Source: Kitasatospora sp. NA04385 (lineage in GTDB: Bacteria > Actinomycetota > Actinomycetes > Streptomycetales > Streptomycetaceae). Taken from it: 64,000 nucleotides of DNA. A model generated the notes under the pieces. That model was not told the DNA's origin, did no database searches, and worked only from the letters and a program-made list of their open reading frames with translations. Position 1 is the first letter of the stretch. Every line of letters begins with the position of its first letter. The stretch spans positions 5,364,267 through 5,428,266 of the forward strand of contig NZ_CP054919.1 of the NCBI RefSeq assembly GCF_013364235.1. Direction: 5' to 3'. Below are positions 1 to 64,000 of the stretch, piece after piece. Both the position numbers and the translations under genes were made by a program.

Positions 1-1
1 G

Positions 2-124
2 GACTTCCCCGGCTCGGCCGGCCGCACCGCCCCCGCGTACGCCGCCGAGCTGCCCCCCGTCACCGCCAACCCGCGCCGCACGGTCCTGATGACCGCCCCG
101 GCCCCCCGCCTGCCGCGGGACTGA
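2..124 (+). CDS. 3' end of an unidentified protein gene (partial)
   Basis: An open frame enters from the left edge and stops with TGA at 122-124, giving the last 40 residues of a protein rich in Ala, Pro and Arg. Third-position GC bias is strong, as expected for real coding sequence in this genome. No motif is recognisable in so short a tail, so no function is proposed. It lies on the same strand as, and about 105 bases before, the fumarylacetoacetate-hydrolase-family gene. It could also be chance, since such frames are common at this GC content. Confidence 0.45.
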   Translation, partial: DFPGSAGRTAPAYAAELPPVTANPRRTVLMTAPAPRLPRD

Positions 125-136
125 CCCGCGCGCCGA

Positions 137-142
137 TAACCT
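137..142 (+). promoter_or_regulatory. Candidate -10 element for the FAH-family gene
   Basis: TAACCT fits the actinobacterial TAnnnT -10 pattern and lies about 87 bases before the GTG start at 229. The surrounding CCGATAACCTG recurs almost exactly at 18011-18021 before the FakA-like gene. No convincing -35 is visible, so this is a suggestion only. Confidence 0.25.
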
Positions 143-228
143 GGTGGCACGAGCCGGGCCCGGTACTGCGGGCTCGGCAGCCGCCCGGGAGCGTCCGGGC
201 GGCCGACGAACCGAGAGGTTGCAGGGCT

Positions 229-1026
229 GTGCGTATCGCCAGGTTCTCCGTCCGTGAAGGGAGCCCCGCGGCGGGCTCGGTCTCCTTCGGCATCATCGAG
301 GGGGACGCCGCACAACCCGACTCGCTGGTGGTGCACACCCTGGCCGGCCACCCCTTCGGCACCCCCCAGCCGACCGGCGAGACCCACCGCCTGCAGGACG
401 TCCGGCTGCTGGCCCCGATGCTCCCCAGCAAGATCGTCGCGGTCGGCCGCAACTACGCCGCGCACGCCGCCGAGCTGGGCAACGAGGTCCCCGCCGTCCC
501 GCTGACGTTCTTCAAGCCCTCCACCGCCGTCATCGGCCCCACCGAGTCGATCGCCTACCCGCCGTTCTCCGCGGACGTGCAGTACGAGGCCGAACTCGCC
601 GTGGTGATCGGCCGGATGTGCCGCGAGGTGCCGCTGGAGCGCGTCTCCGAGGTGGTCTTCGGCTACACCTGCGCCAACGACGTCACCGCCCGCGACGTGC
701 AGCAGCGCGAGGGCCAGTGGGCCCGCGCCAAGGGCTTCGACACCTCCTGCCCGCTCGGCCCGTGGATCGAGACCGACCTCGACCCCGCCGACCTGGCCGT
801 CACCTGCACCGTCAACGGCGAGCTCCGCCAGGCCGGCCGCACCTCCCAGATGGTCCGCTCGGTCGCCGAGCTGATCGTGCACGTCTCCGAGGCGATGACC
901 CTGCTCCCGGGCGACGTCATCCTCACCGGCACCCCCGCGGGCGTCGGCCCGCTGGAGATCGGCGACGAGGTCGCCGTCTCCGTCGAGGGCATCGGCACCC
1001 TCTCCAACAAGGTCGTCAAGCGATGA
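229..1026 (+). CDS. Fumarylacetoacetate hydrolase family protein
   Basis: 265-aa protein of the FAH superfamily, metal-dependent enzymes that hydrolyse or decarboxylate acylpyruvate-type substrates; the substrate cannot be told from sequence. The first 65 residues form the small N-terminal region. The catalytic domain begins at [13 protein letters not shown] (about residue 68) and carries TFFKP, the metal-binding [10 protein letters not shown] and CANDVTARD segments, and the closing [11 protein letters not shown] motif near residue 240. Length is typical of the short bacterial members. GTG at 229 is preceded by GAGAGG. The stop overlaps a possible upstream ATG of gltX (1023), so the two genes are probably co-transcribed. 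Confidence 0.9.
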
Positions 1027-1040
1027 AGGAAGCAGCAAGC

Positions 1041-2567
1041 GTGACTGACGCAGACATCAACGGCTCCGCCGCGGGCAAGGACCCCGCCGTCCGGGTCCGC
1101 TTCTGCCCCTCCCCGACCGGCAACCCGCACGTCGGCCTGGTCCGCACCGCCCTGTTCAACTGGGCCTACGCCCGGCACAACGGCGGCACCCTGGTCTTCC
1201 GGATCGAGGACACCGACGCGGCCCGGGACTCCGAGGAGTCCTACGAGCAGCTGCTCGGCGCCATGCGCTGGCTCGGCTTCGACTGGAACGAGGGCCCCGA
1301 GGTCGGCGGCCCGCACGCCCCCTACCGCCAGTCGCAGCGGATGGACGTCTACGCCGACGTCGCCGAGCGCCTGCGCGCGGCCGGCCACGCCTACCCCTGC
1401 TACTGCACCACCGAGGAGCTGGACGCCCGCCGCGAGGCCGCCCGCGCCGCCGGCCGGCCCTCCGGCTACGACGGCCACTGCCGCGACCTGACGGCCGAGC
1501 AGATCGCCGCCCACGAGGCCGAGGGCCGTCCGTCGATCCTCCGCTTCCGGATGCCCGACACCATCCTCGCCTTCGACGACCTGGTCCGCGGCCCGATCTC
1601 CTTCGACCCGAAGGACGTCCCCGACTACGGCATCGTCCGGGCCAACGGCGCCCCGCTGTACACCCTGGTCAACCCGGTCGACGACGCCCTGATGGAGATC
1701 ACCCACGTCCTGCGCGGCGAGGACCTGCTCTCCTCGACGCCCCGTCAGATCGCCCTCTACGCCGCGCTGGCGGAGATCGGCGTCGGCAACGGCACCACCC
1801 CGCGGTTCGGCCACCTGCCGTACGTGATGGGCGAGGGCAACAAGAAGCTCTCCAAGCGCGACCCGCAGGCCTCGCTCAACCTCTACCGCGAGCGCGGCTT
1901 CCTCCCCGAGGGCCTGCTCAACTACCTGGCCCTGCTGGGCTGGTCGCTCGCCGAGGACCGCGACATCTTCGACATCGACGAGATGGTCGCCGCCTTCGAC
2001 ATCGACGACGTCAACGGCAACCCGGCCCGCTTCGACCTCAAGAAGGCCGAGCACATCAACGCCGAGCACGTCCGCCGCCTCGCGCCGGAGGAGTTCGTCC
2101 GGCGCCTGGTGCCCTACCTGCAGGCCCCCGGCCTGCTCCCGGCCGAGCCCACCGCCGAGCAGCTCGACCTGCTGGCGAAGGTCGCGCCGCTCACCCAGGA
2201 GCGGATGGTCGTCCTCTCCGAGATCGTCACCATGGCCGGCTTCCTGTTCGTCGCCCCCGCCGACTTCACCGTCGACCCGGAGGACGCCGCCAAGGTCCTC
2301 ACCGCGGACGCCCGCCCGGTGCTGGAGGCCTCGGTCAAGGCGCTCGGCGAGCTGCCCGACTTCACCCCCGACCCGATCCAGGCCGCCCTGCGCGCGGCCC
2401 TGGTCGACGGCCTGGGCATCAAGCCCAAGTTCGCCTTCACCCCGCTGCGGGTCGCGGTGACCGGCCGCCGGGTCTCCCCGCCGCTGTTCGAGTCCATGGA
2501 GCTGCTCGGCCGCGAGGAGACGCTGCGCCGCCTGCTGTCCGCCCTGGAGCTGCTCCCGGTCTCCTGA
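1041..2567 (+). CDS. gltX: Glutamyl-tRNA synthetase
   Basis: 508-aa class I aminoacyl-tRNA synthetase that charges tRNA(Glu) with glutamate. The HIGH-type motif is in [10 protein letters not shown] near the N terminus, and the KMSKS-type motif is KLSKRD near residue 275. The C-terminal anticodon-binding region is complete. Actinobacteria generally lack GlnRS, so this enzyme is expected also to charge tRNA(Gln) with glutamate for GatCAB to amidate; both tRNA types lie just downstream. I chose GTG at 1041 because GAAGGA sits 10 bases before it. An in-frame ATG at 1023 would overlap the previous stop as ATGA but has a poor ribosome binding site. Confidence 0.97.
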
Positions 2568-2589
2568 CGGCCGCGCCCGGACGCCTCCG

Positions 2590-2632
2590 GGACACCTGCG
2601 GGCCATGTCGCTGACCTGGCCCGCAGGTGTCC
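2590..2632 (+). terminator. Terminator hairpin after gltX
   Basis: A perfect 15-bp inverted repeat (arms 2590-2604 and 2618-2632, 13-base loop) begins 22 bases after the gltX stop. There is no T tract, as is usual for Streptomyces terminators. It separates gltX from the tRNA cluster. Confidence 0.75.
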
Positions 2633-2657
2633 GGCGCGCTGCCTGCGGTTATCGATT

Positions 2658-2686
2658 TTGGAGCGAGGCGGGGCGTCGGGTAATGT
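2658..2686 (+). promoter_or_regulatory. Promoter of the tRNA cluster
   Basis: TTGGAG (2658-2663) and TAATGT (2681-2686) are separated by exactly 17 bases, a good housekeeping-sigma match. The first tRNA begins 70 bases after the -10 and no protein gene lies between, so this most likely drives the whole tRNA cluster. Confidence 0.6.
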
Positions 2687-2756
2687 TCTTTCTGCGCCGC
2701 CCGGGCCGGGAGGCGCAAGACACCGAGGAAGACCCCGACGAGGGGTTGAACTCTGG

Positions 2757-2828
2757 TGGGGTATGGTGTAATTGGCAGCACGACTGATTCTGGTTCAGTT
2801 AGTCTAGGTTCGAGTCCTGGTACCCCAG
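2757..2828 (+). tRNA. tRNA-Gln (CTG)
   Basis: 72-base cloverleaf. Acceptor TGGGGTA (2757-2763) pairs with TACCCCA (2821-2827), discriminator G at 2828. Anticodon stem ACTGA/TCAGT encloses TTCTGGT, giving anticodon CTG. The T arm contains GGTTCGAGTCC. CCA is not encoded. First of two Gln copies flanking three Glu copies. Confidence 0.96.
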
Positions 2829-2849
2829 CGCAGCACATCACTGCAGTAA

Positions 2850-2922
2850 GCCCCCGTTGTGTAGTGGCCTAGCACGCCGCCCTCTCAAGGCGGTAGCGCC
2901 GGTTCGAATCCGGTCGGGGGTA
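2850..2922 (+). tRNA. tRNA-Glu (CTC), copy 1
   Basis: 73-base cloverleaf. Acceptor GCCCCCG pairs with CGGGGGT (first pair G-U), discriminator A. Anticodon stem CCGCC/GGCGG encloses CTCTCAA, anticodon CTC, reading GAG. Identical to the copies at 2958 and 3044. Confidence 0.96.
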
Positions 2923-2957
2923 CGCAATTCTTGACAATTGCAGAACGAATGAGTCCC

Positions 2958-3030
2958 GCCCCCGTTGTGTAGTGGCCTAGCACGCCGCCCTCTCAAGGCG
3001 GTAGCGCCGGTTCGAATCCGGTCGGGGGTA
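2958..3030 (+). tRNA. tRNA-Glu (CTC), copy 2
   Basis: Identical in sequence to the copy at 2850-2922. The 35-base spacer before it contains GCAATT and AATTGC arms (an RNA processing hairpin or a promoter remnant). Confidence 0.96.
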
Positions 3031-3043
3031 CTCGCTCATTCGG

Positions 3044-3116
3044 GCCCCCGTTGTGTAGTGGCCTAGCACGCCGCCCTCTCAAGGCGGTAGCGCCGGTTCG
3101 AATCCGGTCGGGGGTA
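3044..3116 (+). tRNA. tRNA-Glu (CTC), copy 3
   Basis: Third identical copy. It follows copy 2 by only 13 bases and precedes the second tRNA-Gln by 4 bases, so the cluster must be processed from one precursor RNA. Confidence 0.96.
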
Positions 3117-3120
3117 CTTT

Positions 3121-3192
3121 TGGGGTATGGTGTAATTGGCAGCACGAGTGATTCTGGTTCATTTAGTCTAGGTTCGAGTCCTGGTACCCCAG
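3121..3192 (+). tRNA. tRNA-Gln (CTG), variant copy
   Basis: Same length, acceptor, D and T arms and CTG anticodon as the copy at 2757. It differs in the anticodon stem, which reads AGTGA/TCATT instead of ACTGA/TCAGT, so a C-G pair is replaced by a G-U pair. The cloverleaf remains foldable. Last gene of the cluster. Confidence 0.94.
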
Positions 3193-3213
3193 CCAAGAAA
3201 CGCTCCACAGAAC

Positions 3214-3240
3214 GAGCTCCGGGAATCCGGGGCTCTTTTT
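3214..3240 (+). terminator. Rho-independent terminator of the tRNA cluster
   Basis: GAGCTCCGG (3214-3222) pairs with CCGGGGCTC (3227-3235) through a GAAT loop with one G-U pair, followed directly by TTTTT. It lies 21 bases after the last tRNA and is one of the few T-tailed terminators here. Confidence 0.85.
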
Positions 3241-3300
3241 GCATGCCCGGGCCCCGTGCCTCCCCGCGGTGCCTCCCCGCGCCTCCCGGCCCCGAACCCG

Positions 3301-3337
3301 ACGACGCCCTCCCGGCCACCGGCCGGGAGGGCGTCGT
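3301..3337 (-). terminator. Terminator of ndgR
   Basis: A perfect 17-bp inverted repeat with an ACC loop, 16 bases beyond the ndgR stop on the minus strand. It may also act as a back-up stop for transcripts leaving the tRNA cluster. Confidence 0.75.
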
Positions 3338-3353
3338 GCGCTGCCGCGGCGGC

Positions 3354-4067
3354 TCAGCTGCGGCGGAGGGCCTCGGTGAGGCGGTTGGCGGCCTCGATGA
3401 TGGCCTGGGCGTGCATCCGGCCGGGGTGGCGGGTCAGGCGCTCGATCGGGCCGGAGACCGAGACCGAGGCGACCACCCGGTTGGAGGGGCCGCGGACGGG
3501 CGCGGAGACCGAGGCGACGCCCGGCTCGCGCTCGCCGATGGACTGGGCCCAGCCGCGGCGGCGCACGCCGCTGAGCGCGGTGGCGGTGAACCGGGCGCCC
3601 TGGAGGCCGCGGTGCAGGCGCTCGGGCTCCTCCCAGGCGAGCAGCACCTGGGCGGCGGAGCCGGCCTTCATCGGCAGCGTCGAGCCGACCGGCACGGTGT
3701 CGCGCAGGCCCGACAGCCGCTCGGCGGCGGCCACGCAGATCCGCATCTCGCCCTGCCGGCGGTAGAGCTGGGCGCTCTCGCCCGTCACGTCGCGCAGGTG
3801 CGTCAGCACCGGCCCGGCGGCGGCCAGCAGCCGGTCCTCGCCGGCGGCGGCGGAGAGCTCGCCGAGCCGGGGGCCGAGGATGAAGCGGCCCTGCATGTCC
3901 CGGGTGACCAGGCGGTGGTGTTCGAGTGCGACGGCGAGTCGGTGGGCCGTGGGCCGTGCCAGACCGGTGGCGGCGACCAGCCCCGCCAACGTGGCGGGGC
4001 CCGACTCCAGTGCGCTGAGCACCAGAGCGGCCTTGTCGAGAACGCCGACGCCGCTAGTGTTGTCCAT
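3354..4067 (-). CDS. ndgR: IclR-family transcriptional regulator NdgR
   Basis: 237-aa IclR-type regulator. The N-terminal winged helix-turn-helix (about residues 5-65) contains LAGLVAATGLARPTAHRLA, and the rest is the IclR effector-binding domain. The protein begins MDNTSGVGVLDKAALV like Streptomyces NdgR, which controls leucine and other amino-acid genes, and it is divergent from leuCD as in S. coelicolor. ATG at 4067 was chosen over an upstream in-frame start because a promoter (TTGCGT, 17 bases, CAGTAT) ends 6 bases before it, implying a leaderless message. Palindromes overlapping that promoter suggest autoregulation. Confidence 0.95.
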   Translation of the reverse strand: MDNTSGVGVLDKAALVLSALESGPATLAGLVAATGLARPTAHRLAVALEHHRLVTRDMQGRFILGPRLGELSAAAGEDRLLAAAGPVLTHLRDVTGESAQLYRRQGEMRICVAAAERLSGLRDTVPVGSTLPMKAGSAAQVLLAWEEPERLHRGLQGARFTATALSGVRRRGWAQSIGEREPGVASVSAPVRGPSNRVVASVSVSGPIERLTRHPGRMHAQAIIEAANRLTEALRRS

Positions 4068-4073
4068 GTCTCG

Positions 4074-4102
4074 ATACTGCAGTCTCAATCAGCGAGACGC
4101 AA
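4074..4102 (-). promoter_or_regulatory. ndgR promoter, leaderless
   Basis: On the minus strand TTGCGT (4102-4097) and CAGTAT (4079-4074) are 17 bases apart. The -10 ends 6 bases before the ATG at 4067, so transcription should start at or next to the start codon, with no ribosome binding site. Confidence 0.55.
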
Positions 4103-4115
4103 GTTCAATCTTGCG
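4082..4115. promoter_or_regulatory. Candidate NdgR operators between ndgR and leuC
   Basis: Two inverted repeats lie side by side: GTCTC (4082-4086)/GAGAC (4094-4098), and CGCAAG (4098-4103)/CTTGCG (4110-4115) around TTCAAT. They overlap the ndgR promoter and lie upstream of leuC, the expected place for an IclR-type regulator to control both genes. Binding by NdgR is inferred, not shown. Confidence 0.5.
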
Positions 4116-4300
4116 AGAAAAGCGCCACTCTTGGAGTCAGCAGCCCGGGAGACACCTAGGACGGCACCCCACCAGGGTGTCCGGATCCTGGACGGTCCGG
4201 CGTGCAGGTCGCGACTCCAAGCGAGCCTCACAGGGCGGCACGGGACAAGACCTCGACGATCACGAGAAGGCCGGCAGAGCGGCCGGCTGGAGGGAATCCG

Positions 4301-5722
<1,422 letters not shown>

Positions 5723-5725
5723 GCC

Positions 5726-6322
5726 ATGGAGAAGTTCACCACCCACACCGGCCGCGCCGTCCCGCTGCGCCGCTCCAACGTGGACACCGACCAGATCATC
5801 CCGGCGCACTGGCTCAAGAAGGTCACCCGCTCCGGCTTCGAGGACGGCCTGTTCGAGGCCTGGCGCAAGGACGAGTCCTTCGTCCTGAACCTGCCCGAGC
5901 GCAAGGGCGCGTCCGTCCTGGTGACCGGCCCCGAGTTCGGCACCGGCTCGTCCCGCGAGCACGCCGTCTGGGCGCTGCAGAACTACGGCTTCCAGGCCGT
6001 CATCTCCTCCCGGTTCGCCGACATCTTCCGCGGGAACTCGCTGAAGAACGGCCTGCTGACGGTGGTCCTGCCGCAGGAGACCGTGGAGGCGCTCTGGGCG
6101 CTGACCGAGGCCGACCCGACCGCCGAGATCACCGTCGACCTGGAGGCCCGCGAGGTCCGGGCCGAGGGCGTCACCGCGCCGTTCGAACTGGACGACAACG
6201 TGCGCTGGCGGCTCCTGAACGGCCTGGACGACATCAGCATCACCCTGCAGAACGAGGCCGACGTCGCCGCGTTCGAGGCGAAGCGGCCCTCCTACAAGCC
6301 GCGCACCCAGCCGGCCGCCTGA
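5726..6322 (+). CDS. leuD: 3-isopropylmalate dehydratase small subunit
   Basis: 198-aa small subunit that partners LeuC, supplying the swivelling substrate-recognition domain. Family motifs are [10 protein letters not shown] near residue 20, [11 protein letters not shown] near residue 75 and [11 protein letters not shown] near residue 95. ATG at 5726 follows the leuC stop by 3 bases with GGAGG inside the leuC end. Length is normal. A strong terminator follows at 6345, ending the operon. Confidence 0.98.
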
Positions 6323-6344
6323 GTCGCCGCTTTCTGACGGACCG

Positions 6345-6384
6345 ACAACAAGACCCGCCCCCCTCCGGGGCGGGTCTTCGTTGT
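6345..6384 (+). terminator. Terminator of leuCD
   Basis: AAGACCCGCCCC (6350-6361) pairs with GGGGCGGGTCTT (6367-6378) through a CCTCC-type loop, extended by ACAAC/GTTGT outside. It lies about 23 bases after leuD. Confidence 0.85.
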
Positions 6385-6456
6385 TCGCAGGGGAGTTCGT
6401 CAGCCGGGAATAGACCCTGGTGTAGCGCAACTCCGCACAGATGGCACAATCGTTGC

Positions 6457-6747
6457 ATGCACCACAGTCCCGAACCCCCGTACCAGGACGGCGAACCGGC
6501 GTCCGGGGACGGTCGGGACGGTGCTGCCGACTCGGAAGTCACCCTGCTCTACGCACTGGTGGCCGAGCGGTTGAAGCAAGCCCACGCCCGCGTTCACGCG
6601 CTGAACGTGTCGACGGACGCAAAGACCGCTCTCACCCGACAACTGCTGATCGTCACCGAGACCGCGAAGCGCGATCTCCCGGGGGCGGCACGGCGGTTGA
6701 GTCGCTTTGTGCAGGACCTCGACGAGGGGCGGATGCCTCCCCGGTGA
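6457..6747 (+). CDS. Small conserved hypothetical protein
   Basis: 96-aa protein of unknown function. The first 25 residues are acidic, Gly/Pro-rich and probably disordered. Residues 28-95 look helical and basic (ALVAERLKQAHARVHALN...RQLLIVTETAKRDL). No signal peptide or membrane segment is visible. It occupies the position of a small unnamed gene between leuD and hupS in related streptomycetes. There is no ribosome binding site; CACAAT ends 6 bases before the ATG, so a leaderless mRNA is possible. Confidence 0.75.
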   Translation: MHHSPEPPYQDGEPASGDGRDGAADSEVTLLYALVAERLKQAHARVHALNVSTDAKTALTRQLLIVTETAKRDLPGAARRLSRFVQDLDEGRMPPR

Positions 6748-6794
6748 GCACCTCCATGCGCAAATCCATTGCGACACTAGGGTGATTCACGCGT

Positions 6795-6822
6795 TTGGTA
6801 ATTGAAAGTCCGCAGATACATA
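6795..6822 (+). promoter_or_regulatory. Candidate hupS promoter
   Basis: TTGGTA (6795-6800) and TACATA (6817-6822) are 16 bases apart in an unusually AT-rich stretch, 59 bases before the hupS start. HupS is developmentally controlled in Streptomyces, so other sigma factors may also read this region. Confidence 0.35.
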
Positions 6823-6880
6823 CCTAACGTGCGAAAAGAACGGATGGAATCATCCGGCGCCCGTTTCCGAAGGGGAAGAC

Positions 6881-7558
6881 GTGAACAAGGCTCAGCTTGT
6901 CGAAGCGGTGGCCGAGCAGCTGGGCGGTCGCAAGGCTGCCGCAGAGGCCGTCGACGCAGTGCTCGACACCATGGTGCGTGCCGTCGTGGCGGGTGACCGC
7001 GTCTCGGTCACCGGTTTCGGCACCTTCGAGAAGGTGGAGCGCTCGGCGCGCTTCGCCCGCAACCCGCAGACCGGCGAGCGGGTCAAGGTCAAGAAGACCG
7101 CGGTCCCGCGCTTCCGCCCGGGCCAGGGCTTCAAGGACCTGGTCTCCGGCAGCAAGAAGCTGCCGAAGGAGGGCCCGTCGGTCAAGAAGGCGCCCAAGGG
7201 CTCGCTCACCCCGGGCAAGTCCGGTGTGGCCGCCACCCCGGCCGCCAAGCGCGCCGCGACCAAGCGCGCCGCCGCCGCGGGCACCGCCGCGACCAAGAAG
7301 ACCGCCGCCAAGAAGACCGCGACCACCGCGGCCAAGAAGGCGGCTCCCGCCAAGACCGCGGTCAAGAAGGCCACCACCGCCAAGACCGCGGTGGCCAAGA
7401 AGACCAGCGCGGCCGCGACCAAGAAGGCGACCACCGCGGCGAAGAAGACCACCACCGCGGCCGCCGCCAAGAAGACCACCGCCACCGCCAAGAAGACCGC
7501 TCCGGCGAAGAAGACCGCCACGCGCAAGACCACCGCGCGCAAGTCCACCGCCAAGTAG
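6881..7558 (+). CDS. hupS: HU-family nucleoid protein with lysine-rich tail (HupS type)
   Basis: 225-aa nucleoid protein. Residues 1-92 are a complete HU fold, starting MNKAQLVEAV and containing the DNA-arm region GERVKVKKTAVPRFRPGQ. Residues from about 115 on are an Ala/Lys/Thr tail of repeated AAKK, KKTA and AKKT units resembling histone H1. This two-part build marks the Streptomyces HupS/mycobacterial HupB class; HupS compacts chromosomes in spores. GTG at 6881 has AAGGGGA upstream. The tail is low-complexity DNA, so its length may vary between strains. A hairpin terminator follows at 7595. Confidence 0.95.
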   Translation: MNKAQLVEAVAEQLGGRKAAAEAVDAVLDTMVRAVVAGDRVSVTGFGTFEKVERSARFARNPQTGERVKVKKTAVPRFRPGQGFKDLVSGSKKLPKEGPSVKKAPKGSLTPGKSGVAATPAAKRAATKRAAAAGTAATKKTAAKKTATTAAKKAAPAKTAVKKATTAKTAVAKKTSAAATKKATTAAKKTTTAAAAKKTTATAKKTAPAKKTATRKTTARKSTAK

Positions 7559-7593
7559 TCGCCCGCCCCGCCGGCCGGTCCGGCCCGGGGCGA

Positions 7594-7645
7594 CGGACGC
7601 GCCGGTCCGGCCCGGGTTCCTCCCGGGCCCGGGCCGGCGCGTCCG
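7594..7645 (+). terminator. Terminator of hupS
   Basis: GGACGCGCCGG (7595-7605) pairs with CCGGCGCGTCC (7634-7644), with further pairing inside. The remaining stretch 7646-7865, up to the convergent GntR gene, is GC-rich and shows no gene or clear signal. Confidence 0.7.
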
Positions 7646-7865
7646 CTTTCCGGCGGCCCCCGCGCTCCGCCGACTCCCGTTCCCCGGCGGCTCCGGGCCC
7701 GCGCCTCACCCGAACGGCCCAACCCGGCGGGCCGGTTCGGGCGGCCGCCGCGGCCGGGCGCCGACGGAACCGGGCGGCCGACCGGGCGGCCGACTTGAGC
7801 GGCCGTCGGAACGACGCGGCGTCAGAGCGCCGCCGGGCCCGGGGAAAAGCGCGGAACCGCGGGAA

Positions 7866-8609
7866 TTACTCCCCGGGCGCTTCCACCGGCAGCTCGTAGC
7901 AGATCTCCCAGCGGGAATCCGGAATGACGAGATCCGCGGTCTCCACCGGCCGCCCGGAGTCGTCCAGATACGTCCGCTCGATCACCGTCACCGGATCGCC
8001 CGAACCGATCCCGAGCAGCGTGGCCTGCTCCGCCGTCGCCCGCGCGGGGCGCGGCCGCTCCAGCGCCCGCACCACCCGGATCCCGATCGAGGCCATCCGG
8101 GCCACCACCGTCCGGCCGTGCATCGGGCCGTACCCGGGCATCGTCACGGGGCTCCGGTCGGTGAGCGCCATCGGCTCCCAGGAGTCGGCGAGTTGGACGA
8201 TCCGGCGCTCCAGCAGGAACTCGTACCTGGTGTGCACCACCAGCGCGCCGGGCTCGATCCGCAGCCGCTGCGCCACCTCCTCGTCGGCCGGGACGAGCGC
8301 CGCGGTCTCCGACTCCCACTCGCCGCCCGGCCCCGGCGCGGCCGGGAAGGCCTCCACCGCCCGGGTGCGCACCAGCGGCAGGCGCGGCTCCGGGACGCGC
8401 AGGTAGGTGCCCGAGCCGGTCTTGCCCTCCAGCAGGCCCTCGGCGATGAGCACCTCCTGGGCCCGCTGGACCACGTTCGTCCCCACGTCGTAGCTCTTGG
8501 CCATCTTGGCCCGGGACGGCAGCCGCTCGCCGACCTTCCACTCCCCGCCCAGCACCCGGCGGCGCAGGTGGTCCGCGATGCGGAGGTACGGAGGGTCCTG
8601 TTTGGGCAT
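7866..8609 (-). CDS. GntR-family transcriptional regulator (HutC/UTRA type)
   Basis: 247-aa regulator. The N-terminal GntR winged helix (about residues 5-75) includes YLRIADHLRRRVLGGEW and LPSRAKMAKSYDVG. The C-terminal about 150 residues fit a UTRA small-molecule-binding domain, ending near TVIERTYLDDSGRPVETAD. The ligand is unknown. ATG at 8609 is preceded on its strand by GGGAG; the longer open frame beyond it is not family-like. It is divergent from two small unknown genes across a palindromic operator (8686-8722). Such regulators are common in streptomycete accessory modules and in plasmid control (KorSA type). Confidence 0.88.
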   Translation of the reverse strand: MPKQDPPYLRIADHLRRRVLGGEWKVGERLPSRAKMAKSYDVGTNVVQRAQEVLIAEGLLEGKTGSGTYLRVPEPRLPLVRTRAVEAFPAAPGPGGEWESETAALVPADEEVAQRLRIEPGALVVHTRYEFLLERRIVQLADSWEPMALTDRSPVTMPGYGPMHGRTVVARMASIGIRVVRALERPRPARATAEQATLLGIGSGDPVTVIERTYLDDSGRPVETADLVIPDSRWEICYELPVEAPGE

Positions 8610-8680
8610 CTGGCATCTCCCGGGGGAGGGCGGGGCCTGCCGGGTCGCGGCAGGACGGGTGAGGGACGGGGTGGTTCGGC

Positions 8681-8722
8681 TTGACAATCTAATGCATCAG
8701 GTGGAATCTAATGCTTTAGATT
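8681..8722. promoter_or_regulatory. Divergent promoter with palindromic operator
   Basis: AATCTAATGC occurs twice, 19 bases apart (8686-8695 and 8705-8714). The second copy is half of a perfect palindrome, AATCTAA-TGCT-TTAGATT (8705-8722), and the first belongs to the near-palindrome CTAATGCATCAG. TTGACA at 8681 with GAATCT 17 bases on, or TAGATT at 8717, could serve the rightward genes. TAGATT on the minus strand (8691-8686) could serve the GntR gene. The AT-rich island contrasts sharply with its surroundings, and the GntR protein is the likely binder. Confidence 0.65.
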
Positions 8723-8761
8723 CACTGCGCGTGACGAGCTGACTTCGGGGAGAGGTGTGGC

Positions 8762-9007
8762 ATGCGGAGCACGAGGGTGTTCGACCTCGCGTCCGGGCTC
8801 GCGGCGGCCACCGGAGCCGAAGCCAGGATCAGCCGACTGCCCGACGGCGGTTACCGGGTGGAGGCGGAGCTGTCGGGGGACCCGGCGACGCACGACCACC
8901 GGGCGGTGCTCGACCTGCTCGGCCGGGCCGACCGCTACGGGCACCGCTACCGCGCGCGCACCCACACCGTCTGGGCCGAATTCGACCCGCCGCAGGAGCC
9001 ATCGTGA
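8762..9007 (+). CDS. Small hypothetical protein of the GntR cassette
   Basis: 81-aa soluble protein without a recognised domain; an alternation of short basic and acidic segments (SRLPDGGYRVEAEL, LGRADRYGHRYRARTH) suggests a small alpha/beta fold. ATG at 8762 has GGGAGAGG upstream. Its last codons overlap the next gene as GTGA, so the two are translationally coupled. Position and operator suggest control by the divergent GntR regulator. Function unknown. Confidence 0.75.
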   Translation: MRSTRVFDLASGLAAATGAEARISRLPDGGYRVEAELSGDPATHDHRAVLDLLGRADRYGHRYRARTHTVWAEFDPPQEPS

Positions 9008-9489
9008 AGAACACGCCGACCGGCTACACCGTGGTCATCGGGGGCATCACCGAACCGACCTCGTTCCCCGCCCTGGCCCCGGCCCTGGCCTCGCTCTGGT
9101 GGACGCTGAACACGCTGCCGCTCGGCTGGACGCAGTTCGAGGCCTACCGCTACTTCTTCGGCCCGGGCGCGGTCGAGCGCACCGAGGCGTTCCTGGCCCG
9201 GGACGGGCGGCTCCAGCTCGGCTTCGCGCTGCTCGGCCGGACCAGGCTGATCACCGTCGTCCCCGGGGAGCACGGCACGCCCCAGTCGGTGCCCGCGCCG
9301 CTCAGACTGGTCGACTCGCCGGAGGTCGCCGCGCTGCGGCTGGACGGCGGGCGTCACGCGGCGTCACCGGGCGGCGGGCCCGGCGGCGGGGGCGGATTCG
9401 GGCCCGGTGGTGGGGTCGGCGGCGGGGCCGGTGGTGGGATCGGCGGGAGGTTCAGCCGGCTTCCGGGTCAGGGAAGGTCTGCAGGGTGA
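9004..9489 (+). CDS. Hypothetical protein of the GntR cassette
   Basis: 161-aa predicted protein of unknown function. Residues 1-118 look like a folded domain with a hydrophobic, Trp-rich middle (SLWWTLNTLPLGW) that could be buried or membrane-associated. From about residue 119 the sequence is almost pure Gly with Pro and Arg, and its end overlaps the convergent small gene on the minus strand by 38 bases, so the natural stop may be earlier or the tail may be unstructured. GTG at 9004 overlaps the stop of the preceding gene by 4 bases. Confidence 0.65.
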   Translation: MKNTPTGYTVVIGGITEPTSFPALAPALASLWWTLNTLPLGWTQFEAYRYFFGPGAVERTEAFLARDGRLQLGFALLGRTRLITVVPGEHGTPQSVPAPLRLVDSPEVAALRLDGGRHAASPGGGPGGGGGFGPGGGVGGGAGGGIGGRFSRLPGQGRSAG

Positions 9490-9673
9490 GGAAGACCACC
9501 CGGCGCTCGGCGCCCTCGCCCGCGGTGCGGATGCGCACCCGCTGGCCGGCCCGGAGCAGGCGCAGACCGCCCGCGTCGAAGGCGGGCGCGTCGAAGGGGA
9601 CGGGGGTGCCGTCGTCGAGCAGGACCGAGCCGGAGCGGGTCGTGGGGTCGTAGCTGAACGCGGTGGCCTGCAT
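9452..9673 (-). CDS. Small conserved protein with cold-shock-like pattern
   Basis: 73-aa protein. The pattern SGSVLLDDGTPVPFDAPAF followed by LRLLRAGQRVRI resembles the beta-barrel of cold-shock/S1-like OB folds, but the RNP aromatic motifs are not clear, so nucleic-acid binding is only a possibility. I place the start at ATG 9673 because TATGCT lies 7 bases upstream (complement 9681-9686), fitting a leaderless transcript. The upstream cofC frame runs into it without a stop, so a fused product is the alternative. Confidence 0.65.
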   Translation of the reverse strand: MQATAFSYDPTTRSGSVLLDDGTPVPFDAPAFDAGGLRLLRAGQRVRIRTAGEGAERRVVFLTLQTFPDPEAG

Positions 9674-10376
9674 GGGAGCCAGCATAGGGCTTCGGAGCAG
9701 GGCGGCGGTGGCCGGGCCGAGCCCGAGCAGGTGGGCGGCGGCCAGGTCCGCGGGGGTGTCGACGTCGCGGCGGACGGAGGGCGCGTCGGGGAGCAGCAGT
9801 TCGGTCGCGCCGCCGGCCAGGTGGGCGTCCCGGGAGCCGGGGCCGAACGCGGGGCGCAGCGGTGCGCGGGGCGGCCCGGCGAGCAGCACGGTGCCGGTGC
9901 CGGGGGCGTCGGCCAGGAAGGCCCGCCCCCGGGCGGGCACCGCGGCCAGCACCCGGTCGAGTTCCGCGGGCCGCAGCGCGGGCAGGTCCGCGGAGAGGGT
10001 GGTGACGGAGGAGCGGGGGAAGCGGTGGTGCGCGGTGGCGGCGCCGTGCGCGAGCGCGGGGTTGAGGCCGCCCGGCTCGTCGTCCAGCACCTCGGCCCCA
10101 GCGCGCGCAGCGCCCGGCGGCGCGCGCGTCCCGGGTGACCACCAGGACGCGTCCGACCGCGGGGCAGGCCAGCGCGGCGGCGACGGTGTCGAGCGCGAAC
10201 GCGAGGGCCAGTCGCGGCCGCAGCGGGCCGAGCGCGGCCAGCCGGCTCTTCGCCCCGGCGAGCGGCTTGACCGGGACGACCACCGACCAGCCGGTCCGCG
10301 GTCGGGCCCGCTCCGGGCGGGGTCGCCCCGGGGCGGTCGGGCCGACCGCGGCGGGGCGTACGGTGTCCTCTGTCAT
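9674..10376 (-). CDS. cofC: 2-phospho-L-lactate guanylyltransferase CofC, frame-disrupted
   Basis: CofC transfers a nucleotide to phospholactate (or phosphoenolpyruvate) in coenzyme F420 synthesis. The N-terminal frame gives WSVVVPVKPLAGAKSRL and LVVTRDARAA; the rest, from VLDDEPGGLNPALAHGA through SADLPALRP and the DVDTPADL segment, lies in another frame. The best repair adds one base near 10116 and one near 10097, giving DARAA-RALRALG-AEVLDDE. No stop separates the C terminus from the next small protein. Start is uncertain (ATG 10376 or 10385). Either a real pseudogene or, more likely, two missing bases in GC runs. Confidence 0.75.
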
Positions 10377-10420
10377 CGGCGCCATTGTGGCGTCGGCCGG
10401 GGAGCCCTGGCCAGCGTGTC

Positions 10421-10442
10421 CCGGCCGCCCCGGGGCGGCCGG
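10421..10442. repeat. Perfect 22-bp palindrome upstream of the acyltransferase gene
   Basis: CCGGCCGCCCC followed directly by its complement, without a loop, in the 220-base gap between the divergent cofC and the acyltransferase gene. It could be an operator or a cruciform-prone site. Nothing else stands out in the gap except AGGAGGAGCT just before the 10597 start. Confidence 0.4.
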
Positions 10443-10596
10443 CGGGGGACGGGTCGGGCGGTGGCGGTGATGGCTGCTCGACACAGGCTCGGCTCCCGGG
10501 CGAGACTGGTCGGCGCCCCGGAGCCGCTGGCCGGCCCCCGGCGAGGAGAGACCGCGGCGCAGTTACGGGGCGCCGCACGGATGAGGAGGAGCTGGG

Positions 10597-11397
10597 GTGG
10601 CCCGCCGCTCTAACGCCAGGTTCGGAAACGCCGACTACGGGATCTGGTACCGCTTCGCGGCGGTGCTCGTGAAGCCGGTGACCAACGCCCTGGCAAAGGC
10701 GGAGTGGCGCGGCTGGGAGCACCTGCCCGAGAAGACCGGGTTCATCGCCGCGGTGAACCACAACTCGGTGATCGACCCGGTGTTCTACGCGCACTGGCAG
10801 TACAACTCGGGCCGCCCGCCGCGGATCCTCGCCAAGTCCTCGCTGTTCTCGGTGCCGTTCATCGGCTTCATGCTGCGCAAGACCGGCCAGATCCCGGTGT
10901 TCCGGGAGTCCACCGACGCCGCCGAGGCGTTCCGGGCCGCGATCGACGCGGTCAACGGCGGCCAGTGCGTGCAGTTCTACCCGGAGGGCACCCTCACCCG
11001 GGACCCGGACCTGTGGCCGATGACCGGCAAGAGCGGCGCGGCCCGGGTCGCGCTGATGACCGGCGCGCCGGTGATCCCGGTGGCGCACTGGGGCGCGCAC
11101 GAGATCATCCCGCCGTACGGGAAGGGCCGGGGCAAGTACCGCCCGTTCCCGCGGCACCGGGTCGTGGTGGCGGCCGGCCCCGCGGTCGACCTGAGCAAGT
11201 ACCAGGGGCAGGAGATCACCGCCCAGGTGCTCAAGGAGGCCACCGACGACATCATGGCCGCGATCACCGCCGTGCTGGAGGGCATCCGCGGCGAGCAGGC
11301 CCCGAAGGAGCGCTACGACATGCGCAGGGCGGCCCGGGAGCGGGCCGCGGCCGCCCAGGCCAAGCGCGAGCGCGCCGCCGAGGAGGGCGGCCGGTGA
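10597..11397 (+). CDS. 1-acyl-sn-glycerol-3-phosphate acyltransferase family protein
   Basis: 266-aa PlsC-type acyltransferase, expected to add an acyl chain to lysophosphatidic acid at the membrane. Block I is NHNSVIDP (H-x4-D, about residues 52-57), and block III is FYPEGTLTRDP. The C-terminal 35 residues are strongly charged and helical. GTG at 10597 has AGGAGGAGCT upstream. It overlaps gpsA by 4 bases, so the gene for making glycerol-3-phosphate and the gene for acylating its derivative are coupled in one phospholipid operon. Confidence 0.92.
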   Translation: MARRSNARFGNADYGIWYRFAAVLVKPVTNALAKAEWRGWEHLPEKTGFIAAVNHNSVIDPVFYAHWQYNSGRPPRILAKSSLFSVPFIGFMLRKTGQIPVFRESTDAAEAFRAAIDAVNGGQCVQFYPEGTLTRDPDLWPMTGKSGAARVALMTGAPVIPVAHWGAHEIIPPYGKGRGKYRPFPRHRVVVAAGPAVDLSKYQGQEITAQVLKEATDDIMAAITAVLEGIRGEQAPKERYDMRRAARERAAAAQAKRERAAEEGGR

Positions 11398-12395
11398 CCC
11401 GCTGCGCGGTGATGGGGACGGGCTCCTGGGGCACCGTCTTCGCGATGATCCTGGCCGACGCCGGCTGCGAGGTGACGCTCTGGGGCCGCCGGCAGGAGCT
11501 GGTCGACGCGATCGACCGGGACCACGTCAACCGGGACTACCTGCCGGAGCTGGTGCTGCCCGCGGGCATCCGGGCCACCACGGACGCCGCCGAGGCGCTG
11601 GCCGGCGCGGACTTCGCGGTGCTCTCGGTGCCGTCCCAGACGCTGCGCGACAACCTGGCGCTGTGGGCGCCGCTGATCGAGCCGCAGACGGCGCTGGTGA
11701 GCCTGATGAAGGGCGTCGAGCTGGGCACCGTGAAGCGGATGAGCGAGGTGGTCGCGGAGGTCGCCGGGGTCGGCCCGGAGCGGGTCGTGGTGGTCTCGGG
11801 GCCGAACCTGGCCGGCGAGATCGCCAACCGGCAGCCCGCCGCGACCGTGGTGGCGTGCACCGACGAGGAGGTCGCCAAGCGCTTCCAGAAGGCCTGCCAC
11901 ACCCCGTACTTCCGCCCGTACACCAACACCGACGTGGTGGGCTGCGAGCTGGGCGGCGCGGTGAAGAACGTGATCGGCCTGGCGGTCGGCATGGCCAACG
12001 GCATGGGGCTGGGCGACAACACCAAGGCCACGCTGATCACCCGCGGGCTGGCCGAGACCACCCGGTTGGGCCTGGCGCTGGGCGCGGACCCGCACACCTT
12101 CGCCGGGCTGGCCGGCATGGGGGACCTGGTGGCGACCTGCTCCTCGCCGCTGTCCCGGAACAACACCTTCGGCACCAACCTGGGCCGCGGCATGACGCTG
12201 GCCGAGACCATCGCCGCCACCAGCCAGACCGCGGAGGGCGTGAAGTCCTGCGAGTCGGTGCTCGACCTGGCCCGGCGCAACGGGGTGGACATGCCGATCG
12301 TGGAGGCCGTGGTGGACGTGGTGCACAAGGGGCGGCCGACCCAGGAGGTGCTGAAGGGACTGATGTCCCGTTCGGCCAAGCCTGAGCGCCGGTGA
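11394..12395 (+). CDS. gpsA: Glycerol-3-phosphate dehydrogenase [NAD(P)+]
   Basis: 333-aa cytosolic enzyme reducing dihydroxyacetone phosphate to glycerol-3-phosphate for phospholipids. The Rossmann motif GTGSWGTVFA begins at residue 8. SGPNLAGEIA and GGAVKNVIGLAVGM, which holds a catalytic lysine, are in place, as is the C-terminal helical domain. GTG at 11394 overlaps the acyltransferase stop as GTGA, and GGAGGGCGG inside that gene serves as ribosome binding site. Length is normal. Confidence 0.97.
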   Translation: MTRCAVMGTGSWGTVFAMILADAGCEVTLWGRRQELVDAIDRDHVNRDYLPELVLPAGIRATTDAAEALAGADFAVLSVPSQTLRDNLALWAPLIEPQTALVSLMKGVELGTVKRMSEVVAEVAGVGPERVVVVSGPNLAGEIANRQPAATVVACTDEEVAKRFQKACHTPYFRPYTNTDVVGCELGGAVKNVIGLAVGMANGMGLGDNTKATLITRGLAETTRLGLALGADPHTFAGLAGMGDLVATCSSPLSRNNTFGTNLGRGMTLAETIAATSQTAEGVKSCESVLDLARRNGVDMPIVEAVVDVVHKGRPTQEVLKGLMSRSAKPERR

Positions 12396-12425
12396 CCGGA
12401 ATCGGACGGTAGTCTCAACGCCGAT

Positions 12426-13568
12426 ATGAGCATCGAACACACCACCCCGAACCAGGCGGCCAAGCCGCGCGTCGCGATCGTCTTCGGCGGCCGCAGCTCC
12501 GAGCACGGCGTGTCCGTGGTCACCGCCGCCAGCGTGCTGCGCTCGATCGATCGCAGCAAGTACGAGGTGCTGCCGATCGGCATCACCCACGAGGGCCGCT
12601 GGGCCCTGGTCGGCGACGAACCGGCCCGGATGGCCATCACCGACGGCCGGATGCCGGACGTCGACCAGGTGGCCGAGTCGACCGAGGGCCAGGTGGCGCT
12701 GCCGCTCGCCCCCGGCAGCCGGGACGTGGTGTGGAGCGAGCCCGGTGCCGCGCCGAAGGTGCTCGGCGAGGTCGACGTGGTGCTGCCGCTGCTGCACGGC
12801 CCGTGGGGCGAGGACGGCACCCTGCAGGGCCTGCTGGAGCTCTCCGGCGTGCCCTACGTGGGCTCCGGCGTGCTGGCCTCCGCGGTCGGCATGGACAAGG
12901 AGTTCACCAAGCGGATCATCGAGTCGCTCGGCCTGTACGCGGGCGAGTACACGGTGCTCAAGCCGCGCGAGTGGGAGTCCGAGGCCGGCCGCGCCGCCGC
13001 CCGCGAGCGGATCGCCGCGCTCGGCCTGCCGCTGTTCGTCAAGCCCTGCCGGGCCGGCTCCTCGATCGGCATCACCAAGGTCAAGGACCTCGCCGACCTG
13101 GACGCCGCGGTCGAGGAGGCCCGCCGCCACGACCCCAAGGTCATCGTGGAGAAGGGCGTCGAGGGCCGCGAGATCGAGTGCGGCGTGCTGGAGTTCGAGG
13201 ACGGCCCGCGCGCCTCCGTCCCCGCCGAGGTGCTGGTCGACGGGGAGTTCGAGTTCTACGACTTCGAGGCCAAGTACATCGACTCCTCCGAGGTCCGCAT
13301 CCCCGCCGACCTCACCGGCGCCGAGCAGGCCGAGATCCGCCGGCAGGCCGTCGAGGTGTTCGAGGGCCTCGGCTGCGAGGGCCTGGCCCGGGTCGACTTC
13401 TTCCTGCTGGCCGACGGCCGGTGGATGGTCAACGAGGTCAACACCATGCCCGGCTTCACCCCGATCTCGGCCTACCCCAAGATGTGGGAGGCCACCGGCG
13501 TGCCCTACGCCGAGCTGATCGACCGCCTGCTGGCCGCCGCGCTGCGCCGCTCCACCGGCCTGCGGTAG
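12426..13568 (+). CDS. ddlA: D-alanine--D-alanine ligase
   Basis: 380-aa ATP-grasp ligase that joins two D-alanines for peptidoglycan. Motifs: FGGRSSEHGVSVVTA near the start, KPCRAGSSIG for ATP, and NEVNTMPGFTPIS with the metal-binding Glu/Asn near residue 340. ATG at 12426 lacks a ribosome binding site, while TAGTCT lies 10 bases upstream, so the message may have almost no leader. It ends 3 bases from the convergent DUF3515 gene. Confidence 0.97.
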   Translation: MSIEHTTPNQAAKPRVAIVFGGRSSEHGVSVVTAASVLRSIDRSKYEVLPIGITHEGRWALVGDEPARMAITDGRMPDVDQVAESTEGQVALPLAPGSRDVVWSEPGAAPKVLGEVDVVLPLLHGPWGEDGTLQGLLELSGVPYVGSGVLASAVGMDKEFTKRIIESLGLYAGEYTVLKPREWESEAGRAAARERIAALGLPLFVKPCRAGSSIGITKVKDLADLDAAVEEARRHDPKVIVEKGVEGREIECGVLEFEDGPRASVPAEVLVDGEFEFYDFEAKYIDSSEVRIPADLTGAEQAEIRRQAVEVFEGLGCEGLARVDFFLLADGRWMVNEVNTMPGFTPISAYPKMWEATGVPYAELIDRLLAAALRRSTGLR

Positions 13569-13571
13569 GCC

Positions 13572-14108
13572 TCAGGAGCCGTCCAGGCAGCCCGAGTCGG
13601 CCTTCCCGTCGATGGTCGGGACGGTCGACCGGACGGCGTCGGCGAGGGAGGCCAGCGGGTCCGCGTAGTTGCCGTACGCGCCCTTCGGGACGTGCAGCAC
13701 CACGTACGCCTTGCGCAGCCCGGTGGCGAAGCGGTAGCCGCCGTCGCCGTCCTCGCCCACGCCCCAGCTGACCTCGTTGACGCACGGGCCCAGGCGGGTG
13801 CCGTCGTCCAGGAAGTCCGGCCGTTCCCCGCCGCAGGTCAGCACGGTGCGCGGGGAGGACGCCCAGGCGGCGGTGTACGGGGAGGCCGGGGCCGGGTCCT
13901 TGCGGGCGCGGCCCAGGACGTCGGCGGGCAGCGCGGCGTCCAGCGCCGCGCAGTACTTCGCGGTCTCGGCGTCCGGCACCGGTGGGGTGACGTCGGGCTC
14001 GCCGCTCCAGGCGGCGACCAGCCCCGCCGTGAGGGCCAGCAGCACGGCGGGCGGAGCCAGCCAGCGCACCGGGGCGGGCAGGCGGTTCAACGACCGGGAG
14101 AGGGACAC
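13572..14108 (-). CDS. DUF3515 family membrane-anchored protein
   Basis: 178-aa protein. A hydrophobic segment at about residues 14-34 (WLAPPAVLLALTAGLVAAW) gives a signal anchor, with the rest outside the membrane. The extracellular part has paired cysteines (KYCAAL, LTCGGE, GPCVNE, SGCLDG) that probably form disulfides. Matches the actinobacterial DUF3515 family found next to ddlA and thiL; function unknown. GTG start at 14108. It lies 19 bases behind the AsnC-domain gene on the same strand, so the two may share a transcript. Confidence 0.85.
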   Translation of the reverse strand: MSLSRSLNRLPAPVRWLAPPAVLLALTAGLVAAWSGEPDVTPPVPDAETAKYCAALDAALPADVLGRARKDPAPASPYTAAWASSPRTVLTCGGERPDFLDDGTRLGPCVNEVSWGVGEDGDGGYRFATGLRKAYVVLHVPKGAYGNYADPLASLADAVRSTVPTIDGKADSGCLDGS

Positions 14109-14127
14109 CCCCCGATGGTAGGCACCC

Positions 14128-14361
14128 TTACAGCCGCACCACCGGACAGGTCAGGGTCCGGGTGATGCCCTCCACCTGCTGGACGTTGGCCACCACCAGG
14201 CGGCCCAGTTCGTCGATCGACTCCGCCTCGGCCCGGACGATCACGTCGTAGGGGCCCGTCACGTCCTCGGCGGTGATCACCCCGGCGATCTTGGCGATGG
14301 ACTCGGCCACCGAGGTGGCCTTGCCCACCTCGGTCTGGATCAGGATGTACGCCTGCACCAC
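14128..14361 (-). CDS. Stand-alone AsnC/Lrp ligand-binding domain protein
   Basis: 77-aa protein consisting only of the RAM domain that lets Lrp/AsnC regulators bind amino acids and assemble; the helix-turn-helix is absent. The pattern VQAYILIQTEVGKA ... VTGPYDVIVRAEA ... VEGITRTLTCPVVRL fits the short actinobacterial class. Such proteins may sense amino acids or modify full-length Lrp oligomers. GTG at 14361 follows GGAGG by 6 bases. A possible -10, TAGCGT, lies at complement 14417-14422. Confidence 0.88.
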   Translation of the reverse strand: MVQAYILIQTEVGKATSVAESIAKIAGVITAEDVTGPYDVIVRAEAESIDELGRLVVANVQQVEGITRTLTCPVVRL

Positions 14362-14560
14362 GGTGGACCTCCGGGCGGCTGGGTGGGGGAGTGGCGACCG
14401 TCACAGTCTGATCACCACGCTACCGCGCGGGGGCACGGACGCGGGAGACCCCGGAGGGCCCGGAAGGCGTACGCTGCGGGCGCGGGGGACGGGGGTCCCC
14501 GGCGACACGGGGCGCACACTCACCAATCGGACAGACACGGGGAACGCGGAGGACGGGCTG

Positions 14561-15529
14561 ATGCAGGGGACCGTGGGCGAACTCGGCGAGTTCGGGCTCA
14601 TCCGGGAGCTGACCGCGCGGCTGCCGATGACCCCGGCGGTGGAGCTCGGGCCCGGTGACGACGCGGCCGTGGTCAAGGCGCCCGACGGGCGGGTGGTGGC
14701 CACCACCGACGTGCTCATCGAGGGCCGGCACTTCCGCCGCGACTGGTCCACCGCGTACGACGTCGGCCGCAAGTCCGCCGCGCAGAACCTGGCCGACATC
14801 GCCGCGATGGGCGCCGTCCCGACCGCCCTGCTGCTCGGCCTGGTCACCCCCGCCGACCTGCCCACCACCTGGGCCACCGAGCTGATGGACGGGCTGCGCG
14901 ACGAGTGCCAGGTGGCCGGCGCCACCGTGGTCGGCGGCGACGTGGTGCGCGGCGACACCATCACGCTGGCCATCACCGCGCTCGGCGACCTCCAGGGCCG
15001 GCGCCCGGTGGTGCGCTCCGGCGCGCAGGTCGGGGACGTGGTCGCGGTGACCGGCTGGCTCGGCTGGTCCGCCGCCGGGCTGACCGTCCTGCAGCGCGGC
15101 TTCCGCTCCCCGCGGGCCTTCGTCGAGGCGCACCGCCGCCCCGAACCGCCGTACCACGCGGGCCCCGCCGCCAGCGAGCTCGGCGCCACCGCCATGGTCG
15201 ACGTCTCCGACGGCCTGGTCGCCGACCTCGGCCACGTCGCCCGGGCCAGCGACGTCGACATCGACCTGCGCGCCGCCGACTTCGACGTCCCCGCGCAGAT
15301 GGCCGACATCGGGCAGGCCGTCGGCGTCGACCCGCTGGTGTGGGTGCTGTCCGGCGGCGAGGACCACGCCATCGTCGCGACCTTCCCCAAGTCGGCCGCG
15401 CTGCCCGCCCGTTGGCGGGTCATCGGCGAGGTCGTGCGGACCGCCCGCCCCGGCCGCGGCGGCACCGTCACCGTCGACGGCGCCCCCTGGGACCGCACCG
15501 CGGGCTGGGACCACTTCGCCGAGCAGTAG
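14561..15529 (+). CDS. thiL: Thiamine-monophosphate kinase
   Basis: 322-aa PurM-like kinase that phosphorylates thiamine monophosphate to thiamine pyrophosphate. Metal and ATP sites: [30 protein letters not shown] and [12 protein letters not shown] at 14561 has GGAGGA 8 bases upstream; the open frame extends further back without family similarity. A -10-like TACGCT lies at 14470-14475. No thiamine riboswitch is visible upstream. pfkA is inserted between this gene and thiD. Confidence 0.96.
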
Positions 15530-15581
15530 GCCGGCCCTGGTGGCTGCCGGGCCGTCGGCCCCCGAGCGCGTAGTGTTGCGC

Positions 15582-15600
15582 CTGTCGGGCGGACCGACAG
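15582..15600. promoter_or_regulatory. Inverted repeat upstream of pfkA
   Basis: CTGTCGG (15582-15588) and CCGACAG (15594-15600) flank GCGGA, 64 bases before the pfkA start. Its size and place suit an operator or a leader hairpin. The regulator is unknown. Confidence 0.4.
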
Positions 15601-15663
15601 CGTCGACGGTCCGGTCCACCTACGTACGCGGGGGCGAACCCCCAGGAGCAGGAGCCAGCCACC

Positions 15664-16689
15664 ATGCGAATCGGCGTTCTCACCAGCGGCGGCGACTGCC
15701 CCGGCCTGAACGCGGTCATCCGCTCCATCGTGCACCGCGGCACCGACGTGCACGGCGACGAGATCCTCGGCATCGAGGACGGCTTCCTCGGCCTGATCGA
15801 GGGCCGGGCCCGGCCCGTCTCGCACGAGGACGTCACCGGCCTGCTCACCCTCGGCGGCACCATCCTCGGCTCCGCCCGGGTGCAGCGCGACAAGATCCGC
15901 TGGGCGGTCGAGAACTCGCAGCGGCTCGCCGCGGACATCGGCATCGACGCGCTGATCGCGATCGGCGGCGAGGGCACCCTCACCGCCGCCAAGCTGTTCA
16001 GCGACGCCGGACTGCCCGTCGTCGCCGTCCCCAAGACCATCGACAACGACATCGACGCCACCGACGTCACCTTCGGCTTCGACACCGCCGTGCACGTCGC
16101 CACCGAGGCGATCGACCGGCTCAAGACCACCGCCGAGTCCCACCAGCGGGTGATGGTCGTCGAGTTGATGGGCCGCCACACCGGCTGGATCACCCTCACC
16201 GCGGGCATGGCCGGCGGCGCCCACGGCATCCTCATCCCCGAGAAGCCCTTCGACATCGAGGCCGTGGCCCGGATGATCGAGGAGCGCTTCCAGCGCGGCA
16301 AGAAGTTCGCCATCATCGCCGTCGCCGAGGGCGCCCAGCCGCTGCCCGGCACGCTGCGCTTCGAGCACGGCCAGGTCGACCAGTTCGGCCACCAGACCTT
16401 CGGCGGCATCGGCACCCGGCTCGCCATCGAACTGGAGAACCTGCTCGGCAAGGAGGCCCGGCCGGTCATCCTCGGCCACACCCAGCGCGGCGGCACCCCC
16501 ACCGCGCTCGACCGCGTGCTCGCCACCCGGTTCGGCTGGCACGCCGTCGAGGCCGTCCACAAGGGCGCGTTCGGGCACTTCACCGCGCTGCGCGGCACCG
16601 AGATCCACCTCACCCCGATCGCCGACGCCGTCGTCCAGCTCAAGACCGTCCCGCAGGACCGCTGGACGGAATCCGAGGCCGTGCTCTGA
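15664..16689 (+). CDS. pfkA: 6-phosphofructokinase
   Basis: 341-aa phosphofructokinase that phosphorylates fructose-6-phosphate in glycolysis. [13 protein letters not shown] begins at residue 8, the donor-binding loop is IGGEGTL, the catalytic loop is PKTIDNDI, and MGRHTGW and GHTQRGG bind sugar phosphate. The lysine in PKTIDNDI is typical of the mixed group III that includes PPi-dependent enzymes, whereas Gly in GGEGT fits the ATP-using Streptomyces members; ATP is the better guess. ATG at 15664 has AGGAG upstream. Its site between thiL and thiD is unusual. Confidence 0.95.
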
Positions 16690-16706
16690 GCCGCCCCGCG
16701 GGTCGG

Positions 16707-16712
16707 TAGGTT
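16707..16712 (+). promoter_or_regulatory. Candidate leaderless promoter of thiD
   Basis: TAGGTT ends 7 bases before the ATG at 16720, the spacing that puts the transcript start on the start codon. No strong -35 is visible. Confidence 0.4.
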
Positions 16713-16719
16713 GGGGCGC

Positions 16720-17526
16720 ATGAGCACCGAAACCGCCGCCCCGCCCCGAGTCCTCACCGTCGCCGGCTCCGACAGCGGCGGCGGTGCGGGCATCCAGGCC
16801 GACCTCAAGACCATGCTCGCCCTCGGCGTCCACGGCATGAGCGTCATCACCGCCGTCACCGCGCAGAACTCGCTCGGCGTCCAGGGCTACTGGGAACTGC
16901 CCGCCGAAGCCGTCCGGGCCCAGTACCGCAGCGTCGTCGACGACATCGGCGTCCAGGCCGTCAAGACCGGCATGCTCGCCTCGGTCGAACTCGTCGAGAC
17001 CGTCTCCGCGCTGCTCGCCGACGCCCCCGCCCCCGTCGTGGTCGACCCGGTCGGCGTCTCCAAGCACGGCGACGCGCTGCTCGCCGCGAACGCCGTCGAC
17101 ACCCTGCGGACCCGGCTGCTGCCGGTCGCCACCCTGGCCACCCCCAACCTGCACGAGGTGACCCAGCTCACCGGGCGCACCGTCACCGGCGAGGCGGACA
17201 TGCTCGACGCCGCGAAGGCGCTGCGCGACCTCGGGCCCGGCTGGGCCCTGGTCAAGGGCGGCCACCTGGCGGGCGAGGCCGCCGACCTGCTGCTCGGCCC
17301 CGACGGCGAGACCCACTGGTACCGGGCCCCGCGCCACGACAACCGCCACACCCACGGCACCGGCTGCACCCTCGCCAGCGCGATCGCCGCCCGGCTCGCC
17401 CTCGGCGACCCGGTACCGACGGCCGTCGCGCACGCCAAGGCGTACGTCACCGGCGCGATCGCGCACGGCTTCGCGCTCGGCGCCGGCATCGGACCGGTGG
17501 ACCACTTCTGGCAGGCCCGGAGCTAG
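16720..17526 (+). CDS. thiD: Hydroxymethylpyrimidine/phosphomethylpyrimidine kinase
   Basis: 268-aa ribokinase-fold kinase that phosphorylates HMP and HMP-phosphate to build the pyrimidine half of thiamine. N-terminal [18 protein letters not shown] and C-terminal [13 protein letters not shown] (anion hole and catalytic region) are intact. ATG at 16720 is preferred over an in-frame TTG at 16711, because TAGGTT lies 7 bases before the ATG. The gene ends at a pair of hairpins. Confidence 0.95.
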
Positions 17527-17536
17527 CAGCCCCGCC

Positions 17537-17568
17537 GGGGGCTCGGACTCGCCGTCCTCCGAGCCCCC
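17537..17568 (+). terminator. Terminator of thiD
   Basis: GGGGGCTCGGA (17537-17547) pairs perfectly with TCCGAGCCCCC (17558-17568), 10 bases after the thiD stop. Confidence 0.75.
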
Positions 17569-17580
17569 GAATGCGAAAAG

Positions 17581-17624
17581 CCGAAAGCCGACCACGGTCC
17601 CCGGAGGGTGTGGTCGGCTTTCGG
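17581..17624. terminator. Bidirectional terminator between thiD and rpmB
   Basis: A perfect 15-bp inverted repeat (17581-17595 with 17610-17624, AAAG/CTTT inside the arms), 32 bases beyond the convergent rpmB stop, placed to stop transcripts from both sides. Confidence 0.8.
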
Positions 17625-17656
17625 GAAAGCAGGTGACCGGGTTACCGGTCTGCGCG

Positions 17657-17842
17657 TCAGCGCGAGACCTTACCGGCCTTGATGCACGAGGTGCAGACGT
17701 TGAGCCGCTTCGGCGTCCGCCCGATCACAGCGCGCACCGTCTGGATGTTGGGGTTCCAACGACGGGGGGTGCGGCGGTGCGAGTGGGAGATGCTGTTGCC
17801 GAAGCCCGGGCCCTTGCCGCAGACGTCACAGTTGGCAGCCAC
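17657..17842 (-). CDS. rpmB: 50S ribosomal protein L28
   Basis: 61-aa L28. It begins [15 protein letters not shown] after a GTG start at 17842, as in Streptomyces; three extra upstream codons are open but not family-like. Two CxxC pairs (CDVC, CTSC) make this the zinc-binding form. Streptomycetes often also keep a cysteine-free paralogue under zinc control. The promoter is probably TATGCT at complement 17910-17915. Confidence 0.96.
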
Positions 17843-17909
17843 AGGAGTCACTCCAAGACTTCAGATCAGGTACTTGTCACTAGCCCGGGGTGCTCCAGGC
17901 AACCGGGAG

Positions 17910-17915
17910 AGCATA
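17910..17915 (-). promoter_or_regulatory. rpmB -10 element
   Basis: TATGCT on the minus strand, about 68 bases before the rpmB start, with TTGAGC 14 bases further up (a short spacing). It lies in the divergent gap between rpmB and the FakA-like gene. Confidence 0.45.
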
Positions 17916-18014
17916 CAACGGTGACTCCCGCTCAACGAAACTACCACGATCGCCGGGGTGATCGTTCCCCCGAGCTGGGCACGAGCCTGCGGCGGGCACC
18001 CCCGCGGGGGCCGA

Positions 18015-18020
18015 TAACCT
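18015..18020 (+). promoter_or_regulatory. Candidate -10 of the FakA-like gene
   Basis: TAACCT in the context CCGATAACCTG, the same word as upstream of the gene at 229, 65 bases before the GTG start. No clear -35. Confidence 0.3.
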
Positions 18021-18085
18021 GCCAGCATCGCCCCTCGCCACCGCGTCCTGTCGTGTTCCCGTGGCGTTCATCCGGAGGAGACCTG

Positions 18086-19705
18086 GTGCTGGACACCCTC
18101 GACGCCCCGGCCGTCCGCACCTGGTGCCGGCTCGCGCTGGCGGCCCTCGGCCAGGCCCGCGAGGAGATCGACGCGCTGAACGTGTACCCGGTGCCGGACG
18201 GGGACACCGGGACCAACCTCTACCTGACGGTGGAGTCCGCCGCCGAGGCGCTGGACGCGGTGTTCGCCGCCGCCGAGGAGCCCGAGCTGGCCGTCGCCGC
18301 GGCCGCCGCCGCCCGCGGCGCGCTGATCGGGGCCCGCGGGAACTCCGGCGTCATCCTGGCCCAGTGGCTGCGCGGCCTGGCCGAGGTGCTGGCCGACGGC
18401 GGCGAACTGGCCGCCGCGCTCGACCACGGCGCCCGCTCGGCCTACCGGGCCGTCGCCGTGCCGGTGGAGGGCACCCTGCTCACCGTCGCCGCCGCCGCCG
18501 CGAAGGCCGCCGACGCCGCCGACGCCGCGGACGGCCTGACCGGCCAGGCCCGGGAGGCGTACCGGGCGGCCCGGCAGGCGCTGCTGCTCACCCCCGGCCA
18601 GCTCTCCGCGCTGGCCGAGGCCGGCGTGGTGGACGCGGGCGGCCGGGGCCTGGTCGCCGTGCTGGGCGCGCTGGTGGACGCCGTCTCCGGGCAGCAGCCG
18701 ATGGGGCCGGTCGCGCTGCGCCGGGACGCCGACCGGGGCGCCCCGGTGGCGGGCTGCGAGAGCCACGAGCGGCCGCCCGGCTCCGGCCACCCCGCCTTCG
18801 AGGTGATCTACCTGCTGGAGGCCGGGGACGAGCAGCTGCCGCTGCTGCGCGAGCGGCTGGGACGGCTCGGCGACTCGCTGGTGATCGGCGGCGGCGACGG
18901 CCTGTGGAACGTCCACGTGCACGTGGACGACGCGGGCGCGGCCGTCGAGGCGGGCGTCGAGGCCGGCCGGCCCCACCGGATCAGGATCACCCACTTCGCC
19001 GAGGCCGCGGCCCGCTCCGGCGAGCGCGAGGAGACCGTCTCGCACGGGCGGGCGGTGCTCAGCGTGGTGACCGGCAGCGGGCTGGCGCAGCTGTGCGAGC
19101 AGGCCGGCTCGGTGGTGCTGGCGGCCGACCCGGACCGCCCGCCCGCCAGCGCCGAGCTGGTCGCCGCCGTGCACCGCTGCGGGGCCCGCGAGGTGGTGCT
19201 GCTGCTCAACGACCCCGAACTGCGCCCCGCCGCCGGCGCGGCCGCCGACCAGCTGCGCGAGGAGGGCGTGCGGATCGCCGTGCTGCCCACCCGCTCCCCG
19301 GTGCAGGGCCTGGCGGCGCTGGCCGTGCACGACGCCGGGCGGCGCTTCGACGAGGACGTGGTCGCGATGACCTCCGCGGCCGGCGCCACCCGGTACGCCG
19401 AACTGGCCGTCGCCGAGGGCGAGTCGTGGACGATGGCGGGCGTCTGCCAGGCCGGCGACGTGCTCGGCCTGATCGACGGCGACGTCGCGGTGATCGGCAC
19501 CGACCTCACCGAGACCGCGCTGACCGTGCTCGACCGGATGATCGCGGCCGGCGGCGAACTGGTCACCCTGGTGCTCGGCGAAGAGGCCCCCGACGGCCTG
19601 GCCGACCGGCTGATCGCGCACGCCCGGCGCACCCGCCCCGAGGTCGACACCGTCGCCTACCGCGGCGGGCGGGAGGCCGCCCCGCTGCTCATCGGGGTGG
19701 AGTGA
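18086..19705 (+). CDS. DAK2 domain-containing (FakA-like) kinase
   Basis: 539-aa protein. Residues 1-190 form a DAK2/DhaL ATP-binding domain with the metal-binding VPDGDTGTNLYLT and GARGNSGVILAQ. The middle and C-terminal parts (FEVIYLLEA, DSLVIGGGDGLWNVHVHVD, VTGSGL) match the rest of the FakA family. FakA phosphorylates fatty acids held by a FakB partner; no fakB-like gene is in this window, so the acceptor is inferred. GTG at 18086 has GGAGGAG 5 bases upstream. It precedes recG, the usual order in Gram-positive bacteria. Confidence 0.9.
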   Translation: MLDTLDAPAVRTWCRLALAALGQAREEIDALNVYPVPDGDTGTNLYLTVESAAEALDAVFAAAEEPELAVAAAAAARGALIGARGNSGVILAQWLRGLAEVLADGGELAAALDHGARSAYRAVAVPVEGTLLTVAAAAAKAADAADAADGLTGQAREAYRAARQALLLTPGQLSALAEAGVVDAGGRGLVAVLGALVDAVSGQQPMGPVALRRDADRGAPVAGCESHERPPGSGHPAFEVIYLLEAGDEQLPLLRERLGRLGDSLVIGGGDGLWNVHVHVDDAGAAVEAGVEAGRPHRIRITHFAEAAARSGEREETVSHGRAVLSVVTGSGLAQLCEQAGSVVLAADPDRPPASAELVAAVHRCGAREVVLLLNDPELRPAAGAAADQLREEGVRIAVLPTRSPVQGLAALAVHDAGRRFDEDVVAMTSAAGATRYAELAVAEGESWTMAGVCQAGDVLGLIDGDVAVIGTDLTETALTVLDRMIAAGGELVTLVLGEEAPDGLADRLIAHARRTRPEVDTVAYRGGREAAPLLIGVE

Positions 19706-19722
19706 CGCCCCGGCGTCACTCC
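19699..19722 (+). terminator. Hairpin overlapping the FakA-like stop codon
   Basis: GGAGTGACGCC (19699-19709) and GGCGTCACTCC (19712-19722) form an 11-bp stem with a CC loop that includes the TGA stop. It may terminate or attenuate transcription into recG. Confidence 0.55.
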
Positions 19723-19743
19723 GGTGGTGTGAAATGGGACGCC

Positions 19744-21954
19744 ATGGGCGCTCTCGATGAACCGCTGAAGGAACTGGTCGGCGACCGCACCGCGAAGGTG
19801 CTGGCCGAGAGTCTCAAGCTGCGCACGGTCGGTGACCTGCTGCACCACTACCCGCGCCGGTACGTCGAGCGCGGGCAGCTCACCAGCCTGGACGAGCTGG
19901 AGGTGGACGAGCACGCCACCGTGCTGGCCCGGATCGAGAAGGTCACCCTGATCCCGTTCCGCGGCCGCAAGGGCGACCGGCTGGAGGTGGTGGTCACCGA
20001 CGGCCGCTCGAAGCTCTCGCTGGTGTTCTTCAACCAGGGCTGGCGGCAGAAGGAGCTGCGCCCCGGCCGGCAGGGCCTGTTCGCGGGCAAGGTCGGCCTG
20101 TTCAACCGCAGCCGCCAACTCGCCTCGCCCGACTACCAGTTGATCGACGACGAGGAGGACTCCGCGGCGGCGAAGCAGTTCGCCGGGCGGCTCATCCCGG
20201 TCTACCCGGCCAGCTCCCAGATGCCCAGCTGGAAGCTCGCGCTGTGCGTCGGGATGGCCCTCACCAAGCACCTGTCCGACGTCGGCGAGCCGCTGCCCGC
20301 CGCCCTGCGCGCCGAGCACGGCCTGATCCCGCTGCCCGAGGCGCTGGAGCTGATCCACCGCCCGCACAGCCAGGCCGAGAAGGAGCGCGCCCAGGACCGG
20401 CTGCGCTGGGACGAGGCGTTCGTCCTGCAGGTCGCCCTCGCCCGGCGCCGGGCCGCCGACTCCGCGCTGCCCGCCGTCCCGCGCCGCCCCGTCCCCGGCC
20501 GGGTGCTGGACGCCTTCGACGACCGGCTCCCGTTCACCCTCACCGACGGCCAGCGCAAGGTCTGCGCCGAGATCTTCGCCGACCTGGCCACCGAGCACCC
20601 CATGCACCGGCTGCTCCAGGGCGAGGTCGGCTCCGGCAAGACGCTGGTGGCGCTGCGCGCGATGCTCGCCGTGGTCGACACCGGCGGGCAGGCCGTGCTG
20701 CTCGCCCCCACCGAGGTGCTCGCCCAGCAGCACCACCGCTCGATCGTCGAGATGATGGGGGACCTCGCGGAGGCCGGGATGATCGGCGGCTCCGAGATCG
20801 GCACCCGGGTCGCCCTGCTGACCGGCTCGATGGGCGCCGCCGCCCGCCGCGGCGCGCTGCTCGACATGGCCTCCGGCAAGGCCGGCATCGCGATCGGCAC
20901 GCACGCCCTGATCGAGGACCGGGTGCAGTTCGCCGACCTCGGCCTGGTCGTCGTCGACGAGCAGCACCGCTTCGGCGTCGAGCAGCGCGACGCGCTGCGC
21001 GCCAAGGGCGAGCAGCCCCCGCACCTGCTGGTGATGACGGCCACGCCGATCCCGCGCACGGTCGCGATGACGGTCTTCGGAGACCTGGAGACCTCCGTCC
21101 TGGACCAGCTGCCCTCCGGCCGCTCGCCGATCTCCACCCACGTGGTGCCCGCGCTGGAGAAGCCCAACTTCCTCGTCCGGGCCTGGGAGCGGGTCCGCGA
21201 GGAGGTCGGCAAGGGCCACCAGGCGTACGTGGTCTGCCCCCGGATCGGGGACGAGGAGGAGCCGGCGAAGGGGAAGAAGAAGCGGAAGGAGGAGCCCGAG
21301 GAGGTCGATGCGGGGGCCGGCGCGGACGGCGAGGAGCGGCGGCCGCCGCTGGCCGTGCTGGAGACCGCCGAGAAGCTCGCGAAGGGGCCGCTGGCCGGGC
21401 TGCGGGTGGAGGTCCTGCACGGCCGGCTCGCGCCCGAGGCCAAGGACGACGTGATGCGCCGCTTCGCCGCCGGGGAGGTGGACGTGCTGGTCGCCACCAC
21501 CGTCATCGAGGTCGGCGTCAACGTCCCCAACTCCACCGTCATGGTGATCATGGACGCGGACCGGTTCGGCGTCTCCCAGCTGCACCAGCTGCGCGGCCGG
21601 GTCGGCCGCGGCTCCGCCGCCGGGCTGTGCCTGCTGGTCAGCGACATGCCCGCGGCCAGCGCCGCCCGGGCCCGGCTGGACGCGGTGGCCGGCACCCTGG
21701 ACGGCTTCGCGCTCTCCCGGATCGACCTCGAACAGCGCCGCGAGGGCGACGTGCTCGGCCAGGCCCAGTCCGGCGTGAAGTCCTCGCTCAAGGTGCTCTC
21801 GGTGCTGGAGGACGAGGACGTCATCGCCACCGCCCGGGCCGAGGCCACCCGGCTGGTCGCCGCCGACCCGGAGCTCGCCGCCCACCCGGAGCTGCGCACC
21901 GCCCTGGAGAGCCTGCTCGACGAGGACCGCGCGGAGTACCTGGAGAAGGGCTGA
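19744..21954 (+). CDS. recG: ATP-dependent DNA helicase RecG
   Basis: 736-aa helicase that remodels stalled forks and branched DNA. The N-terminal wedge/OB domain (about 1-200) is followed by helicase motifs: GEVGSGKT near residue 300, VVVDEQHRFGVEQR, MTATPIPRT and QLRGRVGRGS. A charged stretch near residue 515 (KGKKKRKEEPEE) is a lineage-type insert in the second helicase domain. Length is normal for actinobacteria. ATG at 19744 has no good ribosome binding site; TGAAAT lies 8 bases upstream. Confidence 0.97.
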   Translation: MGALDEPLKELVGDRTAKVLAESLKLRTVGDLLHHYPRRYVERGQLTSLDELEVDEHATVLARIEKVTLIPFRGRKGDRLEVVVTDGRSKLSLVFFNQGWRQKELRPGRQGLFAGKVGLFNRSRQLASPDYQLIDDEEDSAAAKQFAGRLIPVYPASSQMPSWKLALCVGMALTKHLSDVGEPLPAALRAEHGLIPLPEALELIHRPHSQAEKERAQDRLRWDEAFVLQVALARRRAADSALPAVPRRPVPGRVLDAFDDRLPFTLTDGQRKVCAEIFADLATEHPMHRLLQGEVGSGKTLVALRAMLAVVDTGGQAVLLAPTEVLAQQHHRSIVEMMGDLAEAGMIGGSEIGTRVALLTGSMGAAARRGALLDMASGKAGIAIGTHALIEDRVQFADLGLVVVDEQHRFGVEQRDALRAKGEQPPHLLVMTATPIPRTVAMTVFGDLETSVLDQLPSGRSPISTHVVPALEKPNFLVRAWERVREEVGKGHQAYVVCPRIGDEEEPAKGKKKRKEEPEEVDAGAGADGEERRPPLAVLETAEKLAKGPLAGLRVEVLHGRLAPEAKDDVMRRFAAGEVDVLVATTVIEVGVNVPNSTVMVIMDADRFGVSQLHQLRGRVGRGSAAGLCLLVSDMPAASAARARLDAVAGTLDGFALSRIDLEQRREGDVLGQAQSGVKSSLKVLSVLEDEDVIATARAEATRLVAADPELAAHPELRTALESLLDEDRAEYLEKG

Positions 21955-22059
21955 GGCGGGTCGTTCGGACACCCCGGTTGTCAGTGCCCCGGGAGAGAAT
22001 GGAGTTGTTCGGGGCGCACTCCACGTCGCGTCCCCGGCGCGAGAACTGGGGGTCATTGC

Positions 22060-22569
22060 ATGGCATTCCGTCACCTCAACGAGCTCCCGCTCGGCGACAA
22101 GGTCTTCCGGATCGAGGTCGCCAGCGAGGACGACCGCGAAGTCGCCCTCACCCTGACCGGCTGGCGCGAGGGGGACTCCGCCAACCCGGTCGCCTCCGGC
22201 AAGCTCCGCCTCCCGGTGGAGGACGTCGCCTCGCTGCGGATCGCGCTCAACCGGGCGCTGCGCGCGCTGGCCATCGTCGCCGACGTCTCCGAGCCGATCC
22301 CCGACCGGGACGTGCTCCGCGAGCTCTACCCCGGCCACGGCTCCCCCTGGGTGCCGCAGCACGAGGAGGAGCTGGTGCGCCGCTTCCACGACGGCGACAC
22401 CGTCGCCCGGATCGCCGCCCGCTACGGCCGCACGCCCGACTCCGTCCGCACCAAGCTGCGCGAGCTCGGCCACGACCCGCGCCGCCCCGAGTACTGCCCG
22501 CCCGACGGCTGCCTGTCCTGGTCGCGCTACGCCTCGCCGACGCTGCTGGGCGCCGCCTCCAGCGAGTAG
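22060..22569 (+). CDS. Hypothetical protein with C-terminal helix-turn-helix-like region
   Basis: 169-aa protein. The first half is beta-rich (KVFRIEVASEDDREVALTL). The second half holds EEELVRRFHDGDTVARIAARYGR, a helix-turn-helix-like segment of the kind used to read DNA, followed by TPDSVRTKLRELG. Two cysteines near the end (YCPPDGCLSW) may bind metal. No family name can be given. ATG at 22060 has GGGGGT 5 bases upstream. It sits between recG and rsmD on the same strand. Confidence 0.75.
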   Translation: MAFRHLNELPLGDKVFRIEVASEDDREVALTLTGWREGDSANPVASGKLRLPVEDVASLRIALNRALRALAIVADVSEPIPDRDVLRELYPGHGSPWVPQHEEELVRRFHDGDTVARIAARYGRTPDSVRTKLRELGHDPRRPEYCPPDGCLSWSRYASPTLLGAASSE

Positions 22570-22662
22570 GCCCCGCGCGGGGGAGCGCGCGCCCGGCCAC
22601 GGCCGCCCGGGTCGGCTATGGTCGGGCGCGCAGCACCCTCCACCCGCAAAGGACCCAACGCC

Positions 22663-23247
22663 ATGCCCCGCGTGATCGCCGGCCGTGCCGGAGGCCGCCC
22701 GCTCGCCGCGCCGCCCGGCCGCACCACCCGCCCGACCTCCGACAAGGCGCGGGAGGCGATGTTCTCCACCGTCGAGGCGCTGGCCGGGCCGATCACCGGG
22801 GCCCGGATGCTCGACCTGTTCGCGGGCAGCGGCGCGGTCGGCCTGGAGGCGCTCTCCCGCGGGGCCGCGCACGCCCTGCTGGTGGAGGCCGACCCGGGCG
22901 CGGTGCGGACGGTGCGGGAGAACGTCCGCGCGCTGGGCCTGCCCGGCGCCGAGGTGCGGGCGGACAAGGCCGAGAAGGTGATCGCGGGGCCGCCCCCGGC
23001 CGAGCCGTACGACCTGGTCTTCCTGGACCCGCCGTACGCGGTGGAGGACGCCGCGCTGCGCGAGATGCTGGTCACACTCCGCTCCGGGGGCTGGCTGTCC
23101 GAGCACGTTCTCGTCACCGTGGAACGCAGCACCCGTGGCGGCGAGTTCGGCTGGCCGGACGGCTTCGAGGGGCTGCGTTCGCGCAGGTACGGCGAGGGCA
23201 CGCTCTGGTACGGTCGCGCCGCCGACGGGGCTGATCAAGACTCGTAG
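22663..23247 (+). CDS. rsmD: 16S rRNA (guanine(966)-N(2))-methyltransferase RsmD
   Basis: 194-aa SAM-dependent methyltransferase acting on 16S rRNA. It begins [34 protein letters not shown] binds SAM, and FLDPPYA is the catalytic N/DPPY motif. ATG at 22663 follows AAAGGA; TATGGT at 22617 may be the -10. It stands just before coaD, a conserved bacterial pair. Confidence 0.95.
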
Positions 23248-23279
23248 CAGAACATCCCGCCCCACAAGGGAGCACACGC

Positions 23280-23765
23280 ATGCGCCGCGCCGTCTGTCCG
23301 GGGTCCTTCGACCCCATCACCAACGGACACCTCGACATCATCGAGCGGGCCTCGAAGCTGTACGACGTGGTGCACGTGGCGGTGCTGATCAACCGGAACA
23401 AGCAGGGCATGTTCTCGATCGAGGAGCGGATCGCCCTGATCGCGGAGACCACCGCCCACCTGGGCAACATCGAGGTGGAGTCGCACAGCGGCCTGCTGGT
23501 GGACTTCTGCCGCGAGCGCGGCATTCCGGCGATCATCAAGGGCCTGCGGGCGGCCGGCGACTTCGACTACGAACTGCAGATGGCCCAGATGAACCACGGG
23601 CTGACCGGCGTGGAGACGCTGTTCGTGCCGACCTCGCCGACGTACAGCTTCCTCTCCTCCAGCCTGGTCAAGGAGGTCGCCTCGCTGGGCGGCGACGTCT
23701 CCCACCTGCTGCCCGACACGGTGCACCGCCGACTGGTCGAGCGGATCGCCGAACGCCGCAACTGA
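23280..23765 (+). CDS. coaD: Phosphopantetheine adenylyltransferase
   Basis: 161-aa enzyme joining ATP and 4'-phosphopantetheine to dephospho-CoA. [17 protein letters not shown] holds the T/HxGH nucleotidyl-transfer motif, and [12 protein letters not shown] is the second substrate loop. ATG at 23280 follows AAGGGAGC. Length is normal. It lies 32 bases after rsmD. Confidence 0.97.
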
Positions 23766-23895
23766 CCCCGGGCGTTGCGGGCGGCGGGGTGAGTGGCCGT
23801 ACAGTCTGTAGTCCCGCACCCGGGGCCGCAGCCGGCGGTCCTCGGGCACTGCCTCCGCCGCACCTCGGCGGCACACGGAAAGACTGAAGACGCCC

Positions 23896-25080
23896 GTGGA
23901 CGTGCAGCAGAAACTCGACGAGATCATCGCCGTGGTCGAGAAGGCCAAGGCCATGCCGATGTCGTCGTCCTGCGTGGTCAACCGTGCCGAGTTGACCGGA
24001 CTGCTCCGGGAGCTGCGGGAGGCGATGCCCGCCGAACTCGCGCAGGCGCAGTCGGTGGTGGCCGACCACCAGCAGATGGTGGCCGATGCCCGGGCGCAGG
24101 CCGACCAGATCATCCGCGGCGCGCACGACGAGCGCGGCTCGCTGATCTCCGACACCGAGGTGGTCCGGCAGTCGCAGGCCGAGGCGGACCGCATCCTCAC
24201 CGAGGCCCGGGCCGAGGTGCACACCAAGCGGGCCGAGGCCGACGACTACGTCGACTCCAAGCTGGCCAACTTCGAGGTGGTGCTCACCAAGACGCTCGGC
24301 GCGGTCGGCCGCGGCCGGCAGAAGCTGCGCGGCGAGTCCGGGGTGTACGAGCCGGAGGCGGACGGCACCGAGGACGGCGAGGAGTTCCGGCCGCGGATCA
24401 GCCCCAGCCCGGAGGCCGACGAGTACGTCGACGTGAAGCTGGCCACCCTGGAGGCGGTGCTCTCCGCCACCCTGGAGGCGGTCGGCAAGGGCCGCGACAA
24501 GCTGCTCGGCAAGGCCCCGATCGACGAGCTGGGCGCCTACCTGGCCGCCGCCGACGAGGCCCAGCAGCTCAAGGACCGCGCCGAGGCGGTGGCGGCCGGC
24601 TTCGCCGCCGTCGACGGCGGGAGCGGCGCCGGCACCGACGAGCAGCAGCAGAACTGGTACGCGGACGTCCCGCAGCAGCAGTCCTGGCCGGAGCAGACCC
24701 CGGCCGCGGCCGGCTGGCAGCAGCCCGGCGAGGACCCCTCCCCGGGCTCCGGCTGGGGTGACCCGCACGCCCAGCCGCAGAGCCCGCAGTACGCCGAGGT
24801 GTACGGCGGCGGCTACGACCCGGCCGCGGCCCCGCAGACCGACCCGTACGGCCAGCCCTACGGGCACCAGCAGCCGGTGGACCCGTACTACCAGCAGCCG
24901 CAGTACCAGCAGCCGCAGGGCTTCGACCAGTGGGGCAACCCGCTGCCCGTCGACCCGTACGGCTACCAGCCCCAGCAGCAGGCGCAGCTGCCCCAGCAGC
25001 AGGCCGGGCTGGACGAGACCAGCTTCTTCGACACCAGCATGATCGACATGACCAGGCTCCGGGAGCTGGGCGGCCGCTGA
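23896..25080 (+). CDS. SepIVA/DivIVA-like cell-division coiled-coil protein
   Basis: 394-aa soluble protein. Residues 1-115 are a coiled coil (MDVQQKLDEIIAVVEKAK; HQQMVADARAQADQIIRGA). Next come two copies of a 32-residue unit, ADDYVDSKLANFEVVLTKTL and ADEYVDVKLATLEAVLSATL, each ending in a GRG-x-KL-like helix. The last 150 residues are rich in Gln, Pro and Tyr (YQQPQ units). Mycobacterial SepIVA, needed for cell-wall growth, lies in the same place before DUF177 and rnc, so a role in polar growth or septation is likely. GTG start with a weak GGAAAGA site. Confidence 0.82.
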   Translation: MDVQQKLDEIIAVVEKAKAMPMSSSCVVNRAELTGLLRELREAMPAELAQAQSVVADHQQMVADARAQADQIIRGAHDERGSLISDTEVVRQSQAEADRILTEARAEVHTKRAEADDYVDSKLANFEVVLTKTLGAVGRGRQKLRGESGVYEPEADGTEDGEEFRPRISPSPEADEYVDVKLATLEAVLSATLEAVGKGRDKLLGKAPIDELGAYLAAADEAQQLKDRAEAVAAGFAAVDGGSGAGTDEQQQNWYADVPQQQSWPEQTPAAAGWQQPGEDPSPGSGWGDPHAQPQSPQYAEVYGGGYDPAAAPQTDPYGQPYGHQQPVDPYYQQPQYQQPQGFDQWGNPLPVDPYGYQPQQQAQLPQQQAGLDETSFFDTSMIDMTRLRELGGR

Positions 25081-25261
25081 GGGGCGAGTTGGGTTCGGCG
25101 CGGACTCTCCGGTAGTCTGACCACTCCGGCCTGTTCGCGCCGGGTCCGCCGTGCGCCCGCTTCCGGGCCGCCGGGCCTCGGGAACCGCCGTAACGCCGCA
25201 GGAAGCCGAAAACCCGCGCCGCGCAGGGATGCGCGCCGCCGCAGCAGGAAGTCAGGAAACC

Positions 25262-25855
25262 TTGAACCGCCTCGACCACCGCGACCCCCTCGTGTTCGAC
25301 ACGCACGAGCTCGGCCGTCGCCCCGGATCGCTGCGCAAGGTCGCCCGCACCCTGGAGGCCCCGGCGGAGCTCGGCATCGCGGACGTGATCGGCGTTCCGG
25401 AGAAGAGCGAGATCACGCTGGAGCTCCGCCTGGAGTCGGTGGTCGAGGGCGTGCTGGTCACCGGCACCGCCGAGGCCCGCGTCACCGGCGAGTGCTCCCG
25501 CTGCCTGGAGCCGGTGGAGGACGACCTGGAGGTCGACTTCCAGGAGCTGTACTACTACCCGGAGTCCGAGGAGCGTCACCGCGCGATCGCGGGGGACGAC
25601 GTCGACGAGGAGTCCGAGGACGAGACTTACCGCCTGGAGGGCGATCTGTTCGACCTCCAGCCGGTGCTGCGTGACGCGGTGGTGCTCGCACTGCCGCTGC
25701 AGCCGGTGTGCCAGGACGACTGCCTGGGTCTGTGCTCCGAGTGCGGAGCCCGCCTGAGCGACGACCCGTCGCACCACCACGACGCCGCCGACCCCCGGTG
25801 GGCGGCCCTGCAGGGACTCTCCGCCGCCCCCGGCGACGAGGGTGACGAGGAATAA
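25262..25855 (+). CDS. DUF177 (YceD-like) protein
   Basis: 197-aa protein of the DUF177 family, which precedes rpmF in most bacteria and is linked to 23S rRNA/large-subunit biogenesis. Features are LVFDTHELGRR near the start, the SRCLEPVEDDLEVDF block and the Cys-rich end CQDDCLGLCSECG, a likely zinc site. I chose TTG at 25262 because AGGAA lies just upstream and related proteins begin here; ATG at 25229 would add 11 unlikely residues. TAGTCT near 25113 is a possible -10 for the DUF177-rpmF-rnc-mutM operon. Confidence 0.88.
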   Translation: MNRLDHRDPLVFDTHELGRRPGSLRKVARTLEAPAELGIADVIGVPEKSEITLELRLESVVEGVLVTGTAEARVTGECSRCLEPVEDDLEVDFQELYYYPESEERHRAIAGDDVDEESEDETYRLEGDLFDLQPVLRDAVVLALPLQPVCQDDCLGLCSECGARLSDDPSHHHDAADPRWAALQGLSAAPGDEGDEE

Positions 25856-25904
25856 GACACAGCGCTGCCCGTGAGGGCCTCGCCGTAGAACCAGGAGATT
25901 TACC

Positions 25905-26078
25905 GTGGCTGTTCCGAAGCGGAAGATGTCGCGCAGCAACACGCGTCACCGCCGTTCCAACTGGAAGGCCGTCGTGCCCGCGCTCGTCGCGTGCGACCGC
26001 TGCCACGAGCCGAAGCTCTCGCACATCGCGTGCCCGAGCTGCGGCACGTACAACCGTCGCCAGGTCCTCTCGGTCTGA
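25905..26078 (+). CDS. rpmF: 50S ribosomal protein L32
   Basis: 57-aa L32, beginning [18 protein letters not shown] after GTG at 25905 with AGGAGA 6 bases upstream. Two CxxC-type pairs (CDRC, CPSC) form the zinc site. It lies 49 bases after DUF177 and 20 before rnc, the standard order. Confidence 0.97.
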
Positions 26079-26098
26079 TCGGCGGGGTGCACGGATCG

Positions 26099-26893
26099 AT
26101 GTCGGACAGTGGCAGTTCCTCCCGCAAGCCGAACCCCGGGACCAACGGGGGCAAGGGCGGTGGGCCGGCTTCGACCGAATACGACGTCCTGGAAGGGCGC
26201 CTCGGGTACTCGCTCGAGCGCGCCCTTCTGGTACGCGCCCTGACCCACCGCTCGTACGCGTACGAGAACGGCGGGCTGCCCACCAACGAGCGCCTGGAGT
26301 TCCTCGGCGACTCGGTGCTGGGCCTCGTGGTGACCGACACCCTCTACCGCCTCCACCCGGAGGTCGCCGAGGGGACGCTCGCCAAACTCCGCGCCGCGGT
26401 GGTCAACTCCCGCGCGCTCGCCGAGGTCGGCCGCGGCCTGGACCTCGGGGCCTTCATCCGGCTCGGCAAGGGCGAGGAGGGCACCGGCGGCCGCGACAAG
26501 TCGTCGATCCTCGCGGACACCGTCGAGGCCGTGATCGGCGCCACCTACCTCGACCAGGGCCTGGACGCGGCCACCGAGTTCGTCCACCGCCTGTTCGACC
26601 CGCTGATCGCGGAGTCCGCGCAGCTCGGCGCCGGCCTGGACTGGAAGACCAGCCTCCAGGAGCTCACCGCCTCCGTCGGCCTGGGCGTCCCCGAGTACGT
26701 GGTCACCGAGTCCGGCCCGGACCACGAGAAGACCTTCACCGCCGCCGCCCGGGTGGCCGGCGAGGACTACGGGTCCGGCAGCGGACGCTCGAAGAAGGAA
26801 GCCGAGCAGAAGGCCGCCGAGTCCGCCTGGCGCGCGATCAAGGCCAAGCACGAGGCCGACCGGGCCGCCGGCGAACCCGCCGCGACGGTCTGA
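26099..26893 (+). CDS. rnc: Ribonuclease III
   Basis: 264-aa double-strand RNase that matures rRNA and controls antibiotic genes in Streptomyces (AbsB). After a disordered 25-residue start, the catalytic signature [15 protein letters not shown] and the DTVEAVIGA segment supply the metal-binding acids. The C-terminal dsRNA-binding domain spans about residues 180-250 ([26 protein letters not shown]). ATG at 26099 chosen; GTG at 26087 is an in-frame alternative. Only 13 bases separate it from mutM. Confidence 0.97.
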
Positions 26894-26906
26894 CGGCGGT
26901 CGCGCC

Positions 26907-27764
26907 GTGCCCGAGCTGCCCGAGGTCGAGGTCGTCCGCCGCGGTCTGGCCCGCTGGGCCGCCGGACGCACCGTCGCCGACGTCCAGGTGCTGCACCCGC
27001 GCGCGGTGCGCCGCCAGGCCGGCGGCGCCGACGAGTTCGCCGCCCTGCTGCGCGGCCGCACGCTCGGCGAACCGCAGCGCCGCGGCAAGTACCTGTGGGT
27101 GCCGCTCGGCGACGGCCTGTCGATGATCGGGCACCTCGGCATGAGCGGCCAACTCCTCGTCCAGGAACCGGAGATGGCCGACTCCGTGCACCTGCGGGCC
27201 CGGCTCCGCTTCGCCGACGGCGGCACCGAGCTGCGCTTCGTCGACCAGCGCACCTTCGGCGGCCTGGCCGTCGAGGAGGCCGAGGCCGACGACCCCGAGG
27301 CCACCCCGCTCTCGCTCGCCCACATCGCCCGCGACCCGCTCGACGCCCGCTTCGACGACGCCGCCTTCGCCCGCGCCCTGCGCGCCAAGCGCACCACCGT
27401 CAAGCGCGCCCTGCTCGACCAGACCCTGGTCAGCGGCGTCGGCAACATCTACGCCGACGAGGCGCTCTGGCGCAGCCGCCTGCACTACGACCGCCCCACC
27501 GCCACCCTGACCCGCCCCGCCGCGCTCGAACTGCTCGGCCACGCCCGGGACGTGATGACCGCGGCGCTGGCCGTCGGCGGCACCAGCTTCGACTCGATGT
27601 ACGTCAACGTCAACGGCGAGAGCGGCTACTTCTCCCGGGACCTCGACGCCTACGGCCGCGAGGGGCGGCCCTGCCGCCGCTGCGGCACCGCGATGCGCCG
27701 GGACGCCTGGATGAACCGCTCCAGCTACTCCTGCCCCACCTGCCAGCGCCCGCCCCGGGCCTGA
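26907..27764 (+). CDS. mutM: Formamidopyrimidine-DNA glycosylase
   Basis: 285-aa Fpg that removes 8-oxoguanine and nicks the strand. Catalytic Pro2 and Glu3 are in [14 protein letters not shown], which fixes the GTG start at 26907. The lysine in RRGKYLW, the helix-two-turn-helix motif [14 protein letters not shown], and the C-terminal zinc finger [11 protein letters not shown]...CPTCQ are complete. It ends 3 bases before the convergent transporter gene. Confidence 0.97.
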
Positions 27765-27767
27765 CCC

Positions 27768-28682
27768 TCAGCCCGGGTTCCCGGCGGAGGCCTTCTCCTC
27801 CTCGGCGGCCGCCTGCAGCGCGCCGCCCTCCTCGCCGAAGTAGGCCACGCCGACGGCGCTGACCACGGCGAGCAGGAAGCCGGAGACGGCCAGCCAGCCC
27901 AGGCCGTCCCGGGAGGAGTCGCCGAGCCAGAGCACGCCCACCGCGCCGGGGACGACCGTCTCGCCGACCACCAGGGCGGCGGTCGCGCCGTTCACCGAGC
28001 CGACCTGCAGGGCGACGGTGTGCAGGTACATCCCGCCCAGGCCGCCGACCAGGACGGCGTACAGGGCCGGGTCGGCGAGCAGCGCGCCGGGCGAGAACGG
28101 CTGCACGCCGTCCAGGATCCGCACGCCGATGCCCAGCGCGCCGAAGCCCAGGCCGGAGAGCAGGCCCGCCACGATCGCCCCGCTCGACCCGAGCCGGCGC
28201 ACCAGCAGCGAACCGCCCGCGATCAGCACCGCCGAGCCGATCAGCAGCGCCCAGTGGAAGGTCCGGTCCGCCTCGTGCCCGCCCTCCGGACCGGCGGCCA
28301 CCGCGAGCAGCACCAGCGCGCCGCACAGGATGCCGATCGACAGCCACTCCGGTCGGCGCAGCCGCAGGCCCAGCAGCCGGACCGAGAGCACCGCGGTGAT
28401 CACCAGGTTGGCGCTGATGATGGTCTGCGACAGGAACAGCGGCAGCAGCCAGGCGGCCAGCGCGCCGAGGCCGAAGCCGATGAAGTCGAGCACCGTGCCG
28501 AGGATGAACTCCCAGGTGACGGCGGCCTTCGCGGTCGAGGACAGGCTCGGCCCGCCGTGCTCGGTGAGGGTGCCCGCCGCCGCCTCCTGCCGGGCCGAGC
28601 GGCGGGCGCCGAGGGCCTGCAGCACCGAGCCGGTGCCGTAGCAGGCGGACGCCGCGACGGCGGTGACGAGGCCGAGGATCAC
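27768..28682 (-). CDS. DMT-superfamily (EamA/NIPA-like) membrane transporter
   Basis: 304-aa membrane protein with about nine to ten hydrophobic segments, for example ILGLVTAVAASACYGTGS at the start and LAVSGFLLAVVSAVGVAYF near the end, followed by an acidic soluble tail. The paired-repeat layout fits the drug/metabolite transporter superfamily; the substrate is unknown, with metal ions (NIPA-like) or metabolites both possible. GTG at 28682 has AGGAG 9 bases upstream on its strand. Confidence 0.85.
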   Translation of the reverse strand: MILGLVTAVAASACYGTGSVLQALGARRSARQEAAAGTLTEHGGPSLSSTAKAAVTWEFILGTVLDFIGFGLGALAAWLLPLFLSQTIISANLVITAVLSVRLLGLRLRRPEWLSIGILCGALVLLAVAAGPEGGHEADRTFHWALLIGSAVLIAGGSLLVRRLGSSGAIVAGLLSGLGFGALGIGVRILDGVQPFSPGALLADPALYAVLVGGLGGMYLHTVALQVGSVNGATAALVVGETVVPGAVGVLWLGDSSRDGLGWLAVSGFLLAVVSAVGVAYFGEEGGALQAAAEEEKASAGNPG

Positions 28683-28905
28683 CGGGGGTCTCCTGTCGGT
28701 GGGAGAGGGGGGAACGGGTACCGCTGACGGGCACCGCTGCGGAAGATCGTCACCACTATGCCCGCTCCGCGGCCCCGGCCGGACCGCCGGGCGCGAACTC
28801 CGGCCGGTCGGCGGGGGTCCGGGCCGCCGCCCTCAGCCCGGAGTAGGGGTCGGTCTCCGGGTGGGAGCAGTACCGGAGGAGGGCGTCGGCCGGTCGGCGG
28901 ACCGG

Positions 28906-28911
28906 TACGGT
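28906..28911 (+). promoter_or_regulatory. Candidate leaderless promoter of the TPM-type gene
   Basis: TACGGT ends 7 bases before the ATG at 28919, and no ribosome binding site lies near. No clear -35. Confidence 0.4.
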
Positions 28912-28918
28912 CGGTGAC

Positions 28919-30283
28919 ATGAGAACTGTGCTCCGCCGCTCCCGGCCCACCGGCCCCGCCGCCGTCCTGGCGGCGCTGCTCGGCCTGCTGCTGGTGCTCG
29001 GGCTGTCCGCGCCCGCCTCGGCGTCCGGGCTGAACGACGCGGCCGACTCCCTGAAGAAGACCCAGGTCTACGTCGACCCGGCGATGAGCGGCCGGTTCTC
29101 CGCGGACCAGGCGGAGAAGCTGGCGAAGAAGCTGAAGGACGCCGACAAGCCGATCTTCGTCGCGGTGCTGCCCGCCGGCGACGCGTACCCGGGCAAGACC
29201 GTCTTCAAGGACCTGCGCACCAAGGTCGGCATCGTCGGCGTCTACGCGATCTGGCGCGGCGACCAGTTCGCCGCCGACGCGGACTCCGAGGCGCTCGGCC
29301 GGAGCGCGACCGACAACCTGGCCGGCGCCGCGTTCCGCTCCAACTCCGGGGACATCGCCGCCACCCTGGACGAGTTCGTCGACGGGGCGGCCAAGCAGAC
29401 CAGGGGCGAGGGCCCGCAGCACAGCACCTCGATCGCCTGGGTGATCGTCCCGGTGCTGCTGCTCGTGCTGCTCGGCGTCGGCGTCCTGCTGCTCCTCCGC
29501 CGCGCCAGGAAGCGCAAGGAGGAGCGGCTGCGGGCCGAACTCGCCCAGCTGCGCACCGTGGTGGACGAGGACATCACCGCGTTCGGCGAGGAGCTCGACC
29601 GGCTCGACTTCGATCCCGGCGCCCCCGACGCGGACGACGCCCAGCGCGCCGACTACACCGGCGCGCTGGACGCCTACGACCGAGCCAAGCGGGCCATGGA
29701 CGAGGCGAAGGAGCCCGAGGACGTCCGCCCGGTGACCGAGGCGCTGGAGCGGGGCCGGTTCGCGCTGGCCACCCTGGCCGCCCGCCGCGCGGGCCGCCCG
29801 CTGCCCGAGCGCCGCGTCCCGTGCTTCTTCGACCCGCGGCACGGCCCCTCTAGCACCGACGTGGACTGGGCCCCGCAGGGCGGCGCGGTGCGCTCCGTCC
29901 CGGCCTGCGCCGCCGACGCGGCCCGGATCTCCAGCGGCCAGGACCCGGACGTCCGCACCGTGCGGACCGAGCACGGCCACCAGCCGTACTGGGACGCCGG
30001 CCCCGCCTACAGCCCCTGGGCCGGCGGCTACTTCGGCGGCGGCCTGCTGCCCGGCCTGCTGGTCGGCACCATGCTCGGCTCGGTGCTCGCCACCCCCGGC
30101 TACGCCTACGCGGGCGGCCACGACGGCGGGTACGACTACACCGGCGACGCGGGCGCCGGCGACCACTCGGGCGCCGACTTCGATTCCGCGGACTTCGGCG
30201 ACGGCTTCGACGGCGGCGGTGGCTTCGACGGCGGCGGGGACTTCGGCGGCGGTGGCGACTTCGGCGGCGGCTTCGGCGACTGA
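28919..30283 (+). CDS. Secreted/membrane TPM-domain-like protein with glycine-rich tail
   Basis: 454-aa protein. A signal peptide (about residues 1-36, ending PASAS) leads into an extracellular alpha/beta domain like the TPM family (IFVAVLPAGDAYPG; VGVYAIWRGDQF). A transmembrane helix follows at about residues 177-198 (VPVLLLVLLGVGVLLLL), then a charged cytoplasmic coiled-coil region with the conserved RVPCFFDPRHGPS. The last 60 residues are Gly/Asp/Phe repeats (GGGFDGG, DFGGG). The order resembles actinobacterial TPM-domain proteins of unknown role at the envelope. Confidence 0.82.
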   Translation: MRTVLRRSRPTGPAAVLAALLGLLLVLGLSAPASASGLNDAADSLKKTQVYVDPAMSGRFSADQAEKLAKKLKDADKPIFVAVLPAGDAYPGKTVFKDLRTKVGIVGVYAIWRGDQFAADADSEALGRSATDNLAGAAFRSNSGDIAATLDEFVDGAAKQTRGEGPQHSTSIAWVIVPVLLLVLLGVGVLLLLRRARKRKEERLRAELAQLRTVVDEDITAFGEELDRLDFDPGAPDADDAQRADYTGALDAYDRAKRAMDEAKEPEDVRPVTEALERGRFALATLAARRAGRPLPERRVPCFFDPRHGPSSTDVDWAPQGGAVRSVPACAADAARISSGQDPDVRTVRTEHGHQPYWDAGPAYSPWAGGYFGGGLLPGLLVGTMLGSVLATPGYAYAGGHDGGYDYTGDAGAGDHSGADFDSADFGDGFDGGGGFDGGGDFGGGGDFGGGFGD

Positions 30284-30387
30284 CACCCCGCAGCGGGGTC
30301 GGGCGGGCGGCGGCGGGGCGGGTGGTGGTGGGGAGGGACGGTGGAAGGGGCGTGAAGCCCGTTCCGAGCGCCCCCGAAGTGCCCGAC

Positions 30388-30393
30388 TATGGT
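30388..30393 (+). promoter_or_regulatory. Candidate leaderless promoter of acyP
   Basis: TATGGT ends 7 bases before the ATG at 30401. No ribosome binding site is present. Confidence 0.4.
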
Positions 30394-30400
30394 CGGACAC

Positions 30401-30694
30401 ATGCAAGGTCACGACAGCCACCGATCCGTCCGCGCCACCATCTGGGTGCGCGGCCGCGTCCAGCAGGTGGGGTTCCGCTGGTGGACCAGGGCCAGGGCCC
30501 TGGAGATCGGGCTGACGGGCTACACGAGCAACCTCGGGGACGGCCGCGTCCAGGTGGTCGCCGAGGGGTCGCGCGCCGACTGCGAGCGGCTGCTCGCCGC
30601 GCTGCGCGGGCCCGGAACGCCTGGTCAGGTCAGCGGGGTCACCGAGATCTGGACGGCCGTGGGCGACGGCTACCCGGGCTTCGCGATCCGATGA
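30401..30694 (+). CDS. acyP: Acylphosphatase
   Basis: 97-aa acylphosphatase, which hydrolyses carboxyl-phosphate bonds such as acetyl phosphate. The phosphate-binding loop [12 protein letters not shown] carries the catalytic arginine, and [17 protein letters not shown] carries the catalytic asparagine. ATG at 30401 preferred over 30389 because of the -10 at 30388-30393. A terminator follows at once, so the gene is a single transcription unit in front of the smc region. Confidence 0.95.
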
Positions 30695-30702
30695 GCACAC
30701 CG

Positions 30703-30736
30703 CAGTTGCCGGCGGGAGGAGAGCCCCCGGCAACTG
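30703..30736 (+). terminator. Terminator of acyP
   Basis: CAGTTGCCGG (30703-30712) pairs with CCGGCAACTG (30727-30736), 8 bases after the stop. Confidence 0.8.
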
Positions 30737-30868
30737 CCGGTGTCACAGGGTTGCCTTCGGCCCCGACTCGTGGTTGACTCCGCAGACGTAGTGATCCACT
30801 AGCCCGGCCGATGGTGTGAGGTTCCCGCCATGCAGGTGACAGGGGCGCGGTAGCGTGCGGTGATCGTG

Positions 30869-30897
30869 TTGACCCGTACGGTCTTTGGTGAGACGCT
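30869..30897 (+). promoter_or_regulatory. Candidate promoter in the 30737-31076 gap
   Basis: TTGACC (30869-30874) and GACGCT (30892-30897) are 17 bases apart. The whole 340-base gap upstream of the coiled-coil gene shows no coding pattern and is less GC-rich than its surroundings; another TTGACT lies at 30774-30779 without a good -10. A long leader of about 170 bases would result. Confidence 0.35.
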
Positions 30898-31076
30898 GGA
30901 AACCCGCGCACAGGTTTGCGTTTAACCGGCGGGGCCACGCCTGTGAGTGTGTCACTCACCAGCGGATGCCCTCGTAGTGCCCAGCCAGCACGTCCGGCGC
31001 GCAGACGCGTGCGTATCCCTTCCCCCAAAGACCCACCGTACACGGTTCGGTCACTCAGCGTGGAGGACCACACATC

Positions 31077-31280
31077 ATGGCAAAGGCGCTTCTCGGGTAC
31101 GTCGGCGGCCCCGACCCGCGAATGCTCTCCGAGATGCGACGGCTGCAGCAGCGCGTCCAGGACCTGGAGAACGAGCTCGTCAAGCTCCAGGCCGAGAACG
31201 ACGCGCTGTCCGCCGTCGCGGATGAGCACTCGCTGCTCAGCAGCATCGACCTGGACCAGCGCGAGCCGGCCCTGACCTGA
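31077..31280 (+). CDS. Small conserved coiled-coil protein upstream of smc
   Basis: 67-aa protein, MAKALLGYVGGPDPR followed by an uninterrupted coiled coil (LSEMRRLQQRVQDLENELVK and on) with leucine-type heptads, then an acidic tail. No known function. The short conserved head before the coil suggests a protein-binding motif, and the position before smc-ftsY is suggestive but not proof of a link. ATG at 31077 has GGAGGAC upstream. It ends 79 bases before its own terminator. Confidence 0.85.
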   Translation: MAKALLGYVGGPDPRMLSEMRRLQQRVQDLENELVKLQAENDALSAVADEHSLLSSIDLDQREPALT

Positions 31281-31358
31281 TCGCTCGTGGTCCTCACGAT
31301 CGACGCAGTCGTGCACTGAGCTTCCCGGCGCTTCCCCGCCGAGGGGATGGCAGCCTGC

Positions 31359-31385
31359 AAGGGACGTCCGATGCGGACGTCCCTT
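31359..31385 (+). terminator. Terminator before smc
   Basis: AAGGGACGTCCG (31359-31370) pairs with CGGACGTCCCTT (31374-31385) through ATG. The 180 bases from here to smc should therefore contain the smc promoter; I see no clear one. Confidence 0.8.
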
Positions 31386-31568
31386 CGTCGTGTCCACGCC
31401 GGTCGTCCTGCCGTGAGACTGCCCGACCCGCCGCACGGCCAAACCACCGCCTGAAGGTCCGTCGGCGGTGCGCCGGATACAGTCGCAGGCGGCGGGCCGT
31501 CCCGGAGGGGAACGGCAGGTGGCGGGTCGCGGTGCGGCGGTTCGCGGCACGGCGAGGAGGACGGTCGG

Positions 31569-34500
31569 GTGCACCTCAAGAGCCTGACCCTGCGCGGGTT
31601 CAAGTCCTTCGCCTCGGCGACCACCCTGCGCTTCGAACCCGGCATCACCTGCGTGGTCGGCCCCAACGGCTCCGGCAAGTCCAACGTCGTCGACGCGCTC
31701 TCCTGGGTGATGGGCGAACAGGGCGCCAAGTCGCTGCGCGGCGGCAAGATGGAGGACGTCATCTTCGCCGGCACCAGCGGACGCCCCCCGCTCGGCCGCG
31801 CCGAGGTCGCCCTCACCATCGACAACACCGACGGCGCCCTGCCGATCGACTACTCCGAAGTCACCATCACCCGGACGATGTTCCGCAACGGCGGCAGCGA
31901 GTACGCGCTCAACGGCACCGTCTGCCGGCTGCTCGACATCCAGGAACTGCTCTCCGACTCCGGCATCGGCCGCGAGATGCACGTCATCGTCGGCCAGGGC
32001 CAGCTCGACTCCGTGCTGCACGCCGACCCGATGGGGCGGCGCGCCTTCATCGAGGAGGCGGCCGGCGTCCTCAAGCACCGCAAGCGCAAGGAGAAGGCGC
32101 TGCGGAAGCTCGACGCGATGCAGACCAACCTCAACCGCGTCCAGGACCTGGTCGCCGAACTGCGCCGCCAGCTCGGCCCGCTGGGCCGCCAGGCGAAGAT
32201 CGCCCGGCGCGCCGCCGGCATCCAGGCCGAACTGCGCGACGCTCGGCTGCGGCTGCTCGCCGACGACCTGCTCACCCTGCGCCGCGCCGTCGAGGCCGAG
32301 GTCGCCGACGAACTCGCCCTGGCGCTCCGGCGCACCACCGTCGAGCAGGAACTGGCCGCCGCCCTCCAGCGCGAAGCCGTCCTGGAGGCCCAGGTCGAAC
32401 AGCTCGGGCCCGCCCTGGAGGCCGCCCGGCAGACCTGGTACCGACTCTCCTCGCTCGCCGAGCGCACCCGCGGCACCATCGGGCTCGCCGAGGCCCGGGT
32501 GCGGGCCGCCGCCACCGCCGGACAGCTGGAGGAGCGCCGCGGCCGCGACCCGGAGGACCTGGAACGCGAGGCCGCCCGGGTCCGCGCGGAGGAGGCCGCC
32601 CTCGAAGAGGCGCTGGAACAGGCGCGGTACGCGCTGGCCGAGGCCGTCGAGGAACGCGCCGACCTGGAACGCGCCCTGACCGAGGAGGAGGCCCGGCTCC
32701 GGGCCGCCGCCCGGGCCATCGCCGACCGGCGCGAGGGGCTCGCCCGGCTGCAGGGCGCCGCCGCGGCGGCCCGCTCCCGGGCCGCCGCCGGGGCCGAGGC
32801 GCAGCGGCTCGCCACCGCCCGCGACGAGGCCCTGCTGCGGGCCGCCGCCGCCCGGCAGGAGCACGAGCGGTTCCAGGAACAGCACCGGGAGTTCACCGCG
32901 GGGGAGGGGGAGGACGAGGAGCGCCGCGACCGGGCCCGCGGCGCACTGCGGGACGCCGAACGGGCGGTCTCGGCGGCCCGCGAGGCGCTCACCGCCGCCG
33001 AGCGGGAACGCGCCGCGCTCACCGCCCGGCACGACGCGCTCGCCCTCGGCCTGCGCCGCAAGGACGGCAGCGCCGCCCTGCTGGAGCGCCCCGGCGTCCT
33101 CGGCTCCGCCGCCGAACTCCTCACCGTCGAACCCGGGTTCGAGCTCGCGCTGGCCGCCGCGCTCGGCCCCGCCGCCGCGGCCGTCGCCGTCCCCGACACC
33201 GACGCCGCCGCCGAGGCCCTGGCCTGGCTACGCGCCACCGACGCCGGGCGGGCCGCCCTGCTGGTCGCCGACCGAACGAGCGCCGCGGGGTCCGCCGGGT
33301 CCGCCGGGTCAGCTGCGTCTGTCCCGTCTGCCGCGTCTGCCGGGTCCATCGCGCCCACCGCGTCTGCTGGGTCCATCGCGCCCACCGGGTCTGCCGTGCC
33401 TGCCGCATCCGCCGGGTCCACCGCGCCCACCTCATCCACCGCGCCCGCCGGGTCCGCTGCATCCGCCGGGTCCGCCGGGTCCGCCGGGTCCGCCGTGCCT
33501 GCCGTGCCTGCCGGGTCCGCCGTGCCTGTCGCATCCGCCGCGCCTGCTGCGTCCGCCGCGTTCGCTGGGTCCACCGCGTCCACCTCATTCACCTCATCCA
33601 CCGCGCCCGCCGGGTCCGCTGCATCCGCCGGGTCCGCCGTGCCTGCCGCGCCAGCCGTGCAGCCGCCCGCCGGAGCACGCTGGGCCGGGGCCCTCGTCGA
33701 GGGGCCGCCCGCCGTTGCGGCCGCTGCCCGGCGGTTGCTGGAACGCACCGCCGTGGTCGAGGACCTGGCCGCCGCCCGGCAGTTGGTCGCCGCCCACCCG
33801 CACTGGAGCGCCGTCACCCGGGACGGCGACCTGCTCTCCGCCGCCCTCGCCCACGGCGGCTCGCCCGGCGCGCCCAGCCCGCTGGAGACCCGGGCCGCCG
33901 TCGCCGAGGCCGCCCGCGGCATCGAGGAGCTCGACACCCGCTGCGGGCAGTCGGCCGGAGAGCTCGCCGCCGCCCGCGAACACCGGGCCGAACTCGCCGC
34001 CGAAGTCGAACGGTTGACCGACCTGCGGCGCCGCGGCGAACAGCGCCGGGCCGAACTCGCCGGTGCCCTCGGCCGCTCCGCCGGCGCCGCCCGGGCCGCC
34101 GCCGACGAGGGCGGGCGCGCCGCCACCGCCGCCGGGGCGGACGGCGCGCTCGCCGAGGCCCGCACCGCCGCCGAGGAGCTCGCCGCCCGGCTCACCGCCG
34201 CCGAGGAACTCGCCGACGGCGGCGAGGACGAGCCCGACCCGCCGAACGCGACCGGCTCGCCGCCGCCGCGTCCGCCGCCCGGCAGGCCGAGCTGGAGTCC
34301 CGGCTCGCCGTCCGCACCCACGAGGAGCGGGTCCGCGGCCTGGCCGGACGCGCCGACCAGCTCGACCGCGCCGCCCGCGCCGAACGCGAGGCCGCGCCCG
34401 CGCCACCGAGCGCCGCGAACGCGCCCGCCGGGAGTCCGCCACCGCCACCGCCGTCGCCACCGGCGCCCGCCACCTGCTCGGCCGGATCGAGGCGACGCTC

Positions 34501-35556
34501 GCCGCCGCCGAGGCCGAGCGCGCCGCCGTCGAGGCCGACCGCGCCGCCCGCGAGGCCGAACTGCGGCGGTTCCGCGAGCACGGCCGCGAGCTCAAGGCCG
34601 AACTCGACCGCCTGGTCGACGCCGGCCACCGCGACGAGGTGCTGCGCGCCGAGAAGCGGCTGCGGATCGAACAGCTGGAGTCCCGGGCGCTGGAGGAGTT
34701 CGGCATCGAGGGCGGCGACCTGCTCGCCGGCTACGGCCCCGACCAGCCCGTCCCCGCCCCGCCGCCCGGGGACGGCCGCGCCGCCGGGGACGGCCGTACC
34801 GCCGGGGACGACGCCGAGCCCGGCGAGCCCCGCCCGTACGTCCGGGCCGAGGTCGAGCAGCGGCTCAAGGCCGCCGAACGCGCCCACCAGCAGCTCGGCA
34901 AGGTCAACCCGCTCGCGCTGGAGGAGTTCGCCGCACTGGAGGCCAGGCACCGGTTCCTCGGCGAACAGCTCGACGACCTGCGCCGCAGCCGCCGCGACCT
35001 GATGGACATCGTCCGCGACGTCGACACCCGGGTCGAGCAGCTGTTCACCGCCGCCTACCACGACACCGCCGCCCAGTTCGAGGGCGTCTTCGCCCGGCTG
35101 TTCCCCGGCGGCGAGGGCCGGCTGCTGCTCACCGACCCGGAGAACATGCTCACCACCGGCGTCGAGGTCGAGGCCCGGCCGCCGGGCAAGAAGGTCAAGC
35201 GGCTCTCGCTGCTCTCCGGCGGCGAGCGCTCGCTCACCGCCGTCGCCCTGCTGGTGTCGATCTTCAAGGCCAGGCCCAGCCCGTTCTACGTCATGGACGA
35301 GGTCGAGGCCGCGCTGGACGAGACCAACCTGCGGCGGCTGGTCGGGATCATGGAGGAGCTGCGGGAGAGCTCCCAACTGATCGTCATCACCCACCAGAAG
35401 CTCACCATGGAGTCCGCCGACGCCCTGTACGGCGTCACCATGAAGGGCGACGGCATCTCGCAGGTGATCAGCCAGCGGCTGCGGGTACCAGGACAACCGG
35501 AACGCAAGGACGAGCACAGGACAGCGCTGGAACCCGCGGAGCCGGGCCCGGCATAG
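31569..35556 (+). CDS. smc: Chromosome segregation protein SMC, two frameshifts
   Basis: SMC ATPase that compacts and aligns sister chromosomes. Walker A is GPNGSGKSNV near residue 33; the C-terminal signature LSLLSGGERSLTAVA and Walker B FYVMDEVEAALD are present. The frame breaks twice in the second coiled coil. One base is missing near 34240 (DEPDP-AERDRLAA) and one near 34393 (AEREA-RARATERR). Repaired, the protein is about 1329 aa. A roughly 125-residue repeat is inserted in the hinge (residues 572-698). GTG at 31569 has GAGGAGG upstream. Both deletions lie in G/C-rich runs, so sequence error is likely. Confidence 0.93.
33283..33662 (+). repeat. Degenerate 9-bp minisatellite inside the smc hinge
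   Basis: About 380 bases of imperfect 9-bp units of the type GGGTCCGCC/GCGTCTGCC/GTGCCTGCC, encoding Gly-Ser-Ala, Ala-Ser-Ala and Val-Pro-Ala triplets. A perfect 48-base direct repeat recurs 162 bases apart (starting at 33431 and 33593). Neighbouring coding DNA on both sides is ordinary SMC hinge sequence. Confidence 0.9.
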
Positions 35557-35580
35557 GCGCTAAGTGATACTGGACGGGTT

Positions 35581-36831
35581 ATGGAATACGTGATCCTTGC
35601 CGTTGTCATCGCGGTGGTCGCCATCGGCGCGATCACCGGACTCGTCGTTTCCGGCAAACGACGCAAAGAACTGGACAAGCCGGGCCAGGCGCCGACCATC
35701 ACCGCGCCCGCCCCGACCAAGCCCGCCCCGGCGAAGCCCGCTGAGGGGGCCGCCGAGCCCACCGCGCCGCCCGCGGCGACCGGGGCCACCGAGGCGCCGC
35801 AGGCCCCCGCGGCACCGGCCGGCGAGCCCGCGGCCGGCGAGCCCGGGGCGCCGACCGCCGAGGAGGTGCGGGTCGAGGAGGCCGAGGCCGCGCCCGCGAT
35901 CGAGGTGCCCGAGCCCACCGCGGGGCGCCTGGTCCGGCTGCGCTCCCGGCTCTCCCGCTCGCAGTCCACCCTCGGCAAGGGACTGCTCACCCTGCTCTCC
36001 CGCGACCGCCTCGACGAGGACACCTGGGAGGAGATCGAGGAGACCCTCCTCACCGCCGACGTCGGCGTCGCCGCCACCCAGGAGCTGGTCGACAACCTGC
36101 GCACCCGGGTCAAGGTGCTCGGCACCCGCACCCCCGACGACCTGCGCGGCCTGCTCCGCGAGGAGCTCGTCGAGCTGATCGGCACCGACGCCGACCGCAC
36201 CGTCCGCTCGGTCAAGCACGAGGACGGCCCGGCCGTGGTGCTGGTGGTCGGCGTCAACGGCGTCGGCAAGACCACCACCACCGGCAAGCTCGCCCGCGTC
36301 CTGGTCGCCGACGGCCGGAAGGTCGTCCTCGGCGCCGCCGACACCTTCCGCGCCGCCGCCGCCGACCAGCTGCAGACCTGGGGCGAGCGGGTCGGCGCGC
36401 ACACCGTGCGCGGCCCCGAGGGCGGCGACCCGGCGTCCGTCGCCTTCGACGCCGTCAAGCAGGGCATCGCCGACGGCGTCGACACCGTCCTGGTCGACAC
36501 CGCGGGCCGCCTGCACACCAAGACCGGCCTGATGGACGAGCTCGGCAAGGTCAAGCGGGTCGTGGAGAAGCACGGCCCGGTCGACGAGGTGCTGCTCGTG
36601 CTGGACGCCACCACCGGGCAGAACGGCCTGGTCCAGGCCCGGGTGTTCGCCGAGGTCGTGGACATCACCGGCATCGTGCTCACCAAGCTCGACGGCACCG
36701 CGAAGGGCGGCATCGTCATCTCGGTGCAGCGCGAACTCGGCGTGCCGGTCAAGCTGATCGGCCTCGGCGAGGGCGCGGACGACCTCGCGCCGTTCGAGCC
36801 GGGCGCCTTCGTGGACGCGCTGCTCGGCTGA
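35581..36831 (+). CDS. ftsY: Signal recognition particle receptor FtsY
   Basis: 416-aa SRP receptor GTPase that docks Ffh-bound ribosomes at the membrane. Residues 1-25 form a membrane anchor (YVILAVVIAVVAIGAITGLV), followed by an Ala/Pro/Glu linker to about residue 115. The NG domain holds GVNGVGKTTTTGK, DTFRAAAADQ, DTAGRLHTK and TKLDGTAKGG. ATG at 35581 lies 24 bases after smc. Ends at two hairpins. Confidence 0.97.
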   Translation: MEYVILAVVIAVVAIGAITGLVVSGKRRKELDKPGQAPTITAPAPTKPAPAKPAEGAAEPTAPPAATGATEAPQAPAAPAGEPAAGEPGAPTAEEVRVEEAEAAPAIEVPEPTAGRLVRLRSRLSRSQSTLGKGLLTLLSRDRLDEDTWEEIEETLLTADVGVAATQELVDNLRTRVKVLGTRTPDDLRGLLREELVELIGTDADRTVRSVKHEDGPAVVLVVGVNGVGKTTTTGKLARVLVADGRKVVLGAADTFRAAAADQLQTWGERVGAHTVRGPEGGDPASVAFDAVKQGIADGVDTVLVDTAGRLHTKTGLMDELGKVKRVVEKHGPVDEVLLVLDATTGQNGLVQARVFAEVVDITGIVLTKLDGTAKGGIVISVQRELGVPVKLIGLGEGADDLAPFEPGAFVDALLG

Positions 36832-36851
36832 GCCGCCGCCACCCGACCGCA

Positions 36852-36895
36852 CAGGGCCCGTTCGAGGAGGGAAGCCCCCTCCCGGACGGGCCCTG
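36852..36895 (+). terminator. Terminator of ftsY
   Basis: CAGGGCCCGT (36852-36861) pairs with ACGGGCCCTG (36886-36895), with an inner GGAGGG/CCCTCC pairing. Confidence 0.75.
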
Positions 36896-36901
36896 CGGCT
36901 G

Positions 36902-36920
36902 CCGGGGGCATCGCCCCCGG
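36902..36920 (-). terminator. Terminator of the primase-polymerase-like gene
   Basis: CCGGGGGC (36902-36909) and GCCCCCGG (36913-36920) with an ATC loop, 7 bases beyond the minus-strand stop. Confidence 0.6.
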
Positions 36921-36926
36921 GGGCCG

Positions 36927-37592
36927 CTAGCTGGCGAACTCGGTCTGGCGGTCGCGGGTGCGGTGGCAGGCGTAGGCGAGGGTGCCCAGCAGCAGGCGGG
37001 CCTCGGGCGGGGCGCCGTCCGCGGTCGGGCGGCGCAGCCAGCGCATCGGGCCGAGCGGGCCCAGCGGGGTGGGCGGGGCGGCCAGGTAGGAGCCGAGGCC
37101 GTGGCAGGCGAGGTCGAGCGAGGCGTCGTCCCAGCCCATCCGGTAGAGCAGGTCGGGCAGCCGCTCGGCGGTGCCGGGGGCGACGAACAGCAGCAGCCGC
37201 CCGGCCGGGGAGGCCAGCACCGGGCCGACCTGGGTGCCCATCCGCTCCAGCCGGACCAGCGCCTGCAGGCCGGGCTGGGCCGGCACGTCCAGCACGTCGA
37301 ACTGGTGGCCGGTCGGCAGGAGCAGCGCGGCGTCGGCCGGACATCGGACGGCGAGCTCGGCGGCCGTCGCGCCGGGGGCGATGGCCGGGCCGACCCGGAG
37401 GTGCAGGTTGGGCGCGGCGCAGCGCGGGACGCCGCAGTCGCAGGCCGTCCCGGCGCGCACGGTCGGGCTGCCGGCGGCCAGCGTCCAGCCCCAGCGCCCG
37501 GAGTACTCGGCGGCGGCCTGCAGCGCGGTGGGCCGGGTGCGGCGGCGGCCGCCGAGGGGGGTGAGCCGCAGGGTGCCGAAGAGCTTGTCCAT
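36927..37592 (-). CDS. Small bifunctional DNA primase/polymerase-like protein
   Basis: 221-aa protein resembling the archaeo-eukaryotic primase (Prim-Pol) N-terminal domain: ALQAAAEYSGRWGWTLA, then a Cys-rich GTACDCGVPRCAAPNLH, then HQFDVLDVP at about residue 102, where AEPs carry catalytic acids. The acids here are spaced D-x-x-D rather than D-x-D, so activity is uncertain. There is no helicase domain and no mobile-element neighbour. It occupies the slot between ftsY and nsdA held by a Prim-Pol-annotated gene in other streptomycetes. ATG at 37592 with GGGGGTGG upstream. Confidence 0.7.
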   Translation of the reverse strand: MDKLFGTLRLTPLGGRRRTRPTALQAAAEYSGRWGWTLAAGSPTVRAGTACDCGVPRCAAPNLHLRVGPAIAPGATAAELAVRCPADAALLLPTGHQFDVLDVPAQPGLQALVRLERMGTQVGPVLASPAGRLLLFVAPGTAERLPDLLYRMGWDDASLDLACHGLGSYLAAPPTPLGPLGPMRWLRRPTADGAPPEARLLLGTLAYACHRTRDRQTEFAS

Positions 37593-38044
37593 GCCACCCC
37601 CAACCTGTTCCGGTCGCCGCTGGTTACGGGACGGTGACGGCGCGTCGCCGGTCGGGTGCGGGGTGCGGGGTGCGCCGGAGGCGCGCGCGGTGCGGCGCGC
37701 GCCGATCCGGGTGGCCCGCGCGAGCAGGCGCCTTGCACCGGCGCTTCGGATGCCGGATCGTCGTTGCCGCACGCGTGCCTCCGTCGAGTTCCGTCGGGTT
37801 CCGTCGGGTCCGGGCATGTGCCGGGGTCATGCCGGGCTGACTGACAGTGAATCGCGCCCGCCGGTCCGGTAGTTCACCCTTGGGGGTGGCGAAAGGTGGC
37901 GTTTCTCCGGCGTTGCTCCCCCGGATGGCGCAGGGGCGCTACGTTCGGCACACGGAACGCAGTCGGCCGGTCACGCGGGCGGCGACGGACAAGGGTCAAG
38001 GCGAATGCGGGGCCCCGGGGTCGGGGCGGGATGGGGACGGTCCC
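37593..38044. other. 452-base divergent gap between the Prim-Pol-like gene and nsdA
   Basis: No gene is supported here. It contains short repeats (TCCGTCGGGT twice near 37790), an imperfect GCGCGC-rich hairpin near 37690, a small CACCC/GGGTG hairpin at 37875-37888, and TAGTTC near 37870 as a weak -10. The nsdA promoter must lie here. Confidence 0.4.
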
Positions 38045-39502
38045 ATGGGTGAGAAGCAGCCGAACGAGAAGCTTGGCTCCTGGTTCGCGCGCAGCGGCTG
38101 GTCGAAGGGCGAGCTGGCGCGCCAAGTGAACCGCAGGGCACGGCAGATCGGCGCGCACCACGTCTCCACGGACACCTCGCGGGTGCGCCGTTGGCTGGAC
38201 GGCGAGCAGCCGCGCGAGCCGATCCCGAAGATCATGTCGGAGCTGTTCTCGGAGCGCTTCGGCTCGGTGGTCTCGGTCGAGGACCTCGGCCTGCGCGCGG
38301 TGGTCCAGGTGACCACCGCCGGCAGCGGGGTGGACCTGCCCTGGAGCCCGCAGCAGACGGTGCAGGCGATCAGCGAGTACTCGCGCAGCGACCTGATGCT
38401 CAACCGCCGGGGTTTCCTGGGCACTTCGCTGGCGCTGACGGCCGGCGCCGCGCTGATCGAGCCGATGCAGCGCTGGCTGACGCCCGGTCCGAACGGCGCG
38501 CCCACCCCGATCCTGGCGGCGGCCAACGGCGGCGAGCACTTCACCGGGCGGCTGTCCGAGCCGGAGATGCAGCTGCTGGAGCAGACCACCGAGATGTTCC
38601 GCAAGTGGGACGCGCAGAACGGCGGCGGCCTGCGCCGCAAGGCCGTGGTGGGCCAGCTCCACGAGGTCACCGACCTGCTGCAGGAGAGCTACCCCGAGGC
38701 GATCACCAAGCGGCTGTTCCGGATCACCGCCGAACTCGCCCACCTGGCGGGCTTCATGTCGTACGACGTGGGCATGCACCCGAGCGCGCAGAAGTACTAC
38801 GTGCTGGCGCTGCACGCGGCCAAGGAGGCCGGCGACCGCCCGTTCGGGGCGCACGTGCTGACCGACATGAGCCGGCAGATGATCCACCTCAACCGCGGCG
38901 AGGACGCGCTGGAGCTGATCCACCTCGCCCAGTACGGCAGCCGGGACACCGCCACCGCCCGCCAGCAGTCGCTGCTGTACGCGATGGAGGCGCGGGCGTA
39001 CTCCAACATCGGCGAGCTCAACCGGTGCGCCCGGGCGGTCCGGCTGTCCGAGGACACCTTCAGCGACATCAGGGAGAGCAACGAGGAGACGCCGAACTGG
39101 CTCAAGTTCTTCTCGTACGCCGAGCTGTGCGCGGAGAACGGGCACTCCTACCGGGACCTGGCGTACACCTCGGACCACGGCGCGGCGATGGCCAAGCCCG
39201 CCGAGCGGCTGATCACCGAGGCGGTCGACCGGTTCCGGGACGACCAGGACCACGTCCGCACCTACGCGTTCAACCTGGTCGGGATGGCCTCGGTGCGGCT
39301 GCTGCAGAACGAGCCGGAGGAGGCGGCGAAGTTCTGCGAGGAGGCGGTCGACATCGCCAAGAAGGTGCGTTCCGAGCGGCTGAACACCCGGGTCCGCAAG
39401 ACCTCCGAGGCCGCCAGCCGGGACTTCCGCGGCGCCCCCGGGGTGGCCCGGCTGGCCGAGCGGGTGGTGCACGACATCCCGGAGTTCGTCTCGGTGGTCT
39501 GA
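38045..39502 (+). CDS. nsdA: NsdA, negative regulator of sporulation and antibiotic production
   Basis: 485-aa cytoplasmic regulator. Residues 1-75 are a helix-turn-helix-like region (ARSGWSKGELARQVNRRARQ, TDTSRVRRWLDGEQP) and the C-terminal two-thirds is TPR-like helical repeats. It aligns in order and content with Streptomyces NsdA, whose loss speeds sporulation and raises antibiotic output. ATG at 38045 follows GGGGACGG; the longer upstream frame is not conserved. Oddly, NRRGFLGTSLALTAGAAL near residue 120 looks like a twin-arginine signal inside a cytoplasmic protein. Confidence 0.92.
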   Translation: MGEKQPNEKLGSWFARSGWSKGELARQVNRRARQIGAHHVSTDTSRVRRWLDGEQPREPIPKIMSELFSERFGSVVSVEDLGLRAVVQVTTAGSGVDLPWSPQQTVQAISEYSRSDLMLNRRGFLGTSLALTAGAALIEPMQRWLTPGPNGAPTPILAAANGGEHFTGRLSEPEMQLLEQTTEMFRKWDAQNGGGLRRKAVVGQLHEVTDLLQESYPEAITKRLFRITAELAHLAGFMSYDVGMHPSAQKYYVLALHAAKEAGDRPFGAHVLTDMSRQMIHLNRGEDALELIHLAQYGSRDTATARQQSLLYAMEARAYSNIGELNRCARAVRLSEDTFSDIRESNEETPNWLKFFSYAELCAENGHSYRDLAYTSDHGAAMAKPAERLITEAVDRFRDDQDHVRTYAFNLVGMASVRLLQNEPEEAAKFCEEAVDIAKKVRSERLNTRVRKTSEAASRDFRGAPGVARLAERVVHDIPEFVSVV

Positions 39503-39526
39503 CCCCCGCCGCCCGCCCCTGCGTCC

Positions 39527-39557
39527 ACGGCCGTCCGCCCCCCGCCCGGACGGCCGT
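39527..39557 (+). terminator. Terminator of nsdA
   Basis: ACGGCCGTCCG (39527-39537) pairs perfectly with CGGACGGCCGT (39547-39557). Confidence 0.8.
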
Positions 39558-39611
39558 CGGAGTATGACACGGGCTGTCCAGTACGCGTCACCAGGTGTGG
39601 TTCACCTGCCC

Positions 39612-39647
39612 GTAACGGGCGCGTCAACCGCGTCACTGCGGCGAAAC
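39612..39647 (+). promoter_or_regulatory. Two GlnR-like boxes upstream of amtB
   Basis: GTAAC-n6-GTCAA (39612-39627) and GTCAC-n6-GAAAC (39632-39647) match the Streptomyces GlnR pattern gTnAC-n6-GaAAC, the second exactly. They lie about 120 bases before amtB, where GlnR activates amtB-glnK-glnD under nitrogen limitation in S. coelicolor. Confidence 0.7.
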
Positions 39648-39765
39648 ACCGTGCCGCATCGGCGGAAACCCGGCTTGGGCACTCTCCTCTCATCGCCGAC
39701 ACGCCGGGATGGCACGGGACAGGTATCCCGGTCGTGGTGCGGCTCTCATTTCGGAGGAGACGCCG

Positions 39766-41423
<1,658 letters not shown>

Positions 41424-41481
41424 GCGCGCCGGTCCCCGAGGAACCCCCGACCCGCTCTGATCCACCGCCGAAAACCCTCCT

Positions 41482-41510
41482 GGCGGACCTGCCCCTGCGG
41501 CAGGTCCGCC
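41482..41510 (+). terminator. Hairpin between glnK and glnD
   Basis: GGCGGACCTGCC (41482-41493) pairs perfectly with GGCAGGTCCGCC (41499-41510) around CCTGC, 38 bases before glnD. It could terminate part of the transcripts so that less GlnD than GlnK is made. Confidence 0.65.
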
Positions 41511-41548
41511 GAAGGCGTATCCGGCACCAGTACGCACCGGGAGCAGAC

Positions 41549-43986
41549 GTGAGCAGCACCGACCCCGCCGAGTACGGCTACCCGGCCGAACGCGCCCGCC
41601 TGCTGGCGGACCCCGGGGCCACCGGCCCGCAGCGCCGCGCGGCCCTAGCCCGGCTCACCGACGACTGGCTGGCCGGCCTCTACCGGATGGCCGGCGCCCC
41701 CGCCCGCACCGCCCTGGTCGCCGTCGGCGGCTACGGCCGGGGCGAGCTCTCCCCGCGCAGCGACCTGGACGTGCTGCTGCTGCACGAGGGCCCGCTCGCC
41801 GCCGACCTCGCCGAACGCGTCTGGTACCCGGTCTGGGACGGCGGCGTCGCCCTCGACCACGCCGTCCGCACCCCCGCCGAGGCCCGCGCGGTCGCCGCCG
41901 AGGACCTCAAGGCCCAGCTCGGCCTGCTCGACGCCCGCCACCTGGCCGGCGACCCGCAGCTCACCGCCGACCTGCGCTCCGCCGTCCTCGCCGACTGGCG
42001 CGCCGCCGCCCCCGAACGCCTCCCCGAGCTGCGGGAACTCGGCCGGGCCCGGGCCGAGCGGCACGGCGAGCTGTCCTTCCTGCTCGAACCCGACCTCAAG
42101 GAGGCCCGCGGCGGCCTGCGCGACCTGGTCGCCCTCAACGCGGTCGCCGCCACCTGGCTCGCCGACGCCCCCCGCGACGGCCTGGACGCCGCCGCCCGCA
42201 CCCTCGCCGACGTCCGCGACGCGCTGCACCTGACCACCGGCCGGGCCACCGAACGGCTCTCCCTGCAGGACCAGGACCAGGTCGCCGAACGCCTCGGCGT
42301 GCTCGACGCCGACACCCTGCTGCGGCAGGTCTACCAGGCCGCCCGCACCGTCGCGTACGCCGGGGACGTCACCTGGCGCTCGGTGGACCGGGTGCTGGCC
42401 GAGCGCCGCCGGGCCGCGCCGCGCCGCGCCGTCCGGTTCGGCTTCCCGTTCAACGGCGCCCGGCGCGCCCGGCCGGACCGGCCGCGCCCGAGCGCCGCCC
42501 GCTCGCCGAGGGCGTGGTCGAGCAGGACGGCGAGGCGGTGCTCGCCCAGGCCGCCCGGCCCGCCACCGACCCGGTGCTGCCGCTGCGGGCCGCCGCCGCG
42601 GCCGCCCAAGCCGGGCTGACCGTCGGCTACGCCACCGTCCGCCGGCTCGCCGCCGAGACCGGGCCGCTGCCGGTGCCCTGGCCCGACGAGGCCCGCGAAC
42701 AGCTGGTCACCCTGCTCGGCGCCGGCGAGGCCTGCCTGCCGGTCTGGGAGGCGCTGGAGGCCGAGGGGCTGATCAGCCGGATGCTGCCCGACTGGGAGCG
42801 GGTCCGCTGCCGGCCGCAGCGCAACGCCGTGCACCGCTGGACCGTCGACCGGCACCTGATCGAGACCGCCGTCCGGGCCGCCGCGATGACCCGCCGCACC
42901 GCCCGCCCCGACCTGCTGCTGGTCGCCGCCCTGCTGCACGACCTCGGCAAGGGCTGGCCCGGTGACCACTCCGAGGCCGGCGAGGTGATCGTCCGCGACG
43001 TCGCGGTCCGGATGGGCTTCGACAAGCAGGACACCGACACCCTGGCACTGCTGGTGCGCCACCACCTGACGCTGGTCGACACCGCCACCCGGCGCGACCC
43101 CGACGACCCGGCCACCGCCGACCTGATCGCCAAGACCGTCGGCACCCAGGCCCACCTGGAGCTGCTGCACGCCCTCACCGAGGCCGACGCCACCGCCACC
43201 GGCCCCGCCGCCTGGTCCGCCTGGCGGGCCTCGCTGGTCGCCACCCTGGTCGAGCGGACCGCCGCCCGGCTGGCGGGGGAGACCCGGCCGGGGGCCACCG
43301 ACCCCGAGACCACCGCCGACCAGGAGCGGCTCGCCGTCGAGGCCGCCCGCACCGGCGGCCCCGCACTCGACCTGACCGCCCACGCCGAACCGGCGCCGGA
43401 GGGCGGCGGCGGCGAACCGATGGGCGTCGAACTCACCCTGGCCATCCCCGACCGCCCCGGCCTGCTCGGCACGGTGGCCGGCGTGCTCGCCGTGCACCGC
43501 CTCGCCGTCCGCAAGGCCGGCCTGCGCGAACTCGACCCGGTCGGCGCCGGCCCCGTGCTGCTGCTGTCCTGGACGGTCGCCGCCGAGTACGGCGACCTGC
43601 CCGAGGCGGCCCGGCTCCGCGCCGACCTGCGCCGCGCCCTGGACGGCTCGCTCGACGTCACCCGCAAGCTCGCCGAGCGGGACGCCGCCGCGCCGCGCCG
43701 CCGCGGCATCAGCACCCCGCCGCCGGTGGTCACCGTCGCCCCGCACGACGCCTCGCGCTCCGCCACCGTGCTGGAGGTCCGCGCGCACGACGCGCCCGGC
43801 CTGCTGCACCGGATCGGCCGCGCCCTGGACGCCTCCGGCGTGCGGGTCCGCACCGCGCACGTCTCCACCCTCGGCGCGGAGGCCGTCGACGCCTTCTACC
43901 TCACCTCGACCGACGGCCGGCCGCTGGCGGCGGACCGCGCGCAGGAGGTCGCCCGGGCGGTCCGGGCCGCCCTGGAGGCGCACTGA
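41549..43986 (+). CDS. glnD: PII nucleotidyltransferase GlnD, one frameshift
   Basis: Bifunctional enzyme that adds and removes nucleotides on GlnK; in Streptomyces the modification is adenylylation. The nucleotidyltransferase motif GGYGRGELSPRSDLDVL lies at about residues 58-74, the HD hydrolase motif is LLHDLGKGW with DHSEAGE, and two ACT domains end the protein (DRPGLLGTVAGVL and DAPGLLHRIGRAL). One base is missing between about 42450 and 42490, after the PFNGARRAR region, where the frame changes before RRPLAEGVVEQDGEAV. Repaired length is about 812 aa. GTG start with GGGAG upstream. Confidence 0.93.
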
Positions 43987-44088
43987 CCCGCTGTTCCCGC
44001 CGGGGCGCAGACCCCCGGCCGGGGTACGGCTACCCTTGGGGGCGACGACAGTACCCGTACTCGATGCCGCAAGGGACCCGCGACCGAC

Positions 44089-45648
44089 GTGTTCGACACT
44101 CTCTCCGACCGCCTCGCAGCGACGTTCAAGAACCTCCGGGGCAAGGGCCGTCTCAGCGAGGCGGACATCGACGCCACCGCGCGCGAGATCCGGATCGCCC
44201 TGCTGGAGGCGGACGTCGCGCTCCCCGTGGTCCGCGCCTTCATCAAGCAGGTCAAGGACCGTGCCCTCGGTTCCGAGGTCTCCGGCGCGCTGAACCCGGC
44301 CCAGCAGATCATCAAGATCGTCAACGAGGAGCTGGTCAGCATCCTCGGTGGCGAGACCCGCCGCCTGCGCTTCGCCAAGACCGGCCCGACCGTGATCATG
44401 CTGGCCGGCCTCCAGGGCGCGGGCAAGACCACGCTGGCCGGAAAGCTCGGCCACTGGCTCAAGTCCCAGAAGCACACCCCGCTGCTGGTCGCCTGCGACC
44501 TCCAGCGCCCCAACGCCGTCACCCAGCTCGGCGTCGTCGCGGAGCGGGCCGGCGTCGCCTTCTACGGCCCGCAGCCCGGCAACGGCGTCGGTGACCCGGT
44601 GCAGGTCGCCCGCGACTCCATCGAGTACGCCAAGCAGAAGCAGTACGACGTCGTCATCGTCGACACCGCCGGCCGCCTCGGCATCGACGCCGAACTGATG
44701 CAGCAGGCCGCCGACATCCGCGCCGCGGTCGACCCGGACGAGGTCCTGTTCGTGGTCGACGCCATGGTCGGCCAGGACGCGGTCACCACCGCCCAGGCCT
44801 TCCTCGAAGGCGTCGACTTCACCGGCGTGGTGCTCTCCAAGCTCGACGGCGACGCCCGCGGCGGCGCCGCGCTCTCGGTCGCCCACGTGACCGGCCGCCA
44901 GATCATGTTCGCCTCCAACGGCGAGAAGGTCGACGACTTCGACGCCTTCCACCCCGACCGGATGGCCTCGCGCATCCTCGGCATGGGCGACGTCCTCTCG
45001 CTGATCGAGAAGGCCGAGCAGACCTTCTCCCAGGCCGAGGCCGAGAAGATGGCCGCCAAGCTCCAGGGCGGCGGCAAGGACTTCACGCTCGACGACTTCC
45101 TGTCGCAGCTGGAGCAGGTCCAGAAGATGGGCTCGATCTCCAAGCTGCTCGGCATGCTCCCCGGCATGGGCCAGATCCGGGAGCAGATCAACAACCTGGA
45201 CGACAAGGACGTCAACCGGGTCGGCGCGATCATCAAGTCGATGACCCCGGCCGAGCGGTCCGACCCCAAGCTCATCAACGGCTCGCGCCGCCTGCGCATC
45301 GCCAAGGGCTCCGGCGTCCAGGTCGGCGAGGTCTCCAGCCTGGTCGAGCGGTTCTTCGAGGCCCGCAAGATGATGTCCGCGATGGCCTCCGGCAAGGGCA
45401 TCCCCGGCATGCCGGGCATCCCCGGGATGGGCGGCGGCGGCAAGCGCTCCGCCAAGAAGGCCCCGGTCGCCAAGGGCAAGCGCAAGAGCGGCAACCCGCT
45501 CAAGCGGGCGCAGGAGGAGGCGGCCGCCGCCGAGCGCAAGGCGCTCGGCCCCGGCCAGGGCACCCAGCCGGGCGGCGCGTTCGGCCTCCAGCCGGGCAAG
45601 GGCCCGGCCGACTTCGACCTCCCCAAGGAGTTCAAGGACCTGCTGTAG
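44089..45648 (+). CDS. ffh: Signal recognition particle protein Ffh
   Basis: 519-aa SRP54-type GTPase that binds signal sequences and 4.5S RNA. N domain about 1-90; G domain with LQGAGKTTLAGKL, CDLQRPNAV, DTAGRLGID and SKLDGDARGG. The methionine-rich M domain (KLLGMLPGMGQ; MMSAMASGKGIPGMPG) ends in a basic, disordered tail typical of actinobacteria. GTG at 44089 has AAGGGA upstream. Partner receptor ftsY lies 7 kb away. Confidence 0.97.
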   Translation: MFDTLSDRLAATFKNLRGKGRLSEADIDATAREIRIALLEADVALPVVRAFIKQVKDRALGSEVSGALNPAQQIIKIVNEELVSILGGETRRLRFAKTGPTVIMLAGLQGAGKTTLAGKLGHWLKSQKHTPLLVACDLQRPNAVTQLGVVAERAGVAFYGPQPGNGVGDPVQVARDSIEYAKQKQYDVVIVDTAGRLGIDAELMQQAADIRAAVDPDEVLFVVDAMVGQDAVTTAQAFLEGVDFTGVVLSKLDGDARGGAALSVAHVTGRQIMFASNGEKVDDFDAFHPDRMASRILGMGDVLSLIEKAEQTFSQAEAEKMAAKLQGGGKDFTLDDFLSQLEQVQKMGSISKLLGMLPGMGQIREQINNLDDKDVNRVGAIIKSMTPAERSDPKLINGSRRLRIAKGSGVQVGEVSSLVERFFEARKMMSAMASGKGIPGMPGIPGMGGGGKRSAKKAPVAKGKRKSGNPLKRAQEEAAAAERKALGPGQGTQPGGAFGLQPGKGPADFDLPKEFKDLL

Positions 45649-45656
45649 GCACCCCC

Positions 45657-45708
45657 GGGGGCGCGGGGAGGACCACGGGCGACCGGGTTCTCCCCGCGCC
45701 CCCGTTTT
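45657..45708 (+). terminator. Terminator of ffh
   Basis: A perfect 14-bp stem (45657-45670 with 45690-45703) followed by GTTTT, 8 bases after ffh. Confidence 0.85.
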
Positions 45709-45736
45709 CGCGCCCCGTTGCGCGATGATGTCCCGT

Positions 45737-46261
45737 ATGCGCGTGACGATCCGAGCCCCCCGCCCCGATGACGTCGTCCCCTACGCCGAGGCGGTGCGGC
45801 GCTCCGCCGCGCACATCGGGCGGTGGAACCCGGTCGAGCCGGACGGCATGCCGGACCTGCTGAGCCGTCAGGGCGCCGGACTGCGGACGTTCATGGTCGT
45901 CGACACCGGGACCGGCGGCCTGGTCGGCAAGTGCAACGTGGCGAACATCGTGATGGCGCGGTTCTGCAACGGCGTGCTGGGCTACGACTCGTACCAGCCG
46001 TTCGTCGGGACGGGCCGGATGACGGAGGGCATGCGGCTGGTGGTGGAGCGCTGCTTCACGCCGCCCGAGCGGGGCGGGCTGGGGCTGCACCGGCTGGAGA
46101 TCAACGTGCAGCCGGACAACGGGCGTTCGATCGCGCTGGCCCGCCGGCTGGGCTTCCGGCACGAGGGCTTCACGCCGCGGATGCTGTTCCTGCAGGACGC
46201 CTGGCGCGACCACGAGCGGTTCGCGCTGACGGCCGAGGAGTGGCCGACGCCGGTGCGCTGA
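45737..46261 (+). CDS. GNAT-family N-acetyltransferase (RimJ/RimL-like)
   Basis: 174-aa acetyltransferase, acetyl-CoA dependent. MRVTIRAPRPDDVVPYAEAV begins a RimJ-like fold, and GLGLHRLEINVQPDNGRSIALARRLGF is the acetyl-CoA-binding part with the typical N-x-x-S-x-x-hAxxLGF end. Substrate unknown; members often modify ribosomal protein N termini or small amines. ATG at 45737 fits family starts; ATGs at 45725 and 45728 are in frame. No ribosome binding site is seen. Confidence 0.85.
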   Translation: MRVTIRAPRPDDVVPYAEAVRRSAAHIGRWNPVEPDGMPDLLSRQGAGLRTFMVVDTGTGGLVGKCNVANIVMARFCNGVLGYDSYQPFVGTGRMTEGMRLVVERCFTPPERGGLGLHRLEINVQPDNGRSIALARRLGFRHEGFTPRMLFLQDAWRDHERFALTAEEWPTPVR

Positions 46262-46309
46262 CCGGCCGGGCCGCGGCGTTGCGCGCCGCCCGGCGCGGCG
46301 GGCGGTCCG

Positions 46310-46315
46310 TATCGT
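46310..46315 (+). promoter_or_regulatory. Candidate leaderless promoter of the ftsH gene
   Basis: TATCGT ends 7 bases before the GTG at 46323, and the region lacks a ribosome binding site. Confidence 0.4.
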
Positions 46316-46322
46316 CCGGTGG

Positions 46323-48230
<1,908 letters not shown>

Positions 48231-48313
48231 CGCCGCCCGCGGGGTTCCGCCGCCGCTGCCTGCCCTGCCTGCCCTGCCTTCCCTGCTGTTCCGCCGTCCG
48301 CCGGGACGGTCCC

Positions 48314-49129
48314 TCAGGCGCGGGGTTTGGTCCCCACCGACCAGCGGAACTCGTTCGCCATCCGCACCGAGCCGTCCGGGCGCAGGAAGGGGTGCAGCGC
48401 CTCCTGGAGCTCCTTCGCCACCAGTGCCGCACCCGCGGCCTCCTCGGCCCGGTCGAACAGGCCGGTCGACAGCAGGCCGCGGACCGCCGAGTCCAGGCCC
48501 GCGTAGGCGAACGGGCAGGCCACCCGGCCGCCCCCGGACGGGTGCGTCCCGGCCGCGACGAGCAGCGTCTCCAGCGCGCCCGGGCCGGCCGCCGCGAACG
48601 GGTCCGGCGTGCCGAGCGGGGCGTGCCGGCGCGCGACCTCCAGCACGGCGGCGCTCTCGCAGCGCTCCGCCGGACCCCAGGAGGCCACCACCACCTGCCC
48701 GCCGGGCAGCGCGCGGGCAGCCGCCCGGGCGACCAGCGCGGGCACCGGCGGCTGCTCGAAAACCGTCACCAGGGAGTGCGCCGGGCGGGGGACGGGGTGC
48801 GCCGAACGGGCGACGTCCTCCGCCCGGCCGCCGGGCGCCACCTGGAGCCCGCGGGCCGCCGCGAGCTCCCGCAGACCGCCGTCCGCCTCCACCCCCGCGA
48901 CCTGCGCGCCGCGCTCGGCGGCGAGCAGCAGCGCCAGCCCGGACCGGCAGCCCACGCCCAGCAGGCTGGTGGCCGAGCCGACCTCCAGCCGCCGGTAAAC
49001 GTCCTGGTAGAGGGGGACGAGCATGCGCTCCTGGATCTCCGCCCAGTCCCGCGCCCGACCGCCGCGCCCGGCCGGCCCGTCCGTCCGGACCCGGTCCACG
49101 GTGCTGCCGGTCACCTGCGCTGAAGCCAT
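48314..49129 (-). CDS. SAM-dependent methyltransferase-like protein
   Basis: 271-aa protein with a degenerate Rossmann methyltransferase fold: SLLGVGCRSGLALLLAAERG at the SAM site and VAGVEADGGLRELAAARGL for the ribose-binding acid. The later GGQVVVASWGPAERCES fits the strand before the active site, and FRWSVGTKPRA ends it. Substrate unknown. ATG at 49129 has GGGAGG upstream on its strand. It is divergent from proS and convergent with ftsH. Confidence 0.8.
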   Translation of the reverse strand: MASAQVTGSTVDRVRTDGPAGRGGRARDWAEIQERMLVPLYQDVYRRLEVGSATSLLGVGCRSGLALLLAAERGAQVAGVEADGGLRELAAARGLQVAPGGRAEDVARSAHPVPRPAHSLVTVFEQPPVPALVARAAARALPGGQVVVASWGPAERCESAAVLEVARRHAPLGTPDPFAAAGPGALETLLVAAGTHPSGGGRVACPFAYAGLDSAVRGLLSTGLFDRAEEAAGAALVAKELQEALHPFLRPDGSVRMANEFRWSVGTKPRA

Positions 49130-49352
49130 CGCGGCCTCCCATTCGGTCCTCGGAATCGGCTGCGGCCCCCGCAGCCCTGCCCCCCGGTCCCCTCTCCAGC
49201 GAACAGCGGGCCGCCCCCGACGTCCAGAGGGGTGCGAGCAGGTATCCGTGCGCCGCGGGTGTGCGCCCCGGGGTGTGCGCGGGGCGTGCGGCGGCGGGAC
49301 GGGCCCGCGGCCGTACGGTGAACCGGATTCACGGTCGGGCCCGGGTTTTCCG

Positions 49353-49358
49353 TACCAT
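49353..49358 (+). promoter_or_regulatory. Candidate leaderless promoter of proS
   Basis: TACCAT ends 7 bases before the ATG at 49366, and no ribosome binding site is present. A weak TTCACG lies 19 bases upstream of it. Confidence 0.45.
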
Positions 49359-49365
49359 TCGGCCC

Positions 49366-50778
49366 ATGGCTAAGGCACCCGTTCTCACCCCCCAGGCGGA
49401 AGACTTCCCCCGCTGGTACCAGGACCTCATCAACAAGGCCGAGCTGGCCGACAACGGTCCGGTGCGCGGCACCATGGTCATCCGACCGTACGGCTACGGC
49501 CTGTGGGAGCGGATGCAGCAGGAGATGGACGCGCGGATCAAGAAGGCCGGCGCGCAGAACGCCTACTTCCCGATGTTCATCCCGCAGTCCTACCTGACCA
49601 AGGAGGCCGAGCACGTCGAGGGCTTCGCCCCCGAGCTCGCGGTGGTCACCCACGGCGGCGGCAAGGAGCTGGAGGAGCCGGTCGTCGTCCGGCCCACCTC
49701 CGAGACCATCATCAACGAGTACTTCTCCAAGTGGGTGCAGAGCCACCGCGACCTGCCGCTGCTGATCAACCAGTGGGCCAACGTGGTCCGCTGGGAGCTG
49801 CGCCCGCGCGTCTTCCTGCGCACCACCGAGTTCCTCTGGCAGGAGGGCCACACCGCCCACGCCACCTACGAGGACGCCCGCGCGTACGCCTCGCGGATCC
49901 ACACCGACGTCTACGGCGACTTCATGACCAACGTCCTGGGCATCGACGTGGTCCTCGGCCGCAAGACCGCCAAGGAGCGCTTCGCCGGCGCCATCAACAC
50001 CCTCACCCTCGAAGGCATGATGGGCGACGGCAAGGCGCTGCAGATGGGCACCAGCCACGAGCTGGGCCAGAACTTCGCCAAGGCCTTCAACACCACCTAC
50101 CAGCTGCAGGGCGCCGAGCGCGAGTACGTCTGGCAGACCTCCTGGGGCGTCTCCACCCGCATGGTCGGCGGCCTGATCATGTCGCACGGCGACGACAACG
50201 GCCTGCGGGTGCCGCCGCGGCTGGCCGCCGTCCAGGCCGTGGTGCTCGCCATCAAGGGCGACGACGCGGTGCTGGCGAAGGTCCGCGAGATCGGCGCCCG
50301 GCTGGAGGCCGCGGGCGTCCGGGTGGTCGTCGACGACCGCACCGACACCCCGTTCGGCCGCCGCGCCGTGGACTGGGAGCTCAAGGGCGTCCCGCTGCGC
50401 ATCGAGGTCGGCCCGCGCGACCTGGAGGCCGGCACCGCGATGCTGGTCCGCCGGATCGCCGGCGGCAAGGAGCCGGTCGCGGTCGACTCCCTGGCCGCGA
50501 TCGTCCCTGGCATCCTGGAGGAGGACCAGGCGCAGCTGCTGCGCGAGTCCCGCGAGCGCCGCGAGTCCCGCACCGTGGACGTCAAGGACATCGACGAGGC
50601 CGTCGAGGCCGCGGCCACCGGCTGGGGCCGGATCTCCTGGGCCGACCTCGGCCCCGAGGGCGAGGCCAAGCTGGCCGAGCAGGGCGTCTCGGTGCGCTGC
50701 CTGATCGCCGCGGACGGCACCGTTCCGGCCGCCGACGACCAGCCCGGCAACCTCGCCCTGGTCGCCCGCGCGTACTGA
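49366..50778 (+). CDS. proS: Prolyl-tRNA synthetase, archaeal/eukaryotic-like type
   Basis: 470-aa class II synthetase charging tRNA(Pro). Motif 2 region is FLRTTEFLWQEGHTAH and motif 3 is SHGDDNGLRVPPRLA. It lacks the large editing insert between motifs 2 and 3 and has the C-terminal domain ending in Tyr, so it belongs to the short ProS type shared with archaea and eukaryotes and common in actinobacteria. ATG at 49366; see the promoter just upstream. Confidence 0.96.
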   Translation: MAKAPVLTPQAEDFPRWYQDLINKAELADNGPVRGTMVIRPYGYGLWERMQQEMDARIKKAGAQNAYFPMFIPQSYLTKEAEHVEGFAPELAVVTHGGGKELEEPVVVRPTSETIINEYFSKWVQSHRDLPLLINQWANVVRWELRPRVFLRTTEFLWQEGHTAHATYEDARAYASRIHTDVYGDFMTNVLGIDVVLGRKTAKERFAGAINTLTLEGMMGDGKALQMGTSHELGQNFAKAFNTTYQLQGAEREYVWQTSWGVSTRMVGGLIMSHGDDNGLRVPPRLAAVQAVVLAIKGDDAVLAKVREIGARLEAAGVRVVVDDRTDTPFGRRAVDWELKGVPLRIEVGPRDLEAGTAMLVRRIAGGKEPVAVDSLAAIVPGILEEDQAQLLRESRERRESRTVDVKDIDEAVEAAATGWGRISWADLGPEGEAKLAEQGVSVRCLIAADGTVPAADDQPGNLALVARAY

Positions 50779-50785
50779 TCCGGAC

Positions 50786-50826
50786 CGCGGGCGGGGGCCC
50801 GGAGAATTCCGGAACCCCGGCCCGCG
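50786..50826 (+). terminator. Imperfect terminator hairpin after proS
   Basis: CGCGGGC at 50786 and GCCCGCG ending at 50826 close a long stem that also pairs CCGGAG/ CCGG around AATTC. It lies 8 bases after proS. Confidence 0.55.
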
Positions 50827-51131
50827 TGCTGGCAGTTGAGACTACTGACCAGTCAACTCCCCGAGGTACCCCACAAGCGGTACGGTATACGGCCCGTGGC
50901 CCTGTCAATTTTCGGACAGGTCGCGGGCCGTCCGTCGTGGGGATGTTGGGCTCCGCGGCGGGTGCCGAAGCCCGGCGAAACCCGCCGGGTCCACACGTGC
51001 AGGGGGTTGGTCTTGCGTCAGTCCGGAGCCGCGCAATTCGCGCGCGAAAATGCGTTCCTGAGAGTCCGCTGGGAATTCCCGAACACGGGTGCCCACCGGA
51101 ACATCGGCTCTCTCCCCATCGTTGGTACAGC
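50827..51131 (+). other. 305-base gap with RNA-like hairpins
   Basis: No supported protein gene. It includes a two-step hairpin, outer GGCCCG/CGGGCC (50891-50896 with 50924-50929) and inner CCTGTC/GACAGG (50901-50906 with 50915-50920) around AATTTTCG, then CCCGGCG/CGCCGGG (50971-50989). The stretch 51000-51130 is unusually AT-rich for this genome. It may be a structured leader of the 51132 gene or a small RNA. Confidence 0.4.
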
Positions 51132-51710
51132 GTGAGCACGACACAGCCCCTCGTCCTCGCGGCCGAACTGGCCGCCGCCTGGAGCGACATCCAGGCCCAC
51201 CACCGGGACCTGCCCGACCTGGCGTCGCCCGAGGCGCTGATCGGCGAGTCCTCGTCCGCCTGCGGCACCCAGCTCAACTTCGAGCGGCTGCTGCACGAGG
51301 CCGCCCACGGCCTGGCCGCCGCCCGGGAGATCCGCGACACCTCGCGGGCCGGCCGCTACCACAACCGCCGCTTCCTGCTGCTCGCCTCCGAGCTGGGCCT
51401 GGCCCACCCGGTCGAGCCGCACGCCAGCAGCGGCTTCTCCCAGGTGACGATGGGGCACGAGACCCGCGACCGCTACGCCGAGACCATCGAGCGTCTCGAC
51501 CGCGCGCTCGGGGCGCACCAGCTCGCCGTGGCCGGCGAGGGCAACCACCGCGCCTTCCGCGGCCCGGCCGCCCGGCACGGCTCCTCGGGCGGCGGCGTCC
51601 GGGTCAAGGCGGTGTGCGGCTGCGGTCGCAACGTCCGCGTGGTCCCGTCCGTGCTGGCCCAGGCCGCGATCGTCTGCGGCGCCTGCCAGCAGCCGTTCAA
51701 GATCGCCTGA
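51132..51710 (+). CDS. Hypothetical protein with C-terminal zinc-ribbon-like motif
   Basis: 192-aa protein of unknown function. The first 140 residues look helical (VLAAELAAAWSDIQAHHRDL; FERLLHEAAHGLAAAREIRD). The last 40 contain VCGCGRNVRVVPSVL and VCGACQQPFKIA, a CxC...CxxC arrangement like a zinc ribbon. HEAAH alone is not proof of a protease, since the rest of a zincin is missing. GTG at 51132 lacks a clear ribosome binding site. It precedes the rpsP operon on the same strand. Confidence 0.75.
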   Translation: MSTTQPLVLAAELAAAWSDIQAHHRDLPDLASPEALIGESSSACGTQLNFERLLHEAAHGLAAAREIRDTSRAGRYHNRRFLLLASELGLAHPVEPHASSGFSQVTMGHETRDRYAETIERLDRALGAHQLAVAGEGNHRAFRGPAARHGSSGGGVRVKAVCGCGRNVRVVPSVLAQAAIVCGACQQPFKIA

Positions 51711-52053
51711 ACCCTCCGTACGACGCCGGACCGAACGGTGGCCGACCACGGACGCCGTTTGGCCGGAACGGACTGCTTGACCGGGACGCGGGCGGGGTGC
51801 CCGCGGCCCGTCCGGGAGTACCGCTGTCGCCCGGGCCGCCAGGCCCGAGGAGGCCCGGAGGCCCTGCCGTACCGTGCGGGGGCGCGGTTCGGGGGGGCCT
51901 TCGCGATGTGGCAGAATGGATGGCTGAGTACTCGGCAGCCCAGCAGGACCCTCTCTCCCAAAGGCTGGCGTGTCCCTTGAACGGCACCTCTCGCCGCAGC
52001 CCCACGCGGCGGAGCGCTGCTCACCCACGTCAAAACCAGGAGAATCCACACCC
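51711..52053 (+). promoter_or_regulatory. 343-base leader/promoter region of the rpsP operon
   Basis: No gene seen. GCGGGC/GCCCGC (51788-51804) may terminate the 51132 gene. CAGAAT at 51912-51917 with TTCGGG 18 bases upstream is the best promoter guess, leaving a leader of about 130 bases before rpsP, where ribosomal proteins or growth signals could act. The Shine-Dalgarno AGGAGA lies at 52038-52043. Confidence 0.4.
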
Positions 52054-52482
52054 GTGGCTGTCAAGATCAAGCTGAAGCGTCTGGGCAAGATCCGCGCCCC
52101 GCACTACCGCATCGTCGTCGCCGACTCGCGCACCAAGCGTGACGGCCGCGCGATCGAGGAGATCGGCATCTACCAGCCGACCTACAACCCCTCGAAGATC
52201 GAGGTCGACGGCGAGCGCGCCCAGTACTGGCTGTCCGTCGGCGCCCAGCCGACCGAGCCGGTGCTCGCCATCCTCAAGCTGACCGGCGACTGGCAGAAGT
52301 TCAAGGGCCTGCCGGCTCCGGAGCCGCTGAAGGTGGCCGAGCCCAAGGTCGAGGACTTCTCGCACCTGTTCGCCAAGGCCGTCGCCGGCTTCGAGGACGC
52401 CACCACCGGTGTCGCCATCACCCCGAAGGCCAAGAAGTCGGACAAGGCTGACGAGGCCGAGGCCGCTTCCACCGAGGCCTGA
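52054..52482 (+). CDS. rpsP: 30S ribosomal protein S16
   Basis: 142-aa S16. The canonical domain [21 protein letters not shown] through residue 80 is followed by about 60 extra residues rich in Lys, Glu and Ala, usual in streptomycetes. GTG at 52054 with AGGAGA 10 bases upstream. The open frame extends to 51970 but that part is not S16. First gene of rpsP-khpA-rimM-trmD-rplS. Confidence 0.97.
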
Positions 52483-52484
52483 GC

Positions 52485-52724
52485 ATGATCGAGGAAGCCC
52501 TCGACCACCTGGTGAAGGGCATCGTCGAGCACCCCGACGAGGTGCAGGTCCGTTCGCGCAACCTGCGCCGCGGCCACACCATCGAGGTGCGAGTGCACCC
52601 TGACGACCTCGGCAAGGTGATCGGCCGGGGCGGCCGCACGGCACGCGCGCTGCGCACCGTGGTCGGCGCCCTGGGCGGACGCAACGTCCGGGTCGACCTG
52701 GTCGACGTGGACAGCCTCCGCTGA
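52485..52724 (+). CDS. khpA: KH-domain RNA-binding protein KhpA
   Basis: 79-aa single KH domain with the RNA-binding loop IGRGGRTAR and the surrounding helices. KhpA binds RNA, often with KhpB, and affects division and translation in Gram-positive bacteria. It starts 2 bases after the rpsP stop, so translation is coupled. Confidence 0.95.
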
Positions 52725-52875
52725 CCTCCGCTCGACCGCCGAGGGCGCCGACCGCCAGGTCGGCCACCGGGTTTCAGGACCGGCCGGGACGCATCCGTCG
52801 TCCCGGCCGGTCCTTCCCGTTTCCGGGGCACCCCGCCCCCTTCCCGTGCCACCACCTCTCAGGAGAACGATCACC

Positions 52876-53523
52876 GTGCAGCTCGTCGTCGGCAGGATCG
52901 GCCGTGCCCACGGCATCCGGGGGGACGTCAGCGTCGAAGTCCGCACCGACGAGCCGGAACTGCGGCTCGGGCCCGGCGCGGTCCTCCTCACCGACCCCGC
53001 CGCCACCGGACCGCTGACCGTCGAGACCGGCCGGGTGCACAGCGGGCGCCTGCTGCTGCGCTTCGCCGGCGTCAAGGACCGCACCGCCGCCGAGGCCCTG
53101 CGCGGCACCCTGCTGATCGCCGAGGTCGACCCGGACGAGACCCCCGACGACCCGGACGAGTACTACGACCACCAGCTCATCGGCCTGGACGTGGTGCTGG
53201 CCGACGGCACCCCGGTCGGCGAGCTCACCGAGGTGGTCCACCTCCCGTACCAGGACCTGCTCACGGTCGAACGCCCCGACGGCACCGAGGTGCTGATCCC
53301 GTTCGTCGAGCAGATCGTCCCCACCATCGACCTGGACGAGCAGCGCGTCGTCATCACCCCGCCGCCCGGCCTGATCGACCCGGTCGACGCGGACGCTGAT
53401 GCCGGTGCCGGTGCCGGTGCCGGTGCCGGTGCGGACTCGGACTCGGACTCCGACCTGGACTCGGACTCGGACGGGAACTCGGGCTCGGACTCGGACTCGG
53501 GCGGGAAGGGTGGCGGCGCGTGA
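52876..53523 (+). CDS. rimM: Ribosome maturation factor RimM
   Basis: 215-aa factor for 30S head assembly that binds S19. RimM N-terminal domain ([16 protein letters not shown]) and PRC-barrel domain ([36 protein letters not shown]) are complete by residue 170. The last 45 residues are Asp-Ala-Gly-Ala and Asp-Ser repeats from simple-sequence DNA and are not part of the family. GTG at 52876 with AGGAGA upstream. It overlaps trmD as GTGA. Confidence 0.96.
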
Positions 53524-54347
53524 GCGACATGCGGATCGACGTCGTCACGATCTTCCCCGAGTACCTGGAGCCGCTGAACGTCTCCCTGGTCGGCAAGGCG
53601 CGGGCCCGCGGCCAGCTGGACGTGCACCTGCACGACCTGCGGTCGTGGACCACCGACATCCACCGCACCGTGGACGACACGCCCTACGGCGGCGGCCCCG
53701 GCATGGTGATGAAGCCCGAGCCGTGGGGTGCCGCGCTGGACGCCGTCCTGGCCGCCGGGCCCGAGGGCGAGGTGCCGACCCTGGTGGTGCCCACCCCCAG
53801 CGGGCGCCCCTTCACCCAGGAGCTCGCCCAGGACCTCGCCGGCCGCCCCTGGCTCGCCTTCGCGCCCGCCCGCTACGAGGGCATCGACCGGCGGGTCATC
53901 GAGGAGGCCGCGACCCGGATGCCGGTGGTCGAGACCTCCATCGGCGACTACGTGCTGGCCGGCGGCGAGGTCGCCGTGCTGGTCATGGTCGAGGCGATCG
54001 CCCGGCTGCTGCCCGGCGTGCTGGGCAACGCCGAGTCGCACCGCGACGACTCCTTCGCCCCCGGCGCCATGGCCGACCTGCTGGAGGGCCCGGTGTACAC
54101 CAAGCCGGCCGAGTGGCGCGGCCGCGAGGTGCCGGAGGTCCTGCTCAGCGGACACCACGGGAAGATCGCCCAGTGGCGGCGCGAGCAGGCTTTCGCCCGC
54201 ACCCTCGACAACCGGCCCGACCTGGTGGCCCGTTGGCAGCGGGACGCGTTCAGCAAGAAGGAGCGCGAGGCGCTCAGCGTGCTGGGCCTGGCCTGGGACG
54301 AGACCACCGGCCGATTTCGGTCCGCGGCCGAGCCTGTGGAACAATAG
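53520..54347 (+). CDS. trmD: tRNA (guanine(37)-N(1))-methyltransferase TrmD
   Basis: 275-aa SPOUT methyltransferase modifying G37 next to the anticodon. [13 protein letters not shown] near the start, [12 protein letters not shown], and the trefoil-knot [15 protein letters not shown] are present. GTG at 53520 overlaps the rimM stop; ATG at 53529 is equally possible and would match the shorter starts of relatives. Confidence 0.96.
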
Positions 54348-54502
54348 GCGACTGCTGTCTGTCGCCCGGCTCCCGTCCAGGGAGTCAGTGGACCGGTGCC
54401 CCCGCCACGGGGGGATCACCGCCAGCCGAAGCGGCCCGCAGCACCACCCAGTTGACACGAATATCCGTGGGCGGCCCGTGGCGCCTGCGATGGAGAGCAA
54501 CG

Positions 54503-54853
54503 ATGAGCAACAAGCTCGCTGCTGTCGACGCGGCTTCGCTGCGTACCGACGTCCCCGCCTTCCGCCCCGGCGACACCCTCAAGGTGCACGTCCGAGTCAT
54601 CGAAGGCAACCGCTCGCGCGTCCAGGTCTTCCAGGGCGTCGTCATCCGTCGCCACGGCGCCGGCATCGGTGAGACCTTCACCGTTCGCAAGGTCAGCTTC
54701 AACGTCGGCGTCGAGCGCACCTTCCCGGTGCACACCCCGGTCGTCGAGAAGATCGAGGTCGTGACCCGCGGTGCGGTCCGCCGCGCCAAGCTGTACTACC
54801 TGCGTGACCTCCGCGGCAAGGCCGCGAAGATCAAGGAGAAGCGCGACGCGTGA
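54503..54853 (+). CDS. rplS: 50S ribosomal protein L19
   Basis: 116-aa L19, located at the subunit interface. It includes [30 protein letters not shown] and the end [21 protein letters not shown] at 54503 has GGAGAG upstream. It is 155 bases from trmD, a gap that holds no gene. Confidence 0.97.
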
Positions 54854-54903
54854 TCGCGCGGGCTCGACGGGGTCGGCCCTCCTTCCGGTGTAGACCGGGG
54901 GGA

Positions 54904-54909
54904 TAAGCT
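54904..54909 (+). promoter_or_regulatory. Candidate leaderless promoter of the first signal peptidase gene
   Basis: TAAGCT ends 8 bases before the ATG at 54918. No ribosome binding site lies between. Confidence 0.35.
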
Positions 54910-54917
54910 CACCCCCG

Positions 54918-55889
54918 ATGAGCACGCACGAGCCACCGACGGACCGCGACGGCAGTCCCGCACCCACGGGTGCGGACTCGCCGACGCGGTCCGCCGTCGT
55001 TTCCGCCCCCGGACCAGCTCTCGGTACCGACCCGCGCCCCGGCCAGGCCGCCGGTCCGGACCTCGGCTCGGCCACCGGTGAGAGCGGCGTGGGCGCCGGC
55101 GGCACCGACGGTGGTACGGATGGCGGTGCGGGCGGTGGTACGGACGGCGGCGACAACAGCACCGACGGCGATGACGGCGACGACGCCACCGAGGGCGCCG
55201 ACGGCGAGGTAGACGGCGGGGGCGGGCGGCGGTGGTCGCGGGACCTGCTGTGGATCGGCGCGGTGTGCGTGGTCGTCCTGCTGCTGGTGAACGCCTTCGT
55301 GGCGCGGCCGTTCGCGGTGCCGTCCGGTTCGATGGATGGCACGCTGGAGCCCGGCGACCGGGTGCTGGTCAACCAGCTCGCGTACGCCTTCGGCGGGCAC
55401 CCCCGGCGGGGCGACGTGGTGGTCTTCGACGGCATCGGCTCCTTCCTGCCGTACCAGCACGAACCGTCCGGGCTGAAGCGCCTGTTGGCCGGGGCTGGTC
55501 TCGCCCCCGCCGGCGACACGGTCTACGTGAAGCGGGTGATCGGCGTCGGCGGTGACCGGATCACCTGCTGCGGCACCGACGGCCGCCTGAAGGTCAACGG
55601 GGTGGCGCTGGACGAGAGCGCGTACCTGTTCCCGGGCGACGCGCCCTCCGCCGTGCCCTTCGACATCGTCGTCCCCGCGGGCCGGCTCTGGGTGATGGGC
55701 GACCATCGCAGTGTCTCCCGCGACTCCCGCGACCACCTCGGCGAGCCCGGCGGCGGCGCCGTGCCCGAGGACAAGGTGATCGGCCGCGCGGACTGGGTGA
55801 TGTTCCCCCTCGGCCGTGCCACCTCCCTCGACCGCCCGGCGGCGTTCGCCGCGATTGAGGGGACGGGTGGCCATGGGGAGCAGAGGTAG
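54918..55889 (+). CDS. lepB: Signal peptidase I (first of four)
   Basis: 323-aa type I signal peptidase that cleaves signal peptides outside the membrane. Catalytic Ser is about residue 138 (PSGSM) and Lys about residue 205 (VKRVIGVGGD). The closing GDHRSVSRDSR motif is intact. One membrane helix (about residues 112-130) follows a long cytoplasmic start of Gly/Asp/Thr repeats (GGTDGGTDGG). No second C-terminal helix is obvious. It leads the lepB cluster that in Streptomyces holds four sip genes (sipW, X, Y, Z). Confidence 0.95.
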   Translation: MSTHEPPTDRDGSPAPTGADSPTRSAVVSAPGPALGTDPRPGQAAGPDLGSATGESGVGAGGTDGGTDGGAGGGTDGGDNSTDGDDGDDATEGADGEVDGGGGRRWSRDLLWIGAVCVVVLLLVNAFVARPFAVPSGSMDGTLEPGDRVLVNQLAYAFGGHPRRGDVVVFDGIGSFLPYQHEPSGLKRLLAGAGLAPAGDTVYVKRVIGVGGDRITCCGTDGRLKVNGVALDESAYLFPGDAPSAVPFDIVVPAGRLWVMGDHRSVSRDSRDHLGEPGGGAVPEDKVIGRADWVMFPLGRATSLDRPAAFAAIEGTGGHGEQR

Positions 55890-56907
55890 ACCCCGGACCG
55901 CCCCCGACGGCCCGTCCGACTCCACCGCCGGTCCGGACCGCAGCGCCCGCACCGGCTCCGCGTCCGACTCCGACTCCGAGCCCGAGTCCGTGTACCTCCC
56001 GGCCGGTGGCGGTGGCGGTGGCGGTGGCGGTGTTGGTGCCTCCGACCCGGGGAGCCGTCCCGTCCGGGGCCGGGCCGAGCGTCGCCGCGCGGCCAAGCGC
56101 GCCGCGCGCCGTAGCCGGCGCTCTTTCCTGCGCGAGCTTCCGGTGATCGTGCTGGTCGCCCTGGTGATCGCGCTGGTGATGAAGACCTTCCTGCTCCAGG
56201 TGTTCGTGATCCCCTCCGGTTCGATGGAACAGACCCTGCAGATCGGTGACCGGGTCGTCGTGGACAAGCTCACCCCGTGGTTCGGCGCCGAGCCGGAGCG
56301 CGGTGAGGTGGTGGTCTTCAAGGACCCGGGCGGCTGGCTGGAGAACGACCACAAGCCGTCCACGGACGGACCCGTGATGCGGAACGTGAAGTCGCTGTTC
56401 TCCGCGGTGGGGCTCCTTCCCTCCGATGACGAACGGGACCTGATCAAGCGGGTGATCGGCGTCGGCGGTGACACCGTGGAGTGCTGCGACGAGCACGGCC
56501 GGGTGAGCGTGAACGGCACCCCGTTGGACGAGCCGTACATCGCGACCGGGAACTCGCCCTCGCGGATCACCTTCAAGGTGACGGTGCCCCCGGGCCGGCT
56601 CTGGGTGATGGGCGACCACCGCGACCTGTCCGCCGACTCCCGCTACCACATGGGCAATCCGGGCTCCGGAACGATCCCGGTGGGGAACGTGGTGGGGCGC
56701 GCCTTCGTGATCGCCTGGCCGCTCTCCCACTTCGGTCAACTAGACGTTCCCGATTCACTCTCCTCCCTGCCGGTGCGGGCCGCGGGATCGGCGGCCATCG
56801 GGCCGGTTCCTGCGGAACCCCCGCTCGTTATGGGTGTGTTGGGCGTCCTTCCGCTCCTCGTCCGGTGCCGCGGAACGCGCGGGAGGGACGGGCCGGTGGC
56901 CGACTGA
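55867..56907 (+). CDS. lepB: Signal peptidase I (second of four)
   Basis: 346-aa type I signal peptidase. Catalytic Ser about residue 119 (PSGSM), Lys about residue 194 (IKRVIGVGGD), and box E GDHRDLSADSRYH. An N-terminal basic and Gly-rich tail including nine or ten consecutive Gly precedes one membrane helix (VIVLVALVIALVMK). A hydrophobic C-terminal stretch (LVMGVLGVLPLLV) may be a second anchor. GTG at 55867 with GAGGGGAC upstream overlaps the previous gene by 23 bases; ATG 55873 is an alternative. Confidence 0.94.
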   Translation: MAMGSRGRPRTAPDGPSDSTAGPDRSARTGSASDSDSEPESVYLPAGGGGGGGGGVGASDPGSRPVRGRAERRRAAKRAARRSRRSFLRELPVIVLVALVIALVMKTFLLQVFVIPSGSMEQTLQIGDRVVVDKLTPWFGAEPERGEVVVFKDPGGWLENDHKPSTDGPVMRNVKSLFSAVGLLPSDDERDLIKRVIGVGGDTVECCDEHGRVSVNGTPLDEPYIATGNSPSRITFKVTVPPGRLWVMGDHRDLSADSRYHMGNPGSGTIPVGNVVGRAFVIAWPLSHFGQLDVPDSLSSLPVRAAGSAAIGPVPAEPPLVMGVLGVLPLLVRCRGTRGRDGPVAD

Positions 56908-57111
56908 CGTTCCGGCGGGCGCGTGGGAGCACGGGCGCGTCGACCGGGAGTGATAGAGAAGTGTGAAGTGCTCGGTTCCGGCCTGGTGTCGGGTCTGCCC
57001 CCGTAGGGCAAGCCAGAGGCGGGTTCTCGGCCGATCTCAGAGTGTGGTGCCCGCTGTGCGGCACTGGTGAGCGCGGACGCGCAGGCGTCCGCACAGCAGG
57101 GAGGAGATGTC

Positions 57112-58029
57112 GTGGGGGATCTGGTGATCGGTGCCCGCTCAGGTGCTCCGGAGCCCGACGGGGAACCCGTGGGCAACCAGGAGGGGGCGCACGCCGGCGA
57201 CGGCGAGGCGCTCCGGGACGCCGAGGCCGGGGCGGAAGCCGACGGAAGTACGGAGGCACCGTCCAGGAAGGCGCCCAAGCAGCGCTCCTTCTGGAAGGAG
57301 CTGCCGATCCTGATCGGCATCGCGCTGATCCTGGCCCTGGTGATCAAGACCTTCTTCGTCCAGGCGTTCTCGATCCCCTCGGGGTCGATGGAGAACACGC
57401 TCCAGGTCGGTGACCGCGTCCTGGTCGACAAGCTCACCCCGTGGTTCGGCTCCGAGCCGGAGCGCGGCGAGGTCGTGGTCTTCAAGGACCCGGGCGGCTG
57501 GCTGAACGACGAGCCGACCCAGCGCAGCGACAACTCCTTCGTGCGCGGCGTGCAGGACGTGTTCAGCTTCATCGGCCTGATGCCGTCCAGCGACGAGAAG
57601 GACCTGATCAAGCGCGTCATCGCGGTCGGCGGTGACACCGTGGAGTGCCAGGGCTCCGGCCCGGTCAAGGTGAACGGCGTGGCGCTCGACGAGCCGTACA
57701 TCTTCCCCGGCAACACCCCGTGCGGGGAGAAGCCGTTCGGGCCGGTGAACGTGCCCAAGGGCAGGATCTGGGTGATGGGCGACCACCGCGGCAACTCCCT
57801 GGACTCGCGGTACCACATGGACCAGCCGGGTGGCGGCACCGTGCCGGTCGGCAACGTGGTCGGCCGGGCGTTCGTGGTGGCCTGGCCGGTCGGCGACTGG
57901 GCGACGCTGCCCATCCCGGAGACGTTCGACCAGAAGGGCCTGGCCGCCGCCGGACCGCTCGCTCCGACCATGGCCGGCACGGCGCTCGCCGTCCCCGCCG
58001 TGTGGTGGCTGCGCCGGCGCCGCCGCTGA
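57112..58029 (+). CDS. lepB: Signal peptidase I (third of four)
   Basis: 305-aa type I signal peptidase most like the second (shared DKLTPWFG-x-EPERGEVVVF). Catalytic Ser about residue 92, Lys about residue 167, box E GDHRGNSLDSRYH. One N-terminal helix (ILIGIALILALVIK) and a C-terminal helix (MAGTALAVPAVWWL) with a basic RRRRR end give two anchors. GTG at 57112 chosen for its GGAGGAG 5-6 bases upstream; an in-frame GTG at 57067 lacks one. It follows a 204-base gap without genes. Confidence 0.95.
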   Translation: MGDLVIGARSGAPEPDGEPVGNQEGAHAGDGEALRDAEAGAEADGSTEAPSRKAPKQRSFWKELPILIGIALILALVIKTFFVQAFSIPSGSMENTLQVGDRVLVDKLTPWFGSEPERGEVVVFKDPGGWLNDEPTQRSDNSFVRGVQDVFSFIGLMPSSDEKDLIKRVIAVGGDTVECQGSGPVKVNGVALDEPYIFPGNTPCGEKPFGPVNVPKGRIWVMGDHRGNSLDSRYHMDQPGGGTVPVGNVVGRAFVVAWPVGDWATLPIPETFDQKGLAAAGPLAPTMAGTALAVPAVWWLRRRRR

Positions 58030-58196
58030 CCGGACACCGACCGGTCGGGAACGCCTCTTGCGCGGGCCGTGGTACTGGCGAGTAATCTGCTCGCACGTGC
58101 CGCGGCCCGCAGCGCTGTCCGGACCGGGACGGCCGACCGCGGACCGGCCGCCGGTGCTCCGGCGGGGCAGCCTGGAGCCAGGAGAGGGCGGAGCCG

Positions 58197-58940
58197 ATGA
58201 GCAGCGTCGCGGAGCGGACCGCGCACACCGGGGCCGGACCGGCCCGCCGCCGGAGCGCCGGGTCGATCGTGCAGGGCGTGGCGATCGCGCTCGGCTTCGT
58301 GATGCTGGTGGGCGGCTTCGCGGTGCTGGCGCTCCAGTACCGGCCCTACCGGATTCCGAGCGGTTCGATGAGCCCGACCCTGGCGATCGGCGACACCGTC
58401 CTGGCCCGGACCGGCGGATCGGTCGGCCGTGGCGACATCGTGGTCTTCCAGGACGAGGACTGGGGCAACGCGACCCTGGTGAAGCGCGTGGTCGCGGTCG
58501 GCGGGGACACCGTCTCCGGTGACCGGGCCGGGCGGATCGCCGTCAACGGCCACCAGGTGTCCGAGCCCTACCTGGCCCCCGCCGAGATGGGGACGACCGA
58601 GTTCTCGGTCACGGTGCCCGAGGGCCGGCTGTTCCTGCTCGGCGACTTCCGGGGGAACTCCCTGGACTCGCGGAGCCACCTCGACGTGGCGTTCGGCTCG
58701 GTGCCCGCCTCCGGGGTGAAGGCGAGGGTGGAGGCGGTGATCCGGCCGCTGTCCCGGGCCGGGCTGGAGTCGCCCGTCCGGGCCTTCGACGACCTGGGCG
58801 CGCCGACCGCCCACCGGCCGGGCCCGCTGGTGCCCGCCACGTGGACGTCGGTCGGCGGGGCGGTCCTGATCGTGGCCGCCTCCGCGGCGGGCTGGGCGGT
58901 CTCGCTGACCCGCCGGCTGCGGGGACGCCGCAAGGCCTGA
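58197..58940 (+). CDS. lepB: Signal peptidase I (fourth of four)
   Basis: 247-aa, the shortest and most divergent of the four. Catalytic Ser about residue 57 (IPSGSMSPTL), Lys about residue 96 (VKRVVAVGGD), and box E LGDFRGNSLDSRSH, where Asp-Phe replaces Asp-His. N-terminal helix (ALGFVMLVGGFAVLAL) and C-terminal helix (GAVLIVAASAAGWAVSL) anchor both ends. ATG at 58197 has GGAG sites upstream. Confidence 0.94.
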   Translation: MSSVAERTAHTGAGPARRRSAGSIVQGVAIALGFVMLVGGFAVLALQYRPYRIPSGSMSPTLAIGDTVLARTGGSVGRGDIVVFQDEDWGNATLVKRVVAVGGDTVSGDRAGRIAVNGHQVSEPYLAPAEMGTTEFSVTVPEGRLFLLGDFRGNSLDSRSHLDVAFGSVPASGVKARVEAVIRPLSRAGLESPVRAFDDLGAPTAHRPGPLVPATWTSVGGAVLIVAASAAGWAVSLTRRLRGRRKA

Positions 58941-59022
58941 CCCGGGGGCCGACGACGGACCGGCACCGGTGCCGGTCCCGGCGAGGAGGCGCGCCCAGCG
59001 CCTCAGGACGGAGCCGAGCCAG

Positions 59023-59493
59023 GTGGTGGAGCACCGCAGGGCCGTTCGGGTGCTGCTGCTGGACCCGGAGGACCGCGTCCTGCTGCTGCGCGGGATGGAC
59101 CCGGCCGAGCCCGGCACCACCTGGTGGATCACGCCCGGCGGCGGCATCGAACCGGGCGAGGGCCCGGAGGAGGCGGCCCGGCGCGAGCTGGCCGAGGAGA
59201 TCGGGCTGACGGACGTGGACTGGGGACCGCTGGTCGCGTACGGCACGGCGGAGTTCTCCTTCCGAGGCAGGGAGTACCGACAGGAGCAGTGGTTCCGGCT
59301 GGCCCGCACCACGCGGACCGCCGTGTCCCTGGCGGAGAGCGGGGCGGACGAGCACGCCCTGCTGCTGGCTCTCCGCTGGTGGACGCTGGGGGAGTTGAGG
59401 ACCACCGGGGAGACCGTCCACCCCAGGGGGCTGGCCCGACTGGTGGCACGGGTTCTGACCGATGGGCCGCCAGAACAGCCAGTAAGGCTCTGA
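59023..59493 (+). CDS. NUDIX hydrolase
   Basis: 156-aa NUDIX enzyme, hydrolysing a nucleoside diphosphate linked to X. The box G-x5-E-x7-REL-x-EE-x-G is perfect (GGGIEPGE, then RRELAEEIG). Substrate unknown. Start uncertain: GTG 59023 has GGAG 9 bases upstream; GTG 58969 is in frame but has no site. It sits between the signal peptidases and DUF2469, as in relatives. Confidence 0.9.
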   Translation: MVEHRRAVRVLLLDPEDRVLLLRGMDPAEPGTTWWITPGGGIEPGEGPEEAARRELAEEIGLTDVDWGPLVAYGTAEFSFRGREYRQEQWFRLARTTRTAVSLAESGADEHALLLALRWWTLGELRTTGETVHPRGLARLVARVLTDGPPEQPVRL

Positions 59494-59549
59494 GCACGGG
59501 CTCGGTGGTCCACAATGGGGTGGACGTGACGAGTGAGGGGACGCTTGGA

Positions 59550-59876
59550 ATGAGTGCCGAAGACCTCGAGAAGTACGAGACCGAGATGGAGCTCAAGCTC
59601 TACCGGGAGTACCGGGATGTCGTCGGCCTGTTCAAGTACGTGATCGAGACCGAGCGGCGCTTCTACCTGACGAATGACTACGACCTCCAGGTGCACTCGG
59701 TGCAGGGTGAGGTGTTCTTCGAGGTGTCGATGGCGGACGCGTGGGTCTGGGACATGTACCGACCGGCCCGCTTCGTCCGGAAGGTCCGTGTGCTGACGTT
59801 CAAGGACGTGAACATCGAGGAGCTCGCCAAGAGCGACCTCGAGCTGCCCTCGGACGACTCCGCCTTCGGGAACTGA
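59550..59876 (+). CDS. DUF2469 family protein
   Basis: 108-aa, nearly invariant actinobacterial protein: MSAEDLEKYETEMELKLYRE, ERRFYLTNDY, ADAWVWDMYRPARFV and VLTFKDVNIEELAKSDLELP. Very acidic, no membrane segment. Function unknown; its strict conservation and place before yraN suggest a core cellular role. ATG at 59550 has GAGGGGA upstream. Confidence 0.95.
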   Translation: MSAEDLEKYETEMELKLYREYRDVVGLFKYVIETERRFYLTNDYDLQVHSVQGEVFFEVSMADAWVWDMYRPARFVRKVRVLTFKDVNIEELAKSDLELPSDDSAFGN

Positions 59877-60068
59877 CCGCCCCGCGACTGAGCGGCCGGC
59901 CCCCGCGGGGCCCGGTGCCGGGCGGGAACGGCGCGGCCGACCGCGCCCTCCCGCCAGGTCCGTCGCACCTCGGTGAGCTGCGACGGTGCCCGGGCCACCG
60001 AGATTGACCGCGCCGGGCGGGCACTGTCCAGCGCATTTTCGACATGTCGCTCGAACGGGTGAGCGAAG

Positions 60069-60094
60069 TTATCCACAGGCCCGGGTTATCCACA
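60069..60094 (+). promoter_or_regulatory. Two perfect DnaA boxes
   Basis: TTATCCACA occurs at 60069-60077 and 60086-60094, 17 bases apart on the same strand, in the 284-base gap before yraN. This is the ideal DnaA box. No dnaA-dnaN or oriC genes are near, so the pair may titrate DnaA or make it a regulator of yraN. The rest of the gap shows no gene. Confidence 0.7.
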
Positions 60095-60160
60095 GGCCTG
60101 GCCATTCGGCTGGCCCGCCCCGGGCACGTGACGGCAACCTGCCGGCCGGAGGTGATTGCC

Positions 60161-60643
60161 GTGCAGAACCCCAACAAGACGTCCACCCACGGCCTCGGTC
60201 GCTACGGCGAGGAGGTCGCCGCCCGCCGGCTCGCCGAGCACGGGCTGTGCATCCTGGAACGCAACTGGCGCTGCGCCTCGGGCGAGCTCGACATCGTCGC
60301 GCTCGACGGGGACGTCCTCGCGATCTGCGAGGTGAAGACCCGCTCCGAGCGGGGCTTCCAACAGCCCGCCGAGGCGATCGACCAGGCCAAGGCCGACCGG
60401 CTGCGCCACCTCGCCGAACGCTGGCTCGCCGAGCGCTGGCCGGTGCACTTCTCCCGCCTGGTGCTCGCCGCCGAGCGGGCCGGTGGCGCCGACCCGCGGT
60501 CCGATGGCGCCGACCCGCGGTCCGATCCGGAGAGCGGCGGCCCGGCTCCGCCGCCGCCCGGCGGGATCCGCATCGACCTGGTCGCCGTGGTCAACCCCCG
60601 CCGGGGCGCCGCCGCGGTCGAGCACCTGCGCGGGGCGGTGTGA
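60161..60643 (+). CDS. yraN: YraN/UPF0102 family nuclease-like protein
   Basis: 160-aa UPF0102 protein with a restriction-endonuclease-like core: [29 protein letters not shown] and ICEVKTRS give the G-E-D...E-x-K pattern. Its cellular role is unsettled. A 28-residue low-complexity insert, including GADPRSD twice, separates the last strands (RIDLVAVV). GTG at 60161 has GGAGGTGAT upstream, an almost perfect anti-16S match. It is followed 1 base later by the yifB-like gene. Confidence 0.93.
60485..60526 (+). repeat. 21-bp perfect tandem duplication within yraN
   Basis: GGCGCCGACCCGCGGTCCGAT (units 60485-60505 and 60506-60526, shown here as one 21-base word split by the codons of GADPRSD) is repeated exactly, adding seven residues in frame. 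Confidence 0.9.
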
Positions 60644-60644
60644 G

Positions 60645-62312
60645 ATGGCGTTCGCCCGCACCTGCTCGGTCGCCCTGGTCGGAGTGGACGGCGTCGTGGT
60701 CGAGGTCCAGGCCGACCTCGAACCCGGACTGGCGGCCTTCAGCCTGGTGGGCCTCGCCGACAAGGCCCTCCTGGAAGCCCGCGACCGGGTACGCGCCGCC
60801 GTCTCCAACAGCGGGGAGAAGTGGCCGCTGCGCAAGCTCACCGTGGGCCTCACCCCGGCCTCCGTGCCCAAGAGCGGCAGCGGGTACGACCTGGCGGTGG
60901 CCTGCGCCGTCCTGGCGGCCGCCGAACGGCTCGACCCCGCGTCGATCGACGGCCTGCTGATCATCGGCGAGCTGGGCCTGGACGGCCGGGTGCGCCCGGT
61001 GCGCGGAGTCCTGCCCGCCGTCCTGGCGGCAGCGGACGCCGGCTACCGACAGATCGTGGTCGCCGAGCAGACCGCCGCCGAAGCGAAACTGGTGCCCGGC
61101 GTCTCCGTCCTCGGAGTGCGCAGCCTGCGCCAGCTCATCGCGATCCTCACCGACGCCCCCGTCCCCGACGAACCGCCGGACCAGCCCACCGGCCGCCCCG
61201 ACTCCTCGTTCGCCGGACTGCTGCTGCCCGGCCTCGGCGTCCGCGACCTCACCTCCGAACGGGCCGTCCGCCCCGACCTCGCCGACGTGGCCGGGCAGTA
61301 CGAGGCCCGCCGAGCCCTGGAGATCGCCGCAGCGGGCGGCCACCACATCTACCTGAAGGGCCCGCCGGGAGCCGGCAAAACGATGCTGGCCGAACGGCTG
61401 CCGGCCCTGCTCCCCCCGCTCACCCCCACCGAAGCCCTCGAAGTGACCGCGATCCACTCCGTGGCCGGCCTGCTCCCGCCCGACCGTCCGCTGATCGACA
61501 CCCCGCCCTACTGCGCGCCGCACCACTCGACGACCATGCCCGCCATCGTCGGCGGCGGAACGGGCCTGCCCAGACCCGGAGCCGTCTCCCTCGCCCACCG
61601 CGGCGTGCTGTTCCTCGACGAGGCACCCGAATTCCCGGTCCGGGTCCTCGACGCGCTGCGCCAACCCCTGGAATCGGGGGAGGTGATGATCGCCAGAGCC
61701 GCCGGCTCGATGCGGCTGCCCGCCCGCTTCCTGCTCTGCCTGGCCGCCAATCCCTGTCCCTGCGGCCGCTATTCACTGAGAGGAGAAGGATGCGAATGCA
61801 CCCCCGTCATGGTCAACCGCTACCAGGCGAGACTGTCCGGACCGCTGCTGGACCGGGTGGACCTCCAGGTGCAGGTCACCGGGGTCACCAAGGCCGAACT
61901 GATGCAGCAAGGCGGAAGGGCCGAGAGCACGGCGACGGTCGCCGCACGCGTGCTGGAGGCCCGGGCGCGGGCCGCCGCTCGCCTCGCCGACACCCCGTGG
62001 CGGACCAACGCCGAAGTGCCAGGGCACGAACTGCGCACGCGCTGGCAACTCGCACCCGGTGCGCTGGCCGACGCCGAACGTGACCTCGACCGGGGCCTGC
62101 TCACCGCGCGCGGCCTCGACCGCGTCCTGCGGGTCGCCTGGACGGTGGCCGACCTCGCCGGCCGGGACCGCCCCCACCGGTCCGACCTCCAGAGCGCGCT
62201 CACCCTCCGCACCGGCGTCCAGCGTGCCGCCCGCCCCACGGACCGCCGGAACGACCCGCTCTACCCGTACGACGAAACCGACGCCGGCACCGGCCCGGAC
62301 GGCGGATTCTGA
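60645..62312 (+). CDS. YifB/ComM-like Mg chelatase-family AAA ATPase
   Basis: 555-aa AAA+ protein. An N-terminal Lon-protease-like domain (about residues 1-170, no catalytic pair evident) leads into the Mg-chelatase ATPase: Walker A GPPGAGKTML, Walker B VLFLDEAPEF, and the Cys cluster NPCPCGRY...CECTP. ComM, its relative, is a hexameric helicase that helps branch migration in natural transformation. Being between yraN and dprA supports a DNA-processing role. ATG at 60645 follows the yraN stop directly. Length is normal. Confidence 0.94.
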   Translation: MAFARTCSVALVGVDGVVVEVQADLEPGLAAFSLVGLADKALLEARDRVRAAVSNSGEKWPLRKLTVGLTPASVPKSGSGYDLAVACAVLAAAERLDPASIDGLLIIGELGLDGRVRPVRGVLPAVLAAADAGYRQIVVAEQTAAEAKLVPGVSVLGVRSLRQLIAILTDAPVPDEPPDQPTGRPDSSFAGLLLPGLGVRDLTSERAVRPDLADVAGQYEARRALEIAAAGGHHIYLKGPPGAGKTMLAERLPALLPPLTPTEALEVTAIHSVAGLLPPDRPLIDTPPYCAPHHSTTMPAIVGGGTGLPRPGAVSLAHRGVLFLDEAPEFPVRVLDALRQPLESGEVMIARAAGSMRLPARFLLCLAANPCPCGRYSLRGEGCECTPVMVNRYQARLSGPLLDRVDLQVQVTGVTKAELMQQGGRAESTATVAARVLEARARAAARLADTPWRTNAEVPGHELRTRWQLAPGALADAERDLDRGLLTARGLDRVLRVAWTVADLAGRDRPHRSDLQSALTLRTGVQRAARPTDRRNDPLYPYDETDAGTGPDGGF

Positions 62313-62442
62313 CCCAGCCTCACCTGCCGCACCACCAGGAACCGCACAGGACCGGGCCGTTCCACGGACGAGCCCTCTCCACTCGCATCACCTGCATCAC
62401 CACCTGCGCCGCAGGAACGAGCGGAAGCACGAAGGAGCACCG

Positions 62443-64000
62443 ATGACCGCACACCTCGCACCCCGCGCACACGCGGACCTCCCCGTCGGCCCACCGGCCG
62501 CGCCGATCGCCGACCGGCCCGCACCGCACGACGCCACCCGCAGGCTCGGCCTCGTCCGGCCCGGAGGCGCCGGAGCCGGGCCGACCCGGGCCGAGCCGTC
62601 CGACGGCCCCTGCCCGCCGCATCCGCCCGACGCCCCTGTGGCGTGCGACGGCGGCGAACGGCTCCGACGCCCGATGCGCGGCGCCGGACCGCCCGCCGTG
62701 CACCGCTCGCGCCACGGGCCGACGGAACCCGCCCGGGCCGTGCCGTGGACGGAGGGCCCGAACACGGCGGGCCCGCCACCCGAGGGCCGGCCCGACCAGG
62801 CGCACCACACGGCCGGGGCCGCGACAGCCGACCGGCCCCTCCGCACCGGGACGGCGTGGGGCGAACGCCGCGTCATCCGCCCCACGGCGTGGGCCGCGCC
62901 CACAGCCCCGCCCGACCCGCCCGAGCCCGAGCGGATCTCCCGGGCCGCGCTCACCAGACTGATCGAACCGGGCGACGCCGCGATCGGCCGGGCGGTCCAA
63001 CGGCTCGGCGCGGTCCGCCTGGTGCAGGGCTTCTACGAAGGGGCGCCCGCCAGTCGGCTCGGGCTCGGCGCCGACCGGATCGCCGCCTACCAGGAGAGAC
63101 TGCGAAAGTTCAACCCGGCCACCGACCTGGAACGGATCGCCAGACTCGGCGGGAAGTTCATCATTCCGGGCGACAGCGAGTGGCCCTCCCAGCTCGACGA
63201 CCTCGGCGACGGCCGCCCGGTCGGGCTGTGGGTCCGCGGCCTCCCGTCACAGCGGCTGCCGTCGCTGCGCCTGCTCGCCCTGCGTTCGGTCGCCGTCGTC
63301 GGATCGCGGGCCTGCACCGCGTACGGGCGGCACATCGCCGGCCAGCTCGGGTCCGAACTGGCCGAGCGCGGCTGGGTGGTGGTGTCCGGAGCGGCCCACG
63401 GGGTGGACACCGCCGCGCACCTCGGGGCGCTGGCGGTCAACGGGATGACGATCGCGGTGCTCGCCAGCGGCGTCGACATCTGCTACCCGCGCGGGAACGA
63501 GGCGCTGATCGAGAGGATCGGACGGGACGGGCTGCTGGTGAGCGAGCTGGCGCTCGGGATGAACCCCACCAGGTTCAGGTTCGTGCTGCGGAACCGGGTG
63601 ATAGCCGCGCTCACCCGCGGCACGGTGGTGGTCGAGGCCGCATCGCGCAGCGGCGCGCTCAGCACCGCGCGGCGGGCGCGGGACCTCAACCGGCACACCA
63701 TGGGCATCCCCGGCCCGATCACCTCCGAACTCTCGGCGGGCGTACACACGTTGATCAGGTCCGGCGCGGCGACCATGGTCACCAGCGGTGCAGAGGTGGG
63801 CGAGCTGATCGGTTCCATCGGGGCCGACCTGGCACCGGAGCGGGCCGGCCCGCTCCTGCCGAGGGACGCGCTGGAGCCACCGGTGGCCCGGGTCCTGGAG
63901 GCGGTGCCCGCCAGCGCGGACGGCGCGCCGGTCCAGCGCCTCGCCCACTACGCGGCGCTCTCCGAGACCGCGACGGTCCAGCACCTCCACGAGCTGAGTT
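62443..64000 (+). CDS. dprA: DNA-processing protein DprA (3' end outside window)
   Basis: At least 519 residues, open to the window edge. DprA protects incoming single-stranded DNA and loads RecA. The Rossmann-like core has VVGSRACTAYG, SGAAHGVDTAAHLGAL and FRFVLRNRVIAAL, with GAAT after it and a helix-turn-helix start near the edge. Residues 1-160 are Pro/Ala/Arg/Gly-rich low-complexity sequence absent from usual DprA, so the true start may be later. ATG at 62443 is kept because GAAGGAG lies just upstream. Confidence 0.9.
   Translation, partial: MTAHLAPRAHADLPVGPPAAPIADRPAPHDATRRLGLVRPGGAGAGPTRAEPSDGPCPPHPPDAPVACDGGERLRRPMRGAGPPAVHRSRHGPTEPARAVPWTEGPNTAGPPPEGRPDQAHHTAGAATADRPLRTGTAWGERRVIRPTAWAAPTAPPDPPEPERISRAALTRLIEPGDAAIGRAVQRLGAVRLVQGFYEGAPASRLGLGADRIAAYQERLRKFNPATDLERIARLGGKFIIPGDSEWPSQLDDLGDGRPVGLWVRGLPSQRLPSLRLLALRSVAVVGSRACTAYGRHIAGQLGSELAERGWVVVSGAAHGVDTAAHLGALAVNGMTIAVLASGVDICYPRGNEALIERIGRDGLLVSELALGMNPTRFRFVLRNRVIAALTRGTVVVEAASRSGALSTARRARDLNRHTMGIPGPITSELSAGVHTLIRSGAATMVTSGAEVGELIGSIGADLAPERAGPLLPRDALEPPVARVLEAVPASADGAPVQRLAHYAALSETATVQHLHELS

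What the first reader, a model, noticed from the sequence alone, without database searches (positions are those of the whole stretch)
60069..60094. Pair of perfect DnaA boxes far from any origin gene
Two TTATCCACA words 17 bases apart in the yraN leader are very unlikely by chance in such GC-rich DNA. Streptomyces is known to have DnaA-box clusters outside oriC that affect replication. This pair could titrate DnaA or bring yraN-yifB-dprA under DnaA control, linking a DNA-processing operon to replication stress.
Basis: partly seen in the sequence, partly recalled or inferred. Interest (0 to 1): 0.6.

Follow-up and report, generated by a model that had tools for sequence, protein, structure and literature searches.

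The report
DNA-uptake regulon marked by DnaA boxes
The two repeated words are one copy of a promoter element, conserved across Streptomyces, Kitasatospora and relatives, that sits in front of almost the whole natural DNA-uptake (transformation) gene set, so it predicts a hidden, probably replication-linked competence programme in bacteria not known to take up DNA naturally.

Summary
The pair is real and far above chance: the 8.4-Mb Kitasatospora genome holds only 17 perfect TTATCCACA words. It is one part of a composite promoter: palindrome TCACYC-N4-GRGTGA, GTTNTCCACA, 8-9 bp, TTNTCCACAG, then a -10 hexamer at fixed distance. A sequence model trained without this genome finds exactly seven strong copies in it (E <= 4e-8; next 0.016), upstream of yraN-comM-dprA (this finding), comEA-comEC, the Tad-pilus operon, ssbB, a CpaB-type gene, DUF6099 and an M23 peptidase: a natural-transformation regulon. 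All 62 exact 17-bp pairs in 69 other Kitasatospora genomes fall at these classes (or DUF4192). In Streptomyces a model trained only on yraN and ssbB promoters recovers comEA, cpaB, tad and M23 promoters in ten other species. The boxes share extended specificity with oriC boxes, so DnaA is the likeliest binder; this is inferred, and activation by it is untested. Titration is not supported. I found no published actinobacterial competence regulon or motif.

The parts
60047..60062 (+). 16-bp imperfect palindrome TCGCTCGAACGGGTGA (consensus TCACYCSNNSGRGTGA), predicted site of an unidentified dimeric regulator, about -99 to -84
   Evidence: Conserved columns -22 to -7 in 103 nonredundant loci; dyad-symmetry score peaks there; present in Streptomyces yraN/ssbB promoters
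60069..60077 (+). Box 1, TTATCCACA (DnaA-box word), about -77 to -69
   Evidence: family-wide consensus GTTNTCCACA
60086..60094 (+). Box 2, TTATCCACA followed by G, about -60 to -52
   Evidence: G after the box in 102 of 103 loci
60110..60115 (+). Weak -35-like CTGGCC
   Evidence: Weakly conserved cTGgC at offsets 41-45 in the logo; not found by the generic promoter scan
60135..60140 (+). Predicted -10 hexamer CAACCT (YANNNT)
   Evidence: YANNNT begins at offset 64-66 from box 1 in 92 of 103 loci of eight gene classes, near zero at other offsets
60161..60643 (+). yraN (UPF0102), first gene of the regulated operon
   Evidence: PF02021 E 6e-24; Shine-Dalgarno-like GGAGG at about 60148-60152
60645..62312 (+). 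comM/yifB (Mg-chelatase-type AAA+ helicase)
   Evidence: PF01078, PF13541, PF13335
62443..64000 (+). dprA (runs off the window)
   Evidence: PF02481 E 4.5e-63

Best explanation
The pair is the DnaA-box half of a composite promoter that co-regulates the natural-transformation genes of Streptomycetaceae. Shown by sequence: a fixed layout (palindrome, two direct TTNTCCACA boxes 17-18 bp apart, -10 hexamer 39 nt after box 2), repeated upstream of yraN-comM-dprA, comEA-comEC, the Tad-pilus operon, ssbB, a cpaB-type gene, DUF6099 and an M23 peptidase, and conserved over many species and several genera. Inferred: DnaA occupies the two boxes at about -73 and -56 and an unidentified dimeric regulator occupies the palindrome at about -91; together they recruit RNA polymerase with the principal sigma factor, so that DNA-uptake and recombination genes are switched on when DnaA (level, nucleotide state, or release from origins) and a second signal coincide. 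My probabilities: shared competence promoter about 0.93; DnaA the binder of the boxes about 0.65; DnaA acting as activator rather than repressor about 0.5.
For: Model R1 (97 sequences from other genomes) gives seven hits with E <= 3.7e-8 in this genome, all upstream of the named genes, next hit 0.016. All 62 exact pairs in 69 other Kitasatospora genomes lie upstream of yraN 26, tad/ssd 15, comEA 8, ssbB 7, cpaB-type locus 3, DUF4192 2, DUF6099 1. Held-out test: model R2 trained only on Streptomyces yraN and ssbB promoters, run on ten other Streptomyces genomes, recovers comEA 8, cpaB 8, M23 7, tad/ssd 6, DUF6099 2 among the loci inspected. -10 at fixed offset in 92 of 103 loci; in Streptomyces ssbB (19 of 20) and yraN (14 of 24) it is at offset 55, about one helical turn closer, as expected for an activator touching polymerase on one DNA face. 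DnaA: oriC boxes of this genome have the same extended form (G)TTNTCCACA(G), position 3 free, G after the box in all 8 exact and all 20 exact or near boxes; the genome has no other protein with a DnaA DNA-binding domain (PF08299 once). ComEC, TadA, TadC, TadE-like, pilin-like DUF4244, SSB and DprA have their domains.
Against: No binding or expression data. The same 9-mer could be read by another factor. In Streptomyces box 2 is looser (TNGTCCAC[A/C]). In a related genus (g140, a Streptacidiphilus-like group) box 1 is mostly TTTTCCACA, not the TTGTCCACA listed as the S. coelicolor high-affinity box (PMC4285127), though TTTTCCACA occurs twice in this genome's oriC. Walled Kitasatospora viridifaciens took up no DNA in one study (PMC9500057). 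Some high-scoring Streptomyces hits are not competence genes (acetamidase, parA).
Confidence: 0.7

Rival explanations
1. The boxes are read by a dedicated competence regulator, not DnaA; the resemblance to DnaA boxes is convergent, and palindrome and boxes may be bound by one or two unknown factors.
For: Strict box-palindrome geometry and gene specificity are typical of a dedicated activator. Distance from palindrome to box 2 stays constant while box 1 shifts by one base between genera. Box 2 in Streptomyces is degenerate.
Against: The word, its free third position and flanking G match the oriC boxes of the same genome.
Confidence: 0.3
2. DnaA titration or origin-control site of the kind reported outside oriC in Streptomyces.
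For: Perfect, high-affinity-type boxes; the genome also has box clusters near dnaB, serS-pheA and a rhomboid gene.
Against: Only two boxes; in promoters at fixed distance from a -10; with the palindrome; gene-specific. The true clusters score far lower with the model.
Confidence: 0.05
3. The regulon serves pilus-mediated adhesion, DNA repair or DNA consumption rather than transformation.
For: Transformation has not been shown in these genera (PMC9500057). Tad pili, SSB, ComM and DprA can have other roles.
Against: comEA-comEC, dprA, comM, ssbB and a Tad pilus together form the usual late-competence set; Micrococcus luteus, an actinobacterium, needs Flp/Tad pilus genes for transformation (PMC4322843, title and abstract).
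Confidence: 0.2
4. Chance occurrence in the yraN leader.
For: In the window alone, one-mismatch matches are not rare.
Against: Control counts of 0 in 70 genomes, 24 of 24 Streptomyces yraN promoters with the element, held-out recovery of other genes.
Confidence: 0.001

Closest known systems
Late-competence regulons (ComK of Bacillus subtilis, SigX/ComX of Streptococcus, TfoX of Vibrio) - from general knowledge
   Same: One cis element co-regulates comEA-comEC, dprA, an SSB paralogue, comM and a type IV filament
   Different: Different cis element and regulator; a Tad pilus instead of a Com/T4 pilus; DnaA-type boxes in the promoter; adds an M23 peptidase and DUF6099
DnaA as transcription factor (dnaA, nrdAB, sda, gcrA; reviewed in PMC8203912)
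   Same: DnaA boxes at promoters, possible coupling of gene expression to replication
   Different: The word 'competence' does not occur in that review; here the boxes sit in a conserved composite with a palindrome
Micrococcus luteus competence (comEA/EC promoter, Flp pili; PMC4322843, PMC8467076, PMC12849477)
   Same: Same phylum, same machinery (comEA/EC plus Flp/Tad pilus)
   Different: Its competence regulon and regulator are stated to be unknown; no promoter motif was reported in the passages read
Streptomyces DnaA-box clusters outside oriC (D78 and others) - from memory; not found in the library
   Same: DnaA boxes away from oriC
   Different: Those are clusters acting on replication frequency; this is a two-box promoter element

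Membership tests
Natural-competence (late com) regulon | DNA channel and receptor genes comEA-comEC under the element | tested here: met
   Element upstream of comEA in this genome; ComEC 906 aa with Competence and Lactamase_B domains
Natural-competence (late com) regulon | Recombination helpers (DprA, SSB paralogue, ComM) under the same element | tested here: met
   yraN-comM-dprA and ssbB promoters
Natural-competence (late com) regulon | DNA-capturing pilus under the same element | tested here: met
   ssd/CpaE-tadA-tadC-pilin-tadE operon and cpaB-type locus
Natural-competence (late com) regulon | Genes co-induced, cells take up and recombine DNA | not testable with these tools
   No expression or transformation data; walled K. 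viridifaciens did not take up DNA in one study
DnaA-regulated promoter | Two or more DnaA-box 9-mers at the promoter | tested here: met
DnaA-regulated promoter | Same extended sequence preference as oriC boxes of the organism | tested here: met
   (G)TTNTCCACA(G) in both
DnaA-regulated promoter | No other protein with a DnaA-type DNA-binding domain that could explain the word | tested here: met
   PF08299 matches only dnaA; unrelated folds reading the same word are not excluded
DnaA-regulated promoter | DnaA binding and DnaA-dependent expression | not testable with these tools
   Needs footprint, ChIP, depletion
DnaA titration cluster (datA/D78 type) | Dense box cluster acting outside promoter context | tested here: not met
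   Two boxes in a promoter of fixed geometry

The most novel reading that the evidence does not exclude
Streptomycetaceae, including Streptomyces, keep an intact natural-transformation system under one dedicated promoter type in which the replication initiator DnaA and an unknown palindrome-binding regulator jointly license competence, coupling DNA uptake directly to the replication cycle.
Probability: 0.4. Interest if true: 0.95.

Novelty: new variant of a known kind. Interest (0 to 1): 0.83.

Why it matters
Competence control in actinobacteria is an open question: a 2026 paper on Micrococcus luteus states that its competence regulon is unknown. Streptomyces and Kitasatospora, the main antibiotic producers, are not known to transform naturally. 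A conserved element that binds nearly the whole transformation gene set into one regulon says the trait is selected for, names the genes, gives a sequence to pull out the regulator with, and gives reporter promoters for finding inducing conditions. If DnaA is the binder, it would be a direct link between replication initiation and DNA uptake.

Tried and rejected
Exact-word scan of the class: 15 of 395 genomes; the 12 hits in one family sit at dnaA/oriC, one is in a dense origin-type box array, one lies upstream of a gene whose start looks like an ssb; 0 of 39 in the genus taken to be Streptomyces. This looked like absence until the promoters themselves were read: Streptomyces has spacer N9 and a looser box 2. 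Actinoplanes, Dietzia and Arthrobacter hits of the composite pattern are not at competence genes. DnaA-like second protein: none. Titration: rejected by geometry. DUF6099 structure: confident four-helix-type bundle (pLDDT 90), no PDB match better than E 0.045, so no functional clue. Regulator of the palindrome: not identified; the half-site recalls BldD (TNACNC, from memory) but the spacing differs. Generic sigma-70 scan found nothing. Literature searches gave no prior report of this element; the library lacks most subscription papers.

Full report
OBSERVATION. TTATCCACA stands at 60069-60077 and 60086-60094 on the + strand, 17 bases start to start. The whole genome (8.40 Mb, one contig) holds 17 exact copies of the word and none of its reversed control. 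Allowing three mismatches in the 18 fixed bases of the pair gives six sites in the genome and none for the control.

THE OTHER PAIRS. The other pairs with the same spacing lie upstream of comEA (2541920-2541945, -), of ssd/CpaE, first gene of a Tad-pilus operon (3552959-3552984, -), of a cpaB-type gene between fmdB and mscL (4718064, -), of a DUF6099 gene (2622346, -) and of ssbB (5716714, +). These are natural-transformation genes, which pointed away from a replication-only reading.

SAME GENUS. In 70 genomes of the genus the exact N8 pair occurs 64 times in 38 genomes, control 0. I examined the 62 outside this genome: yraN 26, ssd/tad 15, comEA 8, ssbB 7, cpaB-type locus 3 (one of them placed by its neighbour fmdB), DUF4192 (divergent from a recQ-type helicase) 2, DUF6099 1. 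Varying the spacer from 0 to 30 shows N8 (64) and N9 (15); the rest are mostly N1-N3 pairs of the origin type, with a few N12 and N17.

OTHER GENERA. With the third base of each box left free and one mismatch allowed, 34 of 81 genomes of the family have pairs, with one control hit. Of 85 loci classified, 72 lie at the same gene classes; of the 13 others, four (L137, L178, L180, L187) are an M23 peptidase gene beside rpsB and one (L191) is a full-length CpaB with SAF and RcpC domains. Named hits beyond the family include Actinoalloteichus (ssd, yraN), Catenulispora and Actinocrinis (DUF4192). Nocardiopsis hits are origins; Actinoplanes hits are not at competence genes.

PROMOTER ANATOMY. In 103 nonredundant loci (selected on the boxes, so the boxes themselves are not evidence) unselected columns are conserved: a palindrome TCACYCSNNSGRGTGA at -22 to -7 from box 1, G before box 1 (91/103), G after box 2 (102/103), and A and T of a -10 hexamer. 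YANNNT begins at offset 64-66 in 92 of 103 loci from eight gene classes and is nearly absent elsewhere. Taking the -10 as -12 to -7, box 2 is centred near -56, box 1 near -73 and the palindrome near -91. For this operon the -10 is CAACCT at 60135-60140, and the predicted start lies about 14 nt before the yraN GTG.

GENOME-WIDE TEST. Model R1, built from 97 elements of other genomes, finds seven full-length matches here with E between 1.6e-14 and 3.7e-8: yraN, ssd/tad, cpaB type, DUF6099, comEA, ssbB and, 8 kb from the finding and just outside the window (5432303-5432353, -), the M23 peptidase gene. The next match has E 0.016 and belongs to the DnaA-box cluster near dnaB.

STREPTOMYCES. The distance from palindrome to box 2 is unchanged; box 1 has moved one base. 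Model R2, trained only on these yraN and ssbB elements, was run on ten genomes of that genus not used in training: 6-13 hits each at E <= 0.01. Among the 70 hits inspected are comEA 8, cpaB 8, M23 7, ssd/tad 6 and DUF6099 2, besides yraN 10 and ssbB 6. This held-out recovery is the strongest single evidence that the element defines a regulon. In ssbB (19/20) and yraN (14/24) of Streptomyces the -10 stands at offset 55, about ten bases, one helical turn, closer.

WHO BINDS. The boxes share with the oriC boxes of this genome the word, the free third position (G3 T2 A2 C1 among exact oriC boxes), and the G on each side. PF08299 matches only dnaA in the genome. I therefore favour DnaA, at about 0.65; it is not shown. 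The palindrome needs a second, unidentified dimeric factor. Activation is inferred from the upstream position and helical phasing.

FUNCTION. ComEC has its channel and metallo-beta-lactamase domains; TadA, a TadC-type protein, a pilin-like DUF4244 protein and a TadE-like protein are present. The set comEA, comEC, dprA, comM, ssbB plus a type IV filament is the usual late-competence set (general knowledge). M. luteus uses Flp pili for transformation (PMC4322843), and its competence regulon is called unknown in 2026 (PMC12849477). For Kitasatospora viridifaciens the role of comEA/EC is stated as unknown, and walled cells did not take up DNA (PMC9500057). The regulon predicts inducible competence under conditions not yet tried; that is inference.

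NOVELTY. A competence regulon is a known kind of system; the cis element, its DnaA-type boxes and its presence in Streptomycetaceae were not found in the literature searched, which lacks most subscription journals. I call it a new variant of a known kind.

Noticed in passing
L332-L355, L446, L454, L464, L467, L470, L476, L479, L482 (Streptomyces): A further conserved word CAAGATC lies about 29 nt before the -10 in Streptomyces yraN, tad, some M23 and some comEA promoters, not seen in the Kitasatospora versions. Unexplained.
   Followed up: partly
G000:C1:5432303-5432353 (-), L398; 8 kb beyond the window element: M23 peptidase gene divergent from rpsB carries the same element: a cell-wall hydrolase may belong to the competence regulon.
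   Followed up: yes
L023, L070, L080 versus L191 and Streptomyces L445, L469: The cpaB-type gene is reduced to 89-109 codons in Kitasatospora, while other genera keep a longer CpaB (SAF-RcpC in L191); the promoter element is kept even where the gene is short.
   Followed up: partly
L049, L084, L131, L144, L156, L199, L232: DUF4192 genes carry the element in several genera (divergent from a recQ-type helicase in L049 and L084); in this genome the recQ-type intergenic region has only a single TTATCCACA at 5622719.
   Followed up: partly
G000:C1:4068351-4068427, 4123649-4123700, 4249671-4249962: Other TTATCCACA clusters of this genome: before dnaB, after a rhomboid-type gene, and between serS and pheA. 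They score low with the model; likely true DnaA clusters.
   Followed up: partly
L451, L460, L477 (parA), L459 (recF), L452 and L489 (acetamidase), L430 (amidase), L456 and L488 (DUF2252-like): Extra Streptomyces hits of model R2 before parA, recF, an acetamidase, an N-acetylmuramoyl-amidase and DUF2252-like genes; the parA and recF ones may be ordinary DnaA boxes.
   Followed up: no
L095 (genome G431, another family): Exact 17-bp pair upstream of a gene beginning MYEANTAVIGRV, which looks like an SSB: the ssb link may reach beyond Streptomycetaceae.
   Followed up: no
L223, L226, L228, L234, L236, L246 (Nocardiopsis): The oriC of Nocardiopsis contains a conserved TTATCCACA-N8-TTATCCACA pair with a GGYTGAGG-type spacer.
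   Followed up: no
window 57067-58940: Two tandem signal-peptidase-like genes upstream of the Nudix and DUF2469-like genes that precede yraN.
   Followed up: no
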